DNA from: a virus
Strand: one strand, 5' to 3'
IMG/VR virus record: IMGVR_UViG_3300044691_000578
Coordinates: 1 to 35,046 of that record
Length of the DNA: 35,046 nucleotides
In this document: positions 1 to 35,046 of the stretch, piece by piece
Position numbering within the stretch: the first letter of the stretch is position 1
Layout of the letters: the number at the start of each line of letters is the position of its first letter
The notes under the pieces: generated by a model
Seen by the model: only the letters and a program-made list of their open reading frames with translations
What the model was told of the DNA's origin: nothing
Databases searched by the model: none
Position numbers and translations under genes: made by a program

Positions 1-127
1 ATTTGATGCGCTTAAAAAGACCCCAGCTGGAAGTAGAATAGAAGATATTTTAAAAGAAGCAGAACCTAAATTTGATTATGTAAAGGGATCAGGTGTTACT
101 AAGGCTCTTCCTTATGATAGGGCCCTC
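1..127. repeat. Terminal direct repeat, left copy
   Basis: This segment is identical, base for base, to 34920-35046. It lies inside the coding frame of an ejection-protein gene that continues correctly across the join. The length (127) equals a common largest assembly k-mer, so the simplest reading is overlap from a circular or circularly permuted genome rather than a physical packaging repeat. Confidence 0.97.
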
Positions 128-1138
128 CAACTCAAAAGAGAAATAGGTGAACTTGCCTATAGCAAAGAAGCAAAAAGTGCAGGAATTGGAACGAAACAAG
201 GTGCTTTAAGACAGCTTTATCGTTATTTAGATGATTCTATTAATATTGGCGCAGATAAATTAGGCGGAAAAGCAGGTGAACAACTTAGAGCCACTAATAA
301 ACTTGCATCTCAAAATATTGTAAGTAATAAAAAAATAGAACGAGTGCTAGCCAAAGAAGACGCAGAAAAGATATTTAAATCTATTTCTAACAGTGGCAAG
401 TTTGATTATAGAATAGCTGAAAAAGCCATGAAAGGGCTTGATAAAGAAGGAAAGAAAGAATTATCGCATGGTATCATCTCAGAAATGGGAGATGATGCGG
501 AAAATATATTCAATACTACATTACTTGCTAAGAGATTTAATGGACTGGAGCCAGAAGCACAAAAATTATTACTTAATTCTTTCGACACATCAACTCAAAA
601 GAATTTTAAAAATATAATGGAAACTATAGGTTCTAATAAAGAAATAGCTAAAGAAGCAAATAATTCTAAAACAGCTTATTATGCTGGTCTTCTTACAGCT
701 CTTGGAAGTATTGGGCTAGGTATTAATCAAGGTGGATTAGAGGGTGGACTTGCTGCTACAGCTCTAATTGGTAAAGGAGCAGCTATTAATAATGCCGCGG
801 CTCGTCTTATGACTAGTCCTAAATTTATTAATTGGCTTGCTGGTGCTGAAGGCAAGGTTGGTAGTAATTCTGGCGCACATTTTGCTAAACTTTATAATAT
901 TGCCAAAGAAGATCCATCCATTGCTCCTGATATAAAAAAATATGCTGATTCTTTAAATGGAGGAACTAATGTAAATGATTCGGAATTTGATAATCTTTCT
1001 AAGAATCAACAAGAAAGAATATTTTATGAAGATATAAAAAACATGTCAGATACCGAGTTTAATACGTTATTACAACAAATGACACCAGAAGAACAAAATG
1101 ATTTAGAAAAGATTTTATTTAAGTTTGAACCTGAATAA
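2..1138 (+). CDS. Ejection (internal virion) protein, C-terminal part
   Basis: This is the 3' part of a gene whose start is at 34105 at the other end of the window; the frame is open from base 2 and, joined across the 127-bp repeat, gives about 650 residues. The part seen here is mostly helical and rich in Lys, Glu and Ala, with a glycine- and alanine-rich hydrophobic stretch around 680-800 that could contact membrane. It contains a segment like that in phage DNA-transfer proteins (ALQLKREIGELAY near 124-162). It directly follows two other probable ejection proteins and precedes the tail fibres, the usual place for proteins released with DNA into the cell. The family is inferred from composition and position. 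An in-frame GTG at 344 is internal and not the real start. Confidence 0.75.
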   Translation, partial: FDALKKTPAGSRIEDILKEAEPKFDYVKGSGVTKALPYDRALQLKREIGELAYSKEAKSAGIGTKQGALRQLYRYLDDSINIGADKLGGKAGEQLRATNKLASQNIVSNKKIERVLAKEDAEKIFKSISNSGKFDYRIAEKAMKGLDKEGKKELSHGIISEMGDDAENIFNTTLLAKRFNGLEPEAQKLLLNSFDTSTQKNFKNIMETIGSNKEIAKEANNSKTAYYAGLLTALGSIGLGINQGGLEGGLAATALIGKGAAINNAAARLMTSPKFINWLAGAEGKVGSNSGAHFAKLYNIAKEDPSIAPDIKKYADSLNGGTNVNDSEFDNLSKNQQERIFYEDIKNMSDTEFNTLLQQMTPEEQNDLEKILFKFEPE

Positions 1139-1156
1139 CACCGTTTTAACCCTAGG

Positions 1157-1185
1157 TTGATTTTATATTTAAAATCGGCTACTAT
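1157..1185 (+). promoter_or_regulatory. Sigma70-type promoter with internal dyad, tail-fibre operon
   Basis: TTGATT (1157-1162), a 17-base spacer and TACTAT (1180-1185) lie upstream of the first tail-fibre gene at 1219. A perfect 7-bp inverted repeat, GATTTTA/TAAAATC (1159-1165 and 1170-1176, 4-base loop), fills the -35 edge and spacer, so it may be an operator. The GCTACTATT around the -10 recurs in the promoter at 12461-12489. Confidence 0.55.
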
Positions 1186-1218
1186 TAGTTTACATAGAAT
1201 TCTAATAGAGGATAAATA

Positions 1219-1707
1219 ATGGTTGGTTATAAACTTTCGTCAGGTTCACCTATAGTTCCAATGGCAGCAGGTGACTTGCTTGCCATATATCGTCCGCATC
1301 CAACAAGTGATGATAATAGACTGGAATTTTTGATAAATTCTAGCACACTCGCGCAAAATCTTTTCACAAATGGCAATTTACTTGTAAATACTGCAATCAT
1401 AGCTGCTGGCACTGATTTACTTACGGTAAATGTTGATGCTCCTGTTGAATTATTTACATTTAATGCGGGCGCTGGTGCTTATACTTATGATATTGATCTT
1501 GATCATACTGGCGCTGTTGCTGGTAATATGTTTATGATTAATATTACAAAAGCAGCATCAACCAATCCTACAATAGTAGTTAGAGATGGTTCTGGTGGTT
1601 CTACAATTATATCCATAAATAACGGTACTGCTGAAAATATACAATGTTTATTCATGTATACAGGCACTGCCTGGGTAAGACTTGAAGCTATAGTTAATTC
1701 ATTCTAA
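1219..1707 (+). CDS. Tail fibre / virion structural protein
   Basis: This 162-residue protein starts 5 bases after a GAGG ribosome site (AGAGGATAAATAATG). It is rich in Gly, Thr, Asn and Val and looks all-beta. The start (GDLLAIYRPHPTSDDNRLEF) resembles short N-terminal modules of phage tail fibres that name virion attachment; the rest looks like a small beta-sandwich ending in a tryptophan-containing strand (GTAWVRLEAIV). It is the first gene of the fibre operon behind the promoter at 1157-1185. No enzyme motif is visible. The exact place in the virion is not known. Confidence 0.6.
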   Translation: MVGYKLSSGSPIVPMAAGDLLAIYRPHPTSDDNRLEFLINSSTLAQNLFTNGNLLVNTAIIAAGTDLLTVNVDAPVELFTFNAGAGAYTYDIDLDHTGAVAGNMFMINITKAASTNPTIVVRDGSGGSTIISINNGTAENIQCLFMYTGTAWVRLEAIVNSF

Positions 1708-1716
1708 GGATAAGTC

Positions 1717-2040
1717 ATGACAATTCAGACTTTCGTTTTATTTCAAAATCAAACAGTAAACGCGACTAGTGCTGTATTTGTAGTAAATTATCCGAATGAA
1801 AGAGGCGTAATTAAAGCTAGTGGTATATTTGGTGGCGCTACTATAATGATTCAAAACATAGCACCGAGTACTTCTCCCGCTGTTTGGATAAATGTTCCAG
1901 ATTTAACAGGGAATACTGTTGGTTTTACTACTAATGGACAAGCGATAATGGGAGGAATAGTACAGGGAGAATCAGTTAGGGCAGTACTTACTGGAGCTAC
2001 TGGCACTACTAATATAACCGTAACACTCGAGCCTTTATAA
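1717..2040 (+). CDS. Small beta-rich virion protein, tail-fibre cluster
   Basis: This 107-residue protein begins with ATG after AAGGATAAGTC and its TAATG stop overlaps the start of the tailspike gene at 2040, so the two are probably translationally coupled. The sequence is Thr-, Val- and Gly-rich with alternating hydrophobic residues, like a single beta-sandwich of the sort used as fibre adaptor or decoration. No catalytic motif or transmembrane segment is visible. Its function is inferred only from composition and position among fibre genes. Confidence 0.55.
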   Translation: MTIQTFVLFQNQTVNATSAVFVVNYPNERGVIKASGIFGGATIMIQNIAPSTSPAVWINVPDLTGNTVGFTTNGQAIMGGIVQGESVRAVLTGATGTTNITVTLEPL

Positions 2041-3809
2041 TGTATTTTGAACGAATAACAACAAGTGGCGGCGGTGGTGGTGGTTATACTACCATTGAAG
2101 AAAATGGCGTACCTTTGCCACAAGAAACAGCATTAAATTTTATAGGTGCAGCAGCTTCTGTAACAGATAATGCAGGAACAAGCACAAACGTAACATTTGC
2201 GCAAAATCTAAATGACATAGCTACTACTTCTCTTACTAAAGGTATGTTATTTACATCCAATGGTACTAATATAGTTCCTCTAACTGTTGGAACTAATGAT
2301 GCTTATTTGGTAGCAGACTCTACACAAACGGACGGCATAAGATGGGAATCAGCTTATAATACAGTTGAAGAAGAAGCATCAGCTCTTCCTCAGCGTGCAG
2401 TACTTAATTTTGAAGGAGCTGCAGTTACAGCCGTAGATGATGGCGCAAATAATAGAACTAATATCATAGTAAACAAAAATGTAAATGATATAGCTGGTCT
2501 TACTCCGACTGCAAATTCTGTTATATCTGGAAATGGTACCCATTTTGTTGATACAGTACTTAGTCCTGGTGGAATTTTCTATGTATCTGCTGCTTCTGGA
2601 AGTGATGCAACAGGTAATGGTTCTGTGGCTTTTCCATATGCATCAATTGGTAAAGCAGTATCAGTTGCATCAGCAAATACAGCTATATTGATTGAAGGTG
2701 GTTTATATACAGAATCAATTAACTTCGCAGGAATATCAGCTTTAACTTTGCAAGCAATTGGTGGAACGGATTATGGCTCTGTATTTATTACTGGAACCCA
2801 AAGCTTTACTAGCACCTCTAATCATATAACATTTATTGGAATTTCTTTCAGTAACGCATCAGCTGCTATGGCAACTATTAATGCAGCGGCACATATTAGT
2901 TTTCAAGCTTGCGTATTTAATGCGAGCGCGGCAACTAATCCAGCGATAACTATAACAGGCTCTATAACTGGCGAAATGATTATTAGAGATTGTTTAATAA
3001 CAGGTACCGTGTCTAATGCTGCTACTGCGTTTTTCCAAGTTTATTTAATAGGTCAACAATCTACTGCCTGTAATGTTACGGCTAGTAATGGTGCTACAAT
3101 AGTGCTTAATTGCGCTAATCTTGGTCTGGTTACTCATTCTGGCGGTATAATCGAGCTTCAAAACATAGTGCAAGTAACAGCAACAGCTGGTAATTCTGTT
3201 ACCTCTACTGCAAATGCTGCGGCTACTAATCAATTCATAATGAATAATACAAGTCTACAGCAAAATGACCTTTCTTATGGAACGCTCGTAAAAAGCGGAA
3301 CTTGTATATTTGTAATTGCAAGTTCTAATTATAATCCAGCTACTACATTTACAGGCGCAAGAGCAAATTTTGCGGTTCTCGCCAGTGATATGAATGCTAA
3401 TTACACGCCTGTACATTATACCGCTACTGATGGATCCGTAACAGGAAACTTGCATGGTATTGATAATGCGCTAGCTAGTGCATCTGGTGGAATAAGCTGG
3501 TCAGTTAAAACTACAAATACGGCAATAGTAAAAAATAATGGTTATTTCTCAAATGGTTCTGGCCTTGTGTTTACATTGCCTGCAACCGCTGCTGTCGGCG
3601 ATACATTTAGAATATCAAATATAGGTACAAGTTTTTCCGTAGCGCAAAATGCAGCTCAATCAATACAATTTGGTAATCAAGCAACAACTTCAGGCATTAC
3701 CGGATCATTAGCTAGTACATCCATAGGGGATAGCCTAGAGATAGTTTGTAATCAAACAAATAATGGCTTCATAGTGATTTCATCTATGGGCAATATAACT
3801 GTAACTTAA
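2040..3809 (+). CDS. Tailspike with beta-helix domain
   Basis: This 589-residue protein shows four parts. Residues 10-16 are a poly-glycine linker. Two tandem modules follow at about 16-100 and 106-175, each starting with a T-x-E-E-x-G/A-x-x-L-P-Q pattern and an ALNF/VLNF-x-G-A-A strand. Residues about 178-430 begin with FYVSAASGSDATGNGS and then repeat short V/I-rich strands with N and G turns, typical of a right-handed pectin-lyase-type beta-helix as in receptor-binding or depolymerase tailspikes. Residues about 487-589 form a C-terminal domain shared with the next gene. It most likely binds, and perhaps cleaves, a host surface glycan. Catalytic residues cannot be assigned by eye. Confidence 0.75.
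   Translation: MYFERITTSGGGGGGYTTIEENGVPLPQETALNFIGAAASVTDNAGTSTNVTFAQNLNDIATTSLTKGMLFTSNGTNIVPLTVGTNDAYLVADSTQTDGIRWESAYNTVEEEASALPQRAVLNFEGAAVTAVDDGANNRTNIIVNKNVNDIAGLTPTANSVISGNGTHFVDTVLSPGGIFYVSAASGSDATGNGSVAFPYASIGKAVSVASANTAILIEGGLYTESINFAGISALTLQAIGGTDYGSVFITGTQSFTSTSNHITFIGISFSNASAAMATINAAAHISFQACVFNASAATNPAITITGSITGEMIIRDCLITGTVSNAATAFFQVYLIGQQSTACNVTASNGATIVLNCANLGLVTHSGGIIELQNIVQVTATAGNSVTSTANAAATNQFIMNNTSLQQNDLSYGTLVKSGTCIFVIASSNYNPATTFTGARANFAVLASDMNANYTPVHYTATDGSVTGNLHGIDNALASASGGISWSVKTTNTAIVKNNGYFSNGSGLVFTLPATAAVGDTFRISNIGTSFSVAQNAAQSIQFGNQATTSGITGSLASTSIGDSLEIVCNQTNNGFIVISSMGNITVT
3641..3688 (+). repeat. Near-identical 48-bp repeat in fibre genes, copy 1
   Basis: These 48 bases differ at only two positions from 4232-4279 in the next gene. 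Both encode the same core of the C-terminal fibre domain (QNAAQSIQFGNQ). It is a recent duplication or a module kept alike by gene conversion. Confidence 0.9.
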
Positions 3810-3818
3810 GGAGATAAA

Positions 3819-4400
3819 ATGACTACAAACAATAGCGTAAATGGTCCGTTTCCATTATCCGCCACTCAAGGTGGTCTTGGCGTTGCAAGCCCAACTGCTC
3901 ATGGTATTTTAGTTGCTGAAGGAGCATCTCCTGCAACTCCTTTAGTACTTACAAATGGTCAATTATTAATTGGTTCTACTGGAGCTGATCCTGTTCCTGC
4001 TTCAATTACAGCAGGTGCTGGTATTATAGTAACGCCAGGAGCTGGCACATTAACCATAGCTGCAACAAATGCAATTACATGGACTGATGTTACTGGTACT
4101 TCTCAGGCAATAGCTGTGGATAATGGATATTCTGCAAATAATGCCGCGCTTGTAACTTTAACATTGCCTGCTACTGCCGCAATAGGTGACTTTTATGCGA
4201 TATATGCTAAAGGGGCTGGTTTATTTAAAATAGCGCAAAATGCAGCCCAATCAATACAATTTGGTAATCAAACAACAACAAGTGGTACTGGTGGTTCTTT
4301 GCAGGCAACATTAGTTGGTGATTATGTACTTATTCGTTGCGTAACTACAAATACCGGTTTTGCTGTTATGGGTTCGATAGGTAATATTACAGTAGTATAA
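3819..4400 (+). CDS. Tail fibre with shared C-terminal domain
   Basis: This 193-residue fibre protein has a strong AAGGAG ribosome site 6 bases before ATG. It starts with MTTNNSVNGP, matching the next gene's MTINNAVNSP, which suggests a common virion-attachment peptide. A middle segment (GGLGVASPTAHGILVAEG, about 25-42) is a module often met in phage tail fibres. The C-terminal ~100 residues, starting at WTDVTG, closely match the end of the tailspike encoded just upstream (both contain QNAAQSIQFGNQ and end GNITV). It is probably a short receptor-binding or trimerising fibre. No enzyme motif is visible. Confidence 0.7.
   Translation: MTTNNSVNGPFPLSATQGGLGVASPTAHGILVAEGASPATPLVLTNGQLLIGSTGADPVPASITAGAGIIVTPGAGTLTIAATNAITWTDVTGTSQAIAVDNGYSANNAALVTLTLPATAAIGDFYAIYAKGAGLFKIAQNAAQSIQFGNQTTTSGTGGSLQATLVGDYVLIRCVTTNTGFAVMGSIGNITVV
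4232..4279 (+). repeat. Near-identical 48-bp repeat in fibre genes, copy 2
   Basis: This is the partner of 3641-3688, with two mismatches in 48 bases and the same direction. Recombination between the copies would fuse the tailspike to the end of the short fibre gene in frame, since both copies encode the same peptide in the same reading frame. Confidence 0.9.
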
Positions 4401-4408
4401 GGTAATTT

Positions 4409-5512
4409 ATGACAATAAATAATGCTGTTAATAGCCCATATGGTTTTGCAACTACTACATTAGGATCTACGATTGGTAGTGTTCAAGTTGTAACTGGATC
4501 TACCACATCTGGCTATGCAAATATTCCAGGTAAGAATAGGCTTGTAAACGGCAATCTGCAAATATGGCAAAGAGGAGCTGGTGGTTCTGCTAGCTTTGCT
4601 GTAAATGCTGCGACAGCTTATACAGCAGATCGTTGGCAAGTACAAAGTGGCGCGTCAACTAACGTTACGGTTTCGCAAGTAGCAGGGACAACGTCAGGAC
4701 AATATAGAATGAGGGTTCAAAGGAACGCAGCAAATACCGGTACTGGTGCTATAACTATTGCTCAATCACTGCCTAGATCTGTTTGTTCTAACTTTGGTGG
4801 CAGCTATGCTACATTTAGTTTTCAGGCTTTAGTTGGGGCTAATTTTTCCCCAACAAGCAATAACGTAACTGTAAAGATAATAAGTGGACAAGGTACAAGT
4901 GATGTTAGTGTTCTTTCAGGTTTTACAACTCAAGTAACTGAAGTAAGCGCGACAAAATCTATGACTACTGCGCTTGTTACCTATACCGCTACAACAGGAC
5001 AAATGAATGCGGCTGTTAGTCAAATGGCTGTAGAGATTACATTCACGCCTGTGGGCACTGCTGGTGTTAATGATTATATTGATATAGGGCAATTACAACT
5101 TGAACATGGTCCAAATGCTACATTTTATGAGCATAAAACATACGATGAATATTTAAGAGAATCTCAGTATTATTTTTGTAAATCTTTTGCTTACGGTACT
5201 GCTCCTGCTCAAAATATAGGTAATAGTATATCTGAAATGGTATATGCAGCAGCAAGAGCTGCAACAGGTACTCAAGTAGCGCCAACTGTACCATGGCCGG
5301 TTAATATGAGGGCTACTCCAACTCTTACTACTTATAGCACAAACGCGGCTACAAATCAGGTATATGATGTTGGCTCGTCTAATCCTTGTACTGCGATTAC
5401 TACTTTTGTTTTATCTGATAGAGCTCATAGCTTATATTGCAGTGGGGCTGCGACTACAGGTATCGGTAATATTCTTGTTTATAATTGGTCAGCTGACGCG
5501 GAGCTCGTATAA
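4409..5512 (+). CDS. Tail fibre / receptor-binding protein
   Basis: This 367-residue protein starts with MTINNAVNSP, like the previous fibre. At about residues 40-75 it carries NRLVNGNLQIWQRG followed by YTADRW, the start of a widespread carbohydrate-binding-like beta-sandwich of phage tail fibres and receptor-binding proteins. The strand-rich middle ends with a DYIDIGQLQLEHGPNATFYE segment, typical of that family, followed by YLRESQYYF and a variable C-terminal domain. It probably forms the distal, host-contacting part of the fibre. The stop overlaps the start of the next small gene (TAATG). Confidence 0.75.
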   Translation: MTINNAVNSPYGFATTTLGSTIGSVQVVTGSTTSGYANIPGKNRLVNGNLQIWQRGAGGSASFAVNAATAYTADRWQVQSGASTNVTVSQVAGTTSGQYRMRVQRNAANTGTGAITIAQSLPRSVCSNFGGSYATFSFQALVGANFSPTSNNVTVKIISGQGTSDVSVLSGFTTQVTEVSATKSMTTALVTYTATTGQMNAAVSQMAVEITFTPVGTAGVNDYIDIGQLQLEHGPNATFYEHKTYDEYLRESQYYFCKSFAYGTAPAQNIGNSISEMVYAAARAATGTQVAPTVPWPVNMRATPTLTTYSTNAATNQVYDVGSSNPCTAITTFVLSDRAHSLYCSGAATTGIGNILVYNWSADAELV

Positions 5513-5676
5513 TGGCAAATATAGTAACAGCGGTAAATTCACTTAAATTAGATGGGACGCAAAATCCTAATATTTTTGTTATTACATATGATGATGGATC
5601 TATTAAGTTTGTTCCAGCTGACGAGCGAAATTGCGATTACATGCAATATTTAGCGTGGAAAGCGCTAGGTAATTAA
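5512..5676 (+). CDS. Small tail-associated protein
   Basis: This 54-residue protein overlaps the preceding fibre gene by one base (TAATG). The sequence has an ITYDDGSIKFVP strand pair and ends with MQYLAWKALGN. Short proteins of this build, with a Tyr-Leu-Ala-Trp C-terminus, are found after fibre genes in many phages. The function is not known; a fibre chaperone or tip protein is possible. Confidence 0.6.
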   Translation: MANIVTAVNSLKLDGTQNPNIFVITYDDGSIKFVPADERNCDYMQYLAWKALGN

Positions 5677-5700
5677 CAACCATTTTTTAGGAGAACTAAA

Positions 5701-5970
5701 ATGGAAAATAAAAAAAACGTAAGACTCGAGGGCAGATCAAAAGCTGCTCCCCATAACGAAGAACCATACATGGATTGCATAGTAAAGGATCTTAATTACG
5801 GTGGAATCAATGTAGAATTCGAACAAGCTTATTCTAAAGGTAACATGGGAAAAGATTTAAAAGAAAAAGGACGTGACATGGTTAAAGAATCACGCAAAGA
5901 AATGGGTGGAAAATCCTATAAACCTGAAGCTACTCGTAAAATGGCAAAACGTGATATGCAAGAATATTAA
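5701..5970 (+). CDS. Small charged protein, unknown function
   Basis: This 89-residue protein has a good AGGAG site 6 bases before ATG. The first half is mixed, and the second half is a highly charged Lys/Arg/Glu/Met helix (about 45-89). I do not recognise the family. It opens a run of small genes between the tail fibres and the lysis region. A shadow frame that starts inside it at 5873 is not the real start of the next gene, which begins at 5972. Confidence 0.6.
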   Translation: MENKKNVRLEGRSKAAPHNEEPYMDCIVKDLNYGGINVEFEQAYSKGNMGKDLKEKGRDMVKESRKEMGGKSYKPEATRKMAKRDMQEY

Positions 5971-5971
5971 G

Positions 5972-6133
5972 ATGCCTCTTGTAAAGGGAAAAAGCAAGAA
6001 AGCAATTAGTGAAAATATTCGTGAGTTATCTGATCGCAATAAAAAATTACTAGAAGAAGGTAAGCGCCCAAGACCTAGAAAACAAATTATTGCGATAGCT
6101 TTGTCTGAAGCTAAGAAAAACAAAAAAAGGTAA
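5972..6133 (+). CDS. Small basic phage protein, DUF6496-like
   Basis: This 53-residue protein begins MPLVKGKSKKAISENIREL and ends with KQIIAIALSEAKKNKKR. That pattern (MPL-x-K-G-K-S ... I-x-x-N-I-x-x-L ... R-P-x-x-Q-x-x-A-I-A-L) is a very common small protein of tailed phages, often named only as a domain of unknown function. It starts one base after the preceding stop. I chose 5972 because the family begins exactly there. The protein is strongly basic and may bind nucleic acid or be packaged, but its role is not established. Confidence 0.7.
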   Translation: MPLVKGKSKKAISENIRELSDRNKKLLEEGKRPRPRKQIIAIALSEAKKNKKR

Positions 6134-6136
6134 TTA

Positions 6137-6352
6137 ATGTTTATCGATATAGTTGATTTAATGCCTACGCAAATAAAGAATACTATAAATTCAAGATATT
6201 ATGAAGAATATAAGATTGGTTATACTGTAGGCCTTATGACTTCTAATGAATATGAAAATCCATATTCAAATAAAATTGATCCAGATAGCGTTAAAAGTTA
6301 TTGGACAGGATTTTATGAAGGTAGAAAAAAACGAGGCAGTAAATGGATATAA
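6137..6352 (+). CDS. Small RMF-like protein
   Basis: This 71-residue protein starts after AAAAAGGTAATTA. Residues 24-66 have the spacing of ribosome modulation factor-like proteins: a GY-x-x-G helix (IGYTVG), a central NPY, then YWTGFYEG and a basic tail. In bacteria RMF binds ribosomes and helps form inactive 100S dimers; small phage relatives are mostly uncharacterised. The likeness is by pattern only, and the usual Cys-Pro of bacterial RMF is replaced by Asn-Pro-Tyr. The gene overlaps the next one by 10 bases. Confidence 0.45.
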   Translation: MFIDIVDLMPTQIKNTINSRYYEEYKIGYTVGLMTSNEYENPYSNKIDPDSVKSYWTGFYEGRKKRGSKWI

Positions 6353-6561
6353 AAGTAGAAATAACACATTTATATAAAATTATAGCGATCTTATTTTTTG
6401 CTTTCGCTTCTATAGTTGGATTTATAACTAAAAACTTCTATTCTGAGTTTAAAGATATGGAATCTTTAACATCTTCTAATTCATCTAAAATAGAAATATT
6501 TAACGAAGAATTAAAAGAATTAAAAAGCCTAATTTTAATGAATGTTATAAAGAATAATTAG
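6343..6561 (+). CDS. Small single-pass membrane protein
   Basis: This 72-residue protein has one hydrophobic segment at about residues 11-30 (YKIIAILFFAFASIVGFI) followed by a polar, probably coiled-coil helix to the end. It precedes another small membrane protein and the holin candidate, so a part in lysis (an antiholin or a short inner-membrane spanin-like protein) is possible, but no family was recognised. The start overlaps the end of the RMF-like gene. Confidence 0.55.
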   Translation: MDIKVEITHLYKIIAILFFAFASIVGFITKNFYSEFKDMESLTSSNSSKIEIFNEELKELKSLILMNVIKNN

Positions 6562-6568
6562 AGGATTT

Positions 6569-6820
6569 ATGATGCCAGAAACATTTTCTATTGTTATCCA
6601 TCTTATAGAATATTCCGCTTTTATATTATTAATGATTCACCTAGTAAAAAAATCTATGATTTTAAATGAGATCAAAGATGATATTACTAAATTTAAAACT
6701 GATGTAGAAACTATAGAAGGTAGAATTGTAGACCTAATAGTAGCTATTAATAATAAAGCTATGATAGAAGAGAGCAAATTTAGATCTGCTACTCCAAATG
6801 AAAATAAGCCTATTATATGA
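6569..6820 (+). CDS. Small single-pass membrane protein, lysis region
   Basis: This protein of 82-83 residues starts at 6569 or at the next ATG (6572), which lies 7 bases after GAGG and may be preferred. Residues about 6-27 form a transmembrane helix, followed by a heptad-like helix (about 30-65) and a polar tail. Its stop overlaps the holin candidate start by ATGA, so translation is coupled. It may be a lysis accessory protein such as an antiholin. No family was recognised. Confidence 0.55.
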   Translation: MMPETFSIVIHLIEYSAFILLMIHLVKKSMILNEIKDDITKFKTDVETIEGRIVDLIVAINNKAMIEESKFRSATPNENKPII

Positions 6821-7263
6821 TTACTATAATTGGGCTTTTAGCCGGATTATTGCCTCATTTATTTGGGTTGTTTAAAGATTATCTAGCCTATAAACAAGCT
6901 AAAATCGATGCTGCGCAAGAATTAGCTATCATGCAGCTTCAAATAGATTTTGCTAAAACTGAAGTTGATGCGAATCTCCGAGAAGCAGAAATCGCAGGAA
7001 CAGTACAAGATTCTCAGATAGTTCATACAGCTTTTCAGTCTGATAGTAAATTTGTAGATATAATAAATAATCTTATAAGGCCATTAATAGTTACATGCTT
7101 TCTTATGTCGTATTGTTATGTACAATTTTGCATAATTGAAAAATATATGGCTGGTTCTATTCCTCTTGGTATATTTGCCGATTTAATCTGGACAGAAAAT
7201 GAACAAGCTATGCTGAATGCTATACTTATGTATTATTTTGGTAATTTTGTGAGAAGTAAGTGA
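6817..7263 (+). CDS. Probable holin, GTA three-segment type
   Basis: This 148-residue protein has a hydrophobic N-terminus (about 2-19), a long charged helix (about 25-65, KQAKIDAAQELAIMQLQ), a second hydrophobic segment at about 86-107 (LIRPLIVTCFLMSYCYVQFC) and a third near 131-145. This order matches the three-segment holins named from alphaproteobacterial gene transfer agents. Such proteins open the inner membrane to let endolysin reach the wall; the endolysin here (11210-11635) has no signal peptide and would need one. The gene is translationally coupled at both ends (ATGA before, GTGA after). Confidence 0.6.
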   Translation: MITIIGLLAGLLPHLFGLFKDYLAYKQAKIDAAQELAIMQLQIDFAKTEVDANLREAEIAGTVQDSQIVHTAFQSDSKFVDIINNLIRPLIVTCFLMSYCYVQFCIIEKYMAGSIPLGIFADLIWTENEQAMLNAILMYYFGNFVRSK

Positions 7264-7547
7264 CAAGAAAACCCGCGCCGGAACGTTATGACCAATATGG
7301 CTACATATGGGACATAGAAAAAATGCAAGAAAAAGAACCAAATAAATGGGCGGAATTTGCTAAATTAAAACATAAACAAAGAAAATCATTAGAAAAAACA
7401 TTAGATAAATGGAAAAAAACTAATGATGAGAAATTCAAAGAATTTATGGATAAGGCAGATAAAAAAGATAAATATTTCTTTAATTTATTATTTAAATTAG
7501 GAATAGCCGCTATATGTTATGATAAATATGATGAATGGAAAGCATAA
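7260..7547 (+). CDS. Small lysine-rich protein after holin
   Basis: This 95-residue protein starts with GTG overlapping the holin stop by 4 bases. It is very rich in Lys and Glu in the middle (about 38-70), with a short hydrophobic patch near the C-terminus (FFNLLFKLGIAAICY). I do not recognise it. Tight coupling to the holin candidate suggests a linked role, but this is inference. Confidence 0.55.
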   Translation: MTRKPAPERYDQYGYIWDIEKMQEKEPNKWAEFAKLKHKQRKSLEKTLDKWKKTNDEKFKEFMDKADKKDKYFFNLLFKLGIAAICYDKYDEWKA

Positions 7548-7693
7548 TGACCGAAAATACAGAATATTATTTACTTAATATGCGTATAGAGGCGATTAAT
7601 GAAAAACTATTACTGATAGAAGATAAATTAGATCAATTACATGATTCTATTCATGGCAGGCAAGATTGGACTTTTGAGGATAAAACATTATGA
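7547..7693 (+). CDS. Short helical protein, unknown
   Basis: This 48-residue gene overlaps the previous stop by one base (TAATG) and the next start by 4 bases (ATGA). The middle is an amphipathic helix (about 8-33) with heptad-like leucines. The function is not known. The overlaps at both ends and the compact operon support it as real. Confidence 0.5.
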   Translation: MTENTEYYLLNMRIEAINEKLLLIEDKLDQLHDSIHGRQDWTFEDKTL

Positions 7694-7845
7694 CACCAGC
7701 CTTAATGATAATTTTATATGGATCTATTATGTCTACGGAACTTGTAACTATGGATCAGTGCATGATGAGTCAAAAAACTAATACACAATTAATAAGAATA
7801 AATTGTATTGCTATGGAAGAAAAATGGGAAATAGACCATGAATAA
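7690..7845 (+). CDS. Short, possibly exported two-cysteine protein
   Basis: This 51-residue gene is coupled at both ends (ATGA at 7690; the next ATG is at 7838). The N-terminus (MTPALMIILYGSIMS) is hydrophobic, followed by TMDQC and, 15 residues after that Cys, a second Cys (INCIAM). Small phage proteins with a signal-like start and two spaced cysteines that could form one disulphide in the periplasm are common near lysis genes. The signal lacks a basic start and a clear cleavage box, so export is uncertain. Confidence 0.45.
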   Translation: MTPALMIILYGSIMSTELVTMDQCMMSQKTNTQLIRINCIAMEEKWEIDHE

Positions 7846-8143
7846 AACTATAGATGATCTGGCAAAAGAACTTAATGAATGGTTAGGGCAACCAGCTTTA
7901 AAAGAAAAATTCGATGAAAAACAGAGATTAGATTTATATTTGGTTTTATGTAAGTATTTTACAGATGAGGCAAATGATATGGATATATTGATGGAATCTT
8001 TTGTAGAAGGCGTCCATGAATTGGCTACTTTGAAATCAGAAAATATAAGTTTAAGAAGCGAAAGAGATATTATTGCCGGCCATTTTATTGATATCAGGCT
8101 GATATTAACAAAGTTATTAGAAGATATAAAAAATATAAGATAA
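7838..8143 (+). CDS. Helical protein, unknown function
   Basis: This 101-residue acidic protein is predicted by eye to be all-helical, with a likely coiled coil in the last third. It is the last gene of the rightward operon that runs from 5701, and a hairpin (8172-8205) follows it. I do not recognise the family and see no membrane segment or catalytic motif. Confidence 0.55.
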   Translation: MNKTIDDLAKELNEWLGQPALKEKFDEKQRLDLYLVLCKYFTDEANDMDILMESFVEGVHELATLKSENISLRSERDIIAGHFIDIRLILTKLLEDIKNIR

Positions 8144-8171
8144 GAATGTTTCTTGAAGAATTAATAAAAGA

Positions 8172-8205
8172 AATGATGAAATGGTTATCTTGCAATTTCA
8201 TCATT
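8172..8205. terminator. Bidirectional terminator-like hairpin
   Basis: Perfect 11-bp stem AATGATGAAAT/ATTTCATCATT (8172-8182 and 8195-8205) with a 12-base loop. On the minus strand it is followed by a T-rich tract (TCTTTTATTAATT), so it suits the end of the minus gene whose stop codon lies in the loop. On the plus strand it lies just after the operon ending at 8143. Confidence 0.6.
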
Positions 8206-8652
8206 ATCTTTAAGCGTATATATTGTTTTTTGGCTATGCTCTATCCATGATTTGACTATTATTTTATCTGTATCTGCTTTATCTATAGTCATGTAATATA
8301 CTTCATCTGTCACATCTAATGCTTCCAATTTATTTACTGAGTCCCAAAAATCAGGATGATTAGCTATATCTGTTAATTTATGTTCAGCTACTCTGATTGT
8401 TGGTGAATCTGCCTGATTAAATTCTACTAATTCTTTTTCAGATCCATGTTTATTAGCTGCATATAAAGTAAGACCAATTCCAGCTATTCCTATAAAAGCT
8501 CCTACTGCGCTCATACTATATACATATATAGGTTCATTAGTCAGAATAGTGCTGGTAACTCCTGCAATGCTGCCTAGAAATCCAAGTATCGAAGTTGCTA
8601 TACCAGCTCTTTTAGCAATGGTTGCATCTTTGGTTATAACTATTTTTTTCAC
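8185..8652 (-). CDS. Solitary two-TM membrane protein, moron-like
   Basis: The protein is about 155 residues. I start it at GTG 8652 because GGAGG lies 5 bases before it; an ATG four codons upstream (8664) has no ribosome site of its own. Two hydrophobic segments (about 17-37 and 44-66, separated by an ILTNEPIY turn) are followed by a polar cytoplasmic or periplasmic domain of about 90 residues with an NHPDFWDSV motif. The gene runs against its neighbours and has its own strong promoter (8682-8710) and terminator (8172-8205). That is the layout of morons, genes expressed from a resident phage that change the host. Superinfection exclusion is a natural guess; no family was recognised. Confidence 0.65.
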   Translation of the reverse strand: MKKIVITKDATIAKRAGIATSILGFLGSIAGVTSTILTNEPIYVYSMSAVGAFIGIAGIGLTLYAANKHGSEKELVEFNQADSPTIRVAEHKLTDIANHPDFWDSVNKLEALDVTDEVYYMTIDKADTDKIIVKSWIEHSQKTIYTLKDNDEIAR

Positions 8653-8681
8653 AATAGCCTCCATTAAGTATTAATATCTTA

Positions 8682-8710
8682 ATTATACCATGAGGCTTAT
8701 TTGTTGTCAC
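8682..8710 (-). promoter_or_regulatory. Strong sigma70 promoter with extended -10, moron gene
   Basis: Read on the minus strand: GTGACA (8710-8705), a 17-base spacer, then a perfect TATAAT (8687-8682) preceded by TGG, giving a TGnTATAAT extended -10. It is about 30 bases upstream of the minus gene start at 8652. Among the promoters visible in the window this has the best -10. Confidence 0.75.
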
Positions 8711-8750
8711 TGTAGAGGGAAATCAATTTGATAATTATTTCTATAGACAA

Positions 8751-8774
8751 AACCCCAACCATGTCGTTGGGGTT
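8751..8774. repeat. Perfect 9-bp inverted repeat upstream of AlpA
   Basis: AACCCCAAC/GTTGGGGTT (8751-8759 and 8766-8774) with a 6-base loop. The GC content stands out in AT-rich DNA. On the minus strand it is followed by TTGTC, a short T-run, so it may stop leftward transcription; it could also be an operator or a recombinase or regulator site upstream of the AlpA-recombinase pair. Confidence 0.6.
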
Positions 8775-8852
8775 ATAAGTGTAACTAAAGCGTCACTAGC
8801 AATATCAATTCTGGGTTATTTGAATAAACGGGTAAATATTCCAATATTTAAT

Positions 8853-8864
8853 TTTCTATAGAAA
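8853..8864. repeat. 12-bp palindrome before AlpA gene
   Basis: TTTCTATAGAAA is a perfect 12-bp palindrome. A related TTTCTATAGACA is at 8738-8749. The two could be binding sites for the AlpA-like protein or the serine recombinase encoded downstream. The region 8665-8950 holds these sites, the minus promoter and no gene that I can support. Confidence 0.35.
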
Positions 8865-8950
8865 GCTCTTATTCTGTTATAAAAACTCATTGTAATTATC
8901 AAAGTAAGGTGATAAGATGCGAGGATGAGTTATTCAAAAAGGAGAATGAA

Positions 8951-9154
8951 GTGGCAAGCAATTTTTTACCAGAAACTGGATTTATTCGTCTTCCAGAAGT
9001 TTTAAAACTTATACCATTTGGCAAATCCACTTTATGGGTTAAGGTCAAATCTGGAACTTTTCCCACGCCCATTAAGCTTAGCGAGCGTATTACAGCATGG
9101 AGGGTTGAGGATATAAGAAATTATATAAATAATTTTTCTGAGAAGAAGATATAA
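8951..9154 (+). CDS. AlpA-family transcriptional regulator / excisionase-like
   Basis: This 67-residue protein starts at GTG 8951, 6 bases after AAAAAGGAG; an upstream in-frame GTG at 8909 lacks such a site. FIRLPEVLKLIPFGKSTLW is the helix-turn-helix of AlpA-type regulators, followed by a GTFPTPIKLSERITAWRVEDI wing and a short helix, close to full family length. AlpA proteins act as activators or excisionase-like factors for phage and prophage-like elements. The gene ends one base before the serine recombinase, so they form one unit, which suggests it controls or directs the recombinase. Confidence 0.8.
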   Translation: MASNFLPETGFIRLPEVLKLIPFGKSTLWVKVKSGTFPTPIKLSERITAWRVEDIRNYINNFSEKKI

Positions 9155-9155
9155 A

Positions 9156-9770
9156 ATGCTCATAGGTTATATGCGAGTATCTAGAAGCGATGGATCACAG
9201 AAGCTTGATCTACAAAAAGACGGATTGCTAGCAGCTGGTGTCTTAGAAGAAAATATATATAGTGATATGGCTAGTGGTTCTCGTGATGATAGAATAGGCG
9301 CAGAAAATTGCATGCGTGCATTAAGGAAAGACGACATACTAGTTGTTTATGCGCTTGATAGAATAGCCAGAAGTGTCAAGCATTCAGCAGTAATTGCAGA
9401 ACATCTAATTGAACGCGGTATTGGGCTTAAAGTCATAAGTGGCGCTGGTGCTATGGTAGATGTGACAACACCAGCTGGTAGATTTTATTATGATATGCTT
9501 GCAGCTGTGGCTCAACTTGATCGTGAATTTACTAGATTGAGAACTAAAGATGGTCTTGCAGCCGCTCGCGCTCGCGGAAGGTTTGGAGGAAGAAGAAGAA
9601 AAGTGACAAAACAAGTATTGCAAGTAATACAGCTTGCTATAAAAGATCCAAATACTTCAATTAAAGACTTAGCAAATCAATTTAATGTTAGCAAATTTAC
9701 TATATATTATTATGTATATGCGAATGGTGAACTTACTGAGTCTGGAAAGCAATTAATGGGAGAGGAATAA
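9156..9770 (+). CDS. Small serine recombinase (resolvase/invertase)
   Basis: This 204-residue protein has the resolvase/invertase build. The N-terminal catalytic domain begins IGYMRVS with nucleophile Ser9 and Arg7; ASGSRDDR supplies Arg46; LDRIAR gives Asp68, Arg69 and Arg72; VDVTTPAGRF and LDREFTRLRT begin the long E-helix. The C-terminus (about 150-190) is a helix-turn-helix for DNA binding. All catalytic residues are present. The length fits resolvases and DNA invertases (about 180-210) and not large serine integrases. It could resolve genome multimers of a plasmid-like prophage or invert a DNA segment. No inversion sites were found by eye. A catalytically dead relative is encoded at 13511-13876. 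Confidence 0.9.
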   Translation: MLIGYMRVSRSDGSQKLDLQKDGLLAAGVLEENIYSDMASGSRDDRIGAENCMRALRKDDILVVYALDRIARSVKHSAVIAEHLIERGIGLKVISGAGAMVDVTTPAGRFYYDMLAAVAQLDREFTRLRTKDGLAAARARGRFGGRRRKVTKQVLQVIQLAIKDPNTSIKDLANQFNVSKFTIYYYVYANGELTESGKQLMGEE

Positions 9771-9847
9771 TGAGGGGCTAATAAGATAATAATTGAATTT
9801 TGACCAGATTTTTGTTACTATTAATTACAACCTTGATAGGAGTTCTT

Positions 9848-10423
9848 ATGTCTACAGTAGTATTTTTAGGCGATTCGATAACTTATGGGGTGAGAACTCC
9901 TGGCCCGACAGCAACTCAAATATTTTCATATCTTATTGGTAATCAAAGAGGATTTTCCACTATTATAAACGCGGGTATTCCTGGTGATACAGCAGCTGGA
10001 GGATATGCTAGACTTGCAACTGATGTCATAGCTCATAGTCCTAAAGTATGTTTTGTGATGTATGGAACTAATGATGCTGGTAATTTTGTTGGAGCTACTG
10101 CTTATGCAGCTAGCATGAAGAGTATTATAGATGATCTTAAAACTGCTGGAATTGAGCCTGTAATATTATCTCCATGGTTTCCAAGATCATCACCTGTATA
10201 TTTAGAGTATGAAAGTTATTTAAATGCGCTTGAAGCACTTGTGGCGTCAGAAGGGGTGCATTACGTGGATATATTCAGAGAATGCATAAATTGCTATTTC
10301 TATATGAATAGTACTACATTCAATGCTATGTGGGTTGATTGGGCTCATCCTGATGTTTCAGGTCATGCATATATAGCAAGCTTTTTTGAACGACCACAAT
10401 TTTCAGCTATGGGACTTGCATAA
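9848..10423 (+). CDS. SGNH/GDSL hydrolase (esterase)
   Basis: This 191-residue protein starts at ATG 9848, 5 bases after AGGAG. An in-frame TTG at 9800 would add a hydrophobic leader but has no ribosome site. The SGNH blocks are complete: FLGDSITYG with nucleophile Ser10, NAGIPGDT with the oxyanion Gly, MYGTNDAG with Asn75, and DWAHPDVSGH with Asp164 and His167. These enzymes hydrolyse esters, often O-acetyl groups on glycans. In a phage this could remove acetyl groups from a surface polysaccharide, either as a virion-linked enzyme or to alter the host surface. It lies after the recombinase and away from the fibre operon. Confidence 0.85.
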   Translation: MSTVVFLGDSITYGVRTPGPTATQIFSYLIGNQRGFSTIINAGIPGDTAAGGYARLATDVIAHSPKVCFVMYGTNDAGNFVGATAYAASMKSIIDDLKTAGIEPVILSPWFPRSSPVYLEYESYLNALEALVASEGVHYVDIFRECINCYFYMNSTTFNAMWVDWAHPDVSGHAYIASFFERPQFSAMGLA

Positions 10424-10458
10424 AATAACAGATTAAATATAAAAGTGATTCTTAAAAA

Positions 10459-10650
10459 ATGAAAGATAAGAGACCTCTTACCCCAGAATTACAATTTGAT
10501 TTAGAATTAGAACCTAATTGGGAAGAACTTAGAAAAGAAATTGCAAATGCTTTAGATGAATATAAACAAGAACTTCAACAAGAATATAAAGAGAATCATA
10601 TTTTTAGAGTAAAACAAAGTATCAAAGAAGAAAATGAGGTAAGAAGATGA
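10459..10650 (+). CDS. Small charged helical protein
   Basis: This 63-residue protein is rich in Glu and Lys, with a long probable helix from about residue 18 to the end. It overlaps the next gene by 4 bases (ATGA). No good ribosome site precedes it. I do not recognise the family. It opens a compact operon running to 12455. Confidence 0.5.
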   Translation: MKDKRPLTPELQFDLELEPNWEELRKEIANALDEYKQELQQEYKENHIFRVKQSIKEENEVRR

Positions 10651-10880
10651 CACTGAATGAATTTATAAAAATGTTACAGCAGCGCGAGCAGGAATGGGGA
10701 CATCTTCCTATATTTGTGGCAAAATTTGGTGTGCATTCTAGTTTAACTGATTGTAGGTTAGCAAGATTTCCTGCAGAAACATATGATCTCAAGTGTGGAG
10801 TTCACTATGGAAGAGAACATTTATATTTACTTCCAGGAAATTATCAATTGACTGAAGAAGAAGAAAATGACCTTGAATGA
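10647..10880 (+). CDS. MTLxE-family small protein, paralogue 1
   Basis: This 77-residue protein begins MTLNEFIKMLQQREQEWGHL and continues to a PIFV strand. The same start pattern (MTL-x-E-x-I-x-x-L) recurs in the next two genes, and the third also has a GG/GHLPI-like turn into a beta strand. Phages often carry small proteins of this kind with unknown function. It overlaps the previous gene by ATGA and the next gene by 14 bases. Confidence 0.55.
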   Translation: MTLNEFIKMLQQREQEWGHLPIFVAKFGVHSSLTDCRLARFPAETYDLKCGVHYGREHLYLLPGNYQLTEEEENDLE

Positions 10881-11025
10881 ACTAATTGCCGTATTAAATA
10901 CAGCTCCCGATGATGTGAAGAAAACAGTTGATTTTGCAGATGAATTTATAACGATCCTCTTGTGTGAGTTTGATGTTGCAGTTAATGGAGATAAAAAATC
11001 TATAAAATTACAAAGAAACAAATGA
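10867..11025 (+). CDS. MTLxE-family small protein, paralogue 2
   Basis: This 52-residue protein starts MTLNELIAVLNTAPDDVKK, like its two neighbours, but the rest is shorter and divergent (EFITILLCEFDVAVNG). It overlaps the previous gene by 14 bases and the next start by ATGA. It may be a diverged or shortened copy of the same family. The function is not known. Confidence 0.5.
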   Translation: MTLNELIAVLNTAPDDVKKTVDFADEFITILLCEFDVAVNGDKKSIKLQRNK

Positions 11026-11213
11026 CTCTAACTGAATTGATAGAAAAACTTATTCTTGCTAAAGAGAAATATGGAGGAGAGCTTATAATAAATATATGGG
11101 ACGGTAATGAAATTTTTAATGTTGACAAAGTAACTTATCATTATGCTTTTCCTGATATGCTAAATCTTCATCTTGAAGGTGTAGGATTTTTAAAATTTGA
11201 TGAAATATTATGA
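11022..11213 (+). CDS. MTLxE-family small protein, paralogue 3
   Basis: This 63-residue protein starts MTLTELIEKLILAKEKYGGE, then shows strands ELIINIWDG and VDKVTYHYA. It is the clearest member of the three-gene set, with a helix followed by a small beta-sheet. It overlaps the endolysin start by ATGA, so it is translationally coupled to it. It has no lysis motif of its own. Confidence 0.55.
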   Translation: MTLTELIEKLILAKEKYGGELIINIWDGNEIFNVDKVTYHYAFPDMLNLHLEGVGFLKFDEIL

Positions 11214-11635
11214 CTCTACTCTCTAAATGTGCCGAATTTACATCTAAGTTTGAGGGGTGCAGACTGGAGGCTTATCAAGATTCAGTTGGGGTTTGGACTA
11301 TTGGATTTGGAAGCACACACGAAGTAGTTCCACATATGCAGATAACACAATCGCAAGCATTAGAATGGTTAGAAAGAGACTTAAACGCTTCATATAACGC
11401 AGTTCAAAGATTAATTAAAACGAATTTATCTGATGATCAGTATATAGCACTCATTGATTTTGTCTATAACCTGGGAGCTGGTACATTACAAAGATCAACT
11501 CTACGCGCTAGGTTAAATAGGGGCGATATGGATTGCCAGAATGAATTCTTAAAATATAATAAGGCAGGTGGAAGACCGCTAAGAGGTTTAACCATAAGAA
11601 GACAAGCAGAGGTAAAGTTATGGCTAAAGCATTAA
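11210..11635 (+). CDS. Endolysin, GH24 T4-type lysozyme
   Basis: This 141-residue muramidase hydrolyses the glycan strands of peptidoglycan at lysis. The T4-lysozyme triad is intact with family spacing: Glu15 (KFEG), Asp24 (AYQD) and Thr30 (VWTIGFG). The typical QYIALIDFVYNLGAG segment (about 78-92) and a C-terminal TIRRQAEVKLW helix follow. The length is near the P22/T4 lysozyme range. No signal peptide or signal-anchor segment is visible, so it should depend on a holin (candidate at 6817-7263). It overlaps both neighbours (ATGA before; the next ATG is at 11620). Confidence 0.93.
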   Translation: MTLLSKCAEFTSKFEGCRLEAYQDSVGVWTIGFGSTHEVVPHMQITQSQALEWLERDLNASYNAVQRLIKTNLSDDQYIALIDFVYNLGAGTLQRSTLRARLNRGDMDCQNEFLKYNKAGGRPLRGLTIRRQAEVKLWLKH

Positions 11636-11790
11636 CTTTACCACGTGATCTAGTGTTGCAAAATCTTAAAATGAAAGCTCCTGACATATATAAAAAAGTA
11701 ACAGATGATAGAAAGGTTTATTCAGACTTTTTTAAATTAGTTGATTATTATGATCTAGATCAAATTATAAGAATGATGAGAGGTAGATAA
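11620..11790 (+). CDS. Small basic helical protein
   Basis: This 56-residue protein starts inside the end of the endolysin (16-base overlap) after GAGG, and its TAATG stop overlaps the next gene. It is probably all-helical with basic and acidic patches. I do not recognise it. Coupling at both ends supports it as a real gene. Confidence 0.5.
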   Translation: MAKALTLPRDLVLQNLKMKAPDIYKKVTDDRKVYSDFFKLVDYYDLDQIIRMMRGR

Positions 11791-12455
11791 TGGAATTTAA
11801 TAAAGAAATTATAGAATTGCATAATAAAATGTTATTTGTTTTAGAACGTATAAAATCATTGCAAGAAGCTGTTATTGGGTTACAAGAAAGAGTATTAGGT
11901 ATAACTGAAGAAAATAGTCAACTTAATTCAATTATAGAAACTTTTCCAGAATTATATAATAATGATGAAGGCAAGCATTTAATTAAAGATTTATACGCAT
12001 CTGCAAGATTACGAAATACCTTATCTAATGCTGGTTATATATATCTAGAAGATATAGAATTTCCTTTAGATGAGACAAGTTTGTTATATAAAATAGATAA
12101 TTTTGGCAAAAAAACTCTTTATGAATTAAAGCTTCTTTTAATTGAATGCATAGGCAAAGCTGCTTTTGGAGATAAAAAGCCTTTTTTTAAATGCGAGATT
12201 CACCATTACGATTATTATCTAAGTGAATGCGGTTTTGCTAAACATCAAGTGGATTTGATGGAAAGCTATATAAAAATGACACTAGAGAATAAAAGTAAAG
12301 AGATGATAAATGAAGTGCATGGTAATTACCTAGAAAATATAGCGTATATAATAAAAACACTTAAAAATTACATGGAAATATATGATTTAAATGAAGAAGA
12401 AATAAAAGATTTCTTTTTAGATAATAAATATTTAATTTCATATTTTTCAAGATAA
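11790..12455 (+). CDS. Coiled-coil protein with RNA polymerase alpha-CTD-like domain
   Basis: This 221-residue protein has an N-terminal coiled coil (about 5-48). Residues about 66-119 then resemble the C-terminal domain of bacterial RNA polymerase alpha: SARLRNTLSNAGYIYLEDI, a short linker, then KIDNFGKKTLYELKLLL. In the true alpha-CTD this is S-x-R-x-x-N-x-L-x-x-x-x-I-x-x-I-x-x-L ... L-x-x-x-x-N-F/L-G-x-K-S-L-x-E-I/L-K, and the NFG-K-T/S-L turn is the best part of the match. Alpha-CTD binds UP-element DNA and activators. The remaining 100 residues are acidic and helical. A role in steering host RNA polymerase is an attractive inference; a general helix-hairpin-helix DNA-binding role is the alternative. 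Confidence 0.6.
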   Translation: MEFNKEIIELHNKMLFVLERIKSLQEAVIGLQERVLGITEENSQLNSIIETFPELYNNDEGKHLIKDLYASARLRNTLSNAGYIYLEDIEFPLDETSLLYKIDNFGKKTLYELKLLLIECIGKAAFGDKKPFFKCEIHHYDYYLSECGFAKHQVDLMESYIKMTLENKSKEMINEVHGNYLENIAYIIKTLKNYMEIYDLNEEEIKDFFLDNKYLISYFSR

Positions 12456-12467
12456 TTCAATTGAATT
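12454..12467. repeat. 14-bp palindrome overlapping a -35 box
   Basis: AATTCAATTGAATT is a perfect 14-bp palindrome that covers the -35 (TTGAAT, 12461-12466) of the promoter at 12461-12489, as expected of an operator. Confidence 0.45.
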
Positions 12468-12489
12468 CTAAATAAAGTTTTGCTACTAT
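12461..12489 (+). promoter_or_regulatory. Sigma70-type promoter, GapR operon
   Basis: TTGAAT (12461-12466), a 17-base spacer and TACTAT (12484-12489), with the -10 in a GCTACTATT context identical to that of the tail-fibre promoter at 1157-1185. It drives the operon 12517-13876, with the first start 27 bases downstream. Confidence 0.55.
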
Positions 12490-12516
12490 TGGTAGAAATA
12501 TCTATAGGAGTATTAA

Positions 12517-12696
12517 ATGACAGATAAAAAAAAGCATCCTGGTTTTAAAGCTGTAGAGAAAAAAATCGAGAAAGAAGGTTATTCTAAAGAATCTGCTGGT
12601 GCAATATTAGCAAATGCATCGCGTCATGCATCAAGCAAAGCCAAAAAAGCAAATCCAATGCTAAAAAAAATTAAAGGCTCTACAAAACGTGGTTAA
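12517..12696 (+). CDS. Small conserved phage protein (KHPGFKAV family)
   Basis: This 59-residue basic protein begins MTDKKKHPGFKAVEKKI and contains SAGAILANASRHAS, then ANPMLKKIKG. This whole pattern is a widespread small protein of tailed phages with no known function; it is basic and may bind nucleic acid or be packaged. ATG is 7 bases after AGGAG. It is the first gene after the promoter at 12461-12489. Confidence 0.75.
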   Translation: MTDKKKHPGFKAVEKKIEKEGYSKESAGAILANASRHASSKAKKANPMLKKIKGSTKRG

Positions 12697-12919
12697 TTTT
12701 GAATCCACTGATATAGATAATATTAATGAAATTTCTAAAGCACTTGTTAGAAGCGCTAAAACTAAAAAATCTAATGTAATAGTCGTAAATCAAACATGTA
12801 AGATTCTAAGCATGGAAGAAAAACACCAAAAGTTTTTTGCTACGATTATTATAAATGTTAATGAAAAATTAAAATATAACTTTTATAATGGAAAATATAA
12901 TGAACATTACACCAGATGA
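12689..12919 (+). CDS. Small protein, unknown function
   Basis: This 76-residue frame starts with GTG that overlaps the previous gene by 8 bases and ends 20 bases inside the GapR-like gene. It shows alternating beta (SNVIVVNQTCKIL, FFATIIINV) and polar segments. No ribosome site is close. I do not recognise the family. Its place between two solid genes of the same operon supports it, but the start is uncertain. Confidence 0.45.
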   Translation: MVNFESTDIDNINEISKALVRSAKTKKSNVIVVNQTCKILSMEEKHQKFFATIIINVNEKLKYNFYNGKYNEHYTR

Positions 12920-13130
12920 ACTTATGCAATATGTAGCACGTTTAGAGAATTGTCAGAGTGAAATAGATTCGGCAAAAGAAGATTATAAATCAGCTATAGC
13001 TGCTGCTAAAAGTGATGGTTTCGATGAGAAGGCTTTGCGTAAGATATTATTTATCCGTAAAAAAGGTAAAACTAAATTTGATGAAGAGCAGATGATACTT
13101 GATACATATATTAAAGCACTTGGATTGTAA
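12900..13130 (+). CDS. GapR-like DNA-binding protein (DUF2312)
   Basis: This 76-residue protein matches the whole length of the GapR/DUF2312 family: an N-terminal helix (ELMQYVARLENCQSEIDSAK), the hallmark AAKSDGFDEKALRKILFIRKK, and a last helix ILDTYIKALG. GapR of Caulobacter clamps overtwisted, AT-rich DNA and helps topoisomerases ahead of forks and transcription. The family is mainly alphaproteobacterial and occurs in phages of those hosts, so this is also the best clue to the host. I start at ATG 12900, where the family begins; ATG 12888 is in frame but has no better ribosome site. Confidence 0.8.
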   Translation: MNITPDELMQYVARLENCQSEIDSAKEDYKSAIAAAKSDGFDEKALRKILFIRKKGKTKFDEEQMILDTYIKALGL

Positions 13131-13131
13131 T

Positions 13132-13308
13132 ATGTTGGTTACTCCTGTTGAAGATACTATAGATATTAAACAGCATATAGAGGCTATAATAACAGATTAT
13201 AGAATCAAATTAATGCATGTGAAGAATAAGATTAATGGCATGACCAAATATCAAAGAGAGATGGAACAATATGAAAAAGTAATCAAAACACTGGAAGAAT
13301 TATTATGA
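13132..13308 (+). CDS. Small coiled-coil protein
   Basis: This 58-residue protein starts at ATG 13132, just after the GapR stop (an in-frame upstream start at 13099 lies within GapR). After a short start it is one long helix with heptad-like hydrophobics (about 12-58). It overlaps the next gene by ATGA. The function is not known. Confidence 0.5.
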   Translation: MLVTPVEDTIDIKQHIEAIITDYRIKLMHVKNKINGMTKYQREMEQYEKVIKTLEELL

Positions 13309-13511
13309 GAAGAAGAACAATGATAGCTCCAGTCAATCCTCATATAAATAAAGTTATTTTGGACTTAGAAGCAAAGATTAGATTTTTTGAGCATCAGATT
13401 GATATGAATCAAGAAATAGTAGCAGCTTCATTAAATAAAATAGGCAGTTATTCCGATGAAGTAAAAGATGTAATTGAAGCGCTATTATTAATTAAAGGAA
13501 TCAATAAATAA
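13305..13511 (+). CDS. Small helical protein
   Basis: This 68-residue protein starts at ATG 13305, 7 bases after GGAAG; a second ATG at 13320 is possible. It is mostly two helices (about 13-35 and 48-66). It overlaps the previous gene by ATGA and the next by one base (TAATG). I do not recognise it. Confidence 0.5.
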   Translation: MRRRTMIAPVNPHINKVILDLEAKIRFFEHQIDMNQEIVAASLNKIGSYSDEVKDVIEALLLIKGINK

Positions 13512-13876
13512 TGAATAAATTTGTGGGATATATTAAAGGCAATTCAGAAAAAAAAGTAGAAGAGCAAAAGAAAATATTAAAATTATATGTAAATGACACA
13601 GAAGGTGGATCTGACGAGCATGGATCTATATTCAAAGATTTAATAAAATCATTATGCATAGGTGATACTATAGTTGTAACCAGTCTTAAAATCATTTCTT
13701 ATGATGCCAGACAAATAATAGAATTTATAAGTACAGTGGAAGAGAATGGATTATATTTTATTTCTATTGAAGAATCTATAAATACTAGCATGGAAAAAGA
13801 TAGGAAATTTGCTGAATCTTGTATGATTTTAGCACCTTATAGCGTACAATCTACAGGAGCATATAAGAAGAAGTAA
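13511..13876 (+). CDS. Catalytically dead serine-recombinase-like protein
   Basis: This 121-residue protein follows the fold pattern of a serine recombinase catalytic domain: strand FVGYIKGN (compare IGYMRVS), GGSDEHGSIFKDLIKSL, then GDTIVVTSLKIISYDARQIIEFIS (compare DDILVVYALDRIARSVKHSAVIAEH), ENGLYFISIEESINTS (compare RGIGLKVI...VDVTT) and EKDRKFAESCMIL. Every catalytic position is changed: Arg7 to Lys9, Ser9 to Asn11, and the Asp-Arg-x-x-Arg set to Lys60, Ile61 and Tyr64. The E-helix and helix-turn-helix are missing. It cannot cut DNA by the known chemistry; it may bind or regulate the active recombinase at 9156-9770 or have another job. It is the last gene before a strong terminator. Confidence 0.65.
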   Translation: MNKFVGYIKGNSEKKVEEQKKILKLYVNDTEGGSDEHGSIFKDLIKSLCIGDTIVVTSLKIISYDARQIIEFISTVEENGLYFISIEESINTSMEKDRKFAESCMILAPYSVQSTGAYKKK

Positions 13877-13907
13877 AAGATTTTTCATCAAGATCTACCT
13901 AAAAATT

Positions 13908-13938
13908 AAGGCCTCCTTAAAAAAGAGGCCTTTTTTTT
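13908..13938. terminator. Bidirectional rho-independent terminator
   Basis: AAGGCCTC/GAGGCCTT (13908-13915 and 13925-13932) with a 9-base loop, followed by eight T's on the plus strand; on the minus strand the stem is followed by AATTTTT. It separates the rightward operon ending at 13876 from the leftward Bet operon ending at 13995. Confidence 0.92.
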
Positions 13939-13994
13939 ATTTATAAATTATGTTAAGTTCCATATCTCATGTTACTCCATAATATGATGTTATT

Positions 13995-14933
13995 TTAAGT
14001 AGCGGGATTTACAACGATTCCGCTATTTTCTTCAATCATTTGTTCTTTAAATTTAACAATCATTTTCATAGCATTACTAAAATCAGGGAAATTTTGTACA
14101 GCTTCCATAATTGCATTTTTCATTTTTGGATCTGATTTTATTTTAATGAATTCTTCAAGGTCTTCTTTTGTTTCCACATCTAATGCCTTACCGCAAATAA
14201 TAGGTAACATTATATTTGTAGTATTGGCTATTACGTCATTAACAATAAAATCATGAGCCCATTCATAATCTTTATTAGTTACATGCATAAGGATAGTAGT
14301 ATCTTCTGTTTCTTTTTTGGGAGTAATATTCACCATATCATTTGTATCAAAAGACTTGCCTTCCATTTCTTCAGATGTTACTTGATTGCCAATTAAATCT
14401 GGAAATGCTTTACGGAGTGCTTGAGCTTCAGAGCATTTAGCTAGTTGCCCATAAGCTCTTTTAATCCACATAGAATTTGGTGCTCCTGTTTTAGTTGAGG
14501 CAAAATTTTCCTTCCAGAACTCAGTGGCAGTATATTCAGCAACAGAATTATTGCCATCATTCATTCTTCTTTTTGCTGTAACTTTGCACCATTTAGGATA
14601 GGTAACTGATACTCCTGCGATATTTTCTGTAACATCTGGTCCAAATTCTGGTTCAGATATTCCAGCGCATAGCCCGCTTCTACTAGCTGTAATCCTGTAT
14701 AGACCCACACCAGGCATAATAACATCACGCCATACGCTATTACCCGAACTATCTTTTACTGGCATAGGTACTATATGTACTGGTTTAAGCATTGGATCTA
14801 ATTTTCTAGCATGACAATATTCTAGTACCATAACAATAGATTCATCTTTAGCACCCGGGTAAACACTATTTTTTAATGTATTCCATACTGCTGGTTCTGT
14901 ATTTGTTTTTGTAACTGTTAATTCTTTGCTCAT
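13995..14933 (-). CDS. bet: Bet/RecT-type single-strand annealing recombinase
   Basis: This 312-residue protein is a phage recombination protein of the lambda Bet family. It shows the family core: a helical start, EYCHARKLDPMLKPVHIVPM (about 43-62), MPGVGLYRITASRSG (about 75-89), PKWCKVTAKRR, and the helix W-x-K-R-A-Y-G-Q-L-A-K-C-S-E-A-Q-A-L-R-K-A-F-P (about 151-172). Bet coats ssDNA and anneals complementary strands for phage recombination and replication. The C-terminal 100 residues are variable and helical. An AGGAG lies 6 bases before ATG. No exonuclease gene is adjacent, although a VRR-NUC nuclease lies at 20404-20787. It is transcribed with the small gene at 14935-15159. Confidence 0.88.
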   Translation of the reverse strand: MSKELTVTKTNTEPAVWNTLKNSVYPGAKDESIVMVLEYCHARKLDPMLKPVHIVPMPVKDSSGNSVWRDVIMPGVGLYRITASRSGLCAGISEPEFGPDVTENIAGVSVTYPKWCKVTAKRRMNDGNNSVAEYTATEFWKENFASTKTGAPNSMWIKRAYGQLAKCSEAQALRKAFPDLIGNQVTSEEMEGKSFDTNDMVNITPKKETEDTTILMHVTNKDYEWAHDFIVNDVIANTTNIMLPIICGKALDVETKEDLEEFIKIKSDPKMKNAIMEAVQNFPDFSNAMKMIVKFKEQMIEENSGIVVNPAT

Positions 14934-14934
14934 A

Positions 14935-15159
14935 CTATGCTCCTCTAAATCTATTATTTAATGAAAATTCACTTAAGCTATTACTATATAATAGGTAATA
15001 ATTTATATCTATTTTGTTATTTTTAAATGCGCGAATTATATCATCTCTTGTATCTTGTAGCTGATACATAAAATCTACAACCTTTGTATCTTCAGCATGA
15101 TAGGCATCTTGTAATTTATCAATCATCCCATTTATTTTATTTATAATATTATAGTTCAT
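14935..15159 (-). CDS. Small helical protein upstream of bet
   Basis: This 74-residue protein is the first gene of the minus Bet operon, with GGAG 7 bases before ATG. The first 55 residues form charged helices; the end is Asn/Ser-rich. It ends one base before the Bet start, so the two are coupled. I do not recognise it; an accessory role in recombination or early control is only a guess. Confidence 0.55.
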   Translation of the reverse strand: MNYNIINKINGMIDKLQDAYHAEDTKVVDFMYQLQDTRDDIIRAFKNNKIDINYYLLYSNSLSEFSLNNRFRGA

Positions 15160-15202
15160 ATTTTATCTCCATATTATGTATTAACTATGTGCCCATGTAA
15201 TT

Positions 15203-15231
15203 ACTATAAGATATGTTTTCACTATTGTCAA
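15203..15231 (-). promoter_or_regulatory. Sigma70 promoter of the bet operon
   Basis: On the minus strand: perfect TTGACA (15231-15226), a 17-base spacer and TATAGT (15208-15203), about 45 bases upstream of the first start at 15159. Its -35 lies in the left arm of the inverted repeat at 15227-15246. Confidence 0.8.
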
Positions 15232-15246
15232 TAATAAAATATTGAC
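15227..15246. promoter_or_regulatory. Inverted-repeat operator between divergent promoters
   Basis: GTCAATA/TATTGAC (15227-15233 and 15240-15246), a perfect 7-bp inverted repeat with a 6-base gap. Each arm contains most of the -35 box of one of the two divergent promoters, so one bound protein could block both. The ribbon-helix-helix gene at 15302 is the natural candidate. Confidence 0.55.
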
Positions 15247-15268
15247 TTGCTATAAAATAATGTATAAC
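15242..15268 (+). promoter_or_regulatory. Probable promoter of the RHH operon
   Basis: TTGACT (15242-15247) and TATAAC (15263-15268) with a short 15-base spacer, the -10 preceded by TG. The short spacer suggests a weaker promoter than the divergent one. It is 34 bases upstream of the ATG at 15302. Confidence 0.5.
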
Positions 15269-15301
15269 CTATATTTGTAACTTAAATTTAAAGGGAGTGA
15301 T

Positions 15302-15481
15302 ATGCATTTATATACAAAAACTTATAACTTTGCGGATGATCAATGGATTAAGCTAAAGAGGCTTGCTGCTATTAATGGTACTAGCAGCGTAGCTAAATAT
15401 TTAGATAAGATTGTAGAAACACATATTAATAATAATTATCAGGCTAAATATGATATTTTATTTAACAAAGAGGATCAATAA
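15302..15481 (+). CDS. Ribbon-helix-helix (Arc/CopG-like) regulator
   Basis: This 59-residue protein has AAAGGGAG 5 bases before ATG. A short beta strand (HLYTKTYNF) leads into helix A (ADDQWIKLKRLAAING), a turn with TSS, and helix B (SVAKYLDKIVETHI). This is the size and order of Arc/MetJ/CopG-type repressors, which dimerise and insert the paired strand into the DNA major groove at inverted repeats. The gene is next to the divergent promoters with the 15227-15246 repeat and is probably autoregulated. Its stop overlaps the next ATG. It is the only repressor-like protein in this early region. Confidence 0.6.
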   Translation: MHLYTKTYNFADDQWIKLKRLAAINGTSSVAKYLDKIVETHINNNYQAKYDILFNKEDQ

Positions 15482-15846
15482 TGAAAAAGAATTTTATAGA
15501 AAAGCACCGAGATGAAGTTGGCAGAGTAAATGAATCTATTTTTTCTTTAATTATGGATTTTGTGGATGAAAAAACAGAAAATGACAAACTTAAAGATGTA
15601 GAAGTTAGAGCTTTGGTTAATTGCTTATTAGATAATGTATTTTATTCTACTATGGATCAGATATATGGAAAATATGCTGAAATTAATCCTAATTTTGCTA
15701 GAGGCTTTGATAAATATATAAAAGAAGAAGCAAGTCTCGAAGATTTAGCAGATAGTTACAAAGATGGTGACTATATACCTTTAGTACATTTATATTTATG
15801 TATGCCAAGAATAATGAAAGACATAAAGGATAAAAAATGCAATTAA
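15481..15846 (+). CDS. Helical protein, unknown function
   Basis: This 121-residue protein is all-helical and acidic, with no membrane segment, signal or known motif. It is coupled to the RHH gene by a one-base overlap and to the next gene by a 10-base overlap. It is part of the early rightward operon. I do not recognise it. Confidence 0.6.
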   Translation: MKKNFIEKHRDEVGRVNESIFSLIMDFVDEKTENDKLKDVEVRALVNCLLDNVFYSTMDQIYGKYAEINPNFARGFDKYIKEEASLEDLADSYKDGDYIPLVHLYLCMPRIMKDIKDKKCN

Positions 15847-16076
15847 CTTATAATAATTTAGTAGATTTAAAGAGTAAAGCGCGTGACGCTAGTTTAGATT
15901 GGAAAAAATATGATAATAATTCAGATAGAATAAAAGCTATGACTAGATATATAGATTTCTTCAATGACTTTAGAGATGAAGCATTGGATCGAGAAATAGA
16001 CATGTTAACTATGGATGATTTTATTGTATCTTATGACACATTACGGGAATTAACAATGATGGAGTTTTCTGAATAA
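15837..16076 (+). CDS. Small acidic helical protein
   Basis: This 79-residue protein is all-helical, rich in Asp and Met, and starts inside the end of the previous gene. It has no recognised family. It is followed six bases after its stop by a small membrane protein. Confidence 0.55.
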   Translation: MQLTYNNLVDLKSKARDASLDWKKYDNNSDRIKAMTRYIDFFNDFRDEALDREIDMLTMDDFIVSYDTLRELTMMEFSE

Positions 16077-16082
16077 AAAGAT

Positions 16083-16280
16083 ATGGCCTACGGAAATAGA
16101 CCATATATATCAAAGCAAATTAAGATTAACAAAATGAAAAGAAAAAAACAACAAAATATTCCATGTCTTAATGCAATTTTATTGGTCATTTATTTTATTA
16201 TATCATCATTACTTGCAGTATATATGGAAGGCGCGGTTGAAAAGGCTTATAGTACTAAACCAATTTATAGACCTGATTGA
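16083..16280 (+). CDS. Small single-pass membrane protein
   Basis: This 65-residue protein has a basic N-terminal half (KQIKINKMKRKKQQN), one transmembrane segment (about 29-46, LNAILLVIYFIISSLLAVY) and a short polar tail. The basic side should stay in the cytoplasm. It is the last gene of the RHH operon. The function is not known. Confidence 0.55.
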   Translation: MAYGNRPYISKQIKINKMKRKKQQNIPCLNAILLVIYFIISSLLAVYMEGAVEKAYSTKPIYRPD

Positions 16281-16292
16281 AGTAGGAATATT

Positions 16293-16349
16293 GCGCCTGC
16301 TAAATATTATAACCGTATGTTTGTAAATACTAAGTAAGATAGCAGGCGC
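16293..16349. repeat. GC-rich inverted repeat between convergent genes
   Basis: GCGCCTGCTA/TAGCAGGCGC (16293-16302 and 16340-16349), a perfect 10-bp stem enclosing 37 bases that contain a second small stem (GTAT/ATAC). It is strongly GC-rich in AT-rich surroundings. It lies between the ends of the rightward RHH operon and the leftward dnaB-like gene. No T-tract follows on either strand, so it is not a standard terminator. Confidence 0.75.
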
Positions 16350-16393
16350 TCAGGTAATATATATTATAGAAAACAGAGAATCAAGATAAGATG

Positions 16394-17890
16394 TTATTTC
16401 CCTATGGGACTAAACTTATTTTCATCATCTAAATTACTAAATTTTGTTAATGTGGCTTCGAAGTGTAAATTTACATTTCCTGTGGCGCCACTTCTATGTT
16501 TAGCAATAATAATTTCTGCTTTGCCATGGACATTTTCCATTTTACTTTGCCATTTGGTAATATCATCTTGTTTGTCTTCTTGAGGCTTAGATAGATAATA
16601 TTCTTCTCTGTAGATAAACATAACAATATCGGCATCTTGTTCTATAGATCCAGATTCTCTAAGATCTGAAAGAAGCGGTCTTTTATCTATTCTTGTTTCA
16701 ACTGCCCTAGATAATTGAGAAAGTGCTATAATAGGAATATCGAGTTCTTTAGCGATCGCTTTTAATCCTTGAGTTATTTCTGTTATCTCGTGTACTTTAT
16801 TTGATTCACTGATTTTTGTTGTTCCTTTAAGCAATTGAAGGTAATCAATAAATAAAATAGCAAGGTTATGTTTTTTCTTGGCTCTGCGTGCCTTTGTTCT
16901 AATAGATGCTATAGTTAGTGCTGGCATATCATTTGCCAATATGTCTAACTGTTCTAGTTTTTTTGTTGCTAGGAATATTTTTCTAAATTCATCATCTCCG
17001 ATGTTACCAGATCGCATGTCTGTAGTTTTTATACCAGCCTTTATTGAAATCATTCTAGCATTTAATTGATCGCTGGACATCTCAAGAGAAAATATACCAG
17101 CCTTTGGAATATTTCTTATATCATCTGGAAATTCTTTTAGGTGATTTTCTCTAAGGGTAGCGGCGGTATTCATGGCAAGATTTATAGCAAGGGCTGTTTT
17201 ACCCATGGCTGGCCTGGCGGCTAGTATCACAAGATCAGAGTTCTGAAACCCGCCCAATATCTTATCTAAATCCTTGTAGCCAGTAGATATGCCGTTTACC
17301 TTACCCTTATTCTTAAAGGCCAGCTCTATGTTTTTTATGGTTCCGCTAAGTGATGATCTACCTAGTTCTTGGTTAATATTATGGGATTTACTAGACAGAT
17401 TAAATAGCTTTTGCTCGGCAAGTTCGATTTGTTTATCTGCGCTGCATTCTATTTCCATGCCATAAGCATCATTTGTAATTTCAGAGCTGATGATTATAAG
17501 ATGTCTCCTTATAGCTAGGTCACATATAATCTCGCCATATTCTTTGACATTTATTATAGTAGCGCCAAAAGATGCCAGGCTTACAAGATAGTCTTTAGCA
17601 TTATATTTACTAAGCAATTCGTTTTTATCGAAGTGATTCTTAAGTGTAACGATATTGGCGCTAAGGCCCTTGTTATTATATAGCAATATAGTTTCGTAGA
17701 TTTGCGCATGTATCGGCTCATAAAAATGTTCTGGCCTTAGAAAGTCATTTACAAGCCCCAGGTAATTATTATTGGTTAGAAGAGACCCAAGTAACATTTG
17801 TTCTATTAATATATTATGAGGAACTACCTTGATGTCTTGTTTTTCTTTTGTGGCTATAAGGAGAGAAAATGGATCAGGTTTATTTTGCAT
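16394..17890 (-). CDS. dnaB: Replicative DNA helicase, DnaB type
   Basis: This 498-residue protein is full length for DnaB. The N-terminal helical domain (about 22-165) begins PHNILIEQMLLGSLL, and the RecA-like domain starts at GISTGYKDLDKILGGF (about 200-215). Walker A is ARPAMGKT (225-232), the catalytic Glu270 sits in FSLEM, Walker B is AILFID (344-349), followed by DYLQLL, and near the C-terminus is IIAKHRSGATG with the arginine finger region. It unwinds DNA as a hexamer at the fork. It resembles a bacterial alphaproteobacterial helicase more than T7-type primase-helicases; no primase domain is fused. It diverges from the putative initiator at 18055. AGGAT precedes ATG. Confidence 0.95.
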   Translation of the reverse strand: MQNKPDPFSLLIATKEKQDIKVVPHNILIEQMLLGSLLTNNNYLGLVNDFLRPEHFYEPIHAQIYETILLYNNKGLSANIVTLKNHFDKNELLSKYNAKDYLVSLASFGATIINVKEYGEIICDLAIRRHLIIISSEITNDAYGMEIECSADKQIELAEQKLFNLSSKSHNINQELGRSSLSGTIKNIELAFKNKGKVNGISTGYKDLDKILGGFQNSDLVILAARPAMGKTALAINLAMNTAATLRENHLKEFPDDIRNIPKAGIFSLEMSSDQLNARMISIKAGIKTTDMRSGNIGDDEFRKIFLATKKLEQLDILANDMPALTIASIRTKARRAKKKHNLAILFIDYLQLLKGTTKISESNKVHEITEITQGLKAIAKELDIPIIALSQLSRAVETRIDKRPLLSDLRESGSIEQDADIVMFIYREEYYLSKPQEDKQDDITKWQSKMENVHGKAEIIIAKHRSGATGNVNLHFEATLTKFSNLDDENKFSPIGK

Positions 17891-17986
17891 ATATATCCTA
17901 AAAGTAAGTTCAGACGCTATAATAGAATATATAGAAAAAGAAAATATTTAAAGAATATAAAAAAACGCTTTGCTTTTAGGAAAGTA

Positions 17987-18046
17987 GGGTGTTAAAGTTT
18001 AAAAATTAGTTTGGCTCGGCAGTCAAAACAAAAAACCCAAACACCC
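17987..18046 (+). promoter_or_regulatory. Long-range inverted repeat in initiator leader
   Basis: GGGTGTT (17987-17993) pairs with AACACCC (18040-18046), and after a 3x3 internal loop GTTT (17997-18000) pairs with AAAC (18033-18036). The right arm ends 8 bases before the ATG at 18055, over the ribosome-binding position, so folding could limit translation. The region 17891-18054 between the divergent helicase and initiator genes is also a candidate replication origin; no clear iterons were seen. Confidence 0.45.
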
Positions 18047-18054
18047 GGTACTCA

Positions 18055-18996
18055 ATGATTAAATTATCTGAAAACTTACTTCCAGTCAACACTAAATCAA
18101 CAAAAGATTTAACAAAGCCCCCAGAAAATAAAGGTCTTGCTACTGAAGGTAGAACCGATCTCCGCAAAACTCATCTATTGGTAGAATCTTTTAGAAAAAA
18201 ACATGATTTAACCAAAAAACAACTCTGCATTCTTATTAATAATGTTAGTCTTTATTATTCAAGAGAAGAAAAAAAACGTAACGACACGATCATAGGAGTA
18301 CCTATAGGAAGAATTGCCGCTATGTCTGGATGTAGATCCAAGAGAACAGTTGACGAGGCGTTAAAAGATACAAGATTTTATCGCGTTGAGTCTGGGAAAG
18401 ATTCTCATAATACAAACAAAATCACCCTTCAAAGGCAAGCATTTAGCCTGTTTCAAGAGTTATCCACCATTTTGGGGGATAAGGCTGTTGGTTACTTTAA
18501 AGCTTATTACAAAAAATTGCGCACGTATATACCTAAAGGTATAATATATAACATATATCATAAAAACTTTGTTTTAAAAAATTATATAGTTGAGTTAGAA
18601 ATAGAAAAGATTGTCTGTAAAGATCTAGATATACCTAAAAAAACATTCAGACACTGTTTGAGCAAGTTTGATTTTGTAAAGGCAGGTAATAAATTCTCCA
18701 AAACAATACTTGAATCGGTAATCAATTGGATAAAGAAACTTATAAGGCTTGGAAAAATCAAAACCACTACTCAGAAACGTGAGGATTACTTGATAAAAAA
18801 AATAGAACAATTTGAATTTGATGAGGAAGAATATAATAACATAAGGATAGAGACCAATTGTGACAATATGCATCCACATATAGAGAGAGCTAAAGTATTT
18901 ATTTTAGAAAACAAATTATTTTATAAAGATCTTAAAAAGGCATTACATGATATCTCAATTAAACTTGGAACAAGATATATACGTAGGTATGGATGA
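18055..18996 (+). CDS. Putative replication initiator / helicase loader
   Basis: This 313-residue basic protein has a helix-turn-helix or winged-helix at about residues 80-125 (VPIGRIAAMSGCRSKRTVDEAL, then a wing NTNKITL), after a helical KKHDLTKKQLCILINNVSLYY segment. The rest is Lys-rich and helical. It diverges from the DnaB helicase, the place held by lambda O or P22 gp18-type initiators or DnaD/DnaC-like loaders. No AAA+ Walker motif is present, so an initiator is more likely than a DnaC-type ATPase loader. No strong ribosome site precedes the ATG. The identification rests on the DNA-binding motif and position. Confidence 0.5.
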   Translation: MIKLSENLLPVNTKSTKDLTKPPENKGLATEGRTDLRKTHLLVESFRKKHDLTKKQLCILINNVSLYYSREEKKRNDTIIGVPIGRIAAMSGCRSKRTVDEALKDTRFYRVESGKDSHNTNKITLQRQAFSLFQELSTILGDKAVGYFKAYYKKLRTYIPKGIIYNIYHKNFVLKNYIVELEIEKIVCKDLDIPKKTFRHCLSKFDFVKAGNKFSKTILESVINWIKKLIRLGKIKTTTQKREDYLIKKIEQFEFDEEEYNNIRIETNCDNMHPHIERAKVFILENKLFYKDLKKALHDISIKLGTRYIRRYG

Positions 18997-19111
18997 TTTT
19001 AGAGTCTATCAAATGTTACATCTTCGTGATATTATGCCAAATCTGATATTTAAAATACACATGGCTAAGATGGATAATGATAGGAAGAGAAATGACAATA
19101 GTACAATATAG
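18989..19111 (+). CDS. Short protein, 40 residues
   Basis: This frame overlaps the end of the initiator gene by 8 bases and the next gene by 20 bases. It encodes a helical, Met-rich protein with a charged end. It has the spacing of the compact operon, but it is short and I do not recognise it, so it is a tentative call. Confidence 0.35.
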   Translation: MDDFRVYQMLHLRDIMPNLIFKIHMAKMDNDRKRNDNSTI

Positions 19112-19253
19112 AAACAAACGTAGTACCACAAGACGTATGCCATTGCCCACAGAGCTTATAAAACTTGAACTTGAGGCATTTCGGAGGCTGGATAAAGAGT
19201 TGTTATCAGTGGAAGATTTTCAACCTAAAATTGAAATACAGGAGTCTAAATAA
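19092..19253 (+). CDS. Short arginine-rich protein, 53 residues
   Basis: ATG follows AGGAAGAG closely. The first 16 residues are very basic (YRNKRSTTRRM), followed by a helix (TELIKLELEAFRRLDKEL). The stop overlaps the next ATG by one base. The basic end suggests nucleic-acid binding. No family was recognised. Confidence 0.5.
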   Translation: MTIVQYRNKRSTTRRMPLPTELIKLELEAFRRLDKELLSVEDFQPKIEIQESK

Positions 19254-19513
19254 TGTTTCACGAAGAATATGGAAAGGAATGCGAATTTTATATATCTAAG
19301 GCCGATGGATCTGAAAAGGAAATCTATAAAAGAATAAGAGCCGATGGTTTAGGATTGTTTATTATGAATGATTTATTGGCTTATCTATTAAAATATAAAT
19401 ATGAATCTGATAGATGTATAGTATTTGATAAAATATACGGAAAATGGGGCACAGATGGTTTAAAACAGATAGAAAATCTATATGGGATTAAAATAAGTCT
19501 TTCATATATATAA
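19253..19513 (+). CDS. Small protein, unknown function
   Basis: This 86-residue protein is coupled to the previous gene (TAATG). It has a mixed alpha/beta pattern with many Tyr and Gly (KADGSEKEIYKRIRADGLG; FDKIYGKWGTDGLKQIENLYG). No known motif is visible. It is the last gene of the initiator operon; the next genes run in the opposite direction, with a T-run at 19571-19577 between them. Confidence 0.5.
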   Translation: MFHEEYGKECEFYISKADGSEKEIYKRIRADGLGLFIMNDLLAYLLKYKYESDRCIVFDKIYGKWGTDGLKQIENLYGIKISLSYI

Positions 19514-19585
19514 ATCCTTCGTATAAACAGGTCATTAGAAGAATGAAACATGCTATATATGCTGGTAGTGTTTTTTTATACTTCA

Positions 19586-19777
19586 TTATATCTTATCTCT
19601 CATATAGCTCTCTTGTTCTATTCTCCATTCTTTGCAAGTATAACCATCCTCATTTGGAATACAATCATCACCATCCTCACAAGGACATATGAAAGGCATG
19701 GCATCTAATTTTGGAATAGGATACTTTGCTAGAATATCCTGTCTATACTGCAGATAACCTTTATATAAATCTACCAT
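19586..19777 (-). CDS. Small cysteine-containing protein
   Basis: This 63-residue protein starts at ATG 19777; a TTG at 19783 is an alternative. Four cysteines lie in CPCEDGDDC and, nine residues later, YTC, which could bind a metal or form disulphides. It is the last gene of a three-gene minus operon. I do not recognise it. Confidence 0.5.
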   Translation of the reverse strand: MVDLYKGYLQYRQDILAKYPIPKLDAMPFICPCEDGDDCIPNEDGYTCKEWRIEQESYMRDKI

Positions 19778-19779
19778 CT

Positions 19780-20100
19780 TCAATATCCAAAAAATTGTTT
19801 AAAAAAAGAAATTATTTTGTCTTTAGTGGATGGAGTTCTAAAAAAGCCATAATACGTCTCGATACATATTAAAACCCATTCTTTATGAGAATATTTTTCT
19901 TTAATAGTTTTATATATATTAATTTCATTTATCGTTTCCTCAAGTCTAATATAATTAATATTACGATCTGATAATATTGCTTCTATTTTTGGTAATATTG
20001 TTCCAATATATTCTCCTGAAATAGGCGATCTTACTATTTTGCAGATGAGACTAGGATCATTATCTATTATTATTAACTTAAATTTAAAATGATATGGCAT
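19780..20100 (-). CDS. Small alpha/beta protein, unknown function
   Basis: This 106-residue protein starts with KFKLIIIDNDPSLICKIVR, continues with GTILPKIEAILSDRNINYIRL and WVLICIETYYGFF, and ends in a basic aromatic helix. The alternating strand-helix order suggests a compact alpha/beta fold. No catalytic motif was recognised. It has a GGGAAG ribosome site and lies in the minus operon begun at 20268. Confidence 0.5.
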   Translation of the reverse strand: MPYHFKFKLIIIDNDPSLICKIVRSPISGEYIGTILPKIEAILSDRNINYIRLEETINEINIYKTIKEKYSHKEWVLICIETYYGFFRTPSTKDKIISFFKQFFGY

Positions 20101-20139
20101 CTTTACTTCCCTTGGTTTTATAATCTTTATCTATATAGA

Positions 20140-20268
20140 TCATTCATCTGCAAGCTCTATCATCTCGAGTTTTATTTTAATTTCCCAATATCTTTGTATT
20201 GCTTCATTCATTGCAAATTCAGCAACTTCCATTTTGTGATGTAATAACTCTAGTTCTTCAGTTTTCAT
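20140..20268 (-). CDS. Short helical protein, 42 residues
   Basis: This frame has GGAG 6 bases before ATG and lies 30 bases downstream of a good promoter (20298-20326), so it is the first gene of the minus operon. The sequence is one long acidic amphipathic helix (MKTEELELLHHKMEVAEFAM and onward). The function is not known. Confidence 0.5.
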   Translation of the reverse strand: MKTEELELLHHKMEVAEFAMNEAIQRYWEIKIKLEMIELADE

Positions 20269-20297
20269 CAATATCTCCATTTGTTAGTTGTAAGATC

Positions 20298-20326
20298 AAT
20301 ATAACACCACTAGATATAGCTGTCAA
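20298..20326 (-). promoter_or_regulatory. Sigma70 promoter of minus small-gene operon
   Basis: On the minus strand: perfect TTGACA (20326-20321), a 17-base spacer and TATATT (20303-20298), 30 bases upstream of the ATG at 20268. Confidence 0.75.
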
Positions 20327-20403
20327 TATAAAAAAAGGCTTTACTACGAAAAAAGGTGAACATTCAAGCTATTTAAATATATATCGAATGTTTATGTTAT
20401 TTA

Positions 20404-20787
20404 TTACGAAAAATGTTCAAGCAAGAATTTAATCGCTTTGTCTATATCAGTTGTGACTAAATAAGGGATATCTTTTTTAATTAAATCTTCTGCAAATACC
20501 TGTTGATTGGAACTTAATTTGCCTTTTTCTGTTTTAAATTCGATATATACGATCTTATCTTTTGTATGAGCTATATAATCAAAGACTCCTTTTCTCATTC
20601 CCATACGAAGTAGTTTCATTAAAAAGCCTATGTAATCTTTTGACCTGCCCATCATGTGTTCATTTGCTATGTGATACAATATTGGAGGATTTTCCATTGT
20701 AAGCATTCGATATTGCATTTCTTTGAAGAATGTTACGCATCTATCAGACTCACTTATGGTTTGATTTTTTAATGTAAATTTAACCAT
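20404..20787 (-). CDS. VRR-NUC domain nuclease
   Basis: This 127-residue protein starts at ATG 20787 after a very strong AAGGGGGG site; an upstream TTG start is unlikely. The VRR-NUC core is complete: GVFDY with Asp70, VYIEFKTEKGKLSSNQQ with Glu83, Lys85 and Gln95, then a PYLVTTDIDKAIKFL strand-helix. These small PD-(D/E)XK nucleases are common in phages, near recombination and packaging genes, and act on branched or flap DNA. It may process packaging or recombination intermediates and could partner Bet. It diverges from the terminase promoter. Confidence 0.85.
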   Translation of the reverse strand: MVKFTLKNQTISESDRCVTFFKEMQYRMLTMENPPILYHIANEHMMGRSKDYIGFLMKLLRMGMRKGVFDYIAHTKDKIVYIEFKTEKGKLSSNQQVFAEDLIKKDIPYLVTTDIDKAIKFLLEHFS

Positions 20788-20800
20788 GCATTGCCCCCCT

Positions 20801-20829
20801 TTGACTAATTTCAACTTTCAGTTTAATAT
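20801..20829 (+). promoter_or_regulatory. Sigma70 promoter of the late/packaging operon
   Basis: TTGACT (20801-20806), a 17-base spacer and TAATAT (20824-20829), 32 bases upstream of the small terminase ATG at 20861, which has an AAAAGG site. Confidence 0.7.
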
Positions 20830-20860
20830 ATTACTATTAATAATCAATTAAAAGGTAATT

Positions 20861-21259
20861 ATGGCAAGGCCTTATACTGAAAAAGAGTCAAGCAGCTTAA
20901 AAAAGGAATTCTTGGAGCTCCTGCGCGTAAATACACCTGTTGATGTCGCTTGCAAGAAACTCGGCATAGTAAGATCTACTGTTTATTACTGGCGTGGAAG
21001 TGATTCTAAGTTTCAAGAAGACTTTGATGCTGCTGATCATGAATCTATTAGTAGTGCTGAGACATCACTCTATCGTCTTATTGCTGATGATAACCTTGGC
21101 GCTATTTGCTTTTACCTTAAAACCAGAGGCAAAAAGTTTGGCTATATTATGTCATCTGAAGTTCATGAAAAACATGAACAAATCGAATCTAAACCAACTG
21201 CTACTGATGCTGAAATTATAGCTAGATATCGCAAGGGTAAAAAGCCTGATGCAAAATAA
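20861..21259 (+). CDS. terS: Terminase small subunit
   Basis: This 132-residue protein starts the packaging operon. Residues about 26-50 form a helix-turn-helix (TPVDVACKKLGIVRSTVYYW), followed by a helical oligomerisation region (about 55-95) with the GAICFYLKTRG segment common in phage small terminases, and a charged tail that would contact the large subunit. It recognises the packaging start (pac) and loads the motor. It overlaps the large terminase by 11 bases. Confidence 0.85.
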   Translation: MARPYTEKESSSLKKEFLELLRVNTPVDVACKKLGIVRSTVYYWRGSDSKFQEDFDAADHESISSAETSLYRLIADDNLGAICFYLKTRGKKFGYIMSSEVHEKHEQIESKPTATDAEIIARYRKGKKPDAK

Positions 21260-22745
21260 GATATTTACAGATGAAGACTTAGCTTACGCTGATGCTGTAT
21301 CACGCTCGGATCTTGCAACTTATATTGAGCAATGCTTTGAGATAGTATCACCAAGTCAAAGCTATGTTGGTAATTGGCATATAGATTTAATAGCTGAGCA
21401 TCTAAAGGCTTGCTATGAAGGTAAGATTTCTAGGCTTATAATCAATATTCCACCAAGGCATTTAAAATCTATATCTGTTGCAGTTGCATTTACTACTTGG
21501 CTTCTCGGCAAAAATCCATCAGAGCAGATTCTATGTGCTTCATATGCTCAAAGATTAGCTGAAAAGCATTCACTTGATGCAAGAGCCATAGTTGAGCACC
21601 CATGGTACAAAAGGATATTTCCTGATACTCAGCTCGTACATGATCAAAATACCAAAGCTAAGTTCATGACTACAAAGCGTGGCTTTCGTATGGCAACATC
21701 TGTTGGCGGAGCTGCAACAGGTGATGGTGGTAATTTCCTTATAGTTGATGACGCTCTCTCTGCTGATGATGCTCATTCTGAAGTACAAAGAGAAACTGCT
21801 AATCGTTGGTTTGATCAAACATTTACCACACGTCTTAATGATAAGAAAAAAGGATGTATTATTGTTGTTATGCAGCGCTTGCATGAGAATGATCTTACAG
21901 GTCATTTGCTCCGCAAGGGTGGCTGGACACATCTATGTATACCTGCGATCGAGACAGAAGATAAGACATATTCTATTGGTGATTATAGTTACAATCGCGC
22001 CGAGGGTGAATTATTGCATGAAGCTCGTATGGGCTCTGATGAAATGGATCGCGAAAAGAATGAACTTGGTGCATATGGTTTCTCTGGTCAATATCAACAA
22101 CAACCATCTCCTGAAGGTGGTGGAGCTTTCCGCAAAGATTGGCTACAATATTATGAGAATATAAGCCATGAAGGCATGAATAAATATATCTTCATAGATC
22201 CAGCTAATAGCAAAAAGAAGAAATCAGATTATACAGCTGCAATAGTCATTGGATGTTCTGATGATGGTAATATCTATGTACTCGATATTGTGCGTGACAA
22301 GCTTGATGTTAGAGAACGTCAGGAACTCGTCTTTGATCTTCATAAGAAATACAAGCCTAAGCTGGTTGCATATGAAAAATATGGTATGCAGACTGATGTT
22401 GATTGGATCAGAAAAGCCCAGGAAGAAAATAATTATAGATTCCGCTTAGAAGAAGTTGGTGGCCCTCTGTCAAAAGAAGGTCGTATTGAACGCCTCATAC
22501 CATATTTCTTTGACCATAAGATTTATCTGCCTAAGCGCCTTTATAGATCAGATTACGAAAATAAATTAGTAGATGTCATTGATAGCTTCATTCATCAAGA
22601 ATATGCGACGTTTCCGGTAGGGCTGCATGATGACATGCTTGATGCCATGTCACGTCTATGCGACATCAGATTAGAGTTTCCAAATACAAGCAATAGGATA
22701 GATTACAATGCCTTATACAGACACATGGATCGTAGAGTCTCTTAG
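21249..22745 (+). CDS. terL: Terminase large subunit
   Basis: This 498-residue protein is the ATP-driven DNA packaging motor and headful nuclease. It has a variant Walker A, IPPRHLKS (67-74), Walker B LIVDD (164-168), and a coupling region ending VVMQRLHENDLTG (206-218). The RNase H-like nuclease domain has IDPANSKKKKSDYT (Asp317, Asp327), VAYEKYG (Glu376) and LHDDMLDAMS (Asp461-Asp465). It belongs to the group of terminases with a PPRH-x-KS P-loop. The stop overlaps the AGGAG site of the portal gene. Confidence 0.95.
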   Translation: MQNKIFTDEDLAYADAVSRSDLATYIEQCFEIVSPSQSYVGNWHIDLIAEHLKACYEGKISRLIINIPPRHLKSISVAVAFTTWLLGKNPSEQILCASYAQRLAEKHSLDARAIVEHPWYKRIFPDTQLVHDQNTKAKFMTTKRGFRMATSVGGAATGDGGNFLIVDDALSADDAHSEVQRETANRWFDQTFTTRLNDKKKGCIIVVMQRLHENDLTGHLLRKGGWTHLCIPAIETEDKTYSIGDYSYNRAEGELLHEARMGSDEMDREKNELGAYGFSGQYQQQPSPEGGGAFRKDWLQYYENISHEGMNKYIFIDPANSKKKKSDYTAAIVIGCSDDGNIYVLDIVRDKLDVRERQELVFDLHKKYKPKLVAYEKYGMQTDVDWIRKAQEENNYRFRLEEVGGPLSKEGRIERLIPYFFDHKIYLPKRLYRSDYENKLVDVIDSFIHQEYATFPVGLHDDMLDAMSRLCDIRLEFPNTSNRIDYNALYRHMDRRVS

Positions 22746-22752
22746 GAGACGT

Positions 22753-24735
22753 ATGGCCGAGAATTTACAATTGACTAATGAATGGCGCATGAATGAGGTC
22801 ATGGAAAATTACTTAGTCATGCAGAATATTCAATGGACTATGGATCAAGTACGCCGTATGCAAGCAGATGGCATTGAGCCACAGACATTAAATACACTTG
22901 CCCCTGTCATTAATTCTATTGCTGGCTTTGAAGTTCAAAATAGATTTGATGTTAAATATGTACCAAGGTTATTAGATGAAGAGCAAGAACACTACACAGA
23001 TATTTTAAATAGTACGGTTGCTTACATCAAACAAAACGCCAATGCTGACATTGAGACATCTTATTCATTTAAAGATATGCTTATATGCGGCCTTGGTGCT
23101 ACTGATGCTTATATGAGCTATGATAATAATCCTAATGGCGAGATCGTAGTTGAACGTGTATTCCCTGGATTTGTATTTTACGACATAACAGCAAGAGCTA
23201 AGAATCTTACTGATTCAGCATATGTGATACGTATCAAGATAGTGCCCAAAGATACATTTAAAGAGGATTATGGCCTTGAATATGGAGCAGATGTATTCCC
23301 ATCAGATTTAGATCCAAACGTTATCCAATACTTTAATAATACACTCATGTCTAAAGATCTAGCTACGATCTATGAATATCAATGGCGTGATAAGGAAAAA
23401 TTCTGGCGTATTAAAAATCCATTCATGCAAATTAACTGGGATGAACTTGATGATGAAACATTTGAGTTCTATCAAGGTCTTGCTGAAGGTCTTGCTGAGA
23501 CATATGAATTTGATGTGCAAAGAGATCCTGTATTTTCTGTATTTGACAGTTCTATAGTTACGGCGCTCCGTAAGATATTTAAGCAATATCCTATGAACTT
23601 TAAGCTAGATGTTAAAGAACAAACTCATTACAAATATTATAGAGCTATGGTTACTGGCGATAGAGTTCTTGAGAAATCAGAAAACTTTTCACAAACTGGC
23701 TTCTCTATTAAGTTTATGACTGGTGAATATTCTGAACTACGTCAATATTATTATGGCCTTGTATCATCTGCTAAGATCCCGCAACGTCTTTTGAACCAGG
23801 TTTTCACTGATTTTGTTGCATATCTTGCTACCATTCCTAAGGGCGGTGTTGAGATTGAAGCATCAGCAGTGCCTAATCTTCAAGATTTTGTACAGAACTA
23901 TACTAAAGCACGTTATGTCACTATCTATTCTGAAGGTGCTCTGTCTGAAGGACGAGTTAGACCTAAACTTGCAGCTCCATTCCCGCAAGGAATAATGGAA
24001 ATGATTCAGCAAACTAAAGACCTAATCATGCAGACTTGTGGTGTTACTCCTGAATTTATGGGGATGATGTCTACAAAAGAAATGACTGCAAGCCTTAATC
24101 GTCAGATTATTCGCCAAGTTATGACTACTCTCGCTCCTTATTTTGATGCTAAGCGTACATATGATCATCATCAGGCTAGATTATATATCGACGCGGTCAG
24201 AATACTCGCAGATAACATCGAGGGAACTCTAATCCGTAACGTGACAGGTGAAGGTGACGCTAAATACTTCCCGCTTCTTAAAAGCAATATAGCGGCCGAA
24301 TATGACATTGTGGTCGAAGATGTACCTGAAACTCAAAATGAACGTCAAGAAACACTCGAGAAGCTACTTATGGCTATGCAGATGTTTGGTCCTGCTGGTC
24401 AAGCTCTCATACCGGCTATCATTAATAAACTTCCTATTGATATGGATAGTAAGAAAGAAGTTCAAGAACTTATGAAGCCACCAGAAGCTCCGCAGCCTGA
24501 CCCAGTAGCGCAAGCTTTGCTCGAAGCTGAAGTGGAAAGTAGACAAGCTGATGCTATGCGCGCTAAAGCTGACGCGCAGAAAAAGATTTTAGACATAGAA
24601 AATGACAATACTGATCGTGAGATTGCTAATGCCAAGACTATGACTGAGATAGCCCTTAACCAGGCTCGTATTAAACAATTAAATGGAGAAAAAGCGAATG
24701 AGTACCGCAAAAATGGATATGTCCAAAGCGCCTGA
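22753..24735 (+). CDS. Portal protein, P22 type
   Basis: This protein of about 660 residues starts at ATG 22753, 4 bases after AGGAG; an in-frame ATG at 22708 inside terL would add 15 residues. The early region (NTLAPVINSIAGFEVQNRFDVKY) and VFPGFVFYDITARAKNLTDSAYVIRI are typical of P22-type portals; the C-terminal third (MTASLNRQIIRQVMTTLAPYFD, then AEYDIVVEDVPETQNERQET) fits the stem and crown, and the end is a long charged helix. It forms the dodecameric ring for DNA entry and exit and joins the adaptor encoded at 27566-28249. Confidence 0.92.
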   Translation: MAENLQLTNEWRMNEVMENYLVMQNIQWTMDQVRRMQADGIEPQTLNTLAPVINSIAGFEVQNRFDVKYVPRLLDEEQEHYTDILNSTVAYIKQNANADIETSYSFKDMLICGLGATDAYMSYDNNPNGEIVVERVFPGFVFYDITARAKNLTDSAYVIRIKIVPKDTFKEDYGLEYGADVFPSDLDPNVIQYFNNTLMSKDLATIYEYQWRDKEKFWRIKNPFMQINWDELDDETFEFYQGLAEGLAETYEFDVQRDPVFSVFDSSIVTALRKIFKQYPMNFKLDVKEQTHYKYYRAMVTGDRVLEKSENFSQTGFSIKFMTGEYSELRQYYYGLVSSAKIPQRLLNQVFTDFVAYLATIPKGGVEIEASAVPNLQDFVQNYTKARYVTIYSEGALSEGRVRPKLAAPFPQGIMEMIQQTKDLIMQTCGVTPEFMGMMSTKEMTASLNRQIIRQVMTTLAPYFDAKRTYDHHQARLYIDAVRILADNIEGTLIRNVTGEGDAKYFPLLKSNIAAEYDIVVEDVPETQNERQETLEKLLMAMQMFGPAGQALIPAIINKLPIDMDSKKEVQELMKPPEAPQPDPVAQALLEAEVESRQADAMRAKADAQKKILDIENDNTDREIANAKTMTEIALNQARIKQLNGEKANEYRKNGYVQSA

Positions 24736-25639
24736 TTATACAAATGAGGATAGCTTTAACAAGATGTTAGCTATAGCGCGTGGTGAAGCGCAAGCAGAAG
24801 TGCCAGTAGAAGCTATAGAGACAGAATCAGAAGTGATGGAAGAACCAGAAGCAATTAGCAACAGTTTCTTGCCAGAAGATGATTTATCAGTAGAGGAGGA
24901 AGTTCCTGAAATCAAACCTGAATATCAGATTCCAAAATCTCGCCTTGATGAAGAAGCAAAGCGTCGTTATGAAGCTGAAGAACAAGTTAGGTTTTTAATG
25001 GAACAAAATCAAAAGCTTATGGCTATGAATCAAAAGCAGCCAGAGCCAGAGATTAACCCATATGATGATGTGCTTGATGAAACTACATTCAATTATGTTC
25101 GTAAGCTTGAAAATGAGATGAAACAATTCAAACAAGAATATTCTCATGCTCAAGATCAAGCTAAGCTTAGTTATGCTGTTGAACAATCAGCACGTAATTT
25201 CAAAGCGGTAAATCCCGATTATGATGATAAGATCAGTAATTATATGAAACATAAGAGTGATGAAGCTCTAATGATGTTTGCTGATCCGCGCGAGGCAACT
25301 AACTATGTTAATAGTCAACTCGAAGCTCTTAGCCGCAATGCATTTAGCCAAGGCCGTGACCCTGCTGAGATTATATATAACTTAGCATCAAAGATAAATG
25401 GTCCAGTTAGCGCTAAAAGAGCTGTTCCAACCGCAAAAGGTCCTATTCCTAATCTTGATGCTATATCTAATAATCAAAAGAAATCAGCAACAGCCCCGAC
25501 AAACAACTCAGCAAATTTAAGTGATGGTGTTCCAACTAAATTTCTATCAGAAGATATGAAAGCAATATTCACTGATGAGAAAAAATTTAAAGAACTTCAT
25601 AACAGAATTGCCGCTCAGCAAATGGCAAATCCTCGCTAG
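24698..25639 (+). CDS. Scaffolding protein
   Basis: This protein of about 313 residues is Glu-rich at the start and mainly coiled coil in the middle (about 85-160, EEAKRRYEAEEQVRFLMEQN), followed by a helical region that ends RIAAQQMANPR. Composition, length and position between portal and major capsid protein fit a capsid scaffold that guides procapsid assembly. I start at ATG 24698 (GGAG 9 bases before); ATG 24683 is in frame. It overlaps the portal end by 38 bases. It has no protease motif. Confidence 0.78.
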   Translation: MSTAKMDMSKAPDYTNEDSFNKMLAIARGEAQAEVPVEAIETESEVMEEPEAISNSFLPEDDLSVEEEVPEIKPEYQIPKSRLDEEAKRRYEAEEQVRFLMEQNQKLMAMNQKQPEPEINPYDDVLDETTFNYVRKLENEMKQFKQEYSHAQDQAKLSYAVEQSARNFKAVNPDYDDKISNYMKHKSDEALMMFADPREATNYVNSQLEALSRNAFSQGRDPAEIIYNLASKINGPVSAKRAVPTAKGPIPNLDAISNNQKKSATAPTNNSANLSDGVPTKFLSEDMKAIFTDEKKFKELHNRIAAQQMANPR

Positions 25640-25640
25640 G

Positions 25641-25669
25641 TTGACAACTAAAAGTAGAAGTTCTATTAT
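25641..25669 (+). promoter_or_regulatory. Sigma70 promoter of the capsid gene
   Basis: Perfect TTGACA (25641-25646), a 17-base spacer and TATTAT (25664-25669), starting right after the scaffold stop. It lies inside the left arm of the hairpin at 25651-25699, so transcripts started here, at about 25676, begin in the loop and cannot form the hairpin. Confidence 0.75.
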
Positions 25670-25699
25670 TAATTTAACTAATAGTAGAACTTCTGTTTT
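25651..25699 (+). terminator. Long hairpin / terminator between scaffold and capsid
   Basis: AGAAGTTCTATTATTA (25656-25671) pairs with TAATAGTAGAACTTCT (25679-25694), with one G-U pair and a 7-base loop; the stem extends by A-U and G-U pairs to 25651 and 25699 (21 bp). A GTTTT tract forms its 3' edge. Read-through RNA from the terminase operon would form it and could stop or be processed here, separating it from the capsid promoter. Confidence 0.75.
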
Positions 25700-25746
25700 G
25701 TACGATATCAAAACTATCCCGTCTTTTTGAAGTTTCTATCAGTATT

Positions 25747-25834
25747 TGCCGAGAGTGACGATACATCTCTTATTACCGTAGTTAGGCAGTTTGATCTAAA
25801 GATTACAAGGACGGCGATACAGTCTTTTCAAACT
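25747..25834 (+). ncRNA. Candidate structured leader RNA of the capsid gene
   Basis: The capsid transcript has a long untranslated leader (about 25676-25899) with no gene that I can support. Two hairpins are visible: TGCC (25747-25750) with GGCA (25785-25788), enclosing AGAG/CTCT (25752-25755 and 25767-25770); and AGTTTGA (25788-25794) with TCAAACT (25828-25834), enclosing AAAGA/TCTTT (25798-25802 and 25823-25827) with a 3-base bulge. CCGTC (25719-25723) could also pair with GACGG (25810-25814) in the second loop. It may control translation, stability or processing of the capsid mRNA. The structure is read by eye and not proven. Confidence 0.4.
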
Positions 25835-25899
25835 CGCGAAATACCAATCTCTCAGATCTTTAAGAATAATTTTATTAATTTACTTAAAGGTAATTCAAA

Positions 25900-27021
25900 A
25901 TGACAGCTACTACATTTAGTACTAACAGTCCGAGTACAGTTAAGCTTTGGTCAACAAAGATGTACTACGACATTGTTACTGACAAATATCTATTTGGTCA
26001 AATGATCGGTGATGGCGTTGTAACAAAAGAAGAAGACACACAAAGACAATCAGGCGACAGAATTACTGTTTCTTGGCTTGAGAGATTATCTAATCCTGGT
26101 TTACTTGGTAATCAAGTTGCAATTGGTAATGAACAAAATCTACAATATTTTACAGATCAAGTATTCATTAACCAAATCCGTAATCCAGTAGAGATTCCTG
26201 GCCTATATACAATCGACTATCAAAGGGTGAATTATGACCTTAATGCTGATACTTATAGGGTATTATCAGATTGGCATAAACAAAGAATGATAGTTGGTAA
26301 TTTTAACCAATTAGCTGGTAATACTTCCACTGCTATCACTTATGATGGCTTTGTTTATAGTGGCGCGCAATTACCACTTATCACTGGTTTAAATACTCCA
26401 ACAGCTCCAACACAAGCAAATGGCGTAACAAGACAAATCTGGGCTAATGGCCTAACGTCTGATCAAGCAGTTGGCGCTGATCCTACAGCTACTATGAGAT
26501 TATCATATGTACTTGATATGGAAAGACTAGCTGAAACTCAAAGACCATATATAAGACCAATATCTGAATTTGGTGTTATAAAATATCACTTATATGTTCA
26601 TACAGAACAATATAATCAGTTGCTACAAGATGCAACATCTTCACTACAATTCCGTGAAATGCAACTAGCTCGTATTACTGCTGGTGAATCTGACGGAGAA
26701 ATCATGGATAGCTTTGTTTACAGCCGTACCAAGATCGTCAAATCTGATAAATTACCACAAGGTGTTAACTCAGGAACAAGCCTTTCTGTTGCAAATACAA
26801 GAAGAGCCGTTTTCTGTGGTCGTGAAGCTGCTGCTTTTGCTCTCGGTCGTGGTTATGCTGAAGGCGGAGAAACCGTTGCAGGATTTGTGGTAACTAGAGA
26901 TTTCCATGATATTGGTCAACAACAACGTATAGCTATGTCAGGCATATATGGAATTAAGAAAGTTCTATATAATGGCATAGATCATGGCGTTATTGTTCTA
27001 ACAACTTATTCAGCAGTTTAG
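25900..27021 (+). CDS. Major capsid protein, N4-gp56/DUF4043 type
   Basis: This 373-residue protein forms the head shell with the HK97 fold. It matches the N4 gp56-like family: the N-terminal region up to GDRITVSWLERLSNPG, then NEQNLQYFTDQVFINQIRNPVE (about 75-96), the YLDIER-like middle VLDMERLAETQRPYIRPI, and a C-terminal GREAAAFALGRGYAEGG followed by HDIGQQQRIAMSGIYGIKK. The length is usual for the family. A separate promoter and leader give it its own high expression, as capsid proteins need. AAAGG lies 9 bases before ATG. Confidence 0.9.
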   Translation: MTATTFSTNSPSTVKLWSTKMYYDIVTDKYLFGQMIGDGVVTKEEDTQRQSGDRITVSWLERLSNPGLLGNQVAIGNEQNLQYFTDQVFINQIRNPVEIPGLYTIDYQRVNYDLNADTYRVLSDWHKQRMIVGNFNQLAGNTSTAITYDGFVYSGAQLPLITGLNTPTAPTQANGVTRQIWANGLTSDQAVGADPTATMRLSYVLDMERLAETQRPYIRPISEFGVIKYHLYVHTEQYNQLLQDATSSLQFREMQLARITAGESDGEIMDSFVYSRTKIVKSDKLPQGVNSGTSLSVANTRRAVFCGREAAAFALGRGYAEGGETVAGFVVTRDFHDIGQQQRIAMSGIYGIKKVLYNGIDHGVIVLTTYSAV

Positions 27022-27031
27022 GAGATAAATC

Positions 27032-27547
27032 ATGACAGCTTATAATTTTACTCTAATCGAACCATACACGCAAAATGCCAATGTTAATGGTAGTGGTGCT
27101 AAATTCTTAACTGGTACTGTTCAAGTACAAGAATTTGAATATGCATTTATTACTACTGGCCTTGTAAATGGTGATACTATAACAACTCCGCTTAATGGCT
27201 TGCCAGTAAATGGTTGCGTTATACTTGAAACAGAAGTGATAGCTTCTCAATTAGATACTAATGCTACCCCAACAGGTACATTTAATCTAGGTGATGCTGC
27301 TCTTGCTACAAGATTCATTAATAGTGCTTTTATGGGTACTGGTAATGCATTTGGTCAATTAAAGGTCAATATCAATAAAGCTCAAACATTAGCAGCAAAT
27401 AATGTTGTTACTGCTGGTGCTGGCTTTTTATATCCAGATGGATCTAATCCACAATTGGTTCTGACAGTAAATGCGGCACTCGCAACTACTGCCACAACTG
27501 GTTACATTAGACTGAAAGTTTTCTATAACTGTGACGGTGACGTCTAG
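27032..27547 (+). CDS. Probable head decoration protein
   Basis: This 171-residue protein follows the major capsid gene with AGGAG 8 bases before ATG. It is rich in Thr, Asn, Ala and Val and looks all-beta, with a single-domain length and no enzyme motif or membrane segment. Position and composition suggest a decoration or head-fibre protein. The family was not recognised with certainty. Confidence 0.6.
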   Translation: MTAYNFTLIEPYTQNANVNGSGAKFLTGTVQVQEFEYAFITTGLVNGDTITTPLNGLPVNGCVILETEVIASQLDTNATPTGTFNLGDAALATRFINSAFMGTGNAFGQLKVNINKAQTLAANNVVTAGAGFLYPDGSNPQLVLTVNAALATTATTGYIRLKVFYNCDGDV

Positions 27548-27565
27548 TCATAGGAGAATGTTTAT

Positions 27566-28249
27566 ATGGCTGTAACACAAACTGTAACGCTAAATCAATT
27601 ACAAAAACGTATATTGACCGAAGCCAACAGATCCGTCGCTACTTACGGTACTCAGGTAAATAATGCGATTGTTACAGCCATTAAATATATGGAATTCAAC
27701 CATCCTTGGCTATTTCAGAAACAAACAGATCTTGGTAGTTTTGTAGTTCCAGCTGGTCTTAATGAAGTAGCTTTGCCTGATGATTTTAATTCCGTTATTG
27801 CCGTTAGATATTTAATAGGGAATTTACTCTATGGAGAACGTGAAGGCTTTCTGGGTATTACTTATGCTGAACTATCTGATTATTATAATCTGGTTAACAT
27901 GACCGGACAGCCTATGAGATGGGCTATATTTAATGCTAGTTTATTCATATATCCAAATGTACCTGCAGATACCACATTTAAACTAATTTATTACTATAAA
28001 GACAAACTTTATCCAGCGCCAAATCCAATTAATATAGATGATCCGGAAATCTGGCTTAATCCAACTTCTATCTGGTTTCAATATGATACTGTGGATGCTA
28101 TTCGGTACCTTGCTCTTAGCATATTTTATTCAGATACGCTGCAAGCTCCTGAAATTGGCGAGACTTATATGAAGATATTTAAAGAATGGCAAAAGAATTT
28201 GGTTATGCGAAATAATCATAGAAACGTTAGCAATTTACTTACTATTTAG
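27566..28249 (+). CDS. Head-tail adaptor, SU10/P22 gp4-like
   Basis: This 227-residue protein matches phage adaptor proteins that sit under the portal: VTLNQLQKRILTEANRS, AIVTAIKYMEFNHPWLF, then VALPDDFNSVIAVRYL, a beta domain (MRWAIFNASLFIYPNVPADTTFKLIYYYK broken as FIYP-x-x-P and FKLIYYYK), and a C-terminal helix that would insert between portal subunits (DAIRYLALSIFYSDTLQAPE and onward). The order of helix bundle, beta domain and C-terminal helix fits the SU10/P22 gp4 class and a short-tailed virion. Confidence 0.78.
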   Translation: MAVTQTVTLNQLQKRILTEANRSVATYGTQVNNAIVTAIKYMEFNHPWLFQKQTDLGSFVVPAGLNEVALPDDFNSVIAVRYLIGNLLYGEREGFLGITYAELSDYYNLVNMTGQPMRWAIFNASLFIYPNVPADTTFKLIYYYKDKLYPAPNPINIDDPEIWLNPTSIWFQYDTVDAIRYLALSIFYSDTLQAPEIGETYMKIFKEWQKNLVMRNNHRNVSNLLTI

Positions 28250-28257
28250 GGACATAT

Positions 28258-29283
28258 ATGCCAGCAACGACAGCAAATTATAATTTTAATCAGCCGACTG
28301 TTAGAGGTGATAGAGATCAATGGGGCGGTTTTTTAAATAATAACTGGGGTAACATTGATGGATTATTACTTGGTGCTCAAACTTCATTCTATGGATCAGT
28401 AACTCCTCCATTCCCAACAAATCCTGATACTAAGAAAGGAACATTTTGGTTTAATACTACTAATTTTGCTACAACTGGTGTGGTACCTCTTACTGTATGG
28501 GATGGCGCTATATTTGTAACAATTGGTGAACTTAATCCAACAGAGCATACATTTGTTATACCTGGCGCTTCATTTATAATAGGTCAAATTACTCCATATG
28601 CGGGCATTGATTTAACTACTCCAATTCCACTCTGGCAATTCTGTAATGGTGAGGCGATATCTAGAACAACATTTGCCGCTCTTTTTGGTGAAATTACTCA
28701 AACTTTTACTGGTATAACAGATGGTACTACATCTCTCATTAGCGTTGCAAATACTACTAATCTGCAAACAGGATGGTTTGTGTCTGGAACTGGTATTCCA
28801 TCTGGCGCAACTATAATTTCAATAATTACAAATACATCTATAACTATCTCTGTCCCTACAACCGGGGCTGGGACAAATAATTTAGTTGGCGCTCCATATG
28901 GAGTGGGTGATGGATCTGCCACATTTAACGTACCAAATCTAAATGGACGCTTGCCGAAAGGTCAAGGCAATAATGGAACAACCAATTACAACATGGGAGC
29001 AACAGGAGGATTTGAAGATTTCACTCTTGGCGTCGGTAATTTGCCTAATCATACTCATGATCCTGCAATTAATTCACCAAATTCTATTGGCGCAGGTTTT
29101 GTTTATGCTAAGTCTGGCGTTACTTTTCCTCTGACAACAGGGGTTGCCTCAGCTGTGCCTGCAGCATCTGTAGCTACGACATCTCTAAATACTGGTGGAG
29201 TCACTGGCTTTACTACCACTTCCCCTATTGATTTGCGTAATCCTTATACGACAGTGAATTATATAATCTTTGCAGGGGTTTAA
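28258..29283 (+). CDS. Short tail fibre with tail-collar domain
   Basis: This 341-residue protein has an N-terminal virion-binding part (about 1-95, NWGNIDGLL and TFWFNTTNF). The phage tail-collar fold follows: PLWQFCNGEAISRTTFAALFGEI (about 122-144), with the second half GVGDGSATFNVPNLNGRLPKG at about 214-233, a metal-binding-like NLPNHTHD, and a closing PYTTVNYIIFAGV. Between the two collar halves an extra Thr/Ser/Ile-rich beta module of about 65 residues is inserted. It is probably a collar or short-fibre receptor-binding protein. Confidence 0.82.
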   Translation: MPATTANYNFNQPTVRGDRDQWGGFLNNNWGNIDGLLLGAQTSFYGSVTPPFPTNPDTKKGTFWFNTTNFATTGVVPLTVWDGAIFVTIGELNPTEHTFVIPGASFIIGQITPYAGIDLTTPIPLWQFCNGEAISRTTFAALFGEITQTFTGITDGTTSLISVANTTNLQTGWFVSGTGIPSGATIISIITNTSITISVPTTGAGTNNLVGAPYGVGDGSATFNVPNLNGRLPKGQGNNGTTNYNMGATGGFEDFTLGVGNLPNHTHDPAINSPNSIGAGFVYAKSGVTFPLTTGVASAVPAASVATTSLNTGGVTGFTTTSPIDLRNPYTTVNYIIFAGV

Positions 29284-31716
29284 ATGGCGCCAGTAGGTAA
29301 GAGATTAACATTAGACCTGCCCCCAGGCGTTAACAAGAACGATAATAGCTATACGTCTCTTAGCTGGTCTGATGCTAATCGTGTTAGATTCTTTAAACGC
29401 TATCCTCAAAAGATTGGTGGCTGGGATTTAATATTTCCTTATTTGGATTTCCCCTTTCCTATGCGCGGGGCTATTAGAACTATATATAATTTTATTAATA
29501 ATAGTGGCATTGATAATCTCATACTCGGTACTTCATATGGGCTTTATAGCTATACTATTGGTACTTTATACAATATCACTCCTTTGCAAACTAGTAGTAT
29601 TACTCTTAGCAATAATCCTATTACTACATATTTTGAAACCTTAGTTAATAATCCATTATCTGTTGTAAATGGTAGCACTGAAATTACTATGGATATTACA
29701 GCATTTCCTTCTAGTAATATATTCATGGAAGGTGATTTAATTAAAATATCTGGATCTTCAGATCTTGGTAATATACCTGCTGCAAATATTAACGCAGTTC
29801 AAACGATAGATAATATCACAGCTACAACAGTTACATTTACTGTAAGCACTGCTGCAAATGCTAATTATACTGGAGGAGGGGCTGCTGTTACTGTTGGCAC
29901 TCAAGTAATTACTATATCTGATCCAGCTACTACTGAAATGCTTGGCGATAGAATTAAACTATCTGGCATTACAAGCTTTAACGGACTCTTAAATACCGAT
30001 ATGAATGTTGAGGGCTTAGCTAGAAATATTCAAACAAATAGTTTTGATGTTTATTTAACCAATAGCGCGAATGATAGTACTGCTGCTGGAACTGGCGGAG
30101 GCGCCGTGGTATTATTATTTAGACAAATACTTGCAGGTCCTGAGACATTTAGTCCAGCAGAAGGTTATGGTGGTGGTCTATATGGCTCTGGTGATTATGG
30201 GATTTCTAAAGAATTTACTAATGGATTTACTGCTCCACAAATTTGGTCAATGGATAGATTTGGCCAGAATTTAGCACTAACACCAGGTAATCAAGGCTTA
30301 ATATATACATGGACTGGCGATGTAAATGTTGCTCCTATTGTTGTAAGCGCTGCTCCTAACAAAGTAAACTGGATATTTACATCAAATAATGTACTTGTAG
30401 CACTTGGTGTTCCAGTTTCTGGCCCAGATATTGTTCCAAATGCTTTTGCAAATAGTGATACAGCTGATCTTGGTAATTGGACTGTTGGCCCAGCAACAAA
30501 TGCTGATCTTGTTGAAATACCTGGCGCTAATGCATTAATCAGTAGAGCATATGTGAATGGACAAAATATATTATTCACCAATAACGCTGTTTATAGCCTA
30601 AATTATGTTGCTAAGCCTTTCATATGGGTAACTGATCTAATTACGCTTGCAGATGGCATTATAGGTCCAAGAGCATATGTATCAGCTAATGATCTTGTTT
30701 ACTGGGTCGGGTTTAATGATATCTATGTCTATAATGGAAATGTCTATCAGAACTTGCCAAATAATACCCTGAAGCAATGGTTCGTACAGAATATGAATCC
30801 GGCTAAATCATATTTAACATTTATGCGTACATGTCTTGAGTTCAATGAAGTATGGATATTTTTTCCATTTGGTGATTCGCCAGAACCTAATGCATATATT
30901 ATTTATAACTTTGAAGAAGGTACATTTACTAATGGATTCCTATCAAGGACAGCATCAGAAGAACCTTCAAATCAAAATAGACCGCAATATATGGCAGTTT
31001 CAATGCCACCACTTGTGCTTAATTTTAATCCTATAGCTGTAACGTTAAATACATCTGCGTTCAATGTTACAATAGATGAAGATATTATAATTAATTTTAG
31101 CGTCAATATGTACGTAGAATTAATAGGTATTACAGGCCCAATTGCAGGGGTTGCCGCGTCAGTATTTAATAATATATATCAGATCACAGGAATATTTATC
31201 AATGCTGAGGAAAATTATATAACATTGCAATTACCTAATGGAATCTTGCCTAATGCTACTGTTACGGGCGGAGGAGGCGCGGGCATGATTAGAATAACGC
31301 CTAATTTATATCAACATGAAGTAAATTATGGAGATGGTAATATAGACACTCCTATGCAAGCAAGTGTTACTACTAATTATTCTCTAGTTGGGGATGGTGA
31401 TCTTATGCAAGAAATTGATAGAGTAATACCATCTACAGATGTATTATTTGATGCTGGTGAATATGATCCTAATATGGCACTTTATAACATAATTATAAAT
31501 ACTAAAGAATATGATGGCTCAACTGAAGTTAGAACCTTCCCGCCTGTTCCTGCAAACGCTCTTGTATCACCTGGATTCCCTGTTGCAATTACTACTGAGA
31601 AAATTGACGTAAGAGCAAATGGACGTCAAAGACAATATACATTTACATCAAATACAGTAGAGCCATTCCGTCTTCAGAAATGGTTTGAAGAAATTAGAGC
31701 CACTACAACAAGATAA
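29284..31716 (+). CDS. Tail nozzle / gp10-like stabilisation protein
   Basis: This 810-residue protein starts KRLTLDLPPGVNKNDNSYTS, then RVRFFKRYPQKIGGWD, the start typical of P22 gp10-like proteins and short-tail nozzles, which close the packaged head below the adaptor. Long beta-rich stretches follow with W- and G-containing blades (for example IYTWTGDVNVAPIVV, VYWVGFNDIYVYNGNVYQ, EVWIFFPFGD), as in a beta-propeller or tube. Two insert-like beta modules (about 125-260 and 580-670) resemble the module in the collar fibre. It fits the tail hub or nozzle. No enzyme motif is visible. Confidence 0.72.
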   Translation: MAPVGKRLTLDLPPGVNKNDNSYTSLSWSDANRVRFFKRYPQKIGGWDLIFPYLDFPFPMRGAIRTIYNFINNSGIDNLILGTSYGLYSYTIGTLYNITPLQTSSITLSNNPITTYFETLVNNPLSVVNGSTEITMDITAFPSSNIFMEGDLIKISGSSDLGNIPAANINAVQTIDNITATTVTFTVSTAANANYTGGGAAVTVGTQVITISDPATTEMLGDRIKLSGITSFNGLLNTDMNVEGLARNIQTNSFDVYLTNSANDSTAAGTGGGAVVLLFRQILAGPETFSPAEGYGGGLYGSGDYGISKEFTNGFTAPQIWSMDRFGQNLALTPGNQGLIYTWTGDVNVAPIVVSAAPNKVNWIFTSNNVLVALGVPVSGPDIVPNAFANSDTADLGNWTVGPATNADLVEIPGANALISRAYVNGQNILFTNNAVYSLNYVAKPFIWVTDLITLADGIIGPRAYVSANDLVYWVGFNDIYVYNGNVYQNLPNNTLKQWFVQNMNPAKSYLTFMRTCLEFNEVWIFFPFGDSPEPNAYIIYNFEEGTFTNGFLSRTASEEPSNQNRPQYMAVSMPPLVLNFNPIAVTLNTSAFNVTIDEDIIINFSVNMYVELIGITGPIAGVAASVFNNIYQITGIFINAEENYITLQLPNGILPNATVTGGGGAGMIRITPNLYQHEVNYGDGNIDTPMQASVTTNYSLVGDGDLMQEIDRVIPSTDVLFDAGEYDPNMALYNIIINTKEYDGSTEVRTFPPVPANALVSPGFPVAITTEKIDVRANGRQRQYTFTSNTVEPFRLQKWFEEIRATTTR

Positions 31717-31733
31717 TTTATGCAAGGTAATAT

Positions 31734-32021
31734 ATGAATGATCCTATCTATAATATGCTTGGTTCTACAGATGATAAGATGGATTATATCCTTAAAAGAA
31801 TCAATAGAATTCAAAATACACTCGATAATTTAAATAAATCAGTTTCATCTACTTATGTACTTGGACGTCTTAGATTTGATAGATCAGCTCCAACATCATC
31901 GACTGACATCTTTCCATCTGATCTATTATATGATAGAGTAGTAACTAATAGTTTCGAATATATATTAACTAACAACGCAGGCGTGCTTAATTGGGTTAGG
32001 ACAGCGCTAAGTACATTTTAG
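31734..32021 (+). CDS. Small virion-associated protein
   Basis: This 95-residue protein has an N-terminal helix or coiled coil (about 8-43, DKMDYILKRINRIQNTLDNL) and a beta-rich end (RLRFDRSAPTSS; YILTNNAGVLNWVRTA). It lies between the nozzle-like protein and the ejection proteins, so it is probably a structural or assembly protein. No family was recognised. Confidence 0.55.
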   Translation: MNDPIYNMLGSTDDKMDYILKRINRIQNTLDNLNKSVSSTYVLGRLRFDRSAPTSSTDIFPSDLLYDRVVTNSFEYILTNNAGVLNWVRTALSTF

Positions 32022-32030
32022 AGGTATGAT

Positions 32031-32888
32031 ATGGTATTTCCAGTAGGCGCGGCACTCGCTGCAGGCTCAACAGTAGCTCAAGTATTTGGTACAAAACGTG
32101 GCAAGGCAGCACCTTCAGCATTTCAAAGCATGCCACAAGGCTATCAAAATACTTATAATAATTATAATCAAAGAATACAGGATTATGGTAATCAAGGTAG
32201 ATTAGATCCTTCACAGTATGTTGCTGGCTTAAATAACACACAACAAAATTATCTGCAAAATGCAGGGCAATATGGACCAGGAAATCTTCAACCTTTTATG
32301 GATCCATATAATGAAAATGTAATAAATAGAACACTCGGATCAATTCAAGATCAAGGTAATGCTGATCGTTCTAGAATTATGGGCCAAATTGGTGGCGGCG
32401 GAGGGCTTAGTGGATTCTCAAATGCTGCTACTGGTCAATATCTAGCTTCAAATGATGCAAATACTCAAAGAGCAATTGGTGATGCTAGAGCTTTACTTGA
32501 ACAACGTAATTATCAACAAGCACAACAAGCAAGACAACAAAGCTTAGGTAATATGTTTCAAGCTGGAAATTACCAGCAAGCACAAAATCAAGCGGAAATA
32601 GATGTAAACAATCCATTCTATCGTTTGCAAAATGATCAATCATTACTTAGTGGATTGCCAGGTCCCGGAGCTTTTCAGCAAGGACCACAAGGACCAGCAA
32701 GACAAACGGGACTTGGACAACTTGGTAATTTTGGATCTGCAATTACAGGCAATCCTGCAATTAGTCAATATTTTGGCGGTGGTGGTGGATTTGGTCAAAC
32801 ACCTCCTGGATTTACGCAAGGTGGATTTACACCTCAGCAATTACAATGGGGTGGTGGGACTGGATCATCTGGATGGGGAGGATTCTAA
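32031..32888 (+). CDS. Ejection protein, Gln/Gly-rich (P22 gp7-like position)
   Basis: This 285-residue protein opens with a small hydrophobic stretch (VGAALAAGSTVAQVFG) and then is very rich in Gln, Asn and Gly. The FMDPYNENVINRTLGSI segment (about 88-104) and an IGGGGGLSGFSNAA patch are typical of phage DNA-transfer or internal proteins; the end is Gly/Gln/Pro low complexity. It is the first of three probable ejection proteins. Its TAATG overlaps the next start. Such proteins are thought to form a channel for DNA through the envelope. Confidence 0.68.
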   Translation: MVFPVGAALAAGSTVAQVFGTKRGKAAPSAFQSMPQGYQNTYNNYNQRIQDYGNQGRLDPSQYVAGLNNTQQNYLQNAGQYGPGNLQPFMDPYNENVINRTLGSIQDQGNADRSRIMGQIGGGGGLSGFSNAATGQYLASNDANTQRAIGDARALLEQRNYQQAQQARQQSLGNMFQAGNYQQAQNQAEIDVNNPFYRLQNDQSLLSGLPGPGAFQQGPQGPARQTGLGQLGNFGSAITGNPAISQYFGGGGGFGQTPPGFTQGGFTPQQLQWGGGTGSSGWGGF

Positions 32889-34108
32889 TGAAAGATTTAT
32901 TTAAAGGAGCCCAAGAAGTTCAGGAAGGATTCTTGCAAAACCCATTCTCGCTTGCAGGTCTTATGATGGGTAGAGGTCATGGTAATTTGTCATTTAGTGA
33001 CGCAATAACTCAATCAGCTGCAACTATAAGAGAACGAGAACAAACTAGAATAAATGCTATGGAACAAGACCGTAGAAGACAAATGGCAGCTCAAAGCCTG
33101 CAAGAAGATGAACGCAAAAAAATGGTACTAGGACAACTCGCGCAAGCATTTCAGGCTAATCCAAATATTACAGATAGAGAAGCTCTGCAGATGTTATATC
33201 AAAATGGTATTAATCCAACAGAAGCGGTATTAAAAACATTTAGACCTAGTAGAGAAATTATTCGTGAAGGTGAATATTTAGGACAAGGACCATCTGTTAT
33301 ATCTACAAAAAATGGTAAAACTACAGTAAATCCACTTGGAGAAAATAATAATAATGGCGCGCCTATAGTGCCAATAGGTATTCCACAAGGACAATCATCT
33401 AGCGAAGGAATCCCCAAAAATCCAGCGCCAAATCCAAATAGTAACGTGAATAAACCACCATCTGCTGATTTTATAACAGCTCTTGAAGAAGCTGGTCATA
33501 AAGTGTATCCACTTAGTAAGGATGAAGCTAAAGCAATTAGAATACAGGAAAATAAACATCAATTAGACATTATAAAACCTCAGAGAGAATCTTTAGATAA
33601 ACAAATTACAAATATAAGAGGTTTAGAGGCTGCTTTGTCTGGTTTTGAAACAGGGCGTGGATCTGAATCATTAACTGGATTAAAACAAATAGCTAAAGCC
33701 GCTGGATTTAATCCAAAAGATCTTACATCAAGAGAAACAGCTGAAAAATTTATGAAAGATTTTGTTCTTGAAGAAATGAAGTTACAAAAAGGTCCTCAGA
33801 CTAACCAAGATAGAGAGTTTATAGAAAAGAAATTGCCTCAATTATCCTTAAGTCCTGAATCTAATAAAATATTAGTAGAAATTTTAAAAAGAATAAACCA
33901 AAGAGCTATGGCACATCTTGATGCTCGTGATGATTATTTTGAAAAATATAGAAGTACTGAAGGATTTGAAAAGCAATGGCATAAAGTTATTAATGATGAT
34001 CCTATTATCACCCCTGAAATACAGGCTCAGCTAGAAGGAAAGGGCGATTCCAACAATCAACCAACAAACCAACTTGAACGCTTCAGAAAATTAAGAGGTA
34101 ATCAATGA
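32888..34108 (+). CDS. Ejection (internal virion) protein, middle gene
   Basis: This 406-residue protein starts at ATG 32888 on the previous stop; an in-frame upstream start at 32846 lies within the previous gene. Residues about 40-95 form a charged coiled coil (AATIREREQTRINAMEQDRR), about 120-190 are Pro/Asn-rich and flexible, and the C-terminal half (about 215-370) is helical. It is mostly soluble, like P22 gp20-type and similar ejection proteins. It overlaps the next gene by ATGA. Confidence 0.65.
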   Translation: MKDLFKGAQEVQEGFLQNPFSLAGLMMGRGHGNLSFSDAITQSAATIREREQTRINAMEQDRRRQMAAQSLQEDERKKMVLGQLAQAFQANPNITDREALQMLYQNGINPTEAVLKTFRPSREIIREGEYLGQGPSVISTKNGKTTVNPLGENNNNGAPIVPIGIPQGQSSSEGIPKNPAPNPNSNVNKPPSADFITALEEAGHKVYPLSKDEAKAIRIQENKHQLDIIKPQRESLDKQITNIRGLEAALSGFETGRGSESLTGLKQIAKAAGFNPKDLTSRETAEKFMKDFVLEEMKLQKGPQTNQDREFIEKKLPQLSLSPESNKILVEILKRINQRAMAHLDARDDYFEKYRSTEGFEKQWHKVINDDPIITPEIQAQLEGKGDSNNQPTNQLERFRKLRGNQ

Positions 34109-35046
34109 AGGAATTTGGACCTTTTAATGCTGGAGTAGAACAATTAGTCAATGCATATACGGGCGGCTTTAGACCAAAAGTTTCTGCTGCAGGTATTGCT
34201 GCCATAGAAAAATTAAAGGGTATGCCTTATGGGCCCGCATATGAAAAAGCATTACAAGAAATTCTTCAAAGAGAAGCTGGTAATGCGCAGGAAAATCCAA
34301 ATGCAGCAAGAGCAGCCCAACTTGGTGGCGCTCTTTTATCTCCTATGCTTGGTGGCGCTACTGCTGGCCAAAGAATTGGAGGAGCAATTTTAACTGGTGC
34401 AATTGGCGGCGCTGGAACTACCTATAACGGAAATCTAGAAGATTATGGAGAAAATATTGCTGCAGGTGGCACAATTGGAGGAGCTGGCGGAGCTATAGGT
34501 GAACAAGCAAATAAAGCGATTCGGGGAACATTTGGCGTTACCGCGGAAAAGCTAAAACCATTTTATGAAGCAAATATTGAACCAACTCTTGGCGCTGTTG
34601 GAAATAAATTATCTAAATTTGTACAAAATGTTTCTGCAAATACTTTAGGTGGTATGGGGAAATTTGAGCAAATTGCAGATAAAACTTATAACAAAATAGA
34701 AAATTATGTAAATAAGCTTAGTTCTAAATCAAATCTCACTCAAGAAATGAAAGGAAATATTGCTAGGAAAGGATTAGAAGAAACCCGTAGCCTTGGAAAT
34801 GAAGCAGTAAATAAGTCATATGAAGATCTAAAAAAGATATTACCTAACAATACAGAGATACCAGTAGATAATTTAGTATCACATGTAACAAAATTAAAGA
34901 AGGAGCTTTCGCCTGCAGCATTTGATGCGCTTAAAAAGACCCCAGCTGGAAGTAGAATAGAAGATATTTTAAAAGAAGCAGAACCTAAATTTGATTATGT
35001 AAAGGGATCAGGTGTTACTAAGGCTCTTCCTTATGATAGGGCCCTC
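34105..35046 (+). CDS. Ejection (internal virion) protein, N-terminal part
   Basis: This is the 5' part of the gene that continues at 2-1138: the 314 codons here run in the same frame through the 127-bp repeat and on from base 128, giving about 650 residues in all. The start has a helical region, then a hydrophobic, Gly/Ala-rich segment (about 68-125, with LGGALLSPMLGG and GGAILTGAIGGAG) that could cross a membrane, then Lys/Glu-rich helices. This pattern fits the large ejection protein that forms the trans-envelope part. ATGA overlap with the previous gene gives coupling. Confidence 0.72.
   Translation, partial: MKEFGPFNAGVEQLVNAYTGGFRPKVSAAGIAAIEKLKGMPYGPAYEKALQEILQREAGNAQENPNAARAAQLGGALLSPMLGGATAGQRIGGAILTGAIGGAGTTYNGNLEDYGENIAAGGTIGGAGGAIGEQANKAIRGTFGVTAEKLKPFYEANIEPTLGAVGNKLSKFVQNVSANTLGGMGKFEQIADKTYNKIENYVNKLSSKSNLTQEMKGNIARKGLEETRSLGNEAVNKSYEDLKKILPNNTEIPVDNLVSHVTKLKKELSPAAFDALKKTPAGSRIEDILKEAEPKFDYVKGSGVTKALPYDRAL
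34920..35046. repeat. Terminal direct repeat, right copy
   Basis: Exact copy of 1-127. Removing one copy closes a 34,919-bp circle with an intact gene across the join. Confidence 0.97.

Follow-up and report, generated by a model that had tools for sequence, protein, structure and literature searches.

Genetic Organization of the P0001 Locus

The viral record analyzed here spans 35,046 bases, the whole of which is referred to below as the window. An exact 127-base terminal repeat (positions 1-127 and 34920-35046) makes it probable that the genome is complete, in a circular or terminally redundant form. Recognizable genes include those for terminase, a phrog_156-type portal, the major head protein, a RecT-type annealing protein, DnaB and lysozyme, as well as tail-fibre genes, AlpA and serine recombinases. 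Relatives of the portal and DnaB proteins are spread over many hosts. In agreement with an initial sequence-only reading of the locus, no phage RNA polymerase gene was recognizable among the proteins scanned, a set covering part of the small ORFs. The gene of interest, P0001, and the features in and around it are as follows:

11210-11635, + strand: phage lysozyme (endolysin), located upstream from P0001 within a shared run of overlapping genes (PF00959, E 4.6e-40; phrog_7)
11620-11790, + strand: 56-aa ORF between the lysozyme gene and P0001, overlapping both (ORF list)
11780-11783, + strand: GAGG Shine-Dalgarno sequence, separated from the P0001 ATG by 6 nt (read from the sequence)
11790-12455, + strand: P0001 coding sequence, 221-aa alpha-CTD-like protein (ORF list, Pfam, genome scan)
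11799-11936, + strand: coiled coil, residues 4-49, with I7, M14, I21, V28, V35, N42 and I49 at a positions and L10, V17, L24, L31, I38 and L45 at d positions (heptad count; AlphaFold helix 2-51)
11973-12152, + strand: alpha-CTD-like helix-hairpin-helix (HhH) domain, residues 62-121 (Pfam, genome scan, AlphaFold, fold comparison, alignment, phage profile)
12006-12017, + strand: R73 and N76, equivalent to the DNA contacts R265 and N268 of E. coli (alignment with E. coli RpoA)
12099-12125, + strand: N104, G106, K108, T109 and E112, equivalent to N294, G296, K298, S299 and E302 (same alignment)
12153-12452, + strand: C-terminal helical region, residues 122-221, of no known family (low-confidence models)
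12517-12696, + strand: 59-aa basic protein, conserved downstream neighbor of P0001 (comparison with relatives)
13908-13932, no strand assigned: hairpin with a T-run, likely the terminator of the + strand unit, which it separates from the convergent recT gene (sequence)

The P0001 start codon overlaps the stop codon of the preceding 56-aa ORF (TAATG at 11788-11792), for which no family match was found in Pfam or PHROGs. This overlap, the overlap of the 56-aa ORF with the lysozyme gene and the GAGG sequence place P0001 in the + strand gene run of the lysozyme. The run probably ends at the 13908-13932 hairpin, facing recT, which lies 1.5 kb downstream from P0001 on the other strand. The G+C content of the P0001 gene is 0.248, compared to 0.345 for the genome. 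A scan for promoter-like sites around the gene returned 50, against 46.9 +/- 8.4 in shuffled sequences, with neither an excess nor an outstanding class. Thus, the host-type promoters that had appeared readable at first sight are indistinguishable from chance.

P0001 Carries an Alpha-CTD-Like Domain

The motifs SARLRNTLSNAG and NFGKKTLYELK, which had initially suggested an RNA polymerase alpha-CTD-like domain behind a coiled coil, are both present in P0001. Profile searches corroborated this assignment. PF03118 (RNA_pol_A_CTD) is the only notable Pfam family match of the protein (E 8.8e-5, 22.6 bits, residues 62-116), and a six-frame scan of the genome with the same profile gave a single match in the 35-kb record (24.9 bits, E 5.3e-7). 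These scores are borderline, the first lying just below and the second above the curated cut-off of 23.8 bits. At E<=0.001, the profile matches exactly once in each of 10 bacterial genomes (in 9 of the 10 within a frame of normal rpoA length), and stray matches at such a level are therefore rare. A profile derived from 17 other phage alpha-CTDs, P0001 being left out, identified P0001 with an E-value of 4.6e-9 (32.4 bits); its best score on 1000 copies with residues 62-121 shuffled was 11.8 bits and no other ORF of the window exceeded 6.6 bits. Sequence comparison with the PDB returned no chains other than those of RNA polymerase alpha (best E 0.003). The HHH_5 profile gave no match on P0001 at E<=1, nor was there a match to the alpha-NTD family anywhere in the 221 aa, the N-terminal part being the coiled coil. 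No close homologues of P0001 were found in PHROGs, annotated phages, plasmids, viral contigs or genome contigs.

The AlphaFold model, computed from a 12-sequence alignment, shows a helix at residues 2-51, a confident domain at about 61-121 (pLDDT ~90) and a poor C-terminal part. Alpha-CTD chains rank first in both Foldseek and VIA-align comparisons (1z3e_B, Z 8.9, TM 0.75 on target), residues 58-126 of the model superposing with an rmsd of 2.4 over 65 residues. Rad51-type HhH domains come next with Z ~7, in a range that may denote a mere common arrangement. Neither a different fold nor a better-matching unrelated HhH family lacking the DNA-contact residues emerged from these comparisons. The E-values from Foldseek do not go below 0.09, a weak level that is no surprise when the domain makes up 60 residues of a 221-residue model, and the model is biased toward the alpha-CTD fold by the other alpha-CTDs present in the alignment supplied to AlphaFold; for both reasons, the structural evidence is supporting rather than independent. 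When the model was compared with viral protein models, the top three matches, covering mainly the alpha-CTD region, were A0A6J5QDR9 and A0A6J5M7I6 (uncultured Caudovirales) and A0A2P1JY10 (Rhodococcus phage Finch), all phage-encoded like P0001 and all annotated as "RNA polymerase alpha subunit C-terminal".

DNA-Contact Residues Are Kept and Protein-Contact Residues Have Diverged

Residues were mapped by alignment with E. coli RpoA (L148), whose contacts with DNA, sigma and CRP we take to be those of the established assignment. All seven DNA-contact positions are kept in P0001, one of them as an S to T change (S299 = T109); they include the equivalents of Arg265, Asn268, Gly296 and Lys298 (R73, N76, G106, K108), the four singled out beforehand for inspection. 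With identity at 18 of the 61 aligned positions, finding at least 6 of the 7 DNA positions identical by chance has a probability of 0.002. Conversely, only D259 (as D67) is kept among the sigma- and CRP-contact positions (259, 261, 285-288): the sigma contact E261 is replaced by Y69, and the CRP 287 determinant T285/E286/V287/E288 reads E95/T96/S97/L98. Unfavorable to DNA binding is the net charge, -1 for the domain and -12 for the whole of P0001.

Conservation of the DNA positions holds across 18 phage orphan alpha-CTDs, some of which are close to each other: R265 and G296 are present in 18/18, N268 and S/T299 in 17/18 and N294 in 16/18, K298 being the position that varies while the other DNA positions stay constant. 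This conservation is partly ascertained, as the profile search selects for the same residues.

Compared to bacterial alpha, then, P0001 shares the fold, the order and spacing of the motifs and residues R265, N268, N294, G296, K298 and E302 (with S299 as T). It differs by the absence of an alpha-NTD, the changed sigma- and CRP-contact residues, two additional residues ahead of the second motif and the setting of the domain, which is preceded by a coiled coil and followed by a helical tail of 100 aa.

The Coiled Coil and the C-Terminal Region

The N-terminal coiled coil predicted early on is well supported. Between residues 4 and 45, I, L, V or M occupy 11 of the 12 a and d positions, a count reached in none of 2000 shuffles (0/2000), and pLDDT values are 79-93 over residues 1-50. 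The P0001 heptads have I, V or M at the a positions apart from one Asn (N42), with Leu predominating at d, as in parallel two-stranded coiled coils; they are near-perfect and of the kind seen in parallel dimers.

The C-terminal 100 residues have no family match in Pfam or PHROGs and no relatives among annotated phages, and their models are too poor for a fold search. The C-terminus had been described as acidic. Overall it is just mildly so (net -4 over 101 residues); the description does hold for a stretch around residues 193-211. Separately, a C134, H137, H138, C146 cluster opens this part of the protein (window 12189-12227); it might bind metal.

Orphan Alpha-CTD Proteins in Other Phages

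Relatives of the virus were gathered by terminase alignment (80 viral loci), and 50 related records were scanned for alpha-CTD. Two of the 50 gave a match. One, IMGVR_UViG_3300020062_000005 (36.8 kb; terminase 60% identical), encodes two alpha-CTD proteins of 207 and 141 aa (L102 1276-1899 and L104 7803-8228, respectively), both far nearer to bacterial RpoA than P0001 is (Pfam E 3e-19 and 8e-18). As in P0001, a helical N-terminal part precedes the alpha-CTD in both; unlike in P0001, the alpha-CTD lies at or near the C-terminus. The 207-aa protein aligns with residues 6-120 of P0001, helix included (E 0.003), and has a 15-residue insert in its alpha-CTD. The gene for the 141-aa protein begins 8 bases after a recT-like gene. 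The second matching record encodes a 68-aa, fragment-like alpha-CTD protein. A further relative (L010) has the same lysozyme gene and 59-aa neighbor, the latter following directly with no alpha-CTD gene in between, and P0001 therefore occupies a variable slot.

Two wider scans recovered orphan alpha-CTD proteins, mostly of 123-174 aa, in viral contigs with G+C contents from 0.48 to 0.65. Their N- or C-terminal extensions are varied (L105-L133). Genes neighboring those for orphan alpha-CTDs encode RecT (L104), RecE and helicase (L108), DNA polymerase (L107, L118 and, judged from the size of the gene, L122), exonuclease VIII and primase/helicase (L114), helicase and primase (L133) or a primase/polymerase. 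In 6 or 7 of about 9 lineages, a gene for replication or recombination is found no more than ~3 kb from the orphan gene, an uncontrolled count to be read as a lead only. The sequence-only reading had placed P0001 after lysis genes in a middle/late operon. The gene does belong to the lysozyme run, but a late context is not general because the alpha-CTD genes of relatives mostly lie in replication/recombination modules.

Among annotated phages, gp24 of Microbacterium phage Morrill and its kin (139 aa, annotated "DNA binding protein") are also phage orphan alpha-CTDs (Pfam E 4.5e-11); they differ from P0001 in having another N-terminal part, G at the K298 position and M at the S299 position. Phage orphan alpha-CTD proteins are thus already annotated in databases, and it is the coiled-coil, alpha-CTD and helical-tail arrangement that is new. 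The literature searched, in which subscription papers were thinly represented, contained no functional study of a phage-encoded alpha-CTD protein; as some spellings of alpha-CTD may escape such a search, this is weak evidence of absence. Phage proteins known to act on alpha-CTD generally do so by modifying, cleaving or binding the domain.

Possible Roles of P0001

From the domain, the kept DNA-contact residues, the heptads and the genetic context, as read in the sequence and the model, we infer that P0001 dimerizes, likely binds DNA and competes with the host alpha-CTD, and thereby plays a role in transcription. The combination of a kept DNA face, lost protein faces and a coiled coil speaks for a dimer that binds DNA rather than for a mimic of polymerase. 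The N-terminal coiled coil would pair two chains in parallel, placing two alpha-CTDs side by side as two alpha subunits do, and each module would grip the minor groove of A/T-rich DNA like the host alpha-CTD at UP elements. Since the DNA grip is kept, while the alpha-NTD and the known sigma- and CRP-contact residues are missing, P0001 would most likely occupy UP-element-like DNA and, once there, would compete with both alpha-CTDs of the host RNA polymerase. Promoters used by the host polymerase, on host or phage DNA, might be tuned or shut off as a result. Tentatively, then, we regard P0001 as a dimeric binder of AT-rich DNA that rivals host alpha-CTD at UP-like sites and tunes host-polymerase promoters; among the readings considered, this is the one we prefer, though we stop short of calling it probable. 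A block of polymerase at UP elements, one of two roles suggested at the outset, is possible and close to this reading. If true, a DNA grip of this type, likely dimeric and free of polymerase, would let a phage rival the host enzyme at its strongest promoters by simple means.

The main rival explanation is that P0001 serves as an accessory DNA-binding factor in replication or recombination, the HhH dimer sitting on a DNA structure or on A/T-rich DNA (an origin, near recombination proteins) with no part in transcription. The association of orphan alpha-CTD genes with recT, recE, helicase, DNA polymerase, exonuclease VIII and primase genes, in relatives and in unrelated phages, suits this role equally well; in the window, too, recT is close to P0001, and the fold class takes in the Rad51 N-terminal HhH domain (Z ~7). 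However, early phage modules contain transcription regulators too, the neighborhood count is uncontrolled, and P0001 itself is in a lysozyme gene run. Furthermore, the kept residues are those of alpha-CTD, and the profile that detects the protein is one for alpha-CTD, not one for HhH domains in general. On balance we consider this explanation unlikely, if the most serious of those competing with occupancy of UP-like DNA.

Redirection of host RNA polymerase was the other role suggested at the outset: a pair of alpha-CTDs would sit on DNA or on sigma region 4 while the C-terminal helices hold the polymerase and bring it to phage promoters. In the apparent absence of a phage polymerase the host enzyme must serve; the helical C-terminal 100 residues with their acidic stretch could be a partner-binding part, and the D259 equivalent (D67) is kept. 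Yet mimicry of alpha-CTD toward polymerase is not supported, given the Y in place of E261, E-T-S-L instead of T-E-V-E at 285-288 and the absence of an alpha-NTD. The docking part that such a recruiter needs is not recognizable, the C-terminal region having no known relatives, and the promoter scan near the gene singled out no class. Recruitment therefore appears distinctly improbable.

Two further explanations have little to commend them. A free alpha-CTD might act as a decoy, soaking up proteins aimed at the host alpha-CTD, be they activators, Spx-like factors or enzymes with which competing phages modify alpha; R265, the known site of ADP-ribosylation by T4 Alt/ModA, is kept as R73, and alpha is a target of phage enzymes such as Rac of phiKMV-like phages (PMC7552054), but it is the protein-contact surfaces that have diverged and the DNA-contact surface that is kept, and a decoy is very unlikely. 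Just as remote is a relic or moron, namely a domesticated rpoA fragment that has no function today and sits in a variable slot behind the lysozyme gene: the low G+C content, the empty slot in L010 and the lack of an alpha-CTD match in most related records have to be weighed against a frame that is intact over 221 codons, has a Shine-Dalgarno sequence and is coupled at its start, and against the selective retention of DNA-contact residues.

Beyond P0001, competition at UP-like DNA might be a wider strategy: several unrelated phage groups may each have acquired the alpha-CTD DNA grip independently and joined it to modules for pairing or for other purposes. The products would make up an unrecognized class of phage transcription factors, free alpha-CTD dimers that act as competitors at UP elements. 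This generalization we deem doubtful. Orphan alpha-CTDs with kept DNA-contact residues do recur in many uncultured phages.

Other Features of the Window

Three short adjoining ORFs upstream from the lysozyme gene (10647-11213; starts at 10647, 10867 and 11022) have like beginnings, MTLNEFI, MTLNELI and MTLTELI, a resemblance that suggests duplication. Ahead of the hairpin, positions 13511-13876 encode a 121-aa resolvase N-terminal domain devoid of its DNA-binding part; a full serine recombinase is also found at 9156-9770. In the tail region, a 49-nt near-identical direct repeat (3640-3688 and 4231-4279) joins the ends of the neighboring tail genes 2040-3809 and 3819-4400. A relative (L145, 4683-8679) carries at least five similar tail-gene copies in a row, spaced at ~600 bases. 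Several of these phages also have genes for serine recombinases. Repeat, gene copies and recombinases possibly constitute a tail-fibre shuffling cassette.
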